Shown here: positions 1 through 64,000 of the stretch, piece by piece | How positions within the stretch are numbered: position 1 is the stretch's first letter | Layout of the letters: each line of letters starts with the position of its first letter | Origin: Rhodocytophaga rosea | Lineage (GTDB): Bacteria > Bacteroidota > Bacteroidia > Cytophagales > 172606-1 | Direction: 5' to 3' | DNA length: 64,000 nucleotides | Assembly (NCBI RefSeq): GCF_010119975.1 | Contig: NZ_CP048222.1 | Location: 4,420,501-4,484,500 of the forward strand | Program-made: the position numbers and the translations under genes | The notes under the pieces: model-generated | Databases searched by the model: none | Seen by the model: only the letters and a program-made list of their open reading frames with translations | What the model was told of the DNA's origin: nothing

Positions 1-549
1 CCCGGCGAGGCTATCATGAGTGTGGTGTTATTTGACAATGAATATGAGATGTTATACAGCGGCAAACCTCTCTCCAGCATCCCACCATTCAACCGGGATA
101 CTTTTGTACCCAGAGGCAGCACTGCTTTGTATGATGCGATTGGAAGAACTATTCACGATGTAGGTGTGCGTTTAGCCAGCTTACAGGAATCTGAAAGGCC
201 GAATAAAGTATTATTTGTCATTTTGACTGATGGACAGGAAAATGCAAGCCAGAAGTATTCCTCTGCACAAATTCAGCAGATGATCACCGAGCAGCGCAAT
301 GTATATAGCTGGGAATTCATATTTCTGGCAGCCAACCAGGATGCCTTTGCCGTATCGGAAAGCATGGGAATATCTAAGGGAAATGCCTTGAATTTTGCGG
401 CTACTCCTGCTGGCACCCAGGTAATGTATGAAAAAATGAGTAAGGCCACTTCTAAATACCGCTCTGCGAACTTTGATAAAGCAATGAGAGACCGTCTGCT
501 CGATGATTTTACAGATGAGGCGAAAAATTCGGATAAACCATTTAAATAA
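1..549 (+). CDS. von Willebrand factor A domain protein, 3' part
   Basis: The reading frame is open from the first base (P-G-E-A-I before the first ATG at 16), so the gene starts upstream of the window. The visible 177+ residues look like the second half of a VWA domain. GSTALYDAIG supplies the MIDAS threonine, and LTDGQENAS is the strand ending in the second acidic metal-binding motif. The first DxSxS motif would lie outside the window. A C-terminal tail of about 70 polar residues follows. VWA proteins of this size in Bacteroidota are usually metal-dependent protein-binding modules; partner and role cannot be read here. A strong hairpin terminator follows the stop. Confidence 0.8.
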   Translation, partial: PGEAIMSVVLFDNEYEMLYSGKPLSSIPPFNRDTFVPRGSTALYDAIGRTIHDVGVRLASLQESERPNKVLFVILTDGQENASQKYSSAQIQQMITEQRNVYSWEFIFLAANQDAFAVSESMGISKGNALNFAATPAGTQVMYEKMSKATSKYRSANFDKAMRDRLLDDFTDEAKNSDKPFK

Positions 550-598
550 TAATTTGTAAAAATCACCAATAAGTGAATATTCCAGATTGCAAAAACAT

Positions 599-628
599 AA
601 AAAGGGCGTAATTCTACACGCCCTTTTT
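599..628 (+). terminator. Rho-independent terminator after the VWA gene
   Basis: The 11-base arm AAAAAGGGCGT (599-609) pairs perfectly with ACGCCCTTTTT (618-628) around an 8-base loop. The A/T flanks give a U-run on either strand. It lies 50 bases after the VWA stop. Confidence 0.8.
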
Positions 629-768
629 ATGTTTTGACTATTCAAGTCTGACATATGCCTTTCCGGGTTACCCTAAAACGACTTTTACATTTCGTTAACA
701 TTCTTTTACAAGCCCTTAACCAGGGTTCAGCACAATAATTTGTAGGTTTGGTTAAAACAAGTATAGTC

Positions 769-1770
769 ATGAAAATCTATAACCTTGCCTTTTTGCTCCT
801 TCTTCATTTTCCCTTTGCCTGTAATGAGGCAGTAGACTTTCTATCCTCTTCTTCAATCACGGATAGTGGGCCAAAACTAAATAGAAACAAGCCTAAGCTT
901 GTAAACATTGTTTTTAAATCTACGGATGGGGGACAAACATGGCAGGACATGAGCGAAGGACTGCCTGAAACTGTGCAGGCAGGTGGTTTTTTTGCTAATG
1001 AGCGTGGACTCTATGTACGTGCCGGAAATGGAATATACCACAGTAAACCAACTGCCACTGCTCCTTTTTGGAAAAAAGAGATGTTTCCTGACGGGCATAG
1101 CAGCATGGCTCCTGCAAATACTGGCATATTTGCATACAATTACCTGGATGGCCAATTTTTACTAAAAATAAACGGAACGAGTTTATGGTTGCCCATGTAC
1201 ACGAAATTTCAAGAGAAACAGGTACGCACCGTTTTTGAAACTGCCTGGGGCACCGCTTTCATAGGCTGTGACAAAGGCCTTTTTAAGTCCATTAACGGTG
1301 GAAAAACCTGGCGACAAGTCCATACAGGAGGCTGGGTAATGAAATTGGTAGAGTCAAACGGTGTACTTTTGGCAACCAGCCAGGGAGGGATATTAAGATC
1401 GAGCGATGAGGGTGAAAACTGGGAGCTGGTGATCAGTGAGGGCGGTGTGGGTATCGCTGTAGAACGTATTAAAGGCGGATTCGCTGCGATCACTTACAAT
1501 ACAACTTCGGAAACCAGAAGAGTGCGAACCTCCTACGACGGAGGTAAAACATGGCAGTCTATTGATGCCGGTCTTCCGGCAAGTCTGTTGGTTGCCTCCA
1601 TTATTGAGGTAGGCGACTACTTCTTTTGTGGACATCCTAGTGGCATTTATAGATCAGCAGACAAAGGAAAAACCTGGAAACTGATACTTCCTTCCATTGA
1701 AAATAAGGTCTTCAATTTATCCCTTTCAGGCAATGTGATTTATGCCATACCCAGAGAGGGAGGATGTTGA
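769..1770 (+). CDS. BNR/sialidase-type repeat lipoprotein
   Basis: A lipoprotein signal is visible: MKIYNLAFLLLLHFPFAC, with the Cys as likely lipidation site. I therefore use the ATG at 769 rather than the in-frame TTG at 748. The mature protein has at least five Asp-box/BNR-like motifs of the form S-x-D-x-G-x-T-W (STDGGQTWQ, SINGGKTWR, SSDEGENWE, SYDGGKTWQ, SADKGKTWK) spaced by 40-70 residues, which predicts a beta-propeller. This fold is shared by sialidases, photosystem assembly factors and Vps10/sortilin-like proteins. No sialidase FRIP motif or catalytic triad is evident, so this is probably a surface binding protein rather than an enzyme. It ends in PREGGC with no T9SS sorting domain. 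Confidence 0.75.
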   Translation: MKIYNLAFLLLLHFPFACNEAVDFLSSSSITDSGPKLNRNKPKLVNIVFKSTDGGQTWQDMSEGLPETVQAGGFFANERGLYVRAGNGIYHSKPTATAPFWKKEMFPDGHSSMAPANTGIFAYNYLDGQFLLKINGTSLWLPMYTKFQEKQVRTVFETAWGTAFIGCDKGLFKSINGGKTWRQVHTGGWVMKLVESNGVLLATSQGGILRSSDEGENWELVISEGGVGIAVERIKGGFAAITYNTTSETRRVRTSYDGGKTWQSIDAGLPASLLVASIIEVGDYFFCGHPSGIYRSADKGKTWKLILPSIENKVFNLSLSGNVIYAIPREGGC

Positions 1771-1945
1771 AAATTGGGGTTACTTTCGTCCGGTGCGTGA
1801 AAGTTTGCTCAAGTGGCGGAAAGGGTATTGAAAGACTACAGTTGTTGGTGTATTAACCCCGATATAGCACAAGCAGGCACTGTCGGTAGCGGTTGATTCA
1901 GTAGAGTAACGCAGGCGGAAATAATCCTTGTTAAATGCTAAGTAA

Positions 1946-2997
1946 TTAAACACAATTAAGTATAATATTTTCATCTACTTCAAGTTTTTTAAAATCAAGT
2001 TTAAAGTAAGTACCCAATCCTGAAAAGATGGTATAAAGTGCCTCCTTAAGCGCTTCTACAGACAGATAGTCTTCGGCTTTGAGCCAATGATATTTCACCT
2101 GCTTCCAAAATCGTTCGATCCTGTTAAGATGAGGACTATACTTAGGCAGCAAAAAGATGTATAATCCTTTCTGTTCCCATTCTTCTTTTTTGACTTCCCA
2201 TAGGCCACATGTATGCCAGGAGGCGTTGTCTAAGACTATGACAGTAAACTTGGAAATAGATGTTGAGAAGGCCTCTACACATTCAATGATAAAGTCAGCG
2301 TTTAGACTCCCACTTTTCTGATAAGTAAGCAACTCATTATTTGTACTTAACAAGCCAAATACATTTATCCTTGTACTTCTTTGGGATAAAATAGGGGCGT
2401 GTTCGCCTTTTTTGATCCATCCATAAGGTACACAAGGGGTAAGGCAAAACCCTGATTCGTCTCCAAAATATAAATCTATACTGCCTGTCTGTGCCAAATA
2501 AAGCAAAGCATGTAATCGCTTGACTTTCTGCTCATATGCTTCTTTGTTTTGCAATGGCTTTATCCATTTACGGAAACGTTTCCATCGGCAGTCAATTTTT
2601 TTAAAAACCGCTTCAAGGTCATCTCACTCATAGCCGTGCCTAATTTAGCTTCTATCTCTCGCTTAGCTAATTTAAGTTGTTGTTTTTCTTTCTCTATGCT
2701 ATTTTCCACTACTTCAACATGGGTAGCATTACTGGTAGTAAGGATGGGTTTTCTGCCTTTCCCTTTTTGGTTCTTTAACCCTACCACACCTGTTTTCTCA
2801 AAGCGATCAAACCACTTATAAATACTTAACTGACTTACTTGAAAAATGCTTGCTAACTTCTGTACTTGATAGCCTTGATTGGATAACAGTATACATTGGC
2901 AACGGTTACGTTCCTGATAACTTTTACTATCTTTATGAATCTTCTCTAAGTCTTGTTTTTGCTTGTCTGTAATCTTCTTGATATAACGCATAAGCAA
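1946..2997 (-). CDS. IS630 transposase, OrfA/OrfB joined by -1 frameshift
   Basis: The first frame (2997-2560, 145 residues) holds an N-terminal helix-turn-helix domain (SIFQVSQLSIYKWFDRF) and a linker ending in TLKRFLKKL. The second frame (to 1946) holds the DDE catalytic core: FGDESGF (first D), IVLDNASWH (second D) and HLNRIERFWK (final E). Moving back one base in the A7 run at 2596-2602 continues the protein as KKIDCRWKRFRKWIKPLQ, the expected linker into the second frame. The run contains canonical A-AAA-AAA and T-TTA-AAA slippery heptamers, so programmed -1 frameshifting is likely, as known for several IS families. The second frame alone has only a TTG at 2554 as start. All three acidic residues are intact, so the element may be active. 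Confidence 0.85.
1950..1971. repeat. IS630 left inverted repeat
   Basis: Matches the reverse complement of 3012-3033 at 21 of 22 positions. The mismatch is T at 1966 against G in the partner. Confidence 0.85.
2596..2607 (-). other. -1 ribosomal frameshift site of the IS630 transposase
   Basis: On the minus strand the sequence reads TTTTTAAAAAAATTG. In the zero frame the codons are TTT TTA AAA AAA TTG, which fits the X-XXY-YYZ rule twice. A -1 slip joins the DNA-binding and DDE parts without a stop codon. Confidence 0.65.
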
Positions 2998-3011
2998 AGA
3001 TACAATTTGCC

Positions 3012-3033
3012 AAAATCTTATACTTAATTGTGT
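3012..3033. repeat. IS630 right inverted repeat
   Basis: Partner of 1950-1971, 21 of 22 bases identical. It sits 15 bases upstream of the first start codon of the transposase, so the promoter is probably inside or just outside this end. Confidence 0.85.
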
Positions 3034-3294
3034 ACTCTTACTTACATTCCTTCTGCGTTAAATTACTCCCAAGTCAGCTTTCCATCAAGGAACATTGCTG
3101 CCTGGTTTATTTATCGATATAGCAGCCATTGTTTTTTGCCAAACTATATGGTGGTTTATTCGCTAGCAAAAATGGTTGACGGTATGCATTCGTTTAAGTT
3201 AGGTATTATGAATGTATTCCTAACTCAAGACACTAGCAACAAAAGTAACGAACAACTACCAACGATTTAATACAAGCTGTTTTACTGGTACCAA
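3034..3294. other. Intergenic stretch without recognisable gene
   Basis: This lies between the IS and the histidine kinase stop. The only long open frame (80 codons from a non-ATG start at 3028) begins inside the IS end, has no family resemblance and no clear ribosome binding site. I see no terminator hairpin of note. Confidence 0.5.
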
Positions 3295-5760
3295 TCAGAA
3301 TTGAACTGTAAATGTGGTTCCTTCGCCTAACACACTTTCTGCCTCAATGGTACCTCCGTTATTTTCCAGCATACGTTTGATCATGTACAAACCAATGCCA
3401 GATCCTTCTACATGGTTATGAAAGCGCTTAAACATGGTGAATAAATTCTGCTGCTGGCTGGCAGATAGACCCAGTCCATTATCAGTTATTTTCAAAATTA
3501 CCCTTCCATTTTCTTCATAGGTTGCAAGGCAAATCTGAGCCCTACGGTCTGGAGAACGGTACTTAATAGCATTCGAAATCAGGTTGAATAAAATACTCCG
3601 CACATTCTGACGGGAATAAAAAATACGTTCCACACATAAGTTCAGCTTGATTTGAACACCCGACTCCTGAATGAGTTCCTGCAGATCCGACTGAATCCCG
3701 GTAAGCAGGTCGGGGAAGAAAATGGTTTCCTTTTCCTCGCCTGTCTGCCGTTGTACTTTAGCAATCTGTGTCAGGTCATGAATGGTTTGTTGTAAACGGC
3801 CTGCCGAAAGATCGATCATATCCAGGAGTTCTTGTCCTTTTTCGTCGAGTTTGCCAGAAGAATTCCTGCGGAGGTATTTGAGCAAACCAATTAAAGAAGT
3901 AACCGGAGATTTTAAATCATGGGAGGCCGCATATACAAAATTATCGAGGTCAATGTTTACTTTCGTTAACTTCTCATTTGTTTTGGCCAGATTTTCGTTG
4001 GTGTGTAACAAAGCTTCATTGCTGGCATGAATTTCATCGTTGGCAGCTATTAATTCTTTGTTTGCTTTAGCTAATTCTTTACTCAATGCCTGTAGCGCCA
4101 GCTCTCCTTGTTTGCTTTCTGTAATATCCAGAACCACCCCAGCTATTCTGACCGGCTGCTCCTGCTCATAAAATACCTGTCCTTTTACAGAAATCCATCT
4201 CCGTTCTCCATCTGCCCTTATAATCTGGCACTCAAGCTGTAAAGTGCCTGTAGATCGTGCCATACTGAAACTGGCTTTTACATTTTCCCGGTCTTCTGGT
4301 ACAACATGGGCTATAAATGTGTCAATTCCCCATTCAGGTAATGTGCTTTGGTAGCCAAAAATCTGGTCATGGTGCAGCGACCGCAGCGATTGATCTGTTT
4401 GCAGATCCAACTGCCAGGTGCCCATTTTTCCAGCCTCTAAGGCAAGCCGCAGATTTTCTTCGCTGTGTTCTATCTTTTGCCTTACCTCTATTTGTTCGGT
4501 TACTTCAAAGGCAAATACCAGAATGCCATTAATCTCTCCTTCAATATCCCGCATGGCCTGGTATACAAAATTTACATAAATCTTTTCCATTTGGCCGGTA
4601 TTAAACCGGTCGATGGTGAGGGGCACTTCCTTCCCGATAAATGGTTTGCCTGTTTGATATACCCCATCCAGGATCTCCTTAAAGGGTTGCGAACGCAGTT
4701 CAGGCAAGGCTTCCAACAGCGTTTTTCCGATTAGTACCCGGTTAGAAAATAGCTGCTGATAGAGCGTATTCACCAGTTCGAAAGTATGTTCAGGGCCTTT
4801 TAAAATACAGATCATAGCCGGTGCATCCCGGAACATATCCTGCAATAGCTTGGTCTGCTTTTCTGCTTCTTTCCGGGCAGATTGCTCCATTGCCATTTGT
4901 TTCTCCCGTTCCGACTCCTGTTTGCGTTCGGTAATATCCATTATAATTCCGGAAATACCCATAGGGGTTCCCTTCATATTATAATATGCTTCTCCTTTGA
5001 AATGAACCCAGTGAATACTTTTATCAACCCGGCGGATACGCACTTCACAATCCAGATAACCATTTTTTAGTCCTTGCTGGTAATTCTCTTTAAACACCTT
5101 CTTATCTTCTGCTACAATATGGGCTAATAGAATAGCCTGGTTCCATTCCTGTAAAGCCTCCTCATATCCGAAAATCCGGTCGTAGCCAACAGAACGGGTA
5201 ATGGTTCCCTGCACAAGGTCTTCGTGCCAGGTACCCATTTTCCCGGCTTCCAGAGCCGTTTTAAGCAGTTCTTCATTACGTTCTGCTTTCTGGCGGGCTT
5301 TCACAGAAGTAGTTACTTCACTGGCTAACTGGATAATACCAATCACTTCGCCTGCCTCTTCTCTAACCGGCTGATAGAGTATATTAAAATAGCAGAGTTC
5401 CATTCTGCCATTCCGTTCTAAAGGTGCGGGCATTTCGTTACCGGAGAATGATTTTCCGGTTTTCCATACTTCCTCTAATATCTCCTCAAATCCTTGTCCG
5501 GCTACTTCCGGTAAGGCCTCAAACAAGGGTTTGTCCAGTACTTGCTCCGGATTACGCCCCCAGATTTCCCGCATCACCGGATTGGCAAAGGCAATGGTAT
5601 AGTTTTTACCTAAATAGATGCCAATAGCTACTGGTGCTTGAGCGTATGATTGTAATAACAGTTGGTTCTCAATAAGAGAAGAAACAGAATTTTTCAAAGA
5701 GAATATGCAGGTTTTGGAATGGGTAACAAAGGCATCTAAGATAAAATTCAAATGTAGCAC
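3295..5760 (-). CDS. Multi-PAS sensor histidine kinase
   Basis: This 821-residue soluble kinase has no membrane segment. There are four PAS/PAC modules at roughly residues 35-150, 165-280, 300-430 and 435-555. Modules 1/3 and 2/4 are alike (both 2 and 4 begin ALEAGKMGTW; both 1 and 3 contain an LFEALPE/LLEALPE segment), so a two-module block was duplicated. A heptad-rich linker with NE/TNE repeats (555-605) leads to the HisKA domain with phospho-acceptor His in AASHDLKSPV, then a HATPase domain with N box (NLISNAIKY), G1 (DNGLGL) and G2 (GSGIGLYMIK). No receiver domain or partner regulator is adjacent, so its output must be encoded elsewhere. PAS modules usually sense ligand, redox or light; none is identifiable here. 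Confidence 0.9.
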   Translation of the reverse strand: MLHLNFILDAFVTHSKTCIFSLKNSVSSLIENQLLLQSYAQAPVAIGIYLGKNYTIAFANPVMREIWGRNPEQVLDKPLFEALPEVAGQGFEEILEEVWKTGKSFSGNEMPAPLERNGRMELCYFNILYQPVREEAGEVIGIIQLASEVTTSVKARQKAERNEELLKTALEAGKMGTWHEDLVQGTITRSVGYDRIFGYEEALQEWNQAILLAHIVAEDKKVFKENYQQGLKNGYLDCEVRIRRVDKSIHWVHFKGEAYYNMKGTPMGISGIIMDITERKQESEREKQMAMEQSARKEAEKQTKLLQDMFRDAPAMICILKGPEHTFELVNTLYQQLFSNRVLIGKTLLEALPELRSQPFKEILDGVYQTGKPFIGKEVPLTIDRFNTGQMEKIYVNFVYQAMRDIEGEINGILVFAFEVTEQIEVRQKIEHSEENLRLALEAGKMGTWQLDLQTDQSLRSLHHDQIFGYQSTLPEWGIDTFIAHVVPEDRENVKASFSMARSTGTLQLECQIIRADGERRWISVKGQVFYEQEQPVRIAGVVLDITESKQGELALQALSKELAKANKELIAANDEIHASNEALLHTNENLAKTNEKLTKVNIDLDNFVYAASHDLKSPVTSLIGLLKYLRRNSSGKLDEKGQELLDMIDLSAGRLQQTIHDLTQIAKVQRQTGEEKETIFFPDLLTGIQSDLQELIQESGVQIKLNLCVERIFYSRQNVRSILFNLISNAIKYRSPDRRAQICLATYEENGRVILKITDNGLGLSASQQQNLFTMFKRFHNHVEGSGIGLYMIKRMLENNGGTIEAESVLGEGTTFTVQF

Positions 5761-5970
5761 TGCGGCTATTTAAAATACATTACAGGCTGGAAGAATATAT
5801 ATCGTAAGCACTTTTTATATTTAATCTTGTATTGGCTCTATGCTCCATTGATCCAATATTCTATATAAAAAATCAACTTAATGAATTGATAAAGATAAAT
5901 GTAAAGCATAGACTTTCCAAAAGTCATATTCTGTGCTAATTATTGTACAACCAATGTGTAATAAAATTGT

Positions 5971-6009
5971 TTAATTTCTTTTTGCAACACTGTTGCAAAA
6001 AGAAATTAA
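5971..6009 (+). promoter_or_regulatory. 39-bp perfect palindrome, probable operator
   Basis: Arms of 19 bases (5971-5989 and 5991-6009; core TTTTTGCAACA-C-TGTTGCAAAAA) are exactly complementary around one central base. It ends 41 bases before the start codon of the flavoprotein gene and covers the proposed -33 box, so a dimeric repressor bound here would block transcription. A hairpin/terminator role is less likely because no gene end lies upstream on this strand. Confidence 0.7.
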
Positions 6010-6022
6010 TTCCCTAATTTTG
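5993..6022 (+). promoter_or_regulatory. Bacteroidota-type promoter of the flavoprotein gene
   Basis: TTG at 5993-5995 and TAATTTTG at 6015-6022 match the -33 (TTG) and -7 (TAnnTTTG) boxes of the Bacteroidota sigma factor with a 19-base spacer. The predicted transcript would have a leader of about 20 bases before the ATG at 6051. The -33 box lies inside the palindrome. Confidence 0.55.
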
Positions 6023-6050
6023 TTCAGAATAAATTCAACTTTCAGGAAAA

Positions 6051-6959
6051 ATGACAGGCAATAAAAACTTCGATGTTATCATTATAGGTGGCAGCTATGC
6101 CGGGCTTTCAGCAGCAATGGCGCTGGGACGTTCACTGCGGAAGGTGCTCATTATAGATAGTGGCAAGCCTTGTAACAGGCAAACGCCGCGTTCCCATAAT
6201 TTCATCACCCACGACGGAGAGAAACCCCAGGACATTGCCAGAAAAGCAAAAGAGCAGGTATTGAAATATGAAACGGTACAATTCATAGAAGCGCTGGCTA
6301 CTGGCGGATCTATAACCCAAGAGGGTTTTGAAATTGAAATCAGCAATGGCGATAGGTTTAATGCCCGGAAATTACTTTTTGCCACTGGCGTTGCCGACCA
6401 GATGCCTGCCATTGAAGGTTTTGCCCAATGCTGGGGAATTTCGGTATTGCATTGTCCGTATTGCCATGGCTACGAAGTGCGGAATACGAATATGGGTGTG
6501 CTGGGCAATGGTGATTTAGGCTTTGAACTAAGCCGGCTTATTCATCACTGGAGCGGTCAACTCACTTTATTTACCAATGGAAAATCGACACTTACTGCAG
6601 AGCAAACCAGTAAACTACAGTCTCATCAGATTGAGATTATCGAAACAGAAATAGCAGCACTGGAACACACCAATGGCTATATTGACCATATCGTTTTTAA
6701 AAACGGAAATACCAATAACATTTCTGCCTTATTTGCCAGGGTTAACTTTACCCAACATTGCCAGATTCCGGAGCAACTGGGCTGTGCCTTAAACGAGCAA
6801 GGATACATTAAAATAGATGATTTTCAGCGGACAAGCTTACCTGGCGTATATGCGGCGGGTGATAATACCATCATGTTCAGGTCGGTTGCTATGGCTGTAG
6901 CTGCCGGAACAAAAGCAGGCGCTGTAATTAACAAAGAACTAATTGATGAAGCGTTCTAA
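6051..6959 (+). CDS. NAD(P)/FAD-dependent oxidoreductase, thioredoxin-reductase-like
   Basis: The 302-residue flavoprotein has two dinucleotide-binding folds. The N-terminal FAD motif is IIIGGSYAGLSAAMALG, the central NADPH fold starts at MGVLGNGDLGF, and the C-terminal FAD-binding signature is GVYAAGDNT. In place of the CxxC disulfide of true thioredoxin reductases it has HCPYCHGYE near residue 140, so a CxxC pair is kept in a different context. This is typical of the small TrxR-like reductases common in soil bacteria, whose electron acceptor is mostly unknown. It is transcribed alone, away from the kinase, under a palindromic operator, which suggests tight repression and induction by a redox-active or toxic compound. 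Confidence 0.85.
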   Translation: MTGNKNFDVIIIGGSYAGLSAAMALGRSLRKVLIIDSGKPCNRQTPRSHNFITHDGEKPQDIARKAKEQVLKYETVQFIEALATGGSITQEGFEIEISNGDRFNARKLLFATGVADQMPAIEGFAQCWGISVLHCPYCHGYEVRNTNMGVLGNGDLGFELSRLIHHWSGQLTLFTNGKSTLTAEQTSKLQSHQIEIIETEIAALEHTNGYIDHIVFKNGNTNNISALFARVNFTQHCQIPEQLGCALNEQGYIKIDDFQRTSLPGVYAAGDNTIMFRSVAMAVAAGTKAGAVINKELIDEAF

Positions 6960-7035
6960 TATTAAAATTATTGATATTAAATTGGTTATGAAAAATACTT
7001 AAGTTAAACATCAGAAATCTGGAGAGGTATACAAA

Positions 7036-7590
7036 TTAAATCCAGCCCACTTTCTTTCTCCAGGCATTAAATTCCGGATCGGTATGCAGGTCTGTGGGAA
7101 GCTCAGTTTTAGTTGCTTCGGTGATAATATCCATGGAATGTGGTTTTAATGCCAGTTTTGTTCTAAGTGCATTTACCTTGTTCTTATCTTCTACCGGATA
7201 TAAACCTTTGTCCTCATACTGAGTGCCATATTTTTGCGGCTTTCCCTCAAAGTAACAGATCCGATCATGCAAATATGCCAGCTGTTGTGGATTAACAGTT
7301 CCGGCGGATTGCTCCAGTAAAGCATAACAGCTTTTTATAAATACCGGATCGCCAATGGAATGCTGCACAATAAGCCAGGCAGCTTCGCTCGCTTCCTTTC
7401 CTACTTTGGGTATGGTTGGCCATCCAATTTGTGCAATGAGTTGTTTTAGTCTGGCAGCATTTTGTTTATGTACCGCTTCCATCTCCGGATTATACCCTGG
7501 CGATAATTTATTTTCTTCCTGCAATTGCTGCCTGACTTCTAAATCATATTTAGCAAGTTGTATGAGTTCCGCTGCGATAAGATGATGCAT
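7036..7590 (-). CDS. DUF6624 family protein
   Basis: 184 residues with no signal peptide or membrane helix. The family-like pattern is visible: GWPTIPKVGKEASEAAWLIV, then HLHDRI-like LAYLHDRICYFEGKPQKYGT with the conserved K/GTQ motif. Proteins of this family are helical, found in many bacteria and of unknown function. It is convergent with the flavoprotein gene and divergent from the DUF1080 gene. The ATG at 7590 is preceded by a short A/G-rich stretch. Confidence 0.7.
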   Translation of the reverse strand: MHHLIAAELIQLAKYDLEVRQQLQEENKLSPGYNPEMEAVHKQNAARLKQLIAQIGWPTIPKVGKEASEAAWLIVQHSIGDPVFIKSCYALLEQSAGTVNPQQLAYLHDRICYFEGKPQKYGTQYEDKGLYPVEDKNKVNALRTKLALKPHSMDIITEATKTELPTDLHTDPEFNAWRKKVGWI

Positions 7591-7750
7591 GGCTAGAGAC
7601 TTTTACTGGAATTTTATAATTCAATATGCCTGATTACAAGTCATTAATCAGAAACCCATTCCTGTTACAAAGAAAATGAGGGGCTTTACAAGGCAATGTT
7701 CCTTCTTTTAATGTAATTTTAGCTTTAAATTATACAAAAGGCTATACAAT

Positions 7751-8377
7751 ATGAAAAAGCTGTTAATGCTGTTTTGTCTGGTAAGTTCCATATCCGCTTT
7801 GGCACAGGAATGGAAACCGCTGTTTAACGGAAAGGATTTACAAAACTGGGCGCATGCCGGGGATGGAAAATTTGTGATAGAAGATGGCATGCTCAAAACG
7901 GAAGGAGGCATGGGTCTGCTGTGGTATACGCCGCAAAAGCTTGAAAATATCCGCCTGAAAGTAGTGTATAAAGGTGCCGCTGCCAACAATGCAGGCGTAT
8001 TTATCCGGATTCCCGAAAAACCCACAGAAGCCTGGATGCCGGTAAATAAAGGTTATGAAGTGCAGATTGACGACCGGGAAGATGAATTTCATAAAACTGG
8101 CGTACTCTATTCCCTTACCAAAGCTAAAGCAACGCCCGGAAAAGCGGAGGGATGGAACGAAATGATTATTACACTGGCTGGAGAACGCACCCAGGTACAT
8201 GTCAATGGGGTGCTGGTCACTGATTACAAAGAAGGCGATATCGTTCCTAAAAAAGCGAAAGATTACGAACCAGACAGAGGCCCCAGGCCAACAGCTGGCT
8301 ATGTTGGTCTGCAAAATCATGGGGGCGATGATGTGGTTTATTTCAGAGAGGTCAGTTATCAGCCCTTACGTAAATGA
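7751..8377 (+). CDS. DUF1080 secreted protein, probable 3-keto-glycoside hydrolase
   Basis: A signal peptide (MKKLLMLFCLVSSISALAQ) exports this 208-residue protein to the periplasm or surface. The mature part is one DUF1080 (3-keto-disaccharide hydrolase) concanavalin-like sandwich, with the opening LFNGKDLQNW, the central NAGVFIRIP, GYEVQIDD and the closing GYVGLQNHG. Members of this fold are known to hydrolyse or eliminate glycosides oxidised at C3, and others only bind sugars. Its stop overlaps the start of the kinase gene (ATGA at 8374-8377), so translation is coupled. The GMC and Gfo/Idh oxidoreductases downstream are the enzyme types that make and reduce 3-keto sugars, which supports this role. 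Confidence 0.8.
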   Translation: MKKLLMLFCLVSSISALAQEWKPLFNGKDLQNWAHAGDGKFVIEDGMLKTEGGMGLLWYTPQKLENIRLKVVYKGAAANNAGVFIRIPEKPTEAWMPVNKGYEVQIDDREDEFHKTGVLYSLTKAKATPGKAEGWNEMIITLAGERTQVHVNGVLVTDYKEGDIVPKKAKDYEPDRGPRPTAGYVGLQNHGGDDVVYFREVSYQPLRK

Positions 8378-9285
8378 AGCCAATAGTTGCAGTAGTCGCC
8401 GATCTTTGCCTGGATATATTGTTTACCGGGGAGGTAATACCCATATATGGACAAGTGGAACAATACGTGGATGATTACCACATCGAACTGGGTGGCTCTG
8501 CCGGTATTTTTGCTTCTCAATTTACTAAACTAGGTGGTAGTGTAGATTTGTATGGCGTGATAGGCAACGATTTTTTTGGCCGTTTTCTTAAAGAGCGCCT
8601 TCAGGAACTCAATATTTCTACCCGGTATGTAACTTCTTCCAAATCATATAAAACAGCTGTTGGATTAGGTTTGGCTAAAGGAAATGACAGGGCGATGCTT
8701 ACCTACAAAGGTAGTTTCAACGGTGTTACGGCCAATGGCATTATGGAATCTGGTATTTTGCAAAAGGCTTCGCATCTGCATATCGCCAGCTATTTCCTGC
8801 TGGAACAATTACAAGCATTCTGGCTCGAGGAACTGCCGATTCTGAAGGCGAAAGGCATAACCATTTCTCTGGATACCAACTGGTCGCCTGAAGAAGACTG
8901 GCACAAAGTACATGCAATATTGCCTTACATCGATGTATTTATTCCCAATGAAGAAGAGGCCTTACGTATTTCAGGTAAAGCAGATGTGGAGCAAGCAGGA
9001 AGCTGGCTCAGTCATTTTGGTGGATGGGTAGTAATTAAGCAGGGAGAAAAAGGGGCTACCGTATTTAATGGATCTTCTGGGCAGCATTTTACCATACCAG
9101 AATCGTTATCAAAAGGATTGAAGATTGCTGATACGACCGGCGCAGGCGATAATTTTGATGCCGGATTTTTGTATGCCTGGCTTAAAAGAGCTTCTTTAAA
9201 GGAATGTGTAAACTTAGCCATGCGTTGCGGAACCGGTAGTTTATCCGCTATCGGGGGTATTGAGGGGCAAATTCAATTACCATAA
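8374..9285 (+). CDS. PfkB-family carbohydrate kinase
   Basis: 303 residues of the ribokinase/PfkB fold. The N-terminal substrate-binding GG motif is ELGGSAGIFASQFTKLGG, and the C-terminal signature with the catalytic base is DTTGAGDNFDAGF (anion hole GAGD). Substrates of close families include ribose, fructose, 2-keto-3-deoxygluconate and inosine; the specificity cannot be told. It is cytoplasmic. It overlaps the DUF1080 gene by four bases and is followed after 27 bases by the GMC gene, so it belongs to the sugar operon. Confidence 0.85.
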   Translation: MKPIVAVVADLCLDILFTGEVIPIYGQVEQYVDDYHIELGGSAGIFASQFTKLGGSVDLYGVIGNDFFGRFLKERLQELNISTRYVTSSKSYKTAVGLGLAKGNDRAMLTYKGSFNGVTANGIMESGILQKASHLHIASYFLLEQLQAFWLEELPILKAKGITISLDTNWSPEEDWHKVHAILPYIDVFIPNEEEALRISGKADVEQAGSWLSHFGGWVVIKQGEKGATVFNGSSGQHFTIPESLSKGLKIADTTGAGDNFDAGFLYAWLKRASLKECVNLAMRCGTGSLSAIGGIEGQIQLP

Positions 9286-9312
9286 ATTTTTTATTCTATT
9301 TACAAATTAAGT

Positions 9313-11004
9313 ATGGAAACTGCTTTTGATGCGATTGTAATTGGTTCGGGTATTTCAGGGGGATGGGCTGCCAAAGAACTGTGTGAAAGAGGTCTGAAAA
9401 CGCTCGTGCTGGAAAGAGGCCGGGATGTAAAGCACATCAAAGATTATCCCACGGCCAATATGCATCCCTGGGAATTCAAACACCGGAACAGGATGCCGCT
9501 TGCATTTAAGGAGGCTAATCCGGTGATTACCAAAGCGGCCGGTTTTGGGGAAGATACGGCTCACTTTTTCATTAAAGACGAAGACCATCCCTATGTGCAG
9601 GAAAAGCCTTTCGATTGGATACGGGGATATCAGGTTGGAGGGAAGTCGCTCATATGGGGAAGGGCTTGCCAGCGCTGGAGTGATAATGAGTTTAAAGCAC
9701 CCGGCAGGGATGGCTATGGCATTTCATGGCCAGTGGGGTATGCGGATATAGCGCCCTGGTACTCGCATGTAGAAAAATTCATTGGGGTGTGTGGTAATAA
9801 AGACGGCATTGAGGCCATGCCAGATGGTGAGTTTCTGCCACCCTATGATTTTAATTGTGTAGAGCAACACATGCGGGATACCATCCGCGAGCATTTTCCA
9901 GGAAGGCACGTAGTACAGGGAAGATGGGCACACCTGAGCGAACCGAAGCAAATTCACTTTGACCAGGGACGAGGTAAATGCCTGACCCGGACATTATGTA
10001 TGCGGGGTTGTCCATATGGCGCATATTTTAGTTCAAATTCTTCTACCTTGCCCTGGGCGGAGAAGACCGGTAATTTGACGATCCGTCCTTTTTCGGTGGT
10101 TCATTCTATTGTATATGATGAAAAATCTGGGAAAGCAACTGGCGTAAAAGTAATTGACAGTACTACCAAAGAAGAACATATTTTTAATGCCCGGATTATT
10201 TTTGCCAATGCTTCCTCGCTGAATACCAACCTGATTTTACTCAATTCTATATCCAACCGTTTTCCGAATGGCTTGGGTAATGACAGTGGCTTGCTAGGAA
10301 AATTTATCGGATTCCATATTTACCGGGGTTCTGCCAATGGACGAATTGAAGGCTTTGAAGATAAATATTTTTATGGCCGGAATCCTACCGAATGCATCAT
10401 TGCCAATTACCGGAATTTGTACAAACATGATATGGATTTCTTTGGCGGTTATACCATTTTTACCGGTGGCTACCGGGAACGGGTACATGGATTACCGGAT
10501 GGTGAACCACAGTTTGGTGCCGAATTTAAAGAGGCTGTAAGCAAACCTGGTAACTGGCGGATTTATATGTATATGCAAGGTGAAACTGTTCCTAAAAAAA
10601 ACAACCAGGTATACCTGAGCAAAGACAAGAAAGACCAGTGGGGCATTCCTTTACTGGTTACTGATGTAGGCTATGATGAAAATGACGAAAAAATGGTAGC
10701 TGATTTTCTTAAAGAAAGCCGCCTGATGCTTGAAAAAGTAGGCTGTAAGGATATTTCTACCCATGATAATAAACAAGCGCCCGGCCTGGACATTCACGAA
10801 ATGGGCGGCGTACGTATGGGCAAAAACCCGGCAGACTCGTTGCTTAATGAACATAACCAGCTCCATGCCTGTAAAAATGTGTTTGTAACTGATGGTGCCT
10901 GCATGACCAGTACCGGTAACCAGAGCCCTTCTATACTCTACATGGCACTTACCGCCAGGGCTGCTGCGTATGCGGCTGATCAGTTTAAAAATGGAAGGCT
11001 ATGA
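9313..11004 (+). CDS. GMC-family FAD oxidoreductase
   Basis: 563 residues. The N-terminal FAD motif is AIVIGSGISGGWAAKELCERG. The C-terminal GMC_oxred_C region contains HEMGGVRMG and GACMTSTGNQSPSILYMALT, with a His in the first and an Asn in the second placed as the usual His/Asn catalytic pair. This arrangement, including the GCPYGAYFSS segment near residue 230, is that of the large subunit of bacterial glucoside 3-dehydrogenases and related gluconate/sorbose dehydrogenases. Expected reaction: oxidation of a sugar hydroxyl to a ketone, with electrons passed to cytochrome c or a quinone. No Tat signal is seen and no small gluconate_2-dh subunit is adjacent, so a partner may be encoded elsewhere. 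Confidence 0.88.
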   Translation: METAFDAIVIGSGISGGWAAKELCERGLKTLVLERGRDVKHIKDYPTANMHPWEFKHRNRMPLAFKEANPVITKAAGFGEDTAHFFIKDEDHPYVQEKPFDWIRGYQVGGKSLIWGRACQRWSDNEFKAPGRDGYGISWPVGYADIAPWYSHVEKFIGVCGNKDGIEAMPDGEFLPPYDFNCVEQHMRDTIREHFPGRHVVQGRWAHLSEPKQIHFDQGRGKCLTRTLCMRGCPYGAYFSSNSSTLPWAEKTGNLTIRPFSVVHSIVYDEKSGKATGVKVIDSTTKEEHIFNARIIFANASSLNTNLILLNSISNRFPNGLGNDSGLLGKFIGFHIYRGSANGRIEGFEDKYFYGRNPTECIIANYRNLYKHDMDFFGGYTIFTGGYRERVHGLPDGEPQFGAEFKEAVSKPGNWRIYMYMQGETVPKKNNQVYLSKDKKDQWGIPLLVTDVGYDENDEKMVADFLKESRLMLEKVGCKDISTHDNKQAPGLDIHEMGGVRMGKNPADSLLNEHNQLHACKNVFVTDGACMTSTGNQSPSILYMALTARAAAYAADQFKNGRL

Positions 11005-11187
11005 ATTGAAGATTGAAATATTTGAAGACTTGCTTCTGATAAGAAAACCTTTATAATATTATAAACACCATTTTGAGTATTAATAATAACAGCATTTATA
11101 TCCGCCCTGGAGGAAAAAGCCTCTATACTCAATACAATATAAAAACATGTACATTCATTCTTATACAACTAATAACTCTACACTACC

Positions 11188-12267
11188 ATGCCTGACAAAG
11201 TAAAAGTAGGTCTTATTGGCTCACAGTTTATTTCTACCATTCATGCCGAATCTTTAAAAAGGGTAGCAGCAGCTGAAATTGTAGCGGTAATGTCTCCTAC
11301 GGAAAGTCATGTAGCTGCATTCGCACAGAAATTTGGTATTCCTCACTATTTTACTAACCTGGAGGATATGCTGGCGATGAAAGAACTGGATATGATCGTA
11401 ATTGGGGCACCAAATTATCTGCATTGCGAGATCACCTTGAAAGCTGCTGCTGCCGGGAAACATATTGTCGTAGAAAAGCCGCTGTGTATGAACCTTGCTG
11501 AAGCTGATCAGATGATAGATGCCTGTAAAAAAGCAAATGTGAAACTGATGTATGCAGAAGAACTTTGTTTTACACCCAAATATGTCCGCTTGAAAGGATT
11601 ACTGGATGAAGGCGCATTGGGAAAACCGGTACTACTCAAACAATCTGAAAAGCACGACGGACCCCATGCTGATCATTTCTGGGATGTGGAGCGCTCTGGT
11701 GGAGGCGTAACTATGGATATGGGCTGTCATGCGATTCAGTTTTTCCGCTGGCTCAATGGCAATAATCCCATTAAATCGGTATATGCCCAGATGAGCACCA
11801 GTGTACATACCCATAAAACCAAAGGCGAAGATAATGCAATTTTGATATTTGAGTTTGAAAACGGAGTAATTGCCCTAGCCGAAGAAAGCTGGACAAAGCT
11901 GGGTGGCATGGACGACCGGGCGGAAATTCATGGTTCAGAAGGAGTAGCCTACGCCGATGTATTGCAAGGTAATTCTATTCAGACCTATAGCACCCAAGGG
12001 GTTGGCTATGCCGTAGAAAAAGCTGGAAATACTGTAGGATGGAGTTATACCATCTATGAGGAAATCTGGAACTATGGCTTTCCGCAGGAGTTTGAGCATT
12101 TTGTGGATTGTGTGCAAAATAATAAGCAGCCACTGGTAACCGGCGAAGATGGAAAGGCAGTATTGGAAGCCATTTATGCTGCCTATGAATCAGCCGGAAC
12201 TGGCAGAAAAGTAATGTTTCCTTTTAAAACAGATGCAGATAAACCATATAAGCTCTGGAAAAAGTAG
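11188..12267 (+). CDS. Gfo/Idh/MocA-family NAD(P)-dependent oxidoreductase
   Basis: 359 residues. The Rossmann start is VKVGLIGSQFISTIHAESL, and the second family signature is HIVVEKPLCMNLAEADQMI, containing the EKP lysine. The C-terminal alpha/beta domain holds GGGVTMDMGCHAIQFFRW, whose His is in the position of the usual catalytic His. The enzymes oxidise or reduce sugars, inositols or amino sugars with NAD(P). Within this cluster it could interconvert a 3-keto sugar and its alcohol. A 183-base gap separates it from the GMC gene, enough for its own promoter. It is followed after 29 bases by the NagB-like gene. Confidence 0.88.
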   Translation: MPDKVKVGLIGSQFISTIHAESLKRVAAAEIVAVMSPTESHVAAFAQKFGIPHYFTNLEDMLAMKELDMIVIGAPNYLHCEITLKAAAAGKHIVVEKPLCMNLAEADQMIDACKKANVKLMYAEELCFTPKYVRLKGLLDEGALGKPVLLKQSEKHDGPHADHFWDVERSGGGVTMDMGCHAIQFFRWLNGNNPIKSVYAQMSTSVHTHKTKGEDNAILIFEFENGVIALAEESWTKLGGMDDRAEIHGSEGVAYADVLQGNSIQTYSTQGVGYAVEKAGNTVGWSYTIYEEIWNYGFPQEFEHFVDCVQNNKQPLVTGEDGKAVLEAIYAAYESAGTGRKVMFPFKTDADKPYKLWKK

Positions 12268-12296
12268 CCCAATCACTTTAATCAACGATCATTGCT

Positions 12297-12998
12297 ATGA
12301 ATATTATCCATTGCCGGGATTATGAGGAAATGAGCGGAAAAGCAGCCACACTTGTTATCCAGGAGGTAGAACGTAAAAAAAATCTGCTGTTGTGTGCAGC
12401 TACCGGCAATTCTCCTACTGGTTTCTATGCAAAATTGGTTGAAAAGTCAGAAAAGGATAAAATATTTTTTGACCAGCTCAAGGTAATTAAACTCGATGAA
12501 TGGGGCGGAATTCCCGAAAATCATCCTTCCAGTTGTGAATATTATCTCCAGACAAAACTAGTAGAACCACTCCGAATACCACCAGAGCGCTACATCTCCT
12601 TTCAATCTAACCCAACTGATCCTGCCGCTGAATGCGCCCGTATTCAGGCAGAACTAGATACACAGGGACCAATCGATCTATGTATTCTGGGAATTGGTGC
12701 TAACGGACATATTGGGTTTAATGAACCAGCCCTTTTTCTTGAGCCACATTGCCATATAGCCCGGTTATCCGGTCATTCGCTGACACATACGATGGTTCAG
12801 TCACTGAATGATAAACCTACTTACGGACTCACTTTAGGCTTACAGGATATTATGCGTTCCAGAAAAATTATACTGCTCATTTCCGGGAAGAACAAGGAAC
12901 AAATCATACAGGAATTTTTATCCGGAAAGATAACAACCCGGTTACCTGCATCTTTGCTTTGGCTGCATCCGGATGTAGATTGTTTGATAGGCATTTAG
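12297..12998 (+). CDS. NagB-like glucosamine/galactosamine-6-phosphate deaminase
   Basis: 233 residues of the NagB/RpiA/6-phosphogluconolactonase fold. Active-site segments of the deaminases are present: ATGNSPTGFY (phosphate loop), KLDEWGG (Asp) and LGIGANGHIGFNEP (Asp/His/Glu region). Expected reaction: hexosamine-6-phosphate to ketose-6-phosphate plus ammonia. It is shorter than E. coli NagB (266) and closer in length to galactosamine-6-phosphate isomerases. It is the last gene of the sugar cluster and converges on the GH140-like gene. Confidence 0.78.
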   Translation: MNIIHCRDYEEMSGKAATLVIQEVERKKNLLLCAATGNSPTGFYAKLVEKSEKDKIFFDQLKVIKLDEWGGIPENHPSSCEYYLQTKLVEPLRIPPERYISFQSNPTDPAAECARIQAELDTQGPIDLCILGIGANGHIGFNEPALFLEPHCHIARLSGHSLTHTMVQSLNDKPTYGLTLGLQDIMRSRKIILLISGKNKEQIIQEFLSGKITTRLPASLLWLHPDVDCLIGI

Positions 12999-13078
12999 AA
13001 AGCACGCAGGGATATTCATTAGCCAGGTTATTTGCTCTTTTGTTATTGCTTGTTTTGCCTCAGAGAGAATGCCCGGAT

Positions 13079-14437
13079 TTATTGAATCTGATCAATCACC
13101 AACACCCAGTCATCCTTTGTTGGGGAATTAAATGATACTGTTTTCTGTGGAGTGTAACGGCCAATTATTTTCCTTTCACCAGTACGCGGATCAAACCAGG
13201 AAGCTTGTACCTGTTTTCCTTTGAGTCTCGCTAAATTAATAGAAATGTTTGCTTGGGAAGGCAAATAACTGATAGCAAAACTTCCATCCTGTGCGATTGC
13301 TGTGGTAGCATAATTGTTTTCAGCAAAGTTGCCCCGGCCAGCTACAGCTACCAGATTGGCGGTATCTGGAACCAGCTTCTCCCAGGCATGGCTCGTGAAT
13401 AAGGAATATACATGCTTTAAACTTTTGGCACCGGGAAGGTCCAGGTAATTACGCCAGGTGGAGTCCATTTTCCATAGAGGCGAACCATAGGCATGACCGG
13501 TTCCGCCGGAAAGCATTGACCAATATGCTTGTTTTCTGGCTTGTAAGGCAGAACCCCAGCTATCATGTTCGCCTTCATAAGTAGATTCGCCTAAAAAGAA
13601 GGGTTTGACTGGTTTTTTATTGTATTCCTTATAGGCTACTTCATATACATCCGGCTGGTTTTTGTTCCAGGCTTTGTTAAAACCTCTGAACTAGGTGTAT
13701 ACCATTACCACGTCCAGCCATGATTCATTTTCCCAGACATCTGTACTGGAATGTGAAGAAGAGGCATGATAGGTAATTAATTGATGTGGGGCTGTTTGCT
13801 TAATACCCAAAGCCAGTTGCCGGATGGCTTCCTTGTCTGCATGTGGATCGTTGTCACCGCCCAGAATCCAGAACAGGTTATTAAATGAAGCATACCTTTT
13901 TCCAATATACCGGCCAAGCTCATGTGTTTTTTTTATCCCGTTCTTTTCAATAGGTTTACCTTCGCCAGCCCATCCTTCCTTGCAACAGCCCGACCATAAT
14001 GGGGCAATGGAGAGTATCAATCCCAAAGAATCTGCCTGCCTGATTACCCAGTCAACATGTGTAAAATAAGCTTCATTAGGCTGGGCAAAATCTTTATTTC
14101 CTAAGAAAGGAGAATGACCTTCTCTGTTTTTAAAATCATCAAAGCCGGTAAGCATTGTCTGAATAACATTGAATCCTTTGGATTTTCGGTCGGCCAAGTA
14201 AGTGATGGCTTCCTGTTTGGTAAGGTTCAGAAAGAGCATCCATCCGGTATCAGCCTGATATAAAAATGGTTTGTTTTTCTGATCTACCAGGTGACGTTTA
14301 CTTGCACTGATTTTAAGAGGTAAAGTGAAAGTGTCGGCCTTCTGGGCAAAAGCAGGAAGTATAATCAGCCAACCTATTAAACAATTTATTACAGATTGAC
14401 AGAGGAGAAAATTAAAAGTGTATGCTGAATATTTCAT
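13079..14437 (-). pseudogene. GH140-like (DUF4038) glycosidase with in-frame TAG
   Basis: The frame runs from a signal peptide start at 14437 (MKYSAYTFNFLLCQSVINCL..., ending PAFAQ) to 13079. It is interrupted once by TAG at 13691-13693, within VVMVYT*FRGFNKAWN. After the stop the same frame continues with strong similarity to the family (FFLGESTYEGEHDSWGSA) and ends in the usual C-terminal beta-sandwich (QASWFDPRTGERKIIG). The catalytic TIM barrel (DUF4038, RHLVDQKNKPFLYQADTGW) is cut near its later strands, so the first product would be inactive. GH140 enzymes release apiose from pectic side chains; relatives cut other plant glycans. A longer in-frame start exists at 14584 but lacks a signal peptide. 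Either a nonsense mutation (TAC or TAT to TAG) or a base-call error. Confidence 0.8.
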
Positions 14438-14577
14438 GGGCTTTCCATATCCGGAGATAAAGTTCTTTTCAGGCATGTATCCACGAATCAATGCAGTATC
14501 GAGAGTTTGAGACAGGCTGGAGAATAAATATACAATTTCTGCTTGAAAAATAGGATGGAAATTCAATGTTCCCTTAC

Positions 14578-14616
14578 ACAACAAAGCCTCTGGTATATTA
14601 CCAAAGGCTTTGTTGT
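14578..14616. terminator. Hairpin terminator downstream of the M56 gene
   Basis: ACAACAAAGCCT (14578-14589) pairs with AGGCTTTGTTGT (14605-14616), and the loop itself adds TGGTA/TACCA pairing. It lies 29 bases past the stop of the M56 gene and upstream of the GH140 start, so it closes the BlaI-BlaR1-like operon. Confidence 0.75.
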
Positions 14617-14644
14617 ACTATTTTGGATCTGGTTATTAGATCAA

Positions 14645-16912
14645 TTACTTATCATCGTTTTTGTATTGAAATTCCATCTTGAAATCGCCTGTTATGGAAC
14701 CGTGTTCTTTTTCTGCCATCTTTTTATACTTTTCATAAACCGCTTCCGGTTGTTTCTCCCCATCTATATATAAGCCTTTACTATCCAGCTTGAACGTATA
14801 GCTGTTCTCATTTTTGATAAGTTTATCTTTTTTCAGTTCTTCCCGGAGTTCCAGCGAAAATTCATGTCTGCGCAAGCTCTTTTCATGATCCTTCATTGCC
14901 CTGGTATGTTGCTCGAGTGCCCGTTGCTGGTTCCGCATCTGCTCTCCTTGCCGCTGTAAAGCTCTTTCGTGTTCCCGCATTACCCGTTGCTGGTCCTGCA
15001 TTACTCTTTCGTGTGCTCGCCGTTGTTGTAGGCTGAGTTCCCCATTTTTATGGATAGCTCTTTCACGGTCCCCTGCGATTCTTCCCTGCAAGGCTCTACG
15101 TTCTTCGTACATCCGCTCTCTGGCTTCTTCCATTCTGTATCTGGATTCCAACTGGCGTTCTCTGGCTTCTTCCTGGCGCAACATGGCTTCTGCCCGTCTG
15201 AGTTCTGCATCTTGCCTGATTTCATCTACAATAAAGCTGTAGTTTTTGTACTCTGATTTTGGAACCGGCTTATTATCTATTTCCAGTTCCTCCAGTACAC
15301 CATCCTTCATCCGGAAGGTATACTCCTTTTTATCTTTACCCTGGTGTACAATGGTGAAGTTACCTTTGTAATTTTTTAATCTGGTCGTATCATTAGTAAG
15401 CGCCTCTTCCAGTACATCTGCTATGGCAACAGGCTCAATCGGCGCTAATGGCTCCATAGGTTCCATTGGCTCCAGGGGTTCGAAAGGTTCAATAGGGGCA
15501 ATAGCAGGTTCCAGATCCCAGTCATCTTCATAAGTATAGGGGGCAACTGGCGCTAAGGCCGACATCGGAACAGGTGGAACAGGAGGATTGGGTACATCTG
15601 CCATTAATTCATACACCAGATCCTGATATTTTTCGATCTCTGCAACCGGCACTTTTTTTCCGTCCAGGTACAGTTTTGTAATTTTATCATTCTCAATGGT
15701 GGCTTTTACATCGTATTTGCGTCCGTTTTTGCTGCCTTTGTAAGTAAAGGTTCCTTTGTTTTTCAAACTATCAGATACTAAAGTCTGTTCAGGCAGATAG
15801 CTTTTTTCCTCCGCAGGTAGTTCCTCTATGTTCAGGGAAAGATTTCTAGTAGTAGTTTGTAAAGCAGTTCCGGCACTTACACTCACGGCCATAATACTAG
15901 CCATTAAAAAACAGGCAGCCAGGAAACCTTCCATAAAATTAGGATTCCGCCTGGGTTGCCCGATCAAACGCTGAATCCGGTGTAGCAGCGATTGCCCTTT
16001 TCCGGCAAATCCCAGAGCCAGAGAAGCAGTACCAGTGTGTACGCCTTGCAGGTTAGCAAGTGCCTTGGCAAAGGTGAGCGAATCTCCGCAAAGTGCCAGT
16101 GCCATATCATCGCAGCAATGCTCCCGTTCTTCTCTGATCCTGCTCGACATCCACCAGACGGCCGGATGGAAAAAGAACAGAATTTCTACCAGGCACTGGC
16201 CAATATTTACCAGATAATCTTTACGGGAAATATGCGCCAGTTCGTGTGCCAGAATCGCTTCTATCTGCTCGCTGGGTAAACCTAGGATGGTGCCTACCGG
16301 CAGCAGAATCACTGGTTTAAAATACCCAATCACCACCGGTACTTTCACCAGCGCAGATTCTACCAAACGTACTGTCTGCCGGATTTGCGCTCTTTCTGAT
16401 AAATTCTTTACACAGTTCTGCCAGTACTCTGGCAAATCAATGATTTTATAATGCTTCAGACGCTGCGAATAGGCAAGGCCTCCCATAAAACGGAGTAATA
16501 ATACCATAATACCTAAGGCCCACAGCAATACAATAGATGGTAGATGTTGCGTAAAGTAAACGGAAAAGGTGCTATAAAACCCCGGAGATAGAGTTTCTGC
16601 CTGAGAAGCTGGCTGGCTGGTGGTGAGTGCTACCGGAAAACCAATGGCATAGTTCATCGGCGTTGCTTCACTGGCGGTTGTTTTGGTGAGTATAGAGTAT
16701 TCTTTTACAAAAGTGGCTACCGTAACCAGCAGAAACGTAAATAAGGTAAGCGTAGATACAAAATAGCGGATGGTAGCTGACTGGCGGTGTAGTAATAATA
16801 ATAATATGCCCAGCAATACAGCAGCAATCAATCCTTGCCATAAGGAATGTAATAAAGTCCATCCCAGGGCTTGTATCCATTTATCGGGTGCGATGGATGA
16901 GAGTGTGTTCAT
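14645..16912 (-). CDS. BlaR1/MecR1-like M56 membrane metallopeptidase with long C-terminal extension
   Basis: 755 residues. The first 320 form the M56 unit: membrane helices near residues 13-40, 45-70, 125-145 and 325-345 flank the zinc site AHELAHISRKDY, with a downstream Glu in IREEREHCCDDMAL. In BlaR1 systems this protease removes the partner repressor after signal detection. Instead of a penicillin-binding sensor the C-terminal 400 residues hold three related segments ending in LDGKKVPVAEIEKY, IDNKPVPKSEYKNY and IDGEKQPEAVYEKY. These are separated by a proline/glutamate stretch (PEP-like EPFEPLEPMEPMEPLAP) and a 150-residue Arg/Glu/Gln-rich helix. The start overlaps the stop of the BlaI-like gene by four bases. 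The signal sensed is unknown. Confidence 0.88.
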   Translation of the reverse strand: MNTLSSIAPDKWIQALGWTLLHSLWQGLIAAVLLGILLLLLHRQSATIRYFVSTLTLFTFLLVTVATFVKEYSILTKTTASEATPMNYAIGFPVALTTSQPASQAETLSPGFYSTFSVYFTQHLPSIVLLWALGIMVLLLRFMGGLAYSQRLKHYKIIDLPEYWQNCVKNLSERAQIRQTVRLVESALVKVPVVIGYFKPVILLPVGTILGLPSEQIEAILAHELAHISRKDYLVNIGQCLVEILFFFHPAVWWMSSRIREEREHCCDDMALALCGDSLTFAKALANLQGVHTGTASLALGFAGKGQSLLHRIQRLIGQPRRNPNFMEGFLAACFLMASIMAVSVSAGTALQTTTRNLSLNIEELPAEEKSYLPEQTLVSDSLKNKGTFTYKGSKNGRKYDVKATIENDKITKLYLDGKKVPVAEIEKYQDLVYELMADVPNPPVPPVPMSALAPVAPYTYEDDWDLEPAIAPIEPFEPLEPMEPMEPLAPIEPVAIADVLEEALTNDTTRLKNYKGNFTIVHQGKDKKEYTFRMKDGVLEELEIDNKPVPKSEYKNYSFIVDEIRQDAELRRAEAMLRQEEARERQLESRYRMEEARERMYEERRALQGRIAGDRERAIHKNGELSLQQRRAHERVMQDQQRVMREHERALQRQGEQMRNQQRALEQHTRAMKDHEKSLRRHEFSLELREELKKDKLIKNENSYTFKLDSKGLYIDGEKQPEAVYEKYKKMAEKEHGSITGDFKMEFQYKNDDK

Positions 16913-17298
16913 TTTTCACCTCCTTCTATTTTATCTAATAATTTTCTGATCTGGTTTAATTCTTCTTTGGATGCCTTATGATTGCCCAGCGCCTGCATTA
17001 CCAGCTTGGAGGCTGAACCTCTGAAAGCCATATCCAGGAATTTACCGAGCATGTGTTTCTGCGTAGTTTCTTCACTGACATTGGCTTCATATACATGCGT
17101 ACGGCTTTCATCATTGCGTTTTACCAGCCCTTTTTCGTGCATAATCTGCATAATTTTAAGGGTAGTGGTATAGCCGACTTCTTTGGTCTGACTTAGTTGT
17201 TCGTTTACAAACCGGACGGTACAGGGACCATATTGCCAGAGTACCTGCAGAATTTCCAGTTCGGCATCGGTGGGTTTAGAAAAAGGAGTATGTGTCAT
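16909..17298 (-). CDS. BlaI/MecI/CopY-family transcriptional repressor
   Basis: 129 residues. The winged helix (PTDAELEILQVLWQYGPCTV, then GYTTTLKIMQIMHEKGLV) is followed by a dimerisation helix region (KMLGKFLDMAFRGSASKLV). Repressors of this family bind as dimers to inverted repeats and are inactivated by cleavage by the M56 partner, here the next gene, with which it overlaps by ATGA-type coupling. Three matching dyads stand directly upstream, so autoregulation is expected. Confidence 0.92.
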   Translation of the reverse strand: MTHTPFSKPTDAELEILQVLWQYGPCTVRFVNEQLSQTKEVGYTTTLKIMQIMHEKGLVKRNDESRTHVYEANVSEETTQKHMLGKFLDMAFRGSASKLVMQALGNHKASKEELNQIRKLLDKIEGGEK

Positions 17299-17324
17299 AT
17301 ATGATAATTAGACGTTTAATTAAT

Positions 17325-17397
17325 TACGAATATTTTCGTATTTCAAATATATACGAGAGATTTCGTAATTGCAAATAAAACTACGATTTATTTCGTA
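17325..17397. promoter_or_regulatory. Triple BlaI-type operator array
   Basis: Three 16-base dyads share TACGA-N5-TTCGTA: TACGAATATTTTCGTA (17325-17340), TACGAGAGATTTCGTA (17352-17367) and TACGATTTATTTCGTA (17382-17397). Centre spacings are 27 and 30 bases, close to three helical turns, so three dimers could bind on one face. The first site starts 27 bases upstream of the repressor start codon. Confidence 0.85.
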
Positions 17398-17624
17398 CAT
17401 AGATTTTTATTGTGATGAGCAGCACTCGAAATAGATGAGCGGCTATGTTTGTGTACATATAATAGATAGTAAAACGAGTCTTGGTTATTGGTTTGGATTA
17501 AATAAGATTTTCTATTATTAAGAGCTAAGCATATTGTGAGATAGAGGTTATCTACTTACATTGGTGAATAACCACATGTTTTGAGATTTGTTGAGGTTAT
17601 GTACATGTTAGCAAGTATATAAAG
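17398..17624. other. AT-rich intergenic spacer
   Basis: No gene seen. It contains a small dyad (GGTTAT near 17549 / ATAACC near 17567) and, just before the next gene, TGTTAGCAAGT at 17606-17616, one half of an inverted repeat that closes after that gene. Confidence 0.4.
17606..17616. repeat. Left arm of inverted repeat bounding the 17.6-18.35 kb gene
   Basis: TGTTAGCAAGT here is the exact reverse complement of ACTTGCTAACA at 18361-18371. The arms lie 8 bases before the start codon and 7 bases after the stop codon of the enclosed gene. GTTAGCA resembles the R' core (GTTRRRY-like) of integron attC sites. Confidence 0.55.
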
Positions 17625-18353
17625 ATGAAATTATTAATATTCGTACTTTTAACTTTAAGTTGCTTAAAAGCAAATGGACAAGATTTTAATAAAAACATTG
17701 ACAAAGATTCATTGCTTCACGTGCTAGTTAAGAATTTGCCTAAGAAAAAGAAAAACGAATTACTTAAGCATTACAAAAAGGGAAATGAACAAGCTAAAGA
17801 GTATATTCTCTTTATGCTTTCTATGCCAAGAAGTAGCAAAAAAGAGCAAATTGAAAATCTTGAAAAGAATAAACTAGAAATCTTCCGGCTTAAGGATGAA
17901 TATGTAAAACTTATTCCTGATAGTTTAATTGCCTGCTTAGAATTTAATCCTAAGAATGTGCTTGTAAGTACGAATAAGAGCGTTGATTTAAAAATCTATA
18001 AAAAGCTAAGTGAGGGGAAAAATGAATCAATTTTTCAGGAATGGAATTTAGAATATGATTCAGATGCTTTAAATAATGGAATTAAAATCTTAGGATGGAA
18101 TAACGATACGCTGTTGTTTATAAAGCAACTGCTAGACAAAGCAAATTTTGTCTCTATTGAAAATGGGAACATAACAACAATCGGTTTTGCAAGAAGTGGC
18201 ATGGGCAAATACTTTTACAAGATATTTAAAACAGATTTAGGTGAAGAGCAGAAGTTGGAATACAATGATTCCTGCTCTTATATATTTTACAAAGACAATA
18301 TTGTTTTAGAATATGGAGGGGGTGCGATTGGACCCCAATGCTTTCCTGATTAA
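17625..18353 (+). CDS. Secreted hypothetical protein in cassette-like setting
   Basis: 242 residues. A signal peptide (MKLLIFVLLTLSCLKANGQ) is followed by a Lys-rich helical region (KNLPKKKKNELLKHYKKGN) and a mixed alpha/beta C-terminal part ending in GGGAIGPQCFPD. I recognise no family. The gene is clearly more A/T-rich than its neighbours, stands alone, and is tightly bounded by an 11-base perfect inverted repeat, with an attC-like dyad region after it. This is the arrangement of a captured gene cassette, though no integrase is in the window. Confidence 0.75.
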   Translation: MKLLIFVLLTLSCLKANGQDFNKNIDKDSLLHVLVKNLPKKKKNELLKHYKKGNEQAKEYILFMLSMPRSSKKEQIENLEKNKLEIFRLKDEYVKLIPDSLIACLEFNPKNVLVSTNKSVDLKIYKKLSEGKNESIFQEWNLEYDSDALNNGIKILGWNNDTLLFIKQLLDKANFVSIENGNITTIGFARSGMGKYFYKIFKTDLGEEQKLEYNDSCSYIFYKDNIVLEYGGGAIGPQCFPD

Positions 18354-18360
18354 TAAAAAC

Positions 18361-18475
18361 ACTTGCTAACACCTACTTCGCCGATCAGCGGCTCCCTTCA
18401 GCGCAAGGCTCAAGCGTTATAAGACCGCCGTCGGGAAGTTGTGTTCCGTTACGTCTATACTTTACAACGTTATCT
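18361..18475 (+). repeat. attC-like element (putative cassette recombination site)
   Basis: A GC-richer 115-base non-coding segment begins ACTTGCTAACAC and ends ACAACGTTATCT. TGCTAAC (18363-18369) would be the R'' core and GTTATCT (18469-18475) the R' core, with imperfect self-complementary sequence between. The two cores are not full complements (GTTAGCA expected) and neither fits the strict RYYYAAC/GTTRRRY consensus. The call is tentative and rests mainly on the matching TGTTAGCAAGT before the gene. Confidence 0.35.
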
Positions 18476-18493
18476 CATTTCAAATAAAGCACC

Positions 18494-18796
18494 ATGAAAA
18501 AACCAGAAGAATGTGAAGATATGACTGAAATCCGCCAGGAAATTGACGAAATAGACCAACAAGTTATTCACTTGTTAGGTCAGCGTTTTGCGTATGTGAA
18601 AGCGGCCTCTAAATTCAAAACCAGTGAAGCTAGTTTGAAAGCCCCGGAGCGGCTTCAACGGATGCTCCTTGAACGAAGAGCCTGGGCTGAAACTGCTGGA
18701 TTAAACCCGGATGTAATTGAGAAAATGTACCAGGATTTAGTAAGTTATTTTATTGAAGAGGAAACTAGGCAGTGGAAAAGCCAGCATGGCAAGTAA
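18494..18796 (+). CDS. Chorismate mutase type II (AroQ/PchB-like)
   Basis: 100 residues, all-helical. The chorismate mutase II pattern is present: IRQEIDEIDQQVIHLLGQR at the N-terminus (catalytic Arg equivalent in the R-x-x-I-D segment), FAYVKAASKFK (Lys), then PERLQRMLLERRAWAETAGL and the closing IEKMYQDLVSYFIEEE. The LL-R-AWAE-GL segment is closer to isochorismate pyruvate lyases (PchB) than to AroQ of phenylalanine synthesis. No salicylate or siderophore gene is adjacent, so simple chorismate to prephenate activity is also possible. Confidence 0.8.
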   Translation: MKKPEECEDMTEIRQEIDEIDQQVIHLLGQRFAYVKAASKFKTSEASLKAPERLQRMLLERRAWAETAGLNPDVIEKMYQDLVSYFIEEETRQWKSQHGK

Positions 18797-18913
18797 AATT
18801 CTGCTAAAAAGCTACTGTTGAAAATAGGCTAAACAATAACTTTGCCTTAAATTATAAATCTAATGCCTTACATGGCAGATGACTCAAGTACAGGAACTTA
18901 AAATGAAAAAGCG

Positions 18914-19105
18914 ATGAATGGATTAATTTCTATTATAGCATTACTAATGGTCTTTAGTACCGGCTTTACAAGGGTACAGCACCAGAATAGTTAGAGGCCC
19001 ACAATGCCTGTGATCAAACCGGATACTACAATTGCCTTTAAAATTCTGATCGTAAAGCCTGATTCTACCACTCATTTTCCTATGCCCATATTAAGACCTG
19101 ACTGA
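18914..19105 (+). pseudogene. Small secreted-protein frame interrupted by TAG
   Basis: A 64-codon frame starts with a hydrophobic signal-like segment (MNGLISIIALLMVFSTGF). It meets TAG at 18992-18994 and continues with two similar segments, MPVIKPDTT and ILIVKPDSTTHFPMP, ending PILRPD. The KPD repeats suggest a real short envelope protein, now broken. No family recognised; it could also be chance. Confidence 0.35.
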
Positions 19106-19127
19106 TAGTGATTCTGATTATTGCAGA

Positions 19128-19538
19128 ATGGTTGTTTCAAGTAAAAATCAAAACTTATATAAAGAGAAATTTGTGGGAATAAGGCTAAATAAAAGAACAT
19201 TTGTACGCTGGAAGATTTATATCGACCGTGCCAGAATGTATATTGGTTACATCCAGTTTTTTATGATCGGCATCGTGTTTTTTGAATCATTTAAAGATAA
19301 AACTCTGGGTAAATTAGTGTATGACTACATTTATATCTCCATTCCCATTCTCTTCATACTCTTTATTTTCTGTTCCCTGGTCTTGGGCTATTTTGATTCA
19401 AGATTGGGCTTTAAAGAGGAAGAACAACGGAATATCTCTAAATCAAATCCGGTTCTGATGGAAATCTTGCAATCGGTAAAAAGGCTGGAGAAAGAGGTAA
19501 AAGAATTGAAAGAACAGAACAAAGAAAAGATCAATTGA
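19128..19538 (+). CDS. Small two-helix membrane protein with coiled-coil tail
   Basis: 136 residues. A basic N-terminus (about 35 residues) is followed by two membrane segments (YIGYIQFFMIGIVFF; YIYISIPILFILFIFCSLVL) and a cytoplasmic C-terminal helix (LMEILQSVKRLEKEVKELK) with heptad spacing. I know no named family. It probably oligomerises through the tail. Confidence 0.6.
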   Translation: MVVSSKNQNLYKEKFVGIRLNKRTFVRWKIYIDRARMYIGYIQFFMIGIVFFESFKDKTLGKLVYDYIYISIPILFILFIFCSLVLGYFDSRLGFKEEEQRNISKSNPVLMEILQSVKRLEKEVKELKEQNKEKIN

Positions 19539-19668
19539 TAGGCTATCCGGCTGGCAATAAATCTATCAGGCATTTTCTTTCCAGAACCATAATACAATTG
19601 AATCACCATAAAAACCGCTTTGGTATCTGTCACCCGAATGAAAAAAACCGAATAATCTGCCATTACCT

Positions 19669-20109
19669 ATGATAGAAGAACTTCAGAAATTATATGACCG
19701 GGACATAGAACGCCTAAGGAAAGAAATTGAGGCATTTACTCGGGAAGAGCATCTCTGGCAAATCAGAGGGCAAATTATCAATCCTGCCGGAAATCTGGCG
19801 CTGCATCTGGTGGGAAACCTTTCTACTTATATCGGAAAGAACCTTGGGCAGCAACTTTATGTCCGGAACCGGGAGGCTGAGTTCAGTTCTAAAAATATCC
19901 CCAAACAAACCTTGCTGGAACAGATATCAACTGTGAAAGCAATTGTACATTCTACGCTGCAAACAATCAAACCCGAAGATTTACATCAGACCTATCCGGA
20001 AAATGTGTTGGGTTATGAAATGACTACCGGCTTTTTTCTGATACACTTACTGGCGCATCTTTCCTACCATCTCGGGCAGATTAACTATATCAGGCGGATA
20101 TTGGAATAA
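19669..20109 (+). CDS. DinB-superfamily protein (DUF1572-like)
   Basis: 146 residues of four-helix-bundle type. His residues that bind metal in the DinB/YfiT fold are seen in ALHLVGNLSTYI and HLLAHLSYHLGQINYIRR. Members are thiol-dependent S-transferases or unknown metal proteins; the small DUF1572 branch is typical of Bacteroidota. It stands alone ahead of the acetyltransferase. Confidence 0.75.
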   Translation: MIEELQKLYDRDIERLRKEIEAFTREEHLWQIRGQIINPAGNLALHLVGNLSTYIGKNLGQQLYVRNREAEFSSKNIPKQTLLEQISTVKAIVHSTLQTIKPEDLHQTYPENVLGYEMTTGFFLIHLLAHLSYHLGQINYIRRILE

Positions 20110-20221
20110 GCTCATAATAGCTTATCTAAGCAGCCACTATTTTGATACATTGCTTTTCTAAAAAGCGCTGATGATTGAAAGATCAGCTGCTCATATTGCC
20201 ATCAATCCTAAAACTACCACT

Positions 20222-20674
20222 ATGGCCATCGAAATCCGAAAACTAGAAAAACAAGACCTCGATACTTTTATTGCCCTGATCCGGGTATTTGAAGATGTGT
20301 TTGAGATGAAAAATTTCACTATGCCCGATGAAAAGTATTTACAAGCATTGCTGGCAAAGGATAGTTTTTTCATCTTTGTAGCCTTATCTGATGGTGAAGT
20401 TGTAGGCGGCTTAACAGCCTATACTTTGGAGCAATATTATTCTACCAAACCCCTGGTATATATTTATGACCTGGCCGTGACAACCCAGTTACAGCGGCAG
20501 GGAATCGGCAGAAAACTAATGGCTTCCATTAATGAATACTGTAAAAATACCGGTGTAGAGGAAGTGTTTGTGCAGGCCGATGAAGTAGACGATTATGCTC
20601 TGGAATTTTACCAGGCTACCGGAGGCATCGCCGAAAAAGTAGTCCATTTTAACTATCCCCTGAATACAAAATAA
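20222..20674 (+). CDS. GNAT acetyltransferase, AAC(3)-I-like
   Basis: 150 residues from ATG 20222, chosen because the family fold begins at IEIRKLEKQDL; a longer in-frame start lies at 20171. Acetyl-CoA binding motif A is YIYDLAVTTQLQRQGIGRKL. The AAC(3)-I hallmark C-terminal part FVQADEVDDYALEFYQATGG follows. Known members acetylate the 3-amino group of gentamicin or fortimicin, but chromosomal relatives are widespread and many give no resistance. The next gene, 27 bases downstream, is an APH-like kinase. Confidence 0.8.
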   Translation: MAIEIRKLEKQDLDTFIALIRVFEDVFEMKNFTMPDEKYLQALLAKDSFFIFVALSDGEVVGGLTAYTLEQYYSTKPLVYIYDLAVTTQLQRQGIGRKLMASINEYCKNTGVEEVFVQADEVDDYALEFYQATGGIAEKVVHFNYPLNTK

Positions 20675-20701
20675 AACTTTCGAACAAACGATTTTGTCTG
20701 C

Positions 20702-21706
20702 ATGTCTACCTTTCCGGTAATAGATTCTACCTTATCACCAGTTCATCTGGCTGCCTGGCTCATAGAAAAATATAACCTGCATTTCCATACCAGTTGCCGC
20801 CTTTTCCGTACCAATATGAACCATACCTATATTGTTTCGGAACAGGAGAAGAAATACATATTAAGAATTTACAGTTACAACCGGCGTTCAGAAACAGAAA
20901 TAACTGAAGAACTCCGCCTGCTGAACCTGCTGAAAGCCTCCGGAATACACGTTTCCTACCCGATCGCAGACAAAAATAATAACCTTCTGCAAAAAATTGA
21001 TGCACCAGAAGGCATGCGGCATGTAGTTCTGTTCTCCTTTGGAGAAGGCCATAAAATACGCAACCTTACGCAGGAACTCAGTTATAGCATTGGTTCCTTA
21101 CTGGCAAATATGCACACTGTAACCCTTCATCAGCCTATCAACCGGATACAATATAATATAGATAGCTTGGTTGCAAAGGCATATCAGCAGGCGAAGCTTT
21201 ATATATCGGAATCGTTAGAGGAAATGAAATTTATCCAGGCATCTGCAGAGGTATTACATGCTGTATTTGAAGCCTCAGCAGCGCCGGATATACGCCGGGG
21301 AATTGTACACCTAGATGTCTGGTATGATAATATGAGTATAACTGATGCAGGTAAGATCACTCTGTTTGATTTCGATAACTGCGGAAACGGATGGCTCGTA
21401 CTCGATATTGGCTATTTCTGCATGCAGTTATTCTATACCCAGCCAGACAAAAAAGAATACGAATGCAAGTTGCAAAGCTTTCTGGATGGCTACCGGACTA
21501 TCACCAGCATTCCTGAAGAGGAAATACAGTTAATTCCTTATGCCGGACTGGCCATCTGGATATATTACCTGGGTGTGCAGGCAGAAAGATTCGATAATTT
21601 TTCGAATATTTTCTTTACCGAGAACTACGTAAAAATGTACATCGGCAAGGTAAAAGAATGGGTAAACTATCATCATATCAACATACACACAGCAGCTATC
21701 TGCTAA
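20702..21706 (+). CDS. APH/choline-kinase-like phosphotransferase
   Basis: 334 residues of the aminoglycoside phosphotransferase fold. The N-lobe contains YILRIYSYN (the K of the usual lysine is replaced around R/Y), the catalytic loop HLDVWYDNM matches HxDxxxxN, and the metal-binding LFDFDNCG matches DFD. The general layout resembles SrkA/homoserine kinase II-type enzymes. Substrate unknown: aminoglycoside, sugar, homoserine or protein Ser/Thr are all possible. It is 27 bases from the acetyltransferase, so co-transcribed. Confidence 0.8.
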   Translation: MSTFPVIDSTLSPVHLAAWLIEKYNLHFHTSCRLFRTNMNHTYIVSEQEKKYILRIYSYNRRSETEITEELRLLNLLKASGIHVSYPIADKNNNLLQKIDAPEGMRHVVLFSFGEGHKIRNLTQELSYSIGSLLANMHTVTLHQPINRIQYNIDSLVAKAYQQAKLYISESLEEMKFIQASAEVLHAVFEASAAPDIRRGIVHLDVWYDNMSITDAGKITLFDFDNCGNGWLVLDIGYFCMQLFYTQPDKKEYECKLQSFLDGYRTITSIPEEEIQLIPYAGLAIWIYYLGVQAERFDNFSNIFFTENYVKMYIGKVKEWVNYHHINIHTAAIC

Positions 21707-21738
21707 TTTCTATTGTGCTGAAGTAACCAGACAATCCT

Positions 21739-22641
21739 ATGAGACAAATTCTAAGGCTTTACTTTCTTCTAACTATACTTCTCTATTCATGTCAGCAAAC
21801 CGATCAAAAACAAGAGGCCGCTGGCTATACTATGAAAAATTACCTGGACATTATTGCTTATAATGAGCAAATGGAAAAAAATTATCAGGCTACCGGCAAG
21901 GCAATCTATCCATACATTATAGAAATCAGCAAAGGCCATAAAAAACTTATCTTCGTAGGCACACGGCATACCAGAGAGATTACCCAGCAAGCTGATAGCA
22001 TTGACCATACATTCTGGAGATTAGGACCCCAGGTTGCATTTAATGAAGGAGGGCAGGTAACCCAAACGTATGCCAGCCGGGATGAAGCCATTCGCAAAAA
22101 TGCAGAAACCGGCCAACTTAAATATTTATGTGATAGCCTGGGTATACAGATGCAGAATGGAGATTTAGATGTGGCTACCGAAGTAAATGCTTTGTTTGAA
22201 AAATACGGAAGAGCAAAAGTGCTGCTGTACCTGGCCAATGAACGTTTTTTTGATTTATATGTCCACAACTGGATAGATACCACCGCCGGATTAGAAAAAA
22301 CCTACCAAAAAGAATTTATAGAGTATCTGCAAAATGATGGCGTAGTGCTTAAAGAGGAAGAAAAGCCTTTTTCCTATATTCAGAAAGTATACCAGGATTT
22401 TTTCAATCAGCCGCTTAACATATATGCAATTCCGGCTGAAAAATTCTATTTCCTCAGCGATGGCGGCGAACTTACTGAAATTGGCAGAAGTTCAAAAGTA
22501 GTGCGGGATGTGCATTTGCTGGGAAAAATAGAAGAAGCTTTCAAAACATACGACAGGGTTTTTGTGGTGTTTGGAGGCGCTCATGCTTTTGTTGTCGAAC
22601 CTGCTCTTCACCAGATCATGGAAAAACAAACTACCAGATAA
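21739..22641 (+). CDS. TraB/Tiki-like lipoprotein
   Basis: 300 residues. The lipoprotein signal is LRLYFLLTILLYSCQQ. The EreA/ChaN/TraB/Tiki superfamily pattern is visible: FVGTRHTRE (first H), QVAFNEGGQ (Glu), a long helical middle, and the final VFVVFGGAHAF (GxxH). Characterised relatives are metal-dependent peptidases or hydrolases; here the enzyme would sit on a membrane facing the periplasm. It follows the kinase gene by 32 bases. Confidence 0.6.
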   Translation: MRQILRLYFLLTILLYSCQQTDQKQEAAGYTMKNYLDIIAYNEQMEKNYQATGKAIYPYIIEISKGHKKLIFVGTRHTREITQQADSIDHTFWRLGPQVAFNEGGQVTQTYASRDEAIRKNAETGQLKYLCDSLGIQMQNGDLDVATEVNALFEKYGRAKVLLYLANERFFDLYVHNWIDTTAGLEKTYQKEFIEYLQNDGVVLKEEEKPFSYIQKVYQDFFNQPLNIYAIPAEKFYFLSDGGELTEIGRSSKVVRDVHLLGKIEEAFKTYDRVFVVFGGAHAFVVEPALHQIMEKQTTR

Positions 22642-22866
22642 TTGTTCCAATCAGCACTCATCTATTTTCAGATAGACTTGCTACCAATACAAAACAGGTT
22701 TCATCTATAGCCCGAAATTTTAGGAAAATTCTGATCTGCTGCATGATTTATTCAGGTTATAAAATGTTTATGCTATTTTTTACAGAGGCATTCGTTATAC
22801 TCTCTATCATTCAAAATTTATAAGCATATTTAACCGTATTTTCTGCTACCTAGCTAGTCGCTGTTT

Positions 22867-25583
22867 ATGAAGGAATTTTTTGAAAAACTCTTTTCTGCCG
22901 GAGATTTTATGCCCCATGGGCACTGTTATTTCTGGGAATCTGATATTCTCTGGACACATGTAGTATCCGATGGGCTGATAGGAATCTCCTATTTTGTAAT
23001 TCCACTTTGTCTCATTTTTATAGCCCGCCGCCGCATCGATATTCAGTACCGGTGGATGCTGGTGCTGTTTGGCATTTTTATTTATAGTTGTGGCACTACC
23101 CATTTGATGAATATCATTACCGTTTGGAACCCATTGTACCGGCTGGAAGGCATCATCAAAGTAATTACTGCCATATCTTCTGTGGGAACAGCCTTTGCCC
23201 TTATTAAAATTACTCCGAAAGCACTTGCCATTCCCACTGCCAAAGAATGGCTGGACGTAAACATGGAGTTAAAAGCCCAGGAAAAACAATTGCAGGAGAA
23301 AGACCTGGCGATTCAGCAATCCGAACAGGCATTGCGGGAAAGTGAAGAACGCTACAATACCCTGCGTGACATTTTTGACAGTGTAGTGATTCATCAGGAC
23401 AATAGTATTGTATATGCCAATCCGGCGGCAGTTAGCTTGCTGGGTGCCCGTGAGGCAAAAACGCTGATTGGAAAATCTGTTATGGACTTTGTACACCCGG
23501 AATTTACCGGGGTCATCAAAGAAAGGGTGCAGGCAGTTGAAGAAGGCCAGAAACTTCCAATGATAGAACAAAAGATTATCCGCCTCGATGGCACAGAAAC
23601 AGACATTGAATCGCTTAGTGTCCCTTTTACTTATAATAATCGATCAGCTACCCAGGTTATTATCCGCGATATCAGCGAACGCAAGAATCAGGAGCGGATT
23701 TTAAGGGAAAGTGAAGCCAAATTCAGAGGTCTGTTTGAGTCGAATATGATCGGCACCTTATTCTGGGAAATTAATGGCAAAGTAACCAATGCCAACGATG
23801 CCCTATTGGAGATGATTGGGTATTCCCGCAGCGATCTGCATCAAGGCCGGATTGACTGGGTACAAATGACACCTGAAGAATATAAAGAACTTGATCAGGA
23901 AGCCTACCGTCAGATTATGTCAACCGGCATACATGCGCCTTACGAAAAAGCCTATATCCGCAAAGATGGCACCCAAGTCCCTATTCAGGTCGGAGGTGCC
24001 TTTATCAAAGGATATACCGACAGAGGGGTATCCTATGTGATTGACATTACCGAGCGTAAGAAGCAGGAAAAAGAACTCCGGGAGAGCGAAATCAAATTCA
24101 GGCACCTGTTTGAGCTGGATATGCTGGGTGTGATTTTCTCTGATGCAAATAATAACATTACCGATGCCAATGATGCTTTTTTACAGACTATCGGTTATTC
24201 CCGGGAAGAACTTAATTCGGGCGTGTTACAATGGCAGCAACTCACTCCACCAGGATATGAACTGCAGGATCAGCAAGCTATACAAAGTTTGAGAACGACC
24301 GGTTCCGTATCTCCTTATGAAAAAGAATATATCCGCAAAGATGGAACAAAAGTACCTATTCTGATTGGAGCTTCTTTGTTGAAAGATACACGTAGCGTAA
24401 TAGCATTTGTGCTTGATATAACCGAACAGGATAAGGTACGGAAAGAACTCAAACAGCGTGCGCTCGAACTGCAGGTGCTGAATGCTGAGCTGGAGGAAAG
24501 CCAGGAAGTATTGCGCCTGAGCGAATCCAGGTTCCGGCGTATGTTTGAATCCGATCTGATCGGCATTGTGTTCTGGGATAAAGCAGGAAATTTCCTGGAA
24601 GTAAATAACTTGTTTTTACAAACGATTGGATATACCAGGGAAGAATGGGAAAGGGGTGAGATCAACTGGATTGCCATAACCCCTCCGGAATATGCGGCCT
24701 TAGATCAGCAGAAACTGGCAGAAATGGATGAAAAGGGTATGTTTTCTTCCTATGAAAAAGAATATTTCTGTAAGGACGGTTCGAGGGTATCTATTCTACT
24801 GGGGGTACCAGGCTGGAAGGTTTCACTGACAGAGGCGTATCATATATTCTGGATATTACCCACTTAAAAAAGGTGCAGAAAGAGCTGGAAGAAAGAGCCA
24901 GGGAACTCGCCCGTTCCAACGAAGAACTGGAGCAATTTGCCTATATCGCCTCTCACGACTTACAGGAACCCCTGCGGACAATGGCCGGATTCGCCAATTT
25001 GCTCGAGAAGAAATACAAAAACCGCCTCGACCAGGATGCCAATGAGTTCATAGAATTTATTGTGGATGCAGCCGAGCGCATGAAAAAGCTGATCACCAAC
25101 CTGCTGGAATATTCCAGAATCAATAACAAGGAAGCACCATTTGGGGCTGTTGATTTTAATAAGGTGGTAAGTAAAGTAATATACGGCTTGCAGAACAAAC
25201 TCCAGAGCGGCGATGTAGAAATAAAGCTCAATCAGTTGCCGGTATTGCAGGCAAATGAAGGACAAATGCAGCAAGTATTCTCACATTTGCTGGGAAATGC
25301 TGTAAAATTCAGAGATGAACGTCCTTTAAAAATTGAGATCTGGGCAGAAGAGAAAGATACCCAATGGCAGTTTGCTGTAAAAGATACTGGCATTGGTATT
25401 AATATGGCCTATGCTACCCGTATTTTCCAGGTATTTCAGCGTCTACATACCAGAGATAAATATGAAGGCACCGGCATTGGTTTATCGGTCTGCAAGAAGA
25501 TTGTGGAAAAACATGGCGGTGAAATATGGGTAGATTCTGTTCCGGATGTAGGTTCTACTTTCTACTTTACCATCAGGAAGTGA
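22867..25583 (+). pseudogene. Ethylene-receptor-domain PAS sensor histidine kinase, frameshifted
   Basis: One gene of about 905 codons, read as two frames (22867-24867 and 24873-25583). N-terminus: three membrane helices like plant ETR1, with Asp35, Tyr42, Ile72, Cys75 and His79. These match ETR1 Asp25, Tyr32, Ile62, Cys65 and His69 at a constant offset of ten; Cys65/His69 bind the copper cofactor. Next come a heptad linker (125-160), four PAS/PAC modules (about 160-275, 285-400, 405-520, 555-670), HisKA (IASHDLQEPLRTM) and HATPase (GTGIGLSVCKK). Adding one G to the five-G run at 24801-24805 restores LLGGTRLEGFTDRGVSYILD, parallel to VGGAFIKGYTDRGVSYVID of the second module. Without the correction the first product lacks the kinase. 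Could be a sequencing error. No receiver protein is adjacent. Confidence 0.85.
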
Positions 25584-25724
25584 TGGGATTCAATTAGCGG
25601 ATTAAATATTATTAGATTGTAAGATTAATATCAAAGCTCCAAGTAGCTGTAAAGTTATTATAAGGCATTGCAATAAGGAAGGATTGTCGCTTCAGCAGGA
25701 TGTTAGTAGCAAACTTTTCTATAA

Positions 25725-26183
25725 TTATTCATATGTAGGAGCATAAGGTAAGGATTTAGCATACATTGTATCTTGATAAAAATTAATAGCCCATTTGTTT
25801 GTAATCGCTTTCTTTAAATCAATAATCAATAAGTCTGTATGGTTCTTTTTAATATACAACTTTTCTTTTCTCATATTGGGAAAAACAAAGCGAGCAGCGA
25901 AGTCTATTGATTCAGTAGTTGATATAATTTGTTTTGCTTTAAAGTCATTGACTTCAAGTTCGATTAAGTCTGCAGTAAATCCTTGCTCAAAGTATATGTA
26001 GATTGAATCGGGATGGATATATTTTTCTACACCTTCAATACGCCTTCTCTTTAAAGGAGTATAATCAACGGAAGTTTTGTTGCTACCTTCAGTAGTCAAG
26101 GTACTTTTATTCCCTTCATAGTTTTCTGAACAGGCAATTAAGTAAATCAAAAATATTAGCCCAACTCTAAAAATTAGCTTCAT
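25725..26183 (-). CDS. Hypothetical lipoprotein
   Basis: 152 residues. The signal FRVGLIFLIYLIAC gives a lipobox LIAC. The remainder is rich in beta-prone and charged residues (YIYFEQGFTADLIELEV) with no recognised domain. The gene is A/T-rich compared with its neighbours and probably belongs to the cargo zone. Confidence 0.65.
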   Translation of the reverse strand: MKLIFRVGLIFLIYLIACSENYEGNKSTLTTEGSNKTSVDYTPLKRRRIEGVEKYIHPDSIYIYFEQGFTADLIELEVNDFKAKQIISTTESIDFAARFVFPNMRKEKLYIKKNHTDLLIIDLKKAITNKWAINFYQDTMYAKSLPYAPTYE

Positions 26184-26234
26184 AATACTTCTGATTTCGC
26201 CTAATATGTGTTTATACCCAACTAAAGGCTGTAA

Positions 26235-27773
26235 TTAGTTGCTTTGAGCGTCTGTCTGGAGTCTGGAGTTATCGGTATACATGGTATTTCCAATCGTTTC
26301 CAGCAGTTGTTGGAGTACGGTATCTTTGCCTTTTACTTCTTCTTCAATCATCCGGTTGATGGGCATATCGGGCATAATGCCTTTGCGGGTATTGGCACAA
26401 CTTTTATCATTTACCACGATAGCCGTAGGAACAAACACCTGTAAGCCGGTATTTGGTAGTTCGAGTAATACCACATTGCCAAAAGAAAACGAAGGACTGG
26501 CGCCGCATTCTTCGCCTACAATTGTGCCCAGGTGATGTTCCTGGAAGAATTTAGCGAACAAACCTGCAGCTGAAAAACTGTTTCCATTCACAAGCAAATA
26601 TACTTTGCCTTTGAATTTCAGCTTTTCATTGGCAATAAAATGATCCCGGCTGGAGAAGCGGATAAAATTTCCGGCAGGTGTATGGGCAATTTTGGAAGCA
26701 TACGAACGATGATTGAAATTACGCAGCAGGAAATGCATAAATCCCTGTTTTTTCATTTCCTTCAGCAACTGACTGGATTTTACCTGAAAGTCGCTTTCTA
26801 TGTTCTGCTGGCTGATATAGTTCAACAGCAAATGTGCATTATAAATCATACCTCCCGGGTTATCCCGCAGGTCAATGATCAGGTTCTGGGTGCCATTCCG
26901 GTTGAGTTCTTTAAAGCTTTTATCCACAAATTCCCAGAAATGCATTACTTCATTTCTTTCGGAAATGCCCTCAAAACTATTAATGTCCATATAGGCGGTG
27001 GAAATAGGCGCATGCAGGGTAAGTGTCGGACGGGTTTTCTGCTGGTTATTGGCTAAAATAATTTCTTTTGCTGTAATACCCGGCACATGCACGGTAACCT
27101 GGCTTGTATCCGACTGATAGACAATAGTATACTGGTCGGTAGGCTCATACAACATCCAGTACAGGATATTAAAGCGTTCCAGGCTTTCCAGTTGACGGGT
27201 TTTGAAAATAGATAAACCAGCATCGGCGCTGCTTAAAGCATACATTTGCTGTAAAATCTCTGAAACCGGCTTATTATTGATAGAAATAAGTTGCCTGCCA
27301 GCTACGGTTGAGTCGAGAAATCCTGAAAAATCATGATGGATATACGTGCTTTCTCCTTCAAATAACAAAGTAAGAGGGAAAAAGCGGCCTCTGTTATGAA
27401 TATACCGGGATAAAGAATTGTAATTGCCTGCATCCAGGTGTCCGTCGTTAATGGCTGCCAGGTAAGCTTTCACCATCACAGTAAACTCAGATTCTGTCAG
27501 CTGGGCATAATAGGAGGAAGAACGGTGCCTTTCCATGCTATCGAGCAGGCTGGTGAATTTCTGGCGCAAGGTAAGGCTATCAGTATAGCAGTACAGGCAA
27601 GGGTGTGCATCCTGTAATTTTGCATTCAGATACAGCAGGTCGTCTATACATTTACTGGTTTCGAAGCGGGTTTGCGCATTCTCATTGGCTTGTTTACTAC
27701 CTACCAACTGAGTGTAGCCGGTAAACCAATGCAGTATAAAAATGAATAACAGGCGTAAAAATTTAGTTGCCAT
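26235..27773 (-). CDS. S41-family peptidase, secreted
   Basis: 512 residues from the ATG at 27773, chosen because the signal peptide MATKFLRLLFIFILHWFTG starts there; an upstream ATG at 27791 is possible. The tail-specific protease fold shows LIIDLRDNPGGMIY (strand and loop before the active site), and VYLLVNGNSFSAAGL contains the nucleophile Ser. GEECGASPSFSFGNV follows, and no Lys is placed as in CtpA, which is typical of the tricorn/interphotoreceptor-like S41 branch. Expected to cleave C-terminal regions of periplasmic peptides. No PDZ domain is evident. The gene is monocistronic. Confidence 0.85.
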   Translation of the reverse strand: MATKFLRLLFIFILHWFTGYTQLVGSKQANENAQTRFETSKCIDDLLYLNAKLQDAHPCLYCYTDSLTLRQKFTSLLDSMERHRSSSYYAQLTESEFTVMVKAYLAAINDGHLDAGNYNSLSRYIHNRGRFFPLTLLFEGESTYIHHDFSGFLDSTVAGRQLISINNKPVSEILQQMYALSSADAGLSIFKTRQLESLERFNILYWMLYEPTDQYTIVYQSDTSQVTVHVPGITAKEIILANNQQKTRPTLTLHAPISTAYMDINSFEGISERNEVMHFWEFVDKSFKELNRNGTQNLIIDLRDNPGGMIYNAHLLLNYISQQNIESDFQVKSSQLLKEMKKQGFMHFLLRNFNHRSYASKIAHTPAGNFIRFSSRDHFIANEKLKFKGKVYLLVNGNSFSAAGLFAKFFQEHHLGTIVGEECGASPSFSFGNVVLLELPNTGLQVFVPTAIVVNDKSCANTRKGIMPDMPINRMIEEEVKGKDTVLQQLLETIGNTMYTDNSRLQTDAQSN

Positions 27774-28455
27774 AGGCAGTACATAAGGCATAGGTTATAG
27801 AGAAACAAGCAATATGAAATATATTTTCTACTGCAATTTCCAGCTTGAGCCCAGCACCTGATTTAGGTTGCAAAAGTGGTGTATTGGCTTTGCATGTAAA
27901 ACATCCAGGATGAGTAAAAAAGCAGAAGATTGCCTACAGAAGGCCGATTGAATTATATCTTCCGGAATACTCCGGTTTCCAGGAATTTACCTGAATTGCC
28001 ATCAGAAAAGTAAGTTAAGAATTATTTTTTACAGGTCCAAGATGTACCAAGGGCTAGATGAAATTTTTTATAAAATGCCTTTTGTCCTACATTTTATAAA
28101 GCTTTTTGATGAAACCTTGCTAAAGAAATGCCCTAAGAAAATTTGTTACAGTACAGCAGGATGTATAGCTACATTTGTTGGAATACTGTTGTAGCATACA
28201 GGCGAAATTGCTCCCGGTATTGTGGCATGGGCGGCATCCTAAAATCTCCAGTCAGGGTACAAAAATGTACTTAAATCGTGCTAAAAATGGGAAAGTAGAG
28301 TGTTTAATTTCCAGCTATAGATAAATAATGTATTCAGATTTTCTTTAATTGCAGCCTGTAACATATCTCCTATTGTAAAAGCCTTTCATTAAAAGTAAGT
28401 GCAGAGTATGTGGGCTTACTCATTATAGTAATAAATAACCAAGCAAGTATTCAGT
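27774..28455. other. 680-base stretch without a supported gene
   Basis: All six frames are closed at short intervals. Some stretches resemble gene remnants by composition but I cannot assign them. No clear hairpin or repeat. Confidence 0.5.
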
Positions 28456-29085
28456 TTAGACTTCTTTGTATACTTTTTCAATTTTAATGACTTTAGCCTT
28501 CCCGAATTGGTGTCGGCCCATATGTTGAGGTGGATTTCCTCCTGAAAGATAGGGATAGTTCAATTCAATGGCTGAACCGCCTTGATCAACCATTTTTTCA
28601 ATTTGCTGGTACACTTGATTTACTCCTTGTGAGTCTAATCCTCCAACATTAAACAATATATTATTACTTTTACTCATGCAAGCCAAAAGAGCAAGCATTC
28701 TTCTGGTATTCCCTCCAAATCTATTCAAAGGCAGTGCTGGCTTACTAATTAATTCGTTTAGAATCTGATTTCTTTCCGCCTTTAAAAGTTTACTATTCTT
28801 TTTCAAATACCGCTCAGGTGTAGTCGGATAAAAATGTTCCTTAAACCAGTCATCTCCTTTATAATCTTCAATATACATAAACCGTTTTATAAGTGTAAGG
28901 GCGTTATGCGTCTGTTTCCCGCTTAACAATTTGATTAATTGAGATTCTATTTTTGATCCTACACCCTCATTTTGTTCCGTATCTTGAGGCAGCCATAAAC
29001 TAATTACCTGTCCTTTCAGTAATTCAAAAGGAGAAATCCAATATCCATTGATTGTAAATCCTGTCGATATAATGATATTACTCAT
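28456..29085 (-). CDS. Degenerate ABC-ATPase-like protein
   Basis: 209 residues from the ATG at 29085; a TTG at 29106 would add seven. The C-terminal half looks like an ABC ATPase: GGNTRRMLALLACMSKSNNI in place of the LSGG signature helix, ILFNVGGLDSQG where Walker B and the D-loop stand, and a following helix. The Walker A P-loop is not present: after the strand LLKGQVISLWLP comes QDTEQNEGVGSK, without GxxxxGK[ST]. The Walker B catalytic Glu is not evident either. It may be a regulatory or dead ABC subunit. It lies 32 bases downstream of nuoD on the same strand. Alternative: an unrelated helical protein. Confidence 0.55.
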   Translation of the reverse strand: MSNIIISTGFTINGYWISPFELLKGQVISLWLPQDTEQNEGVGSKIESQLIKLLSGKQTHNALTLIKRFMYIEDYKGDDWFKEHFYPTTPERYLKKNSKLLKAERNQILNELISKPALPLNRFGGNTRRMLALLACMSKSNNILFNVGGLDSQGVNQVYQQIEKMVDQGGSAIELNYPYLSGGNPPQHMGRHQFGKAKVIKIEKVYKEV

Positions 29086-29117
29086 ATTTTCTATGGTTGC
29101 GAACAAACTGAGTGTTA

Positions 29118-30344
29118 TTACCTGTCCACTTCACCCATTACCAGGTCGAGGGAGCCAATAATGGCGATCAGGTCGGCAATGAGGGCACCTTTAGAAATTT
29201 CGGGTAAGACAGATAAGTTATGAAAACAGCAGGAGCGGGCTTTACAACGGAAAGGAATATCACTTTTGCCATCTGCCCGGAAAAAATAACCCAGTTCGCC
29301 TTTTGGGTTTTCAGCCCGGATATAAAAATCCATTGCTTTCGGGCGGATCTTTTTGGGAACCATTGCTTGCGGATCAAAGTCACGGGTACGTTTCAGATCG
29401 GTTTGTAACCTGTCCAGGCATTGTTCGATGATTCGCAGGGATTCGTGGCATTCCAGTACGCGCACATTATTCCGGTCCCAGCAATCGCCCAAAGTCCCCA
29501 TTTCACCGCTGCCAATCGGTATTTCAAATTCCAGTTCAGGATACACCGAATAGCCATCCACCCGGCGTAAATCAAACCGCAAACCGGAAGCCCGTAAAAT
29601 GGGTCCAGAGCAACCATAATTAATAGCCATTGGTAAAGGAAGTATGCCAATGTTTGCGGTTCGCTGTATAAATATTTTATTTTCGATAACCAGTTTTTGT
29701 AGTTCCAGCAATTTGGGTTTCAGGTAGCGGACAAAATCCCGGCAGCGTTCTTCAAATCCTACTGGCAAATCGTAAAACAAACCTCCGATCCATATATAAT
29801 TATAGAGCATCCGGGCCCCACAGGTCCATTCGAGCAGGCGCTGAATATGTTCCCGGTCACGCATGAGCCACAAAAAAGGGGTATACGCCCCAATATCCAG
29901 TCCATAGGTGCCAATGGCTACAAAATGAGAAGCAATGCGGTTGAGTTCTGCTACCAGCACCCGGATGTATTCAACCCGTTTGGGAATCTCTTTTTCGATG
30001 CCCAGCATTCGTTCCACACCCATTACATAGGCATGTTCATTGTTCATGGCAGCCAGGTAATCCATGCGGTCTACATAGGGAATCACCTGGTTATAGGGCA
30101 TGGATTCGGCATGTTTTTCAAAACAGCGGTGCAGATAGCCCACATGCGGCACTACATCTACGATCAGTTCGCCGTCGGTAATTACTTCAATTCGTAATAC
30201 GCCATGGGTAGAAGGATGCTGTGGTCCCAGGCTCAGAATCATTTCCTCCCGCTTCAACTGTTCAGGCTGGTATTTATTTGGCTCCGAAAGATGGAAGTTT
30301 TCTGGCTTGTACTGGTATTGAATAGAGTTCTGAGGCATCTGCAT
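29118..30344 (-). CDS. nuoD: NADH-quinone oxidoreductase subunit D
   Basis: 408 residues, full length for the 49-kDa subunit of respiratory complex I. Diagnostic segments: [15 protein letters not shown] (quinone-site His/Thr region), [33 protein letters not shown], and the C-terminal [19 protein letters not shown]. In the enzyme it lines the quinone pocket together with NuoB. No other nuo gene is found on either side, so it is outside a normal nuo operon: an extra copy, or a relocated sole copy. Somewhat divergent positions ([23 protein letters not shown]) fit relaxed constraint. Confidence 0.9.
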
Positions 30345-30740
30345 GTATTAAAAACAGAAGCTCAAGTTAGGAAAATTATGCTTTTGTCTTTTGCAGGCAG
30401 TATAAATTATAACATATGTTTAAGTAGAAAACAGCTTGTCTGATGTAGAGAGCATATATTCAGGATAATAACTTAACGTGAGGTTGGAGATAGTAAAGTG
30501 TGTTAATAGCGAATTCATAGGCTTTTACAGCAATTTTTACTTAAGCCGTCCTTACTTTTCTTTTGCTTGTCCAAAAGAAAAGTAACAAAAGAAAAAGACC
30601 GCACCAACAAAGCCGCTTTTACGCTGGAATGGCTGATAGTCGCACTGCCTCCGGCTCTCGCTCATGGCCAAAACCGGCCACACTGTTGCTGCACCCCTAC
30701 TCACAAAAGAAAGGATATAAATCTATTTGAATCTCTCGTC
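30345..30740. other. Intergenic region with palindromic repeat
   Basis: No gene is supported. The region holds the 14+14 palindrome at 30552-30585, a GC-rich segment (30600-30700), and TAACGTGAG (30473-30482) mirrored by CTCACGTTA (30740-30748), suggesting a mobile or repetitive intergenic element about 270 bases long. Confidence 0.5.
30552..30585. repeat. Palindromic intergenic repeat
   Basis: TTACTTTTCTTTTG (30552-30565) and CAAAAGAAAAGTAA (30572-30585) are perfect complements around CTTGTC. An immediate further AAAAGAAAAAG follows. Elements with this sequence recur in many Bacteroidota genomes in my knowledge; function unknown. Confidence 0.6.
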
Positions 30741-31028
30741 TCACGTTAAATTAAATACCTCACCTAATAATTTTGTCTGCATTTCACGCTTTGAGTGGCC
30801 GGAGGTTTGCAGTTTTTCCCAGGGTATATTCAGGATATTCTGCATCATATGCATCGAAACTTCTTCTGCCAGTTGAATCTCTGTTGCGGCCATTTTTTTA
30901 GAATAACGGTTTAACTCTTCCTGGCGGATCTGTTCCAGCTGGTTTTTAAACCGGCCTATAACAGCCAGTATGCGTTCATCCGGCTGGCTACTTAGGTCGG
31001 GTAGTTTGCTTTTTTGTTCTGAAATCAT
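30741..31028 (-). CDS. Isolated glutamyl-tRNA reductase-like dimerisation domain
   Basis: 95 residues, helical. The series VIGRFKNQLEQIRQEELNRY, then EIQLAEEVSMHMMQNILN and PWEKLQ resembles the C-terminal dimerisation domain of HemA, where F-x-x-Q/W-x-x-x-I-R-x-x-E-L is conserved. The catalytic and NADPH domains are absent and no hemA lies nearby. It may be a regulator or partner of GluTR or a remnant. An unrelated helical hairpin protein is the alternative. Confidence 0.5.
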   Translation of the reverse strand: MISEQKSKLPDLSSQPDERILAVIGRFKNQLEQIRQEELNRYSKKMAATEIQLAEEVSMHMMQNILNIPWEKLQTSGHSKREMQTKLLGEVFNLT

Positions 31029-31073
31029 AGGAATTATATACTTTATGAACTATGGAATATGAGTAACATGGGG

Positions 31074-31496
31074 TTATTTGGCTGATTTTGCTCCGGTTTT
31101 AAATGGCTCGTAACAATCATAATTTCGCTGCCGGAATATTTTGCCATCTTTAAATTCAAAAATAGTACAGATATAGGCCATCAGTTGCTGTTCTTTAGTG
31201 AATGGGCCTACATCTACTGCTACCGTTCCATGCCATTGTAGTTCTACAGTCAGATGCCCTGGTCCGGCCAGTATGCCAATGATTTCAAATTTCTGTGAGG
31301 AAAGCAGTTGTTTGCCTGCTTTAGCGCCATTCATCAGCCCATCCCGGGAGCGGCTTTTAATCTGGGGCGTTACCAGGTTTGGATATTCTGTTTGAATAAC
31401 ATTGGGATGCAGAATTTCTTCATATGCCTGGCTATCTGTATGGAAAGTTTCCACCAGATGGAAGTATTTTTTTACTAATTCTATTTCTTTGTTCAT
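31074..31496 (-). CDS. SnoaL/NTF2-like protein
   Basis: 140 residues of the NTF2 alpha+beta cone: N-terminal helix IELVKKYFHLVETFHTDSQ, central beta strands (TVELQWHGTVAVDV) and a final LMAYICTIFEFKDGKIFRQRNYDCYEPF. This pattern is common to SnoaL-like cyclases and ketosteroid isomerase-like proteins; substrate unknown. A second member of the fold follows downstream. Confidence 0.8.
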   Translation of the reverse strand: MNKEIELVKKYFHLVETFHTDSQAYEEILHPNVIQTEYPNLVTPQIKSRSRDGLMNGAKAGKQLLSSQKFEIIGILAGPGHLTVELQWHGTVAVDVGPFTKEQQLMAYICTIFEFKDGKIFRQRNYDCYEPFKTGAKSAK

Positions 31497-31570
31497 GATA
31501 CAGCATATTTGTCATGAGTGGCCCGCCTAAGTTTAGTTTTAACAGGGAGCCACTCAATTTTTAGAATTAC

Positions 31571-32017
31571 TTAATTCTGGGTTAGTTGCTGCAATAAAGA
31601 ATGAAGATCAGCTATGGGTCTGGCCTCTATTACAAAATTGTTAGCAACTTTAACCATAAACACCTCCTGGATACTGATCTGTCTGTTGGTGGGAGCAATT
31701 CCCCAGAACACTCCTTGATGGGTGCCTTGTACTGTAACCCTGGCGGCTACTTTATCATCTTCTGCCAGTATATCTTCAAGGGTTATATGCAGATCAGGGA
31801 AAGCGGTGAAGAAATTGCCAAGGTATTGTGCCAGATGATCCCGGCCGGTTACAATATCTCCATTAGGAGCCACCGAATAAAAGTTTTCAGCAAACAGTTG
31901 TGGAATGAGGCTGAGCTGTTTTTGATTGATCACCTCGTTAAAATGACGCATAACCAGTTGCTTATTTGCATCTGTTACAGCAGAAGTATTCTGCATGGGA
32001 AAAGTTGTGGTATTCAT
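31571..32017 (-). CDS. SnoaL-like ester cyclase/polyketide cyclase
   Basis: 148 residues. The SnoaL pattern is clear: LVMRHFNEVINQKQLSLIPQ, LFAENFYSVAPNGDIVTGRD, FFTAFPDLHITLEDILAEDD (the FPD motif), VAARVTVQGTHQG and the C-terminal IADLHSLLQQL. Small enzymes of this type act on aromatic or lipid ketones; the actual substrate is not visible. Confidence 0.82.
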   Translation of the reverse strand: MNTTTFPMQNTSAVTDANKQLVMRHFNEVINQKQLSLIPQLFAENFYSVAPNGDIVTGRDHLAQYLGNFFTAFPDLHITLEDILAEDDKVAARVTVQGTHQGVFWGIAPTNRQISIQEVFMVKVANNFVIEARPIADLHSLLQQLTQN

Positions 32018-32065
32018 AAAAATGGGTTTTTAAAAAGAGTATAAAAATTGAAATAATGTCTGGCT

Positions 32066-32548
32066 TTAGTTCCACCGGATACCGCGGAGTAATAAGATGG
32101 TTTGCATGATGCGCCGCAGATATGAACCGGCAGTTTTTTCCTGCACGGAGAGTTCATATGCTTTTTTCAGTAACTGGTACATATCGTCGTCATTGGCTTT
32201 CATTTTTCTCTGGCCGGCCGAAAGCTGAAACAAATGTTGCACTGTCTGTTCGGAGGTTGTAGCTACTGTGTAGGATTCATCCGTTAGCATCGAAATATTT
32301 TCCTGAATGGCTGTCAGTTTTTGCTTCATCAAGGCTTCTGCTATGATATACTTTAGATCAGCAGAAGCACAATAATATACTTCAATGAATGTAGAAGCAG
32401 ACAGTACTAAAACATTGGTAAGGCCCACTTTTATACCTAGATAGGTAAGCAGCTTTCTGCTGGCAGTTTCGTCGAGAGACAAACTTTCACTATTGTCTGA
32501 GGGAGCTTTTGCATAGGATATTCTAACAGCTCTGAATAATGAGTTCAT
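32066..32548 (-). CDS. Hypothetical protein, predicted helical
   Basis: 160 residues with no signal peptide or motif I know. A weakly hydrophobic segment (VGLTNVLVLSASTFIEVYYC) and Lys/Gln-rich helices at the C-terminus (MQTILLLRGIRWN). Likely part of the transcription unit with the two SnoaL-like genes. Confidence 0.5.
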   Translation of the reverse strand: MNSLFRAVRISYAKAPSDNSESLSLDETASRKLLTYLGIKVGLTNVLVLSASTFIEVYYCASADLKYIIAEALMKQKLTAIQENISMLTDESYTVATTSEQTVQHLFQLSAGQRKMKANDDDMYQLLKKAYELSVQEKTAGSYLRRIMQTILLLRGIRWN

Positions 32549-32636
32549 TGGAGGAAAGTGATTTGTTTGAAAATTTACTTTAATTTGAAACTGAGTTATC
32601 TTAAGACCGACCGCTTAAGAAGGCTTTCTCCTGGAC

Positions 32637-34556
32637 TTACTTCACGATGACTATTTTCTTGCTATCTGTTTGGCTTCCATCAATTACCAATTGATAGACA
32701 TAGATGCCTGCTGCCAGGTCATTTGTTGAAAAGCTTACTTGGCCATTGCCTTTTCCGGGAAGTTGAAAATTGTGGATTTGTTGTCCTGCCTTATCAACCA
32801 CTATAATCTGTGCCGAATGTACTTCATCGGGAATAAAGTAAGGAATGGTAACAGGGCCATCAGAAGGATTAGGGATGCTTTGATATAAAATGGCTGCCAT
32901 AGAAACTTCGCCGTTTGTATGGTTATCAACTTTCCCAACCGGAGAAGTGGGTTGATTCAATAATAGTTTTTTGATCAGGGCTAATTCCTTTTTGATTTCC
33001 TGATTTTCCTGCCGGAGTGCATTTACTTGTTCCTCTTTCTTGTCTAATTGCTGTTGTTGTTCTTTCACCGCATTTACCAACATATAAGTAAGGGCATTGG
33101 CATCATAGTCTAAATACTCTTCTTTTTTGCCCTGCTCATCCTGATAAGTGAAAGTATTTACCGTATACCCTGCTATTTTCTGCATCTCCTGGGCAATCAC
33201 CCCGACATATTTTTTCTCTGTAGGCAAACCAGCTTTACCATTGTATTTGAACCATACCGGGTTAATTTGTTTGATGGTTTCCAGTCCTTCTTTGAAAGGT
33301 TTAATGTCTTGTTTGAGGCGTTTGTCGGAGGCAACAGACCAGGTAGAAGAGCCAGATTTAGCCGCTGATCCATTGACATGTAATTGAAAAGCAGGGGATG
33401 TAGTCCCAATGCCTACTTTTGCAGTAGCTGTCGCTCCATTTACTCCATTGATAGATCCCAGTACCAGGGCATTTGATGCAGTAACTTGTGACCGGAATCC
33501 AATGGCAGATGCATTACTCAGATTATCGGAAGCACCTTTGGCAAAACTTCCGATATAGGTATTTCCTTTTCCTGTTTTATGATTAGAACCTGCCTCTTTC
33601 CCTATGAATGTATTATTTGAGCCGCTTGTATTTCCTCGGCCTGCCTGATTGCCCAGGAAAACATTGTCATTGCCAGATGTATTTCCTTTGCCTGCTTCGT
33701 AGCCTATATAGGCATTCCCATTGCCAATACTACCATCAAAAGCGCCTTCACCGGCAAAATTTCCCAGGTATACATTTTTACTGCCAGACCTATTGTTGCG
33801 GCCTGCTTCAGATCCAAAAAAAGAATTTTCATTTCCTGTAGAGTTAACAGCACCGGTAAATCTGCCTACAAATGTGTTGATGTTACCAGTGGTATTGCTT
33901 ACTCCTGCCTGAACGCCTATGAATACGTTGTCGCTACCCACTGTATTTCTTTCACCCGCTGATTCTCCCAGAAATACATTCAAACTGCCAGTAGTTGTAT
34001 TAAAACCGCTAAAATTACCCAGAAAAGTGTTATCTGAACTAATATCAGCATTAAAACCGGATTGGAAGCCTAGAAAAACATTGTTCCTGCCAGATGTATT
34101 TTGCTCACCTGCCCCCGCACCAATAAATATATTCTGAAATCCAATATCGTTAACAAAACCTGCCTTGAAGCCTAAAAAAACATTGTTTTTACCATCTTTA
34201 TTAGCTACACCTGATAAATGGCCAACAAAAACGTTCTGGCTTCCTGTCTGATTGTTCTGTCCGGCATTATTCCCCAGAAAAGTATTAGAACTACCACTTG
34301 TATTGGAAAAACCAGTTCCATCACCTATAAATACATTTCTATTGCCGATGGTATTTTTGAAGCCCGCTACATTGCCCAGAAAAGTATTGTTGAAACCACT
34401 GATATTAGAGCCACCAGCACTATTCCCTACGAATACATTTTGTGAACCTGTGTTTTTAGTGCCTGGCCCCAGGATTACATTGGTTTGAGCGAAAGAAATG
34501 GATACACTTAGCAAAAATAAGAGCAGTAAACTGTATCGGATAATAAATATTTTCAT
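32637..34556 (-). CDS. Beta-roll/endosialidase-chaperone protein with T9SS sorting domain
   Basis: 639 residues, secreted (MKIFIIRYSLLLLFLLSVSISFAQ). Residues 30-350 hold about 19 imperfect repeats of 16 residues, consensus GxxAGxxNxxGxxNxFxG, giving a left-handed beta-roll as in YadA-like heads. Then comes a peptidase S74 (endosialidase chaperone) domain: SDKRLKQDIKPF, VGVIAQEMQKIAG and YDANALTYMLVNAVKEQ. A coiled coil follows (QQQLDKKEEQVNALRQENQE), then a type A T9SS C-terminal domain (IPNPSDGPVTIPYFIPDE, ending QLVIDGSQTDSKKIVIVK). S74 domains trimerise and then cut themselves off phage tail spikes. A trimeric surface fibre delivered by T9SS is expected; PorQ is encoded at 61.6 kb. Confidence 0.85.
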   Translation of the reverse strand: MKIFIIRYSLLLLFLLSVSISFAQTNVILGPGTKNTGSQNVFVGNSAGGSNISGFNNTFLGNVAGFKNTIGNRNVFIGDGTGFSNTSGSSNTFLGNNAGQNNQTGSQNVFVGHLSGVANKDGKNNVFLGFKAGFVNDIGFQNIFIGAGAGEQNTSGRNNVFLGFQSGFNADISSDNTFLGNFSGFNTTTGSLNVFLGESAGERNTVGSDNVFIGVQAGVSNTTGNINTFVGRFTGAVNSTGNENSFFGSEAGRNNRSGSKNVYLGNFAGEGAFDGSIGNGNAYIGYEAGKGNTSGNDNVFLGNQAGRGNTSGSNNTFIGKEAGSNHKTGKGNTYIGSFAKGASDNLSNASAIGFRSQVTASNALVLGSINGVNGATATAKVGIGTTSPAFQLHVNGSAAKSGSSTWSVASDKRLKQDIKPFKEGLETIKQINPVWFKYNGKAGLPTEKKYVGVIAQEMQKIAGYTVNTFTYQDEQGKKEEYLDYDANALTYMLVNAVKEQQQQLDKKEEQVNALRQENQEIKKELALIKKLLLNQPTSPVGKVDNHTNGEVSMAAILYQSIPNPSDGPVTIPYFIPDEVHSAQIIVVDKAGQQIHNFQLPGKGNGQVSFSTNDLAAGIYVYQLVIDGSQTDSKKIVIVK

Positions 34557-34699
34557 GGAAGTGTTAGTGTAAAAAGTAGCGTATCAATAGAATCAAATAG
34601 TATAGAGAATTATAGAAGGTGAGAAGAATGACTTGTAGAGTAGGGGTGGCCCATTGCGGGCACACCCTTACATCAATTAACCATCTAACACTTAATTAT

Positions 34700-35476
34700 T
34701 TATTCAAGTACAGATAAGAACCAGTTGGCTATTGCACTGCCTTTGGTTTCGCCTCTTTGGGTATCGTTTGCGAAATAATAAATAGGTTTGCTGAGGAAAG
34801 TAGTCTGGGTTTTGCCATCCGCACGGGTGATAGAACCGAAGTTGGCTTTATTTACCAGAGAAGGCACTTTTACAGCTGACTGGCTAATGAGTGGCCAGGT
34901 ATCTACACAACCATTGATACAATTGCTTACGTTTTCAGTGTCTTTGCCAAAGAAATACACCGTACGGCCTCCCATATTGATCAGGAAGTTTTTGCCATCT
35001 TTATTGCCGATCATCAACGTATAATCCGGGCTGGCTACTACCCAGGTTTTTCCTAAACCCTCGCCTTTGGTATCTCCGGCGGCAGCATCCTGTGCAAAAT
35101 GGTACAGCGGCCATCCTTTATAGGTAGTTTGTTTTTTACCATCTGTACGGGTAATCACCCCAAAATCTGCAGCATTCAGATTGTCGGCAACTTTCAGATC
35201 TTTCTCATAGAAAATAGGCCAGGCATCGGCACAACCGCCTTCGCAGGCACTGTTTCCGGTAATGTCTTTGGCAAAGAAATACAAGGTTTTGCCATCTTTA
35301 TCGGTCAGGAAATTACCTAATGCGGCATTACTGGAAGTTTTTACATGAATAACCTGAGCAGGTGTGGGTGTTACGTTATCTTCTTTATCGTCTTTGCAGG
35401 CGAAAAACAGAACAAGTCCTAAATAGATACATAACTGGGTGATTTTAAATGCGATTGTTTTGGATTGTGTTTTCAT
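34700..35476 (-). CDS. COG4315-type repeat lipoprotein
   Basis: 258 residues; the lipobox is LFFAC after a basic N-terminus. Two COG4315 units of about 100 residues, each with DGKTLYFFAKD or GRTVYFFGKD, then C-x-x-G-C-x-x-x-W-P (CEGGCADAWP; CINGCVDTWP) and a tail with TRxDGKxQTTYxGWPLYxF. Similar domains occur in exported lipoproteins near cytochromes; the paired Cys could form a disulfide or ligate metal. Last gene of the envelope redox operon. Confidence 0.85.
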   Translation of the reverse strand: MKTQSKTIAFKITQLCIYLGLVLFFACKDDKEDNVTPTPAQVIHVKTSSNAALGNFLTDKDGKTLYFFAKDITGNSACEGGCADAWPIFYEKDLKVADNLNAADFGVITRTDGKKQTTYKGWPLYHFAQDAAAGDTKGEGLGKTWVVASPDYTLMIGNKDGKNFLINMGGRTVYFFGKDTENVSNCINGCVDTWPLISQSAVKVPSLVNKANFGSITRADGKTQTTFLSKPIYYFANDTQRGETKGSAIANWFLSVLE

Positions 35477-35535
35477 GATTTGTTAGAAATAATAAATTGG
35501 GTTGTTAGAAAAATGAATGTTAAAATGTGAAACGG

Positions 35536-35922
35536 TTAGAATGAGGCATACCTGGCGGCCAGTATCTCAGATGCTGCGAAATGAATCCTTAACCTGTACT
35601 GCTTTCTTTCATATCCCTGTCCGTTGAGTTGTTTGCCCTTCAGGCTGAGAATTATATGCTGGTTCAACGCCTCATTTTCGGTATAGACCTTTATATTTGA
35701 TATCCGGCTGTTTTTATCAACCTTGAAACTAAGGGCTACTACTCCATCCTCTTCGTCCTGAATAATGGGTGAAGAAATAAGCTGTGCAATTTGCTGTGTG
35801 AGTGATGGATAAGTATTTTCCGGGCTGGTATTGGTGCTGATACTGACTGGCAGTTGAGCACTGGCGTTTTGAATGCCGAGAGAAAATAAGCCTAGAAATA
35901 TCATAGCATACATTGTTTTCAT
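35536..35922 (-). CDS. TonB-C-like secreted protein
   Basis: 128 residues from ATG 35922 (signal MKTMYAMIFLGLFSLGIQNASA); a longer start at 35943 adds seven. The mature part resembles the TonB C-terminal fold: VVALSFKVDKNSRISNIKVY, and the closing YRLRIHF. It has no membrane helix and so would not be a real TonB. Probably a periplasmic binding or scaffold component of this operon. Confidence 0.6.
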   Translation of the reverse strand: MKTMYAMIFLGLFSLGIQNASAQLPVSISTNTSPENTYPSLTQQIAQLISSPIIQDEEDGVVALSFKVDKNSRISNIKVYTENEALNQHIILSLKGKQLNGQGYERKQYRLRIHFAASEILAARYASF

Positions 35923-36001
35923 GGGGTTACTGCGTTTTGGCAAGACTCTTCCAGCCCTCTCCTGAAGAGAAGTATTAAATGTTTCGGAAACTGAGATTGA
36001 T

Positions 36002-36892
36002 TTACTTGTGTGACTTCACCAGGGTAAATTGCCTGGAAATATTAAATCCGTAGAAGATTTCTCCTTTCGACCAGCTGTCTACAGTACCTGGAATAAAGTA
36101 TTGTTCTACCATTCCTTTGGAGTTAGTAACATGCAGCTGGAACACATGTCCGCCGGTTTCAATATCGAAGCCTAGGGAAAGAGAGTTTTTTACCCCTGCC
36201 GGCGCTGTTTCAGGTAACAAATAGAAGTAATCGGCATTTACAGATACCCGCTTACTAAGTTTGATCCGTCCTCCTGCACCTAAAGCGTATACATCACTTT
36301 GCTCGGCTTCGGTCTGAATATGGTTGCGGTGTACAACAGTAGGAGCAAGTTGCAGGGAAAGCCTGTCGCTGAATTTACGGCCTACAATGAGTTGATGCGT
36401 ATAAGCCAAGCGGCTGGCAAAATCCCTGTCGCCCTGAGTATCATCGAACTTGAGCGAATTAATGCCCATATTAGAAAACCATACGACTGTAACTGGCATA
36501 TTCTTTAACGCATCGTTGCGCTGGCGGAGCAGTTTTACTTTCACAAAACCGTCATAATGTTTATTAAATGAGCTTCTGCCTACTCCGATCATTATCCTAT
36601 TGCTGAGGCCATATTCCAAACCGAGGCGAATGGTAGACTGGTCTAAGCCAAACAGGTTATAAGCGCCTGAGTTGATTTTGCCAAAGCGGTGAGAGATGCG
36701 GAAATCTAATACGCCCTTGCCTACTGTTTCTACCGAATGCTGGTTAATAACCCTGGTGCTTTTGAAAGTAGCCGTAGCAAAACGGGGCTCTACCGGGGTA
36801 TCTTTCTCGAGTTCTGCCAGTAAGTCCTGAGCAAAAGATATATTTACAAACAGACTACAGGTGAATAGAATGGTTAATTTTAACTTTTTCAT
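36002..36892 (-). CDS. DUF5777-family outer-membrane beta-barrel protein
   Basis: 296 residues with signal peptide (MKKLKLTILFTCSLFVNISFAQ). Alternating hydrophobic/aromatic strands (GVLDFRISHRFG, TIRLGLEYGLSNRIMIGVGR, VFQLHVTNSKG) and the terminal aromatic-rich strand GEIFYGFNISRQFTL indicate a beta-barrel. The family is known only from Bacteroidota and often lies by YceI and c-type cytochromes. It overlaps nothing; the YceI gene ends two bases upstream. Confidence 0.85.
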   Translation of the reverse strand: MKKLKLTILFTCSLFVNISFAQDLLAELEKDTPVEPRFATATFKSTRVINQHSVETVGKGVLDFRISHRFGKINSGAYNLFGLDQSTIRLGLEYGLSNRIMIGVGRSSFNKHYDGFVKVKLLRQRNDALKNMPVTVVWFSNMGINSLKFDDTQGDRDFASRLAYTHQLIVGRKFSDRLSLQLAPTVVHRNHIQTEAEQSDVYALGAGGRIKLSKRVSVNADYFYLLPETAPAGVKNSLSLGFDIETGGHVFQLHVTNSKGMVEQYFIPGTVDSWSKGEIFYGFNISRQFTLVKSHK

Positions 36893-36894
36893 CT

Positions 36895-37464
36895 TTAAGA
36901 AGCTGGGTTTGGATATTTTACCTGAAGGGTTACTTCTATTACTTCAGCAATATTCTGGAATACCAGCGTTGGGATCTCTATCTTATGATCGGCCACTTTT
37001 ACTTTAAATTTGCTGATTCCTGATATACCATCTTTCTCTACTTTTAAGGTTACCGGAATACTCCGCTCCTGGGTAATTCCATGGATGGTGAGTTTGCCTT
37101 TTACGGTCAGGGTTTGTTCGGTTGTAGCTTGCATATCTATTTTGCCTTCTACCTTTCCGGAAAATGTGGCTTGCGGAAACTTATCAGATTCCATATAGTT
37201 TTCGTTAAAATGCTCCTGCATCAGGGATTTTTCGAAACCAAAGGATTTAATTGGAATAGAGAAGGCAACTTCACCAGTGGCGGCATTCAATACAGAAGTC
37301 GCTTGTTCGGTAGTAGCTTCTATATTCTCTAAGGGTGCTTCTGAAAAGAATTTTACCTTTCCGTTTTTGCTTTTGTATAACCCCTGCGCCGAGAGCGATT
37401 CTGACATACTGAATGAAAGCATAAGCATACATAAAAAGGCAACAGAGAATTTGTAGTTTTTCAT
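36895..37464 (-). CDS. YceI-family periplasmic protein
   Basis: 189 residues with signal peptide (KFSVAFLCMLMLSFSMSESLSAQ). Lipocalin-like YceI fold: VKFFSEAPLENIEATT, the central VAFSIPIKSFGF and ESDKFPQATFSGKV (family signature), and the strand LTVKGKLTIHGITQERSIPV. Relatives bind polyisoprenoids or quinone-like lipids, which fits an electron-transport context with the cytochrome 35 bases upstream. Confidence 0.92.
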   Translation of the reverse strand: MKNYKFSVAFLCMLMLSFSMSESLSAQGLYKSKNGKVKFFSEAPLENIEATTEQATSVLNAATGEVAFSIPIKSFGFEKSLMQEHFNENYMESDKFPQATFSGKVEGKIDMQATTEQTLTVKGKLTIHGITQERSIPVTLKVEKDGISGISKFKVKVADHKIEIPTLVFQNIAEVIEVTLQVKYPNPAS

Positions 37465-37499
37465 GGTTTTGAGATGTTTGAAATGGGATTAAGTGAAAA

Positions 37500-37865
37500 T
37501 TAATTATTAGGAAGTCCTTTATTGATCCAGGCTTGCACCTGCTGTATTTTACAATCGGATAGTTTGGCACCACCTTGTGGCATCGCAGAAAAACCTTTGG
37601 TATGAGAAATAACTCCTATTAGTTTTCCGCTCTGGGCTACCTGCTTTATGCTGTTATAATTATCCAAGCGAACACCGCCTGAAGCACCTCCGCCACTGTG
37701 GCAACTACCGCAACTCTGGCTGAGCATGGGCTGAATAATGGTAGCGAAAGTAACCAACTCTGTATTGCAGGCAGGTGGATCAGTAACCGGCTGTATTTTG
37801 TCGGCTACTTGGTACTCGCAGGCAGATAAGAAAATCATGCCTGCGTATAATAGTACTTTTTTCAT
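37500..37865 (-). CDS. Monohaem c-type cytochrome lipoprotein
   Basis: 121 residues. Lipobox IFLSAC; one haem-binding CGSCH (SQSCGSCHSGGG). A downstream MPQGG supplies a possible axial Met, and the C-terminal helix (QQVQAWINKGLP) is typical of class I cytochromes. First gene of the five-gene minus-strand operon (to 34,700), where it would carry electrons at the envelope. Confidence 0.88.
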   Translation of the reverse strand: MKKVLLYAGMIFLSACEYQVADKIQPVTDPPACNTELVTFATIIQPMLSQSCGSCHSGGGASGGVRLDNYNSIKQVAQSGKLIGVISHTKGFSAMPQGGAKLSDCKIQQVQAWINKGLPNN

Positions 37866-38622
37866 GTGTAGTAATAGATAGTATGTGGTTATTGAATTTT
37901 ACTAGGTAATAATCTTTGATATTACTGGGTGACCGGTATTATCAGCAGTAAAATCTCTATTCAATAAGTACAATTGAACTGTTGCCCAAGGCTCTGGCTG
38001 TACTTATATAATTAAAAGGTGAGGTTTAGGAACTCAGGTGGTTAATTTCCTGAATTGATGTTGCAAAGCTATATTATTGAGCAGAGCAAGTGTTACAACA
38101 TATGTAACAATGATTTTCAATATTGTAACAAATGACTTATCTTCTGAAAAGAAGGTAAATAAATATATAAAAAGTACAATTTAAGGTAGGAAGGTGACTA
38201 TGATATTTCTCAACCAAAGGGAAATTATACTATATTTTTACAGAGAGAATAGTGATAATGTTTTTAGATTATTCCAATACTTAATGATATTATTGATTTA
38301 AAAGCCTGAGAATGGATATTTATTTAAATAATTGATTATCAGTTATATATATGATAATTTACGTGGCAACAGGAATAATTCGGATAACAGATATATACTA
38401 GCCACAACATAAAAACGGTACACCCAGGTAGAGTATTTTGTGGGCTTACATACACGTAACATAAGTTTACAGGTATGTAACATAGCAGCTTGTATAGCGG
38501 ATCTTAGACAAAGAGAAAAAATAACCCACAAGCCAGATAGTAGCTTATGGGTTTAAAATAATGCAAGTTTTGAGAATGGTTATTTATAACAGGCTTGTAA
38601 CATCAATTAAAATATAAGGAAA
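37866..38622. other. Long A/T-rich intergenic region
   Basis: 757 bases upstream of the cytochrome operon. No gene supported; the only frame (62 codons on the minus strand, 38343-38531) has no family resemblance. The part next to the operon should hold its promoter; I find no box pair I trust. A hairpin is at 38523-38553. Confidence 0.5.
38523..38553 (-). terminator. Possible terminator hairpin
   Basis: AACCCACAAGC (38523-38533) pairs with GCTTATGGGTT (38543-38553) with one mismatch, followed on the minus strand by TATTTTTTCTC. This would end minus-strand transcription leaking past the two-component gene, or shield the cytochrome operon. Confidence 0.4.
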
Positions 38623-38922
38623 ATGAATTGGCTAGAACCCTGGAGCAGTGTAACTGAAAATGAGAAAAAATTCCTTAAAGAATGATTACGAAATGAGATA
38701 ACTCCAGGTCATAAATTAGCTGGTGTTGATCTTGAGATTATTGGAAGAAATGCAGCTTCAGATGATATCTTGTGTGGCTTAAAAAAGGGTGAACTGGTAG
38801 TGGTTCATTTAGTCTGGAATAGTGGTGTCAACTCTTTATATCCTCGCACACAGTTTTATAAAGACTGGCAAAACTTTGTTGACAACCGTATGAGGGAAGA
38901 TAACTTCGGATATGCCGAGTAA
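38623..38922 (+). pseudogene. 99-residue hypothetical protein gene with in-frame TGA
   Basis: A 100-codon frame, open except for TGA at 38683-38685 (codon 21). Before it: MNWLEPWSSVTENEKKFLKE. After it: DLEIIGRNAASDDILCGLKK and VVVHLVWNSGVN, closing with FYKDWQNFVDNRM. The pattern (N-terminal NWLEPW, GR-x-x-x-S-D-D-x-L, VVHLxW, DW..F...RM) is that of a widespread small protein family of unknown function, so the TGA is very probably a mutation or read error. Preceded by AAGGA at a suitable distance. Confidence 0.7.
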
Positions 38923-38979
38923 ACAAAAGAGTGAAACTTTCTTATGTGAGTTTATCTTATGTAAAACTTTGTACCACTG

Positions 38980-43146
<4,167 letters not shown>

Positions 43147-43250
43147 AAGCTGGCAAATTTAGATGCAGAAGGCTAAAAAAAGCTGGTAAAGTTCAGAAAT
43201 TGAAAAGGTAGAGGTCTTTCTATCAAATATAGAGAAAATATCTAACCAGT

Positions 43251-43823
43251 TTATCTAATTTTTCTCATCGCATACAAAGTATAGCCGAATTGAAGCTGGT
43301 TATATACTTCAAATCCAAACTTTTGATAGAAGCGCACGTTGTCTGAGGAGGAAGTTTCCAGGTAGATAGGCTTATTTACATGACTGGCATCTTCAATAAT
43401 CTGGGATAATAAAGTACTACCTGTTCCTGTTGCTTGATAGGCAGGATCTACCCCGATAAACCACAGGTATAGAAAAGGCTGGTTTGCCGGATATCCTTTT
43501 TTAATCTGGGCTTCTCTATCTAACACAGCTTTGAGCCTGGAAAGCCCTGTTATTTGCCATATAAACTGAATATCCCATAGAAGCGTTTGTATAGTAGTTT
43601 TCTTTTGGTCTGGAAAGAGTGTTAAAGCGCAGGATTTGTTATCGCTGGAGAGATAAATATTGCCATATACGTGGCACACATCCACAGAATATTCCATGAG
43701 CTTTTTGATTCTTTGGAGTCTTCTGCTGTCTTGATTTATAATGTAGTTTACACTTTTATTCGTATCAAAGGCTTTACAGAGGAGATCAACAACAATTGTT
43801 TTATGCTGGTAAATATCCTTCAT
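43251..43823 (-). CDS. GNAT-family acetyltransferase
   Basis: 190 residues. Motif A is YQATGTGSTLLSQIIED, preceded by the strand LYLWFIGVDP, and motif B-like YLETSSSDNVRFYQKFGFEV is at the C-terminus. The N-terminal 80 residues are rather divergent. Substrate unknown. It is upstream of the two-component gene on the same strand but 104 bases away. Confidence 0.85.
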   Translation of the reverse strand: MKDIYQHKTIVVDLLCKAFDTNKSVNYIINQDSRRLQRIKKLMEYSVDVCHVYGNIYLSSDNKSCALTLFPDQKKTTIQTLLWDIQFIWQITGLSRLKAVLDREAQIKKGYPANQPFLYLWFIGVDPAYQATGTGSTLLSQIIEDASHVNKPIYLETSSSDNVRFYQKFGFEVYNQLQFGYTLYAMRKIR

Positions 43824-43882
43824 CAGCCAGAATAATTAGCCATGGAAAAAGCAGCTATAAGCTGACTATTGATTTTCAGGAA

Positions 43883-44704
43883 TCAGATTTTGGCATTGGA
43901 GATAACATTACCTGTTTTCCTGGCATTTCTTGAAGAAATAACCAGTACGAGGATACCTCCTATCACGGCTGGAATACTCAATAATTGTCCCATATTCAAT
44001 AGCATTTCATTCTCAAACTCCACCTGTGGTTCTTTCAAAAATTCCACAAGGAAACGGAAAGTGAATAGGGCAATGAGGAAAATACCAAGCAGTAATCCCT
44101 CCTGCGTACGGGCACGGTATTTATTCCAGATGGCAAACAAGGTTATAAAAAGTACCAGGCAGAAAAGTGCTTCGTAGATCTGGGTAGGGTGCCGGGGAAT
44201 GGTCTGGCCATCGCGGACAAAAATAAAACCCCATGGTAAATATGTCTGATGTCCGTAGATTTCGGAGTTCATCAGGTTACCCAGACGAATGAGCATACCG
44301 GCCAAGGCTACAGTTATTACAATCCGGTCGACCACCCAGAAATAACTCTGGTCTTTCTTTTTACGGGCATAGAGGTATAAGGCAAACAAAATTCCAATGG
44401 TAGCCCCGTGGCTGGCCAATCCGCCTTCCCATATCTTCAATATATCGATTGGATTTCTAAGATAATCCATAGGTTCGTAAAACAGCACATGTCCCAGCCT
44501 GGCACCCACTACGGTTGCAATTACCATATATACCGTGAGGGTTTCTACATCACTTTCAGGTTTTCCTTCCTTCCTGAAAATATAAAACAGAATCTGCTGA
44601 CCGATCAAAAATCCCAGGGCGAAAAGCAGTCCATACCACCGGACAGTAATGTATTTGGTACTAAAAATTTCAGGCGCTACATCCCAGGTAATAAATTCAA
44701 GCAT
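43883..44704 (-). CDS. lgt: Prolipoprotein diacylglyceryl transferase
   Basis: 273 residues, seven membrane segments. Lgt transfers diacylglycerol from phosphatidylglycerol to the lipobox cysteine of prolipoproteins. Key segments: ITVRWYGLLFALGFLIG, VGARLGHVLFYEP (conserved Arg/His), GGLASHGATIG (His), the signature IRLGNLMNSEIYGHQT, and FLVEFLKEPQ near the end. Length is usual. Essential step for the many lipoproteins encoded in this window. Confidence 0.95.
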   Translation of the reverse strand: MLEFITWDVAPEIFSTKYITVRWYGLLFALGFLIGQQILFYIFRKEGKPESDVETLTVYMVIATVVGARLGHVLFYEPMDYLRNPIDILKIWEGGLASHGATIGILFALYLYARKKKDQSYFWVVDRIVITVALAGMLIRLGNLMNSEIYGHQTYLPWGFIFVRDGQTIPRHPTQIYEALFCLVLFITLFAIWNKYRARTQEGLLLGIFLIALFTFRFLVEFLKEPQVEFENEMLLNMGQLLSIPAVIGGILVLVISSRNARKTGNVISNAKI

Positions 44705-44854
44705 GAGAAGGAAATTTATGCATTTGGGTTAGTTAGGATTAATTTTCTGAAACCTGGATTTCACCGATTACAGGATTGTGTGAAGATTTTGTGGATATAA
44801 GGTATACATGGTTCAGGAAACAAATTCAACTTTATTGCTCCATTACTCATATTT

Positions 44855-45112
44855 CTACTTCACTTCTTCATAATCAACGTATTCACCACCAGTAAAATTG
44901 GTTTTACGTTTTTTTGCTTCTTGTTCCGGAACATAATTTATTTCAATACCATCCGCATTCCGGTAGGTCTGTTTAGATTGGGTTTGCTTGTGAACCGGGT
45001 TGTTTTTTTGCGCTCTCATTCCCAGCATCCAGAACATAGATCTAAAGATAAAACCGCCTATTTTGACGAGTACAAAAATAACAAGCAGGGTGATTAAAAA
45101 TACTTTTAGCAT
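44855..45112 (-). CDS. DUF4834-family small membrane protein
   Basis: 85 residues. One N-terminal membrane helix (VFLITLLVIFVLVKIGGFIF), a FRSMFWMLG juxtamembrane part and a polar tail ending in GEYVDYEEVK. The family is common and short in Bacteroidota; function unknown. It stands between carB and lgt on the same strand. Confidence 0.8.
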   Translation of the reverse strand: MLKVFLITLLVIFVLVKIGGFIFRSMFWMLGMRAQKNNPVHKQTQSKQTYRNADGIEINYVPEQEAKKRKTNFTGGEYVDYEEVK

Positions 45113-45248
45113 GGATCAATAATTTATATACTAACGCAATTACTATACATATATAATAGAAAAGTAGAATTTTTTGTTCAGATCTATCAAATAGTTTTAT
45201 CCAAACGTTGATTTTCAGCCCTATTTCACCACCCTGCTTGCACTTTGT

Positions 45249-48089
45249 TTACCGGCTCAGGTATAGATTTCTTTCCGCATACACATTTACGAAGAAATCA
45301 TCCTGCAAGTCGTCAATAAAGTAAATCGCTTCGCCAGTAGACTTCATTTCTGGCCCTAATTCCTTATTTACATTCGGGAATTTATTGAAGGAGAACACCG
45401 GAATTTTGATGGCATATCCCTTTTTTACGGGTTTAAAGTTAAAGTCTTTCACCTTTTTCTCGCCCAGCATTACCTTCGTTGCATAATTTACATAGGGTTC
45501 CTGATAGGCTTTGCAAATGAAAGGTACTGTACGGGAAGCCCTCGGATTTGCTTCTATAATGTATACTTTATCATCTTTGATGGCAAACTGAATGTTAATT
45601 AAGCCAACCGTATTCAGCGCCAAAGCAATTTTCCGGGTGTGGGCTTCAATCTGGCTAATTATTTCTTCGCTCAAATCGAAAGGAGGCAGTACCGCATACG
45701 AATCTCCGGAGTGAATTCCGGCTGGTTCAATGTGCTCCATAATGCCAATGATGTACACATCTTCTCCATCGCAAATGGCATCTGCTTCTGCTTCCACCGC
45801 ATTTTCCAGGAAATGATCGAGCAGGATTTTATTATCTGGAATATCCCGTAGAATATCTACTACATGCGATTCCAGTTCCTGTTCGTTGATCACAATCTTC
45901 ATGCTTTGTCCACCCAATACATAAGATGGCCGTACTAATAGTGGGAAACCTAATTGCCGGGATAGTTCTACCGCTTGTTCAGCACTTTCGATCACACCAA
46001 ATTTTGGATATGGAATTCCATTATTTTTTAGCAGAGTAGAGAAACTTCCCCGGTCTTCAGCCAGGTCAAGAGATTCGAAGGTAGTACCCAGGATTTTAAT
46101 TCCATAGCGGTGTAGTTTCTCAGCTAATTTCAGTGCAGTTTGACCACCTAGCTGTACAATGACGCCTTCCGGTTTTTCTTGCTGGATAATATCATAAATA
46201 TGTTCCCAGAATACTGGTTCGAAGTAGAGTTTGTCTGCAATATCAAAATCGGTAGAAACTGTTTCGGGATTACAGTTGATCATAATCGTTTCGTAGCCAC
46301 ATTCTTTGGCTGCCAGAATCCCATGCACACAAGAGTAATCGAACTCAATTCCTTGTCCGATGCGGTTGGGTCCGGAACCTAGTACTATTACCTTTTTGCG
46401 GTCAGATACAACAGATTCATTTTCCAGGTGTAGGGGAGAAGCATGGCTTACATCTACAAAAGTTGAATAGTAATAAGGAGTTTTGGCTTCAAATTCAGCT
46501 GCACAGGTGTCCACACATTTGTATACCCGCTTAATGCCCAGATCATTCCGCTTTTTGTACACTTCGCTTTCGTAACATTCCAGCAAGTGAGCAATCTGGC
46601 GGTCGGCATAACCTTTTCGTTTGGCTTCAAAAAGAATAGCAGCTGGAATGGTTTCCAGGTCGTAGCGGCTGATTTCTTTTTCAAGAAGTATCAGTTCTTC
46701 AATCTGATGCAAAAACCATTTATCAATCTTTGTCAGGTTTTGGATCGTTTTGAACGGAATACCTAATTTGAATGCATCATAAATATGGAATAATCGGTTC
46801 CAGCTAGGGTGCGCCAGACTTTGCAGGAGTTGTTCCTGATTGGTTACTTCCCGGCCATCGGCTCCTAAGCCATTGCGTTTGATCTCTAAGGACTGACAGG
46901 CTTTTTGCAGAGCTTCCTGGAAATTCCGCCCAATACCCATTACTTCTCCTACCGATTTCATTTGAAGTCCTAAATGGCGGTCGGCACCTTTGAATTTATC
47001 AAAATTCCAGCGGGGGATTTTTACAATCACATAATCAAGCGCTGGTTCGAAATAGGCGGAAGTTGTTTTGGTGATGGCATTAGTCAATTCATCGAGATTA
47101 TATCCAATTGCCAGTTTAGCTGCAATTTTTGCAATCGGATATCCGGTAGCTTTAGAAGCCAGTGCTGAAGAACGGGATACCCTAGGATTAATTTCTATAC
47201 CAACGATTTTATCATCTACAGGATTTACGGCAAACTGCACATTACAACCTCCGGCGAACTGGCCAATACCATTCATCATCTTAATAGCCAGGTCCCGCAT
47301 TTCCTGATATACCGTATCTGGCAAGGTCATAGCTGGCGCTACCGTAATGGAATCGCCGGTATGTATGCCCATGGGATCGAAGTTCTCAATAGAGCAGATG
47401 ATGATTACATTGCCGTTATTATCCCGGAGGAGTTCCAGTTCATATTCTTTCCAGCCCATAATACTCTGTTCTACCAGAACTTCGTGAATAGGAGAAGCAT
47501 GTAAGCCAGCATTTAATGCCCTGTCAAAATCTGCCGGATCATTTACAAAGCTGCCACCAGTTCCACCCAAGGTATAGGAAGGACGGATTACAAGCGGAAA
47601 ACCAATTTCCTGGGCAATTTCTTTGCCTTCGAGAAAAGACTGGGCAGTTTCGCCTTTACACACATTCACATTCAACTCTATCATTTTGAGCCGGAATTTT
47701 TCCCGGTCTTCTGTCGTTTCAATGGCTTTTATATCTACACCAATGATTTTGACTCCATACTTTTTCCACAAACCTGCTTTTTCGCATTCAATAGCCAGGT
47801 TTAAAGCCGTTTGGCCACCCATCGTAGGAAGTACTGCATCTATTTTATGCTTCTCCAATATTTCCCGGATGTACTTTTTTTCCAGCGGACGCAAATAAAT
47901 ATTATCTGCTGTTACGCTGTCCGTCATAATGGTAGCCGGATTAGAATTAATCAGCGTTACTTCAATACCTTCTTCCCGAAGTGACCTAGCTGCCTGAGAA
48001 CCTGCATAGTCGAATTCGCAAGCTTGTCCAATAATAATAGGACCGGAGCCAATAATTAAAACAGATTTAATACTTTGATTTCTGGGCAT
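45249..48089 (-). CDS. carB: Carbamoyl-phosphate synthase large subunit without MGS domain
   Basis: 946 residues. The two synthetase halves are present: SVLIIGSGPIIIGQACEFDYAG begins the first; PRVSRSSALASKATGYPIAK and PRASRTVPFICKAYQEP mark the ATP-grasp ends of halves one and two. The second half begins KVIVLGSGPNRIGQGIEFDY. It makes carbamoyl phosphate from bicarbonate, ammonia (from CarA) and two ATP for pyrimidine and arginine synthesis. The protein ends at VYAERNLYLSR, about 130 residues before the E. coli end (1073), so the C-terminal MGS-like allosteric domain is missing. UMP/ornithine control is therefore not expected in the usual manner. carA is not adjacent. Confidence 0.95.
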   Translation of the reverse strand: MPRNQSIKSVLIIGSGPIIIGQACEFDYAGSQAARSLREEGIEVTLINSNPATIMTDSVTADNIYLRPLEKKYIREILEKHKIDAVLPTMGGQTALNLAIECEKAGLWKKYGVKIIGVDIKAIETTEDREKFRLKMIELNVNVCKGETAQSFLEGKEIAQEIGFPLVIRPSYTLGGTGGSFVNDPADFDRALNAGLHASPIHEVLVEQSIMGWKEYELELLRDNNGNVIIICSIENFDPMGIHTGDSITVAPAMTLPDTVYQEMRDLAIKMMNGIGQFAGGCNVQFAVNPVDDKIVGIEINPRVSRSSALASKATGYPIAKIAAKLAIGYNLDELTNAITKTTSAYFEPALDYVIVKIPRWNFDKFKGADRHLGLQMKSVGEVMGIGRNFQEALQKACQSLEIKRNGLGADGREVTNQEQLLQSLAHPSWNRLFHIYDAFKLGIPFKTIQNLTKIDKWFLHQIEELILLEKEISRYDLETIPAAILFEAKRKGYADRQIAHLLECYESEVYKKRNDLGIKRVYKCVDTCAAEFEAKTPYYYSTFVDVSHASPLHLENESVVSDRKKVIVLGSGPNRIGQGIEFDYSCVHGILAAKECGYETIMINCNPETVSTDFDIADKLYFEPVFWEHIYDIIQQEKPEGVIVQLGGQTALKLAEKLHRYGIKILGTTFESLDLAEDRGSFSTLLKNNGIPYPKFGVIESAEQAVELSRQLGFPLLVRPSYVLGGQSMKIVINEQELESHVVDILRDIPDNKILLDHFLENAVEAEADAICDGEDVYIIGIMEHIEPAGIHSGDSYAVLPPFDLSEEIISQIEAHTRKIALALNTVGLINIQFAIKDDKVYIIEANPRASRTVPFICKAYQEPYVNYATKVMLGEKKVKDFNFKPVKKGYAIKIPVFSFNKFPNVNKELGPEMKSTGEAIYFIDDLQDDFFVNVYAERNLYLSR

Positions 48090-48377
48090 CTGAGGGGGTT
48101 AGTTAAAATCGTGCAAAGTTAGCAGATTTTGAAAAAGTATTGCTATAAAATCTGTCGTAATTACAAGTGTTTTATTGTATCAACGCTTATATTTATTACA
48201 ACCTCCCTACAGCCGTTACAAGCCGTACTTATGATGTTTTCCTCCAGAAATTGATAAATTTGTTTAGTTGATTTCCCCTAAAATTAGTTTTCATTTAAAG
48301 TGAAATGCAGAAAACAGCTGTTAAGAATTGAAAAGATTTTATTTTCTATTCTCTAATGGTTACAGGAATGGGGCAAA

Positions 48378-49817
48378 TTGAGAACAAAAACAATTAACAC
48401 TTTGTCAGCTACTACTGCGCAAATCGTCCGTTACTCATCTCTGGGATTTATCCTGCTGGCGCTAGCACTGATCATTGCTTTTGGTCAGATTCCAGCTGTC
48501 ATAAGTCTGGCGATTTTACCTTTTATAGGGCTTTATTTTTATCTACTGTTCAGATATCCCATTATTGGCGTTTATACCTGTTTGTTATTTAGTTTCATAG
48601 CTAATGGCTTAAGTCGCTATATTCCGGGACCTTTGGGCTTAACGATAGACTTATTTTTAGTACTCACGTTGATTGCTACCTTTTTCAAAAGATTTGACAA
48701 CAAAAACTGGCAAGAGTTTCAAAACCCGCTTGTATGGGTTGCTCTTTTTTGGGTACTCTATTGCGTATTTGAAATATTCAATCCTGAGGTAGTGAGTTAT
48801 GAAGCCTGGGCATATGCTGTTCGTAGTCCGGCTTTTTATATGCTTTTTACTTTGTTGTTGGGGCTTATCTATTTTAAGGATATAAAAGAAGCGGAAAGAC
48901 TGGTTCACCTTTGGTTTGCTTTTTCTGTGCTGGCCGCGCTGTATTCTTTCAAACAGTTTTATTTCGGATTAGATGCAGCAGAGAAAGAATGGCTGTTGCA
49001 TAACGCATCCACACACTTGTTGTTTGGCAATCTTCGGGTATTTTCATTTTACTCTGATGCTGCGCAATTTGGTGCAGCTATGGCACATACCGCTTTAGCT
49101 GCAGTTATCCTTGCTTTAGGTAAACAATCTTTTAGAAGACGGTTTTTCTATATTCTTACGGCGGCTGTCTGTTTGTATGCCATGTCGCTTTCTGGAACCA
49201 GAGGTGCGTTATTTATATTGTTGACAGGAGGTATGGTATATTTAATTTTATGTAAGAATTACAAAGTACTGATTCCGGGGATGCTTATTCTGGGTTGTGC
49301 TTTCTTCCTGTTAAAATTTACCTATGTAGGTCATAGCAACTACCAGATTCAGCGCATGCGGAGTGCTTTTAACCTCAGTGATCCTTCTTTTCAGGTACGT
49401 ATCAACAACCAGATAAAATTGCAGGAGTATTTAGAAAGCAGGCCTTTTGGCGGGGGAATTGGTTCAGCAGGGTACTGGGGGTTACGCTTCAGTCCGGATA
49501 CATTTTTAGCGAAAACGCCGGTAGATAGCTGGTATGTAAAATTATGGGCAGAAACCGGAGTTATTGGGATAACACTTTATCTGCTTATCACCTTATTTAT
49601 TCTGATTTTTCTGGCAGTCAGGCTCTGGACCTTTCAACATTCGCCACAACGGCAACTGCTGCTGGCACTTTTTGCCGGATTAGCTGGTATTACAGTAGCT
49701 AATTATGGAAACCAGGTGCTAGGACAAATGCCTACCAGCCTGCTTTTTTATTTAAGTATTGCCATTATTTATACCCTTACTTCTGCTTCATCCGGCAAAA
49801 GGCATCTTTTACAATAG
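48378..49817 (+). CDS. O-antigen ligase/polymerase-like membrane protein
   Basis: 479 residues with about 11 membrane helices. The Wzy_C/WaaL-like region is seen near the middle and end: MSLSGTRGALFILLTGG, a large periplasmic loop with RPFGGGIGSAGYWGL, then WYVKLWAETGVIGITLYLL (the family motif with W-E-x-G-x-x-G). It joins sugar repeat units or transfers glycan at the periplasmic side. No ATG is available in the frame (nearest upstream stop at 48354), so the TTG at 48378 is the start. First gene of the polysaccharide locus. Confidence 0.85.
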   Translation: MRTKTINTLSATTAQIVRYSSLGFILLALALIIAFGQIPAVISLAILPFIGLYFYLLFRYPIIGVYTCLLFSFIANGLSRYIPGPLGLTIDLFLVLTLIATFFKRFDNKNWQEFQNPLVWVALFWVLYCVFEIFNPEVVSYEAWAYAVRSPAFYMLFTLLLGLIYFKDIKEAERLVHLWFAFSVLAALYSFKQFYFGLDAAEKEWLLHNASTHLLFGNLRVFSFYSDAAQFGAAMAHTALAAVILALGKQSFRRRFFYILTAAVCLYAMSLSGTRGALFILLTGGMVYLILCKNYKVLIPGMLILGCAFFLLKFTYVGHSNYQIQRMRSAFNLSDPSFQVRINNQIKLQEYLESRPFGGGIGSAGYWGLRFSPDTFLAKTPVDSWYVKLWAETGVIGITLYLLITLFILIFLAVRLWTFQHSPQRQLLLALFAGLAGITVANYGNQVLGQMPTSLLFYLSIAIIYTLTSASSGKRHLLQ

Positions 49818-50123
49818 AATTCTTTACCGTTTTTCATTACATTTTTCCTGCATTGGAGCGAATTGCCGCAGGTTTCCTCTAAAATGTACAGAGGTTCAAT
49901 AAGTTTTTTATAAATTGATTCTGAAATAATTTTGAAATCAGCAAGTTAACTTAATTTTAAGCTCAAAATTTATTTTTCAAACTCCTTTCGTAACAGGCAA
50001 AATCTGTGATCCAGGTTACTATCATCTCATAGAAAAGTATTAATAAAAGTACATTGTAATGTAATGTTCTATTTTAACATAAGTTTTACTTTGGATGTGT
50101 AAACAGGTGATAAAATCATAAAC
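49818..50123. other. A/T-rich intergenic region of the polysaccharide locus
   Basis: 306 bases with no gene. Runs of T and A (e.g. 49910-49990) and AACATAAG-type stretches before the TolC-like gene; likely its promoter area, but I see no TTG/TAnnTTTG pair with correct spacing. Confidence 0.4.
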
Positions 50124-50882
50124 ATGAAAAACTCTACTCTTCTATTGGTTAAAATTTTATCGATTACAATCTTAGTTGGGATTACCTACAGTGCTTTTGC
50201 ACAAAAACCTGTAGTGAAATCTCAAAAAGCTCCTGTCATTATTGAGCAGACACAAGAGAGTTTCGACCTAAAGATTCCCCCGCTTGATACACTGATTGCG
50301 TATGCATTAAGAACTTCTCCAACCTTAAAAATGCAGGAATCGCTCATGCGCAAAAATTCCTATCTGATCAAAAGTGAGAAAAGCAGATGGGCCGATGCAA
50401 TTGCTACGGATATAACAGCAGGATTTGGAAATCAATCTTTACTCGTGCAACAGCCGACCGGGGATATTACTAATTTTAATAATTTTAATAACGGATATAG
50501 AGTAGGGGCGACACTTAGAATCTCTATGTATGACTTGTTTGGACGAAAAAATGAGGTTGGTATGGCAGTAAGCGAATATGAAGAGTCCAGGCACAAGAAA
50601 GATATGCTGGCCAAAGAAATCGTTTCAGAAGTTACTTCCCTGTATTACATACTAATTGCTTCTAAGAATATCATGCAAATTAAAAGTGAAGCAAAGCATG
50701 CTACAGCCCTCAACCGTAATATGGCGGAGAAAGAATTCAATGAAGCAAACATTCATGTAGCTGAACTATCCAGGATAATCGAAATCTCTTCTAAAGCTGC
50801 AACTGAATATGAAATTGCCAAGCAGGAGTTGTATAAGAATATCAGGATTATGGAAAATATAGTAGGTGTTAAACTCTTCTAA
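50124..50882 (+). CDS. Short TolC-like outer-membrane efflux protein (one OEP repeat)
   Basis: 252 residues, signal peptide to about residue 27 (SITILVGITYSAFAQ). Contains one OEP/TolC repeat: LIAYALRTSPTLKMQESLMR (helix), beta segments with GYRVGATLRISMYDLFG, then long helices (EIVSEVTSLYYILIASKNI; EIAKQELYKNIRIMENIVG). Normal TolC proteins have two such repeats (about 420-480 residues), so this is half-length yet looks complete, with a proper end two bases before the next gene. It may form the outer-membrane exit for the polysaccharide in place of Wza, as a hexamer rather than a trimer (inference). Confidence 0.75.
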   Translation: MKNSTLLLVKILSITILVGITYSAFAQKPVVKSQKAPVIIEQTQESFDLKIPPLDTLIAYALRTSPTLKMQESLMRKNSYLIKSEKSRWADAIATDITAGFGNQSLLVQQPTGDITNFNNFNNGYRVGATLRISMYDLFGRKNEVGMAVSEYEESRHKKDMLAKEIVSEVTSLYYILIASKNIMQIKSEAKHATALNRNMAEKEFNEANIHVAELSRIIEISSKAATEYEIAKQELYKNIRIMENIVGVKLF

Positions 50883-50884
50883 AA

Positions 50885-52987
50885 ATGACCTTCGCTCGCT
50901 TAAAAAGATTATTAAATGATCACAAGCGCTTGCTTGTCTTCTTTCCTATAGTACTTGCCTTACTTGTATTTTTGTTTACAACGCACATGCGCAGGCAGTA
51001 CACATCCAAAACTCTGATTTACACCGGGCTGGTTTCGGGTTATACCTTAGAAACAGGTGAAGGTGCTAAAGTAGATTATCTGGCTATTAACAATTCTTTC
51101 GATAATTTGATTAATACAGTTAAATCGCGCATAACCATTGAGGAGGTAGGAGTACGCTTGCTGGCCCAACACCTGATGATGAAGAAAGCTAATCTGAAAG
51201 TAGCTTCCCAGGAAACGCTTGATGAGTTAGATGCGCAGATTCCGGCTGATTTAAGAAAACGGCTTGTAGATGAAAAATCATTTCCCAAGACAGTACAGAA
51301 TATTTATATCGCTTTTAATAAAGGCGAGAAGGCAATTATAGAGATACTTAATTCAAAAGAAGGATATTATAGTGAACTTAGTATTTCCAGTCGCTTAAAG
51401 GTTGAACGTGTAGGCACCAGTGATATGGTAGAAATCTCCTATACGGCGTATGATCCGGCTGTCGCTCAATATACATTAAAAATTCTTACCTCTATATTTC
51501 TGGGCAGGTACAGAAAAATCAAAGCGGAAGAAACTGGATCTGTAGTAGCTTATTTTGAAGAACAGCTCAGAAAAGCCCTGGAACGTTTGCGTGGAGGTGA
51601 GGACCGCTTAAAAGATTTTACAACCAAAAACCAGATCATCAATTACTACGAACAAACCAAGTATGTAGCCGCTCAGCAACGAGATATAGAACTTGAGATT
51701 CAAGATGAACAATCTAATCTGGCTGCTGCAACTGCTGCTTTAAAGAAACTTGATGAAAAGCTTTCTATCCGGAAAGATATTACACTCAAAAGCTCTCAAA
51801 TTAATCAGGATAGAGATAGTATCTCAGAACTGAGTTCGAAATTAGCCATTCTGGAAATTAATCCAAAGGCAGATCCTGACCAGGTTGAAGATCTGAAAAG
51901 GCATATTGGCCTGTTGGAAGATAAGTTGAAACAGGATATTTCTTCACTATATGATTCTCACAACTCTACAGAAGGTGTACCCTCTAAAGCATTGTTTGAA
52001 GAATGGGTAGATGCACTGGTAGCTGTAGATAAAGGTAAGGCAAGACTCAACGTAATGGATGATGTAAGACGTGATTACCAGCGATTTTATAATCAGTTTG
52101 CTCCTCTGGGTTCTGGGCTGAACAGACTTGAAAGAGAGGTTGGCGTTGCGGAACGGGAATATCTGGAAATTCTGCACAGTTTGAATATGAGTAAGCTTCG
52201 CGAAAGAAATCTTGAATTTTCTTCTAAGCTGCGAATTATGGATTCACCGATATTTCCTCTGAAAGCGAATCCTTCTAAAAGATTAATGCTTGTAATTGGT
52301 TCTTTTTTAGCAGGTTTGCTACTCTGTATAGGCTTTATAACGGCTAAAGAATATTTAGATACAACAGTAAGAGATCCCCAACGGGCTGAAAAGCTGACAG
52401 GTCTGGCTTTTGCAGGTGCTTTACCACTCACTGATAAGCATAATTCTAAGATTAATTATGCCAGAATTGAACGTAAGTTATTAAATCAGTGCTTGAGTAA
52501 ATTGAAACTGAGATCTCACGATCATGCGCCTGGTACTCCTTTTGTAATCATACTCTTCAGTATCAGAAATGAGGAAGGCAAAACCTATTTTGGTAACAGG
52601 CTTGCTGACCGATTGAACCGTACAGGGAGTCCTACTTTATTATGCGAACCTTTTAACAGACGTAAACAAATAGACGAGTCTGCATTCCAATATAAACTGC
52701 CTGCTAACTTCAGTTCAGTTACAAGTATACAGGAACTGACAAACCGCACCCTGGATTCTTATAATTATGTTATTTTAGAGATACCTTCTACTATTGATAA
52801 TCCACTCCCTGTTGAATTAATTCAGAAAGCTGATTTATCGTTGATGTTAGTTACAGCTGAAAGAGTATGGGAAGAAGCTGATAATTTCTCATTAGCAGGT
52901 TACAAAGAAGTGGCCAGTAAGCCTGTATTATTATTATTAAATAAGGTAAAACTGAACTATCTGAACGGCATTATTGGCAAAATATAG
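50885..52987 (+). CDS. Wzz/GumC-like polysaccharide co-polymerase with degenerate kinase domain
   Basis: 700 residues. Membrane helix 1 at about 15-35, a long periplasmic coiled coil (about 200-420; e.g. LERLRGGEDRLKDFTTKN) and a second helix near 470 (LMLVIGSFLAGLLLCIGF) with PxxP-like SPIFPLKANPSKR just before it, the typical Wzz motif. The cytoplasmic tail is a BY-kinase-like P-loop: IILFSIRNEEGKTYFGNRLA retains EGKT but lacks the first Gly of Walker A, TLLCEPFNRR replaces the Walker A' Asp by Glu, and there is no Tyr cluster. Chain-length control is the likely role. Start 50885 is 2 bases after the TolC gene. Confidence 0.85.
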   Translation: MTFARLKRLLNDHKRLLVFFPIVLALLVFLFTTHMRRQYTSKTLIYTGLVSGYTLETGEGAKVDYLAINNSFDNLINTVKSRITIEEVGVRLLAQHLMMKKANLKVASQETLDELDAQIPADLRKRLVDEKSFPKTVQNIYIAFNKGEKAIIEILNSKEGYYSELSISSRLKVERVGTSDMVEISYTAYDPAVAQYTLKILTSIFLGRYRKIKAEETGSVVAYFEEQLRKALERLRGGEDRLKDFTTKNQIINYYEQTKYVAAQQRDIELEIQDEQSNLAAATAALKKLDEKLSIRKDITLKSSQINQDRDSISELSSKLAILEINPKADPDQVEDLKRHIGLLEDKLKQDISSLYDSHNSTEGVPSKALFEEWVDALVAVDKGKARLNVMDDVRRDYQRFYNQFAPLGSGLNRLEREVGVAEREYLEILHSLNMSKLRERNLEFSSKLRIMDSPIFPLKANPSKRLMLVIGSFLAGLLLCIGFITAKEYLDTTVRDPQRAEKLTGLAFAGALPLTDKHNSKINYARIERKLLNQCLSKLKLRSHDHAPGTPFVIILFSIRNEEGKTYFGNRLADRLNRTGSPTLLCEPFNRRKQIDESAFQYKLPANFSSVTSIQELTNRTLDSYNYVILEIPSTIDNPLPVELIQKADLSLMLVTAERVWEEADNFSLAGYKEVASKPVLLLLNKVKLNYLNGIIGKI

Positions 52988-53117
52988 GCATAAACAATAT
53001 GTAATTTAAAAGCCCATATTGCATCGGGCGTTCATCAAAAATTTTGTTAATTGCCTTACCAATCCATAAGTAGAATTAGCATTCGCCGGGTTGGAAGTAA
53101 TTCTGAATTTCTGAGAA

Positions 53118-54365
53118 ATGACCACGTCCATACTGGAAGATAAAGATATTGTTTGCCTGGCTTTCCCCTCTTGGGATGGTAATTATGAAAAAAGTACTGT
53201 GAAGATAATGTCACAGCTGGCTAAGCGGAACCGGGTATTATATATAGATTATCCATATACTTATAAAGACATCTTTACCACTTGGTTTGGTAAGCAAAAT
53301 GCACCTGTTGGCCGAATGCTGGGTACACAGAAAAGGCTTAGAAAAATAAGTTTACCAGAGAGCGCATTTATTCACGTACTTACCACTCCACCTGTTTTAT
53401 CAGTGAATAGTGTTAAGAACGCAGCTAAACACAGAAGGCTTTTGCAAACAAACGGCAATATTGTGCGCAAATCTATCTTAAAAGCGATGAAGAGCCTGGG
53501 AATGAAAGACCCTTTAGTTGTTTGTGCCTTTAATCCCTTCTTAGGACTGCCACTTCTGAATCAGTTAAATGAATTAGCTACCATTTATTATTGCTATGAT
53601 GAGATCAGTGCCTGCAACTGGACTAAAAACTATGGAAAGCAATTGGAAGAAGAGTATATAAAGAAAGCGGATACTATAATTGTTTCGTCTGATGGTTTAT
53701 TAAAAAGCAAGAGTTCTCTCAGCAATAAATGTTATCTGGTAAAGAATGGGGTAGACTTTGCTATATTTAACCGTACGGCAGAGTTGAGACAGAGAAATAA
53801 GAATGTTGATATAACCGTTGGTTATTTAGGAAGCCTGGATGAGCGGGTTGATTATGAGTTACTCATGTATCTGGCAGAAAAATTACCTGATATTAAATTT
53901 GAGTTTGTAGGCAGGATTATTTCTAAAGATAAAGCTGCTCAGTTAGATAAATTTCCTAATACCAAATTCTGGGATGCTAAAAAGCCAGAAGAATTACCTT
54001 CTTATCTGAAAAAGTTTGATGCAGGCATTATTCCTTTTCTAAAGAATGAACAAACTGCAGGTATTTATCCTATGAAGATTAATGAATACCTGGCTGGCGG
54101 TATTCCCGTAATTTCTACTGATTTTTCGCCTTTACCCGAGTTCGATTCAGTTATTGCTACTGCCTCTACTCATGAAGCTTTTTTACAGGCTATGATGGAA
54201 AGTTTGTGCAATGATACACCTCAGAAAAGAAAGGAACGTATTTCGATAGCTGCTGGTAACTCTTGGGAAAATAAAGCTACTCAATTTAGTCAGGCCATTG
54301 CTGATACTTTAATGCGGAAAAATGCTGTAAAGCCAGTAGTTGCTGCTGTAAGTGTATCAGTTTAA
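53118..54365 (+). CDS. Glycosyltransferase family 4-like (GT-B)
   Basis: 415 residues. GT-B fold: N-terminal Rossmann strand DIVCLAFPSWDGNYEKST, ending in HIKKADTIIVSSD; C-terminal nucleotide-sugar domain starts DITVGYLGSLDERVDY and contains the E-x7-E region AGIYPMKINEYLAGGIPVIST. Sequence similar to TuaH/WcaI-type enzymes. Adds a sugar to a lipid-linked repeat unit in the cytoplasm. Donor unknown. Confidence 0.85.
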   Translation: MTTSILEDKDIVCLAFPSWDGNYEKSTVKIMSQLAKRNRVLYIDYPYTYKDIFTTWFGKQNAPVGRMLGTQKRLRKISLPESAFIHVLTTPPVLSVNSVKNAAKHRRLLQTNGNIVRKSILKAMKSLGMKDPLVVCAFNPFLGLPLLNQLNELATIYYCYDEISACNWTKNYGKQLEEEYIKKADTIIVSSDGLLKSKSSLSNKCYLVKNGVDFAIFNRTAELRQRNKNVDITVGYLGSLDERVDYELLMYLAEKLPDIKFEFVGRIISKDKAAQLDKFPNTKFWDAKKPEELPSYLKKFDAGIIPFLKNEQTAGIYPMKINEYLAGGIPVISTDFSPLPEFDSVIATASTHEAFLQAMMESLCNDTPQKRKERISIAAGNSWENKATQFSQAIADTLMRKNAVKPVVAAVSVSV

Positions 54366-54423
54366 ATATTGTTCAAATAAGCTTATTATTCATCTTCATT
54401 CGCATATAAATAAGTGAACTTAT

Positions 54424-55722
54424 GTGAATTCATTCCTTAAAAAGCCCCAGGTTTTATCACTTACAGCGAATATACTTGCTTCCTCAGCAGGTTTTATTAG
54501 TATTTGGGTGCTTGTCCGGTTGTTAAATGCCGCCGACTTAGGCATGTGGATGCTTTATCTGACAGTTTTCGCGTTCGCCGACATGTTACGTTCAGGTAGT
54601 ATTCAAACTGCTTTTATCCGTTTGGTGGCTGATAGTACATACGCTTTTGTAAAAGGCTCTGCCTGGTTCATCGCATTAGCTATAACTATGTTGCTGATTG
54701 GAATCTTTTATATATCGCTACTCATTTTTTCTTTCAGTCATGTTTTCCCTATTCCTGCTTATTATCCTGCTATACTTTTCTTTGTTTCACTGCCTTCTGC
54801 AATGGCAATATGGTTTATGCAATCTGAGGGAAAATTCAATATCATTCTTTATATCAGGTTATTAATAACCTTGCCTTTTTTACTATTCAATTTAAGTGGA
54901 TTCTTCTTTCCATTTTCCTTGCTTGAAGTGATCGAGGCACATGTAATCTGTAATGCATTAGCATCGGGAATAGTTATAGTTTCAGGATGGGCTGAAATAA
55001 AAGAAATAGTATTCATTAATAAGAAATCGCTTGTATCGCTATTTCGTTTTGGGAAATATAGTGTAGGAACTTTAATTGGTGCTAATCTGCTGAAAAGTTC
55101 TGATATTTTTATGATTAACTGGTTTTTAGGCCCTTCAGCAGTAGCCTTATACACATTGCCTTATAAGTTAATAGAATTAATTGAAATCCCGATCAGGAGT
55201 TTTGCTACAACTGCCATGCCTTTATTAAGCCAGTATAGTGCCCGGAATGATATAAAAGCTGTACAAGGCGTTTTTAATCGGAACATTGGTTTTTTGATAC
55301 TACTAATTATTCCTTTTGCTGTGATCGGCATGTGGTTAGCAGATAGCATATTACTAATTATAGCTGGAGAGAGTTACATGGGTTCGGCAGATATTTTCAG
55401 GTGTTTCATATTTTATAGCTTGTTTCTGCCTCTAGATAGGTTTTTGGGTATTACTCTTGACTGTTTAAATAAACCGTACTTAAATTTTATTAAAGTTGCT
55501 GCTTCAGTTATTATAAATGTGTTAGCAAATGTTTATGTATTGAATGCCTTTCAAAGTCCGGTGGCAGTTGCGGCAACTACTATTCTTACAATTATATGTG
55601 CGGTAATCATTGGTATTACCTTGTTACGCAAAATAATGGCTGTAAATTTAGTATGTATCTTTCAAGAGGGATTCCGGACCATGAGCCAGAGCTTGCATAA
55701 AATATTACCTCATAAAGTATGA
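54424..55722 (+). CDS. Wzx-like polysaccharide flippase (MOP superfamily)
   Basis: 432 residues with 12 or so membrane helices from SLTANILASSAGFISIWVLV to the C-terminus. Family region VLVRLLNAADLGMWMLYLTVF at the N-terminus matches polysaccharide exporters (RfbX/PST). Moves lipid-linked oligosaccharide across the inner membrane. The start is GTG at 54424; the overlapping ATG at 54422 is out of frame (ATGTGA). The stop overlaps the next gene by four bases (ATGA at 55719-55722). Confidence 0.85.
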   Translation: MNSFLKKPQVLSLTANILASSAGFISIWVLVRLLNAADLGMWMLYLTVFAFADMLRSGSIQTAFIRLVADSTYAFVKGSAWFIALAITMLLIGIFYISLLIFSFSHVFPIPAYYPAILFFVSLPSAMAIWFMQSEGKFNIILYIRLLITLPFLLFNLSGFFFPFSLLEVIEAHVICNALASGIVIVSGWAEIKEIVFINKKSLVSLFRFGKYSVGTLIGANLLKSSDIFMINWFLGPSAVALYTLPYKLIELIEIPIRSFATTAMPLLSQYSARNDIKAVQGVFNRNIGFLILLIIPFAVIGMWLADSILLIIAGESYMGSADIFRCFIFYSLFLPLDRFLGITLDCLNKPYLNFIKVAASVIINVLANVYVLNAFQSPVAVAATTILTIICAVIIGITLLRKIMAVNLVCIFQEGFRTMSQSLHKILPHKV

Positions 55723-56624
55723 TACATATTTCCAGGCAGCTTCCTCTAGTATCTATTATCACGGTAAACTATAATAAGATTAGTGTTACCAGAGAGTTTC
55801 TTCAATCCATACAAAGAATTACGTATCCTCATTATGAAGTAATTGTAGTAGATAATGCAAGTATAGAAGCTGGCTTTGATGAATTGAAAAATGAATTTCC
55901 GGCAGTAATATTCATTAAAAATCCTTTCAATACAGGCTTTGCCGGTGGAAATAATGTAGGGGTAAAGGTAGCAAAAGGGGCATTTCTGCTATTTCTCAAC
56001 AATGATACAGAAGTAGAAACCAGCTTTCTTAAACCATTGGTAGATTGTTTGTTGTCGGATGAGAGAATAGGAATGGCCAGCCCGAAAATAAAATATTTTG
56101 ATTCCCCAGATATTATTCAATACGCCGGAGGTGTGGCAATAAATCGGGTTACTGGCAGAGGCAGATTTATTGGAAATAAAGAAAAAGATAGCTCTGCTTT
56201 CATTGAGAATACTCCTACTGAGTTAATTCACGGAGCGGCTATGATGGTTTCCAGAAAACTATTGGATACGATTGGCCCTATGGACGAACAATATTTTTTA
56301 TATTATGAAGAGTTAGATTGGTGTGAAAGAGCAAAGAAAGCTGGCTTCTCTTTGTATTTTGTTGGACAGTCAGTGGTATACCATAAAGAATCGACGTCTG
56401 TGGGTAAAAACAGTGCTTTGCGGACCTATTATCTCACCCGAAACCGCTTATTATTTATACGTAAAAATTTTAGAGGATTTTCTTTTTGGAGCAGTATTAC
56501 TTTTTTCTTTCTGGTTGCTTTTCCTAAGAATATATTTTTCTGTTTATTCACTGGTAAAATCAAACTGCTGGTGGCTTTTATAAAGGGTGTTTTCTGGCAT
56601 TTATATCCGAAAAACTGGTCATAA
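55719..56624 (+). CDS. Family 2 glycosyltransferase (rhamnosyltransferase-like)
   Basis: 301 residues. GT-A fold of GT2: VSIITVNYNKISVTREFLQS, VIVVDNASIEAG, the DxD-like FLNNDTEVE, and YFLYYEELDWCERAKKAGF holding the catalytic acidic ED-W motif. A C-terminal amphipathic/hydrophobic stretch (WSSITFFFLVAFPKNIFFC) ties it to the membrane. Last gene of the polysaccharide locus; a terminator palindrome follows. Confidence 0.9.
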   Translation: MIHISRQLPLVSIITVNYNKISVTREFLQSIQRITYPHYEVIVVDNASIEAGFDELKNEFPAVIFIKNPFNTGFAGGNNVGVKVAKGAFLLFLNNDTEVETSFLKPLVDCLLSDERIGMASPKIKYFDSPDIIQYAGGVAINRVTGRGRFIGNKEKDSSAFIENTPTELIHGAAMMVSRKLLDTIGPMDEQYFLYYEELDWCERAKKAGFSLYFVGQSVVYHKESTSVGKNSALRTYYLTRNRLLFIRKNFRGFSFWSSITFFFLVAFPKNIFFCLFTGKIKLLVAFIKGVFWHLYPKNWS

Positions 56625-56752
56625 ATATTCAGCTATCCTCTTTCTGCATTTATTTGTGAGTTTATGAGTTGTCTCAATAGCACAAAGGGCAAATTGAAAG
56701 ATGACAAAATAAAAATTCCTTCATCCACGAACCGCTTGATTAGTAGCAATAA

Positions 56753-56778
56753 AAACGCCGGTTTATAAACCGGCGTTT
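56753..56778. terminator. Bidirectional terminator palindrome
   Basis: A perfect 26-base palindrome (AAACGCCGG at the left end, CCGGCGTTT at the right, TTTATAAA in the middle) lies between the convergent glycosyltransferase and OmpA genes. A/T flanks allow a U-run on both strands. Confidence 0.75.
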
Positions 56779-56802
56779 CTGATAATATCTATAAAGGATC
56801 TA

Positions 56803-57483
56803 CTACAAATCATCTACTTTGCCTTGCTCTGCTTTTTCTTTTAATTCATCGTTAGCTACTATAATTACTTCTACCCGGCGGTTTTCCTGACGTCCTGTTT
56901 CTGTATCGTTAGAAGCAATGGGCTGATCAAAACCATATCCTTTAGTGGTTAAACGGTTGTTTTGTACGCCAATTTCTTTCAGGCGTTTTTCCACTTCTTT
57001 GGCTCTTCTCACCGAAAGTTTCTGATTATAGTTAGCATCTCCTTTATTATCGGTATGGCCTTCAATTAAAATCTCAGTGTCTTCATATTTTTTCAACACC
57101 TCAGCCATTTTAGCCAGATTTCTTTCAGATTCAGCGTTCAGCTGATCTTTATCAAAACCGAATAATATACCAGAGTCAAATTTTACCCGGATACCTTCGC
57201 CTACTCTTTCTACTACGGCGCCATCTACATTTTCTTCTATTTCTTTAGCCTGTTTATCCATGTAGCGGCCTATTACTGCACCAGCGGCACCACCTACAGC
57301 AGCGCCGATTATAGCGCCTCCGGCTGTACTTCCTGTTTTCTTACCAATAATTCCTCCGATTACTGCACCAGTTCCTGCTCCTATAGCTCCTCCCTTAGTA
57401 GTTCTGCTTGCATTACAATTCCATAAAAAAATAGCTGCCAGCAAAAAAGCTAATATACCCTTTACATTCATTACATTCTTCAT
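56803..57483 (-). CDS. OmpA-family lipoprotein with glycine zipper
   Basis: 226 residues. Lipobox LAAIFLWNC; a glycine-zipper region (GGAIGAGTGAVIGGIIGKKT and GAAVGGAAGAVIGRYMD), then the OmpA peptidoglycan-binding domain with ILIEGHTDNKGDANYNQKLS and RAKEVEKRLKEIGV, plus TKGYGFDQPIASNDTETGR. Links outer membrane to peptidoglycan. The tail ELKEKAEQGKVDDL is polar. Confidence 0.92.
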   Translation of the reverse strand: MKNVMNVKGILAFLLAAIFLWNCNASRTTKGGAIGAGTGAVIGGIIGKKTGSTAGGAIIGAAVGGAAGAVIGRYMDKQAKEIEENVDGAVVERVGEGIRVKFDSGILFGFDKDQLNAESERNLAKMAEVLKKYEDTEILIEGHTDNKGDANYNQKLSVRRAKEVEKRLKEIGVQNNRLTTKGYGFDQPIASNDTETGRQENRRVEVIIVANDELKEKAEQGKVDDL

Positions 57484-57705
57484 ATGCTTTTTATTTTATT
57501 TTTGGTTTTAACGGTTTATACTACAAAAACTAAAAATATGTTTAACTCACTTGCACAGAAATGCCTTTCTAATGTATTTTGGCTAGTATTCTAAATAATC
57601 GTGCCAGTTTTTCTATCTAGCAGTAAGTGTTTTTTTCTGGGAAGCACGAAATAATTCCTCACAACTGAGAAACAAAAAAGAGGCAGTGCCAAAACTTTAT
57701 GCAAC

Positions 57706-57713
57706 TAATTTTG
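57706..57713 (+). promoter_or_regulatory. -7 promoter box of the PPK2 gene
   Basis: TAATTTTG matches TAnnTTTG. It is 48 bases before the start codon. No clear TTG lies at -33, so the promoter is weak or differs. Confidence 0.35.
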
Positions 57714-57760
57714 ATATCTTCCAGTGTAAGCCTTTACGTTGGTCCTAAATTTATTTACTT

Positions 57761-58501
57761 ATGAAACTTAGCCATCTTCCCACCCGTGCGCCAGAAGATC
57801 TTGATAAAGAAAAAACAAAAGATCAGACCCTAACACTACTGAGCTACTTACAGGAAAAGCAAGATATATTGTACGCTCAGCAACAATACAGCTTGTTGAT
57901 TGTTCTGCAAGGACTGGATGCATCCGGAAAAGATGGATTGGTGAAAAAAGTATTCAGTGGGGTAAATCCAATGGGTTGCCAGGTAAAAGCATTTAAAGCA
58001 CCTACTGAAGAAGAATTATCTCACGACTTTCTATGGCGGATTCATAAATACACGCCTGCTAAAGGTATGATTCAGATTTTTAACCGATCTCATTATGAAG
58101 ATGTACTGGTGCCCAGAGTAGAAGGATGGGTAAAACCGGCTGTTATTAAGAGGAGCTATGGGTATATCAATAGTTTTGAACAGTTGCTCCAGGATTCCAA
58201 TACACTTATACTGAAATTCTTTCTTAATGTGTCGGAAGATAAGCAACGGGAACGTATACAGGAGAGAATTACCGATCCTAATAAACATTGGAAATATGAC
58301 CCTGGAGATATGCTGGTGGTAAAGAAAAGAGATGATTATCTGGAAGCCTACCAGGATGTGGTAGAAGAATGCAGCCCTGACATTCCATGGACGATTGTAC
58401 CTGCCGACCAGAACTGGTATAAGGAATATGTGGTGGCCAAAAAAATTGTGGATACTCTGGATACTTTAGATCTCCGCTATCCGGATAAGTTGAAGAAATG
58501 A
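57761..58501 (+). CDS. Polyphosphate kinase 2 family protein
   Basis: 246 residues. P-loop kinase fold: Walker A LIVLQGLDASGKDGLVKK, the lid/Walker B region with FNRSHYEDVLVPRVEG, and later RERIQERITDPNKHWKYDPGD. PPK2 enzymes transfer phosphate from polyphosphate to AMP, ADP or GDP. Length and the lack of a doubled domain fit the single-domain classes; nucleotide preference is not readable. Cytoplasmic. Alone, with a terminator 99 bases after. Confidence 0.92.
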   Translation: MKLSHLPTRAPEDLDKEKTKDQTLTLLSYLQEKQDILYAQQQYSLLIVLQGLDASGKDGLVKKVFSGVNPMGCQVKAFKAPTEEELSHDFLWRIHKYTPAKGMIQIFNRSHYEDVLVPRVEGWVKPAVIKRSYGYINSFEQLLQDSNTLILKFFLNVSEDKQRERIQERITDPNKHWKYDPGDMLVVKKRDDYLEAYQDVVEECSPDIPWTIVPADQNWYKEYVVAKKIVDTLDTLDLRYPDKLKK

Positions 58502-58600
58502 GCAGAGGTAGTTAAACATTGCACATAGTACAAGAAATATTGCAAGAATCATAACGTTTGATTTTTCTCTTATTTCTAATGTCACCTCTACTTGATAGAT

Positions 58601-58646
58601 AAAACAAATAAGCCTGCAAATTTCGATTTGCAGGCTTATTTGTTTT
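58601..58646. terminator. Strong bidirectional terminator with UUCG loop
   Basis: 21-base perfect arms (58601-58621 and 58626-58646, core AAGCCTGCAAAT) around the exceptionally stable TTCG tetraloop. It serves both PPK2 (+) and the esterase gene (-). Its minus-strand side begins 2 bases after the corrected stop of the esterase (58648), which supports that reading. Confidence 0.9.
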
Positions 58647-58647
58647 A

Positions 58648-59948
58648 TCACTTGCTCATATCTACATGTAATTGTTTGAGCAGCCACTGGTCAGTTTTCT
58701 CATTTTGTTCCGGGAAAGTCCAGTGCCCGGTTTCTGGTACTACAAACACTTCTTTGGGGCAGTAATCACATTGTACACAGCATATAACGATGTTGGGGGG
58801 CAAGTTTCATCATTAAACCCCCAGGAATAATAGCCAGGCACTTTTACCCGGCGGGCAAAATTCACTACATCATAATAGCCAATGGTTTCTACTTTATCTT
58901 TTTTATTGTGAATAGCCTGGTTCGTAGGAGAAAACATATGCGGCCAACCGCCTGCCCTGCCATGCAAATAACCTGTCATGTCGCTTAAGGCCGGATAATA
59001 CGCCACCAGGTATTTTACCCTTTCATCCAGGGCAGCTGTTACAATAGAAAGTGCGCCTCCCTGGCTACCTCCATATACGCCCAGATTCGTTCCATCAAAT
59101 TCTGGCAAGCTGTGCAGAAAATCTACGGCACGGACACAGCCTAAATACACACGTTTGTAATAATACGTATCCTTATTATCGAGATTAAAGGTAGGATAGC
59201 CATTCAATGCCCCAGCCGACAAATGATCATATACTTCTTTTTCCATGGTAACCGGAATGCCGTGAATGCCAATCTGTAAGGTAATAACGCCTTTTTCAGC
59301 TTTTGCAATATCCCCCGTATACGGACGTATGCCTGCACCCGGAACCTGAAGCAAGGCCGGGTATTTTCCTTCTTTTTTTGGCACACATAGTATACCATAC
59401 AACCTGGAATTTTTGAAATTTTGAATATTTACATGGTACACATTCACTTTTTCTGTACTACGTTCCGGTAGTAATGTCATTCGGGCATCCAGAGGAATTT
59501 TTGCTAAATCAGCTTTTCCTGTACTCCAGAATGTTTCAAAATCTGTGGGATTTTCTACGGTAGGTTTGATAGAAAGCGGATCGAATGCAGCCGTTCCCAA
59601 TCCCTTATATTCTTTTCCATCCAGTTCGGCAAACACTTCGCATCGCAGAAAACCGGCTGTTTTCATCGTTCCGCCATCAATTACTGTTTTCCCTTCCTTT
59701 AAGGTTAATGGGCCGGAAAGCACTGGCGGCATTTTTTCGGGCATAACTGCATAACGCACTTTTGCTGCCTGTATAGGTACCCCAGACTGTGTAACTGATA
59801 CAGTAAACCTGACTTTATCACCAGGTTTATAGGTCCAGTCTGTTCGCTCGGGTGCTACAGTAATGCGGATATATTTCTCAGTAGGTTGCGCTAATACCGA
59901 CAAATAGCAGGTAATGAGCAGCAAAAGCAGGGAAAAGTGTTTCTTCAT
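58648..59948 (-). pseudogene. Acetylxylan esterase (AXE1) family, frameshifted near the C-terminus
   Basis: Secreted (MKKHFSLLLLLITCYLSVLA). N-terminal Ig-like sandwich, then alpha/beta-hydrolase with nucleophile elbow VYGGSQGGAL (Ser) and Asp in WGFNDETCPP. The raw frame ends at 58740 with ITAPKKCL. One extra C in the C4 run at 58757-58760 gives TAPKEVFVVPETGHWTFPEQ and continues to a stop at 58648. The restored segment carries the catalytic His (GHW), so the frameshifted product should be inactive. The family removes acetyl groups from xylan or acetylated sugars. Mutation or homopolymer read error. Confidence 0.85.
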
Positions 59949-60246
59949 AAGGTTAGGTTATATTAAATTTTAAGATGATTGATAGGTAAAAATAGATTTT
60001 AAATTCTCAGGCACTTCAACGCCCTGGCTTTCATAACATTAAGCTGTAAACAGCCTACAAAATAGATATTTTCTATGATTCCTTCCATAAATCTTTGAAA
60101 TATTCCTTGAAGGCTAACAGAATGTATGTTATAAAGCCGGAATACATTTACGTATTCAAACTATTCGCAATCAGATAAATACCTGAGAAATTCTTTACTT
60201 AGATAAGATTTTTCCGTATATTATCTTTAAACCAACCTCCTTCCAC

Positions 60247-60753
60247 ATGAAAAAGATGAATCATGCAGAATCCATTGCTGTTCGCTATGGCCTGCTTACT
60301 TGTTTAGGCTTGATAGCTTTCTTCTTGCTGATGCGCATCTTTAATCTGGCACAAAACCAGGAATTGCGGGTGCTGAACATGATTATCCTTACCATAGGAA
60401 TTATTATGGCAGTTTCAAAACTCAAAAAGCTACAAGGCAACTCGATGGAATATCTGAATGGAATATCTTGCGCCATGCTTACGGCACTGGTAGGAGTAGG
60501 AAGCTTTGCGGTATTTGTATGTATTTACTTATTGATTGATACAGAGTTATTGAGCAGACTCCAGCAGACGAGCATTGTAGGCAAGTATATCAATCCCTTT
60601 TCCGGAGCAGCCGTTGTTTTTATGGAAGGAATATTTTCTGCAGCTATAATTAGTCTGGGAGTGATGCAATACTTGAAAACCTCTAAATTACAACAGATGG
60701 AAGAGGATGAGAAACGATTTAAAACGGTTATTCCCCAGACAAGCCCGCAATAA
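60247..60753 (+). CDS. Four-helix membrane protein (DUF4199-like)
   Basis: 168 residues. Four membrane segments (YGLLTCLGLIAFFLLM; VLNMIILTIGIIMAVSKL; CAMLTALVGVGSFAVFVCI; AAVVFMEGIFSAAIISLG) and a charged tail. The size and layout match the DUF4199-like proteins of Bacteroidota; function unknown. The start at 60247 or 60256 (MNHAES) are both possible. Confidence 0.65.
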   Translation: MKKMNHAESIAVRYGLLTCLGLIAFFLLMRIFNLAQNQELRVLNMIILTIGIIMAVSKLKKLQGNSMEYLNGISCAMLTALVGVGSFAVFVCIYLLIDTELLSRLQQTSIVGKYINPFSGAAVVFMEGIFSAAIISLGVMQYLKTSKLQQMEEDEKRFKTVIPQTSPQ

Positions 60754-60853
60754 TACCGATTTCAAAATATTAACAATGTATAGGCTTACTTTTACAGGCG
60801 ACCGGAATATTTCTGTTGCCTGTATACAATACTTTTAAATGAGCTTCTCGATT

Positions 60854-61402
60854 TCAAGAAAATAATTGCATATGTTTTCTCACCATTCTCTGAATAGATT
60901 CGCTATTGTTGAGTGTACTCACCTGTTCTATCGATACCCATTCCAGAGCTTTAGATTCTGCATTTTTAACTAAAGGTTCATTGCGGCTTGCTTGTAACAA
61001 AAAACGGATATCATAATGATAGTGTGCAGGTTCTTGTAAACGGGCTGGAATCTGATGTATATCTACATCAAAAATAACCTCGGAAATCAAAGAAAAATGC
61101 TGCAAACCGGATTCTTCCCTGGCTTCCGTTAGGGCTACTTTTCTTAAGTCTGGTTCTCCGTCGGCATGGCCACCTAACTGAAACCATTTATCTAATTTAT
61201 AGTGATGGATAAGTAAAACATATTTGCGGCTTTCATCTGTAATCCAGGCTGAAGCCGTGAGATGGCCTGTTAGCAAACTTCGAAGCAGGCAATCGGGATA
61301 TGTTTGCGCAAAAGCGATCGTATTATTCACCATCTTGCGTTCATTTTCGTCGGAAGCGATGTAATGTTGTAATCCGACAATAATATCTTTAATAGTAATC
61401 AT
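60854..61402 (-). CDS. NUDIX hydrolase
   Basis: 182 residues from the ATG at 61402 (MITIKDIIVG), preferred because the family begins there; an upstream start at 61444 adds 14. The Nudix box GGHADGEPDLRKVALTEARE plus ESGL fits Gx5Ex7REUxEExGU. The N-terminal W-F-Q-LGGHADG arrangement is that of a NUDIX branch common in Bacteroidota. Hydrolyses nucleoside diphosphate-linked compounds; substrate not readable. Confidence 0.9.
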   Translation of the reverse strand: MITIKDIIVGLQHYIASDENERKMVNNTIAFAQTYPDCLLRSLLTGHLTASAWITDESRKYVLLIHHYKLDKWFQLGGHADGEPDLRKVALTEAREESGLQHFSLISEVIFDVDIHQIPARLQEPAHYHYDIRFLLQASRNEPLVKNAESKALEWVSIEQVSTLNNSESIQRMVRKHMQLFS

Positions 61403-61516
61403 GAATTGAATCAATGTATATAAACAATTTAAGAAATCACGCAATTTAGTTTAAAGGTAGAAACCTAACATCAGCGCTACTATCGTACTCTTTAAAGTAC
61501 TACACAAAATAGTATC

Positions 61517-61524
61517 TATATTTG
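61517..61524 (+). promoter_or_regulatory. -7 promoter box of porQ
   Basis: TATATTTG fits TAnnTTTG. It is 63 bases upstream of the chosen ATG (61587). A -33 TTG is not seen at the standard spacing. Confidence 0.35.
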
Positions 61525-61586
61525 AGTAAAAAGTTAAATTGCTCCTTCATGGCTTTAAAAATAAGACACAAGCACTAACTTTAAGC

Positions 61587-62657
61587 ATGCAGTTTAGTTC
61601 AATTCTATTTCATGTCAGGCGGTACTTTCTGTATTTAACACTTTGTTTGTGCTGGGTAGATACAGCTGTTCAGGCGCAATACCTGGGTGGACGAACTTCA
61701 TTTTCATTTGTGAATCTGCCTGGACATGCCCCATTGGCAGCTTTAGGTGGAATAAATGTATCGTTGCGCAACCAGAATGTAAATTCTTTCCTGTCTAACC
61801 CTGCTTTATTAAGTACGCAAACCGACAAACATATATCCCTGAGTTATGTGCCTTATTATGCCGGCATTAACTATTCTACGTTAGCCTATTCACATCCGCT
61901 CAAAAAAGCGGGAAGGTGGGCGGCAGGACTTCAATACATCAATTATGGGACGTTTGAGGAAACAGATGCCACCGGGGCTGTAATAGGCAGCTTTAAAGCC
62001 AGCGATTATATATTAACCACTGGATATTCTCATATCATCGGACATTATACCCTTGGAGCTAATCTTAAACTTGCTGGTTCTACCATTGCTAATTACTCAG
62101 CGTATGCAGCGATGCTGGATATAGGAGCCGTTTTTAAACATCCGGTTCATGATTTGAGTATTGGCCTTGTGATTAAAAATGCAGGATTTGCCTTAAAAGC
62201 TTACCATCCGGAAGTCTCTCTTGCTATGCCTTTTGATGTGCAGGCAGGCGTTTCTTTCAAGCCTAAATTTATGCCGCTGCGTTTTTCATTCACTGCCCAT
62301 CACCTCCACCAGTTAGATATCGCCTACGATGACCCAGCCTTCAATACCACTATTGATCCCAATGGAAATAAGGTAGTAGAAAAAGTAGGAGTAGCAGATA
62401 AAATTGCCCGTCATTTTACAGTGGGAACACAAATTCTGTTAGGAAAAGCATTTCAAATACAGGTGGGATACAATCATCTCTTGCGGCAGGAACTACGGCT
62501 TATTAACCAGGCGGCAGGTTCGGGATTTTCCCTGGGTGCTTCCCTACATATTAAATCTTTCGATATAGCATATGCCAGGGGCTTCCATCATGCAGCAGGA
62601 GGAATCAGTTATCTTACTTTGATCAGCAATCTGGGAACGGTATTTAAGAAAAAATAG
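61587..62657 (+). CDS. porQ: Type IX secretion system outer-membrane protein PorQ
   Basis: 356 residues. The signal peptide HVRRYFLYLTLCLCWVDTAVQAQ follows the ATG at 61587; an in-frame TTG at 61539 gives a poorer start. Beta-barrel protein (OmpH/FadL-like) with PorQ features: YLGGRTSFSFVNLPGHAP and LAALGGINVSLRNQNVNSFL (conserved loop with N-x-F-x-x-NPA in SFLSNPALLS), GYNHLLRQELRL near the end. In Porphyromonas PorQ cooperates with the attachment complex that anchors T9SS cargo. Supports an active T9SS, to which the S74 protein at 32.6 kb would be a client. Confidence 0.9.
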   Translation: MQFSSILFHVRRYFLYLTLCLCWVDTAVQAQYLGGRTSFSFVNLPGHAPLAALGGINVSLRNQNVNSFLSNPALLSTQTDKHISLSYVPYYAGINYSTLAYSHPLKKAGRWAAGLQYINYGTFEETDATGAVIGSFKASDYILTTGYSHIIGHYTLGANLKLAGSTIANYSAYAAMLDIGAVFKHPVHDLSIGLVIKNAGFALKAYHPEVSLAMPFDVQAGVSFKPKFMPLRFSFTAHHLHQLDIAYDDPAFNTTIDPNGNKVVEKVGVADKIARHFTVGTQILLGKAFQIQVGYNHLLRQELRLINQAAGSGFSLGASLHIKSFDIAYARGFHHAAGGISYLTLISNLGTVFKKK

Positions 62658-62711
62658 TCAGTAGTCATTAGAGTTTTTGACTAGCAAAGAACTATAGTAA
62701 TGACTACTGAC
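62657..62711. terminator. Hairpin between convergent genes
   Basis: GTCAGTAGTCATTA (62657-62670) and TAATGACTACTGAC (62698-62711) are exact complements around a 27-base loop. Lies directly at the porQ stop, 19 bases from the isomerase stop. Confidence 0.65.
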
Positions 62712-62729
62712 CAATAATTACTGACTAAA

Positions 62730-63617
62730 TCACACTTTCAACTTCTTCACATTCTGGAAACTAATATTAATAGATTCCAGGGGTGGGCGTTTGCAAACAT
62801 CCTGTTCTACAAAATAGTGTTTTAAACCGGCAGTTTTTGCGGCATCAAAAATCCGCTGAAAATCTATCGAACCAGTGCCTACTTCTGCGAAAGCGCGTTC
62901 TGCTGTCTTTTCCATATCTTTTACATGCCACATAGGGAAACGTCCGGGGTGTTGCTTGAATAATTCAACCGGATCTTTTCCGGCAAAACTGATCCAGTAT
63001 AAATCTAATTCAATCTGCACCAGTTTAGGGTCAGTTTCTTTCAGAATCAGATCAAAAGGCATCTGGCCTTCAAGTTGTACAAATTCAAAATCGTGGTTGT
63101 GGTAACCAAATTGTAAGCCTGCTGCCTTGCATACCTCCGCCGATTTATTGAATAATTCTATATGATGTTTATAATCATCCAGTTTAGTACGTTCCTGCGG
63201 AAAGAGAAACGCACAAATCATATACTTTTGTCCTACTTCTGCGGCATCATCTACAGCCCGTTTCCAGTCGTCTTGCAGGGTGCCTTTGCTCTTCATCACA
63301 TTACCAGTCGTATAATGGCCACTAGGTGCTGTTAAATTCAGGCTTTTTAAAATATCACGGAATTCTTTTGGGCTTTTGCCAAAGTATTTTCCATCAGAAT
63401 AGCCAAACAATTCTACTTCACGATACCCAATATCCGCTACTTTTTTTAAAGTACCTTCCAGGTCTTTAGGTAATATTTCACGCAGAGTGTATAGCTGAAG
63501 GCCTACGTTTTTACTTGTTTTCCCAAATGCAGAAAAATCTGTAAGAAAGGTGCCTGCCAGGGCTAAGCTGCTCACCTTTAAAAATTGCTGCCGGGATATT
63601 TTTTCGGAGAATGACAT
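62730..63617 (-). CDS. Sugar phosphate isomerase/epimerase, secreted TIM barrel
   Basis: 295 residues. A signal-like N-terminus (QFLKVSSLALAGTFLTDFSA) suggests export, possibly Tat-like by the RQQFLK motif. The xylose-isomerase-like barrel shows VGLQLYTLREIL, FGYHNHDFEF (metal His), QIELDLYWISFAGKDP (metal Glu/Asp) and FPMWHVKDM, EVGTGSIDF. Exported members of this family act in 3-keto-sugar pathways, which fits the DUF1080/GMC cluster at 7.7-13 kb, though not adjacent. Confidence 0.88.
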   Translation of the reverse strand: MSFSEKISRQQFLKVSSLALAGTFLTDFSAFGKTSKNVGLQLYTLREILPKDLEGTLKKVADIGYREVELFGYSDGKYFGKSPKEFRDILKSLNLTAPSGHYTTGNVMKSKGTLQDDWKRAVDDAAEVGQKYMICAFLFPQERTKLDDYKHHIELFNKSAEVCKAAGLQFGYHNHDFEFVQLEGQMPFDLILKETDPKLVQIELDLYWISFAGKDPVELFKQHPGRFPMWHVKDMEKTAERAFAEVGTGSIDFQRIFDAAKTAGLKHYFVEQDVCKRPPLESINISFQNVKKLKV

Positions 63618-63673
63618 ATAAAAAATTTAAGAGGTTTAGAATCAATTTAATCTATAGACGATAGTCTGCAAAA

Positions 63674-63691
63674 ATTACTGAATTACTGAAT
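63674..63691. repeat. Inverted copy of the octamer repeat
   Basis: ATTACTGAATTACTGAAT is the exact reverse complement of the tandem array unit at 63729-63746 and could pair with it as an 18-base stem. Confidence 0.8.
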
Positions 63692-63726
63692 GATAGAAGG
63701 ATTGAGTAAATAAAAAATAATTATTG

Positions 63727-63869
63727 TAATTCAGTAATTCAGTAATTCAGTAATTCAGTAATTCAGTAATTCAGTAATTCAGTAATTCAGTAATTCAGTA
63801 ATTCAGTAATTCAGTAATTCAGTAATTCAGTAATTCAGTAATTCAGTAATTCAGTAATTCAGTAATTCA
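63727..63869. repeat. Octamer tandem repeat array
   Basis: TAATTCAG repeated 17 times without mismatch plus 7 bases of an 18th. It sits between the azurin-domain gene stop (63870) and the start of the isomerase gene (63617), so it is intergenic. Arrays like this change length by slipped-strand pairing. Confidence 0.95.
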
Positions 63870-64000
63870 TCATTCCGTTACTTTTAAAATACCCTGCATA
63901 TTCATGTAGTGACCTGGGAAGGTGCACACATACATATAATCGCCAGGCTTGGAAGGAGCCACAAAGTAAATGGTTTCTGATGTTTGAGGTTGTAGCTGGG
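63870..64000 (-). CDS. Azurin/plastocyanin-like copper protein, C-terminal end
   Basis: The frame is open to the window edge (43 codons seen). It ends GDYMYVCTFPGHYMNMQGIL followed by KVTE. The Cys, His and Met are the type-1 copper ligands of cupredoxins (C-x4-H-x4-M type). In Cytophagales this domain is often the end of larger secreted proteins with haem or PQQ units; that part is outside the window. Confidence 0.85.
   Translation of the reverse strand, partial: QLQPQTSETIYFVAPSKPGDYMYVCTFPGHYMNMQGILKVTE

Follow-up and report, generated by a model that had tools for sequence, protein, structure and literature searches.

An ethylene-receptor-type sensor histidine kinase locus in Rhodocytophaga rosea, with sensor and kinase parts in different reading frames

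The locus described here lies in a window of 64,000 nucleotides (the whole stretch of DNA that was analysed; positions 4,420,501 to 4,484,500 of NZ_CP048222.1) from Rhodocytophaga rosea, within a single contig of 8,983,451 bases. A frame opened by the ATG at 22867 (+ strand) ends after 666 codons at the stop at 24865-24867 and encodes a receptor domain and four PAS units; HisKA and HATPase_c are read from 24804-25580 in a second frame, which is open from 24774 to 25583. The initial annotation had placed one gene over 22867-25583, and this was not borne out, since the sensor and kinase parts are in different frames. Its description of the domain as the head of a PAS-rich kinase in a Bacteroidota genome is correct in that the gene is or was such a kinase, but the frame break that parts sensor from kinase had been missed. 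The features are listed in Table 1. Two more histidine kinase frames, recognised with a kinase profile, are present in the window at 3298-5769 (-) and 38983-43158 (-). A separate sensor kinase gene elsewhere in the same genome (L333 4483-6934, at about 164.5-166.9 kb) is split between its H-box and its ATPase by an insertion of about 1.1 kb, which carries two ORFs on the opposite strand resembling a transposase pair.

Table 1 Features of the receptor kinase locus, in window coordinates
Feature	Position	Strand	Basis
Ethylene-binding domain (ETR1_N), residues 1-122	22867..23232	+	PF25487, residue register
Predicted helix 1, residues 25-55	22939..23031	+	AlphaFold2
Columns 35 and 98 of the alignment	22969-22971 and 23158-23160	+	Alignment
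Predicted helix 2, residues 62-87	23050..23127	+	AlphaFold2
Predicted helix 3, residues 91-120	23137..23226	+	AlphaFold2
PAS unit 1	23344..23697	+	Pfam PAS families; PAS profile from window protein
PAS unit 2	23704..24078	+	Pfam PAS families; PAS profile from window protein
PAS unit 3	24079..24450	+	Pfam PAS families; PAS profile from window protein
PAS unit 4, begun in first frame, completed in second	24520..24887	+	PAS profile from window protein
Frame-change site (-1)	24801..24811	+	Sequence, frames, profile and blast break points
Stop codon closing the sensor frame	24865..24867	+	Sequence
HisKA (phospho-acceptor), second frame	24927..25127	+	PF00512, E 8.1e-14
HATPase_c, second frame	25257..25577	+	PF02518, E 2.8e-27

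The N-terminus was initially assigned to the ETR1-type ethylene-binding domains, and Pfam agrees: PF25487 (ETR1_N) matches residues 27-122 with an E-value of 1.3e-35 and a score of 122 bits against a curated cut-off of 27, with profile positions 2-97 of 97 aligned. A chance match is excluded by an E-value this low and a score so far above the cut-off. When a profile search of the N-terminal domain was run as a check on the assignment, PF25487 came out as the best match, ahead of any other membrane domain. The NCBIfam family MASE3_PAS_HK was considered as a competitor and rejected (170 bits against a cut-off of 560, over residues 25-277, which are mostly PAS). Solved structures searched by sequence, either with the domain alone or with a 26-sequence profile, gave no match at E up to 1. 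AlphaFold2, supplied with a 26-row alignment, predicts three long helices (mean pLDDT 89, pTM 0.74), as the proposed ETR1-like layout requires; predicted helix 1 carries Asp35, Tyr42, Ile45 and Pro46, helix 2 carries Ile72, Cys75 and His79, and helix 3 carries Lys98.

For the comparison with ETR1, we added its sequence to an alignment of 259 bacterial domains. The numbering was checked at 16 residues, 14 of which are named in PMC8982231 and PMC12643061; the remaining two, Tyr32 and Ile62, were taken as the initial annotation gives them. In the alignment, Asp35, Tyr42, Ile72, Cys75 and His79 coincide with ETR1 Asp25, Tyr32, Ile62, Cys65 and His69 at the offset of ten that had been claimed. This offset is constant through His79 but not past the loop between helices 2 and 3, where it becomes seven (Lys98 corresponds to ETR1 Lys91). 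Ile45 and Pro46 likewise match ETR1 Ile35 and Pro36, and all seven of the seven binding residues are in register with ETR1 together with Lys98, Asp35 and Lys98 both being present in the window domain. In ETR1, 43 of 111 aligned residues are identical to the window domain, and a profile of the bacterial domains gives ETR1 92.6 bits. The seven required residues of ETR1 we take to be Asp25, Tyr32, Ile35, Pro36, Ile62, Cys65 and His69. They were reportedly identified by Wang et al. 2006. Seven residues are described as required for ethylene binding in PMC11819568 and PMC6944256, and PMC12643061 gives the ETR1 copper site as Asp25, Cys65 and His69, the counterparts of Asp35, Cys75 and His79 here.

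The frame change is of -1 and falls inside the fourth PAS unit, in or directly beside the five consecutive Gs at 24801-24805. With a PAS profile made from the window protein, this unit is split, the first frame covering profile positions 3-99 and the second frame positions 101-124. A same-genus relative (L046:8712-12215, genome G001) is a single open frame of 1168 codons with six PAS units and shares 56% identity with the sensor piece of the window locus and 69% with its kinase piece. In blast alignments to this relative, the first piece reaches residue 906 and the second begins at residue 907. The pieces thus meet without a gap, and what changes is the frame alone, the coding matter being complete. 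Domain order is the same in the two loci. PAS units number six in the relative and four at 22867-24867 of the window, the repeat number thus differing between orthologues of one genus, and the relative has Met at the Ile72 position, indicating that one pocket residue is not fixed even within the genus. Its neighbouring genes differ, with no further shared gene in the compared stretch, and no conserved gene neighbourhood was found between the window and the compared stretches L045, L046 and L047. Its genome shares an identical domain row with NZ_JAUKPO010000004.1 of Rhodocytophaga aerolata KACC 12507. A paralogue in the R. rosea genome (G000:C1 around 1235 kb, L045:7283-9619, -) is intact over 779 codons and has the same seven residues. 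Sensor and histidine kinase are joined in one polypeptide in both the relative and the paralogue, but not at the window locus.

The frame break is best accounted for by a recent frameshift or by an error in the sequence. Both halves are otherwise intact, which argues that the break is either recent or a base-calling error, and relatives lack it, which makes a conserved programmed frameshift unlikely. On whether the change is a sequencing or assembly error, the gene being whole in the organism, we are evenly divided. The site lies at a short G run, there is no gap relative to the same-genus relative, every kinase and sensor motif is kept in one or other half, and the genome is in a single contig, as from long reads; against this, a run of five Gs is short, and PAS and kinase parts share a frame in all 14 other PAS kinases checked in the same genome (13 loci and the paralogue), a set that covers a small part of the genome and forms, with the window, the 15 listed of 26 matches. 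A real and recent mutation, with this copy turning into a pseudogene and the paralogue serving as back-up, is also quite conceivable, if somewhat more doubtful. The paralogous EBD-PAS kinase is indeed intact and kinase decay does occur in this genome, as in the interrupted gene at L333 4483-6934, which lies at one of the 13 loci just mentioned, but neither half of the window gene shows a second lesion. If the break is real, the gene would yield a sensor cut in its fourth PAS and no kinase, and a complete receptor kinase would come from the paralogue. We consider it very improbable that the G run acts as an intrinsic slippage site or phase switch, at which ribosome or DNA slippage picks between a kinase-less sensor and the full receptor kinase, because even though five Gs stand at the break and the two frames join exactly on the relative, the site lacks conservation (in both the same-genus relative and the paralogue, the frame continues across it) and five bases are short for phase variation; a further elaboration, in which slippage would give both products and the kinase-less EBD-PAS sensor, along with the intact paralogue, would dampen or titrate the signal, is about as improbable.

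Ethylene-binding domains had been introduced as best known from plants and cyanobacteria, which undersells their spread, as PF25487 is found in many bacterial phyla. PMC11819568 mentions putative ethylene receptors in other bacterial phyla, and PMC7700396 names proteobacteria and cyanobacteria as carriers. At E <= 0.001, we found PF25487 in 58 of 291 Cytophagales genomes sampled for the order (57 above the Pfam cut-off), in 21 of 395 sampled in the phylum, some of them shared with the order sample, in 45 of 146 genomes from the phylum of a cyanobacterial MAG (44 above cut-off), and in 23 of 299 from the phylum of a Pseudomonas; in each of these four surveys, none of 14 control genomes had it. 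Named genomes searched with the window protein alone gave no relative, and a pattern scan of them with eight closer sequences gave 339 stretches encoding one. Among the best 80 of these 339, 79 fall in nine phylum-level groups, including Pseudomonadota (31), Bacteroidota (17), Myxococcota (11) and Verrucomicrobiota (7). Frames from the order were scanned for further domains in 76 of 80 cases (two fragments, one truncated frame and one with unread bases were excluded), and HATPase_c was present in 67, HisKA in 56 and PAS_3 in 37. With most frames matching kinase domains and 37 of 76 matching PAS_3, EBD-PAS-kinase is the usual build. Three loci (L060, L067 and L068) have open frames of 163, 169 and 208 codons, barely more than the ethylene-binding domain, with no in-frame kinase.

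In a quick tree of 157 rows and 131 columns, the window row belongs to a strongly supported (starred) set of 11 rows, all from the same order, and is nearest to the same-genus relative (63% identity) and the paralogue. This set is nested in a wider Cytophagales/Bacteroidota group with support of 94, which is not starred, and most other domains from the order belong to a second group, far from this one and distinguished by another N-terminal motif. By this placement, the domain is a long-standing inhabitant of the group and not a recent gift. The literature searched, mostly outside subscription papers, contained no title on ethylene receptors in Bacteroidetes, Cytophaga or Bacteroidota; PMC10452086 names Bacteroidetes for ACC deaminase. 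The locus adds a well-preserved ethylene-type sensor, along with an intact paralogue, in a Bacteroidota genus for which the literature searched contained no experimental work.

All seven residues are present in 51 of 80 rows from the order (two rows being fragments of one gene), in 77 of the best 80 named rows, a selection made for similarity to the window type and partly shared with the order rows, and in 179 of 259 distinct rows from all searches. The 259 remained of 280 hits after identical rows had been merged and three hits dropped, one for being short and two for unread bases. Some rows lack the Cys, for example those of Glu/Gly type in one family of the order and of Thr/Ser/Ile type in another, and these are unable to bind copper in the same manner. 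Such domains at L118, L119, L120, L122 and L114-L117 (Glu..Gly or Ala..Gly; Thr, Ser and Ile types) score above the Pfam cut-off and head long open frames; judging from their residues, they are likely not to be copper/ethylene sensors.

The same domain set revealed that the copper-site Asp (column 35) and the basic residue of helix 3 (column 98) co-vary across bacterial domains. In the 226 rows that keep Cys75 and His79, Asp35 is paired with Lys or Arg98 in 194 and both are missing in 22; 5 have Asp alone and another 5 the basic residue alone. The Fisher p of 3e-21 for this association ignores kinship. Of 112 columns, it is column 98 that shares most mutual information with column 35. When kinship is considered, the best tree provides 13 independent contrasts, of which, in the median pairing, 8 go the same way and none the other (sign test 0.008); column 98 again ranks first of 112. 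Counted on strongly supported branches alone, the independent pairs number 4, of which about 2.4 go the same way and 0 oppose it, and with so few significance is out of reach. In the earlier set of 157 rows there were about three events, and the 2 pairs on starred branches did not suffice for a test; the association held with more rows. Ser or Asn with Leu is a recurrent natural pair at the two columns. A salt bridge between the copper-site Asp and a conserved Lys, taken from an AlphaFold model, is described in a review, PMC13012798, which also gives about 100-fold lower affinity for an Asp-to-Asn receptor. The covariation is in line with this reported salt bridge. We regard it as the most useful by-product of the analysis, since the domain set puts a structural claim to an evolutionary test and names the natural Ser/Asn plus Leu domains as a class whose ethylene affinity can be measured.

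The locus is, very probably, that of a bacterial ethylene-receptor-type sensor histidine kinase, from a gene line for Cu(I)/ethylene sensing of which this copy is broken by a -1 frame change. The protein is of a known kind, and ethylene binding by the domain is likely. In the intact gene line, the three-helix membrane domain would hold Cu(I) via Asp35, Cys75 and His79 and bind ethylene; binding would move helix 3, and the change would pass through the string of PAS units to the HisKA/HATPase core, altering autophosphorylation and phosphotransfer to a response regulator that would be encoded elsewhere. Among the ten neighbouring ORFs scanned (17625-30344), none has a receiver domain. In this assembly's copy, the -1 change within the fourth PAS leaves sensor and kinase in different frames. 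Conservation of Asp, Cys and His is necessary for ethylene binding but may not be enough. The domain might bind Cu(I) and yet sense copper itself, CO, another small alkene or redox state, a reading which we find unlikely: retention of the copper ligands suits it, as does the scan of ten neighbouring ORFs, which found no physiological link to ethylene, but all pocket residues beyond the copper ligands are retained too, and ethylene binding is known from bacterial domains that carry these residues (PMC11819568).

As an ethylene-receptor-type kinase, the protein can be set beside three known receptors. With Arabidopsis ETR1, it has in common the three-helix Cu(I)/ethylene-type domain with the seven required residues and the helix-3 Lys, recognised here from sequence, and the histidine kinase output, ETR1's architecture being given in part after PMC12643061. 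PAS repeats here stand in place of ETR1's GAF domain; in addition, no receiver domain was found here, and sensor and kinase are in different frames. AzoEtr1 of Azospirillum brasilense, an EBD-PAS-HK protein of 525 aa with the seven residues, binds ethylene and acts on biofilm and root colonisation (PMC11819568). The bacterial EBD-PAS-HK build and the seven residues are common to both, but AzoEtr1 has one PAS where the window locus has four, and a response regulator gene directly downstream, whereas none is present in the ten neighbours scanned here. SynEtr1 (Slr1212) of Synechocystis is a bacterial ethylene receptor kinase with the same domain, which is fused there to a phytochrome-type light-sensing part; PMC6944256 describes a cyanobacterial kinase with an EtBD coupled to a phytochrome domain.
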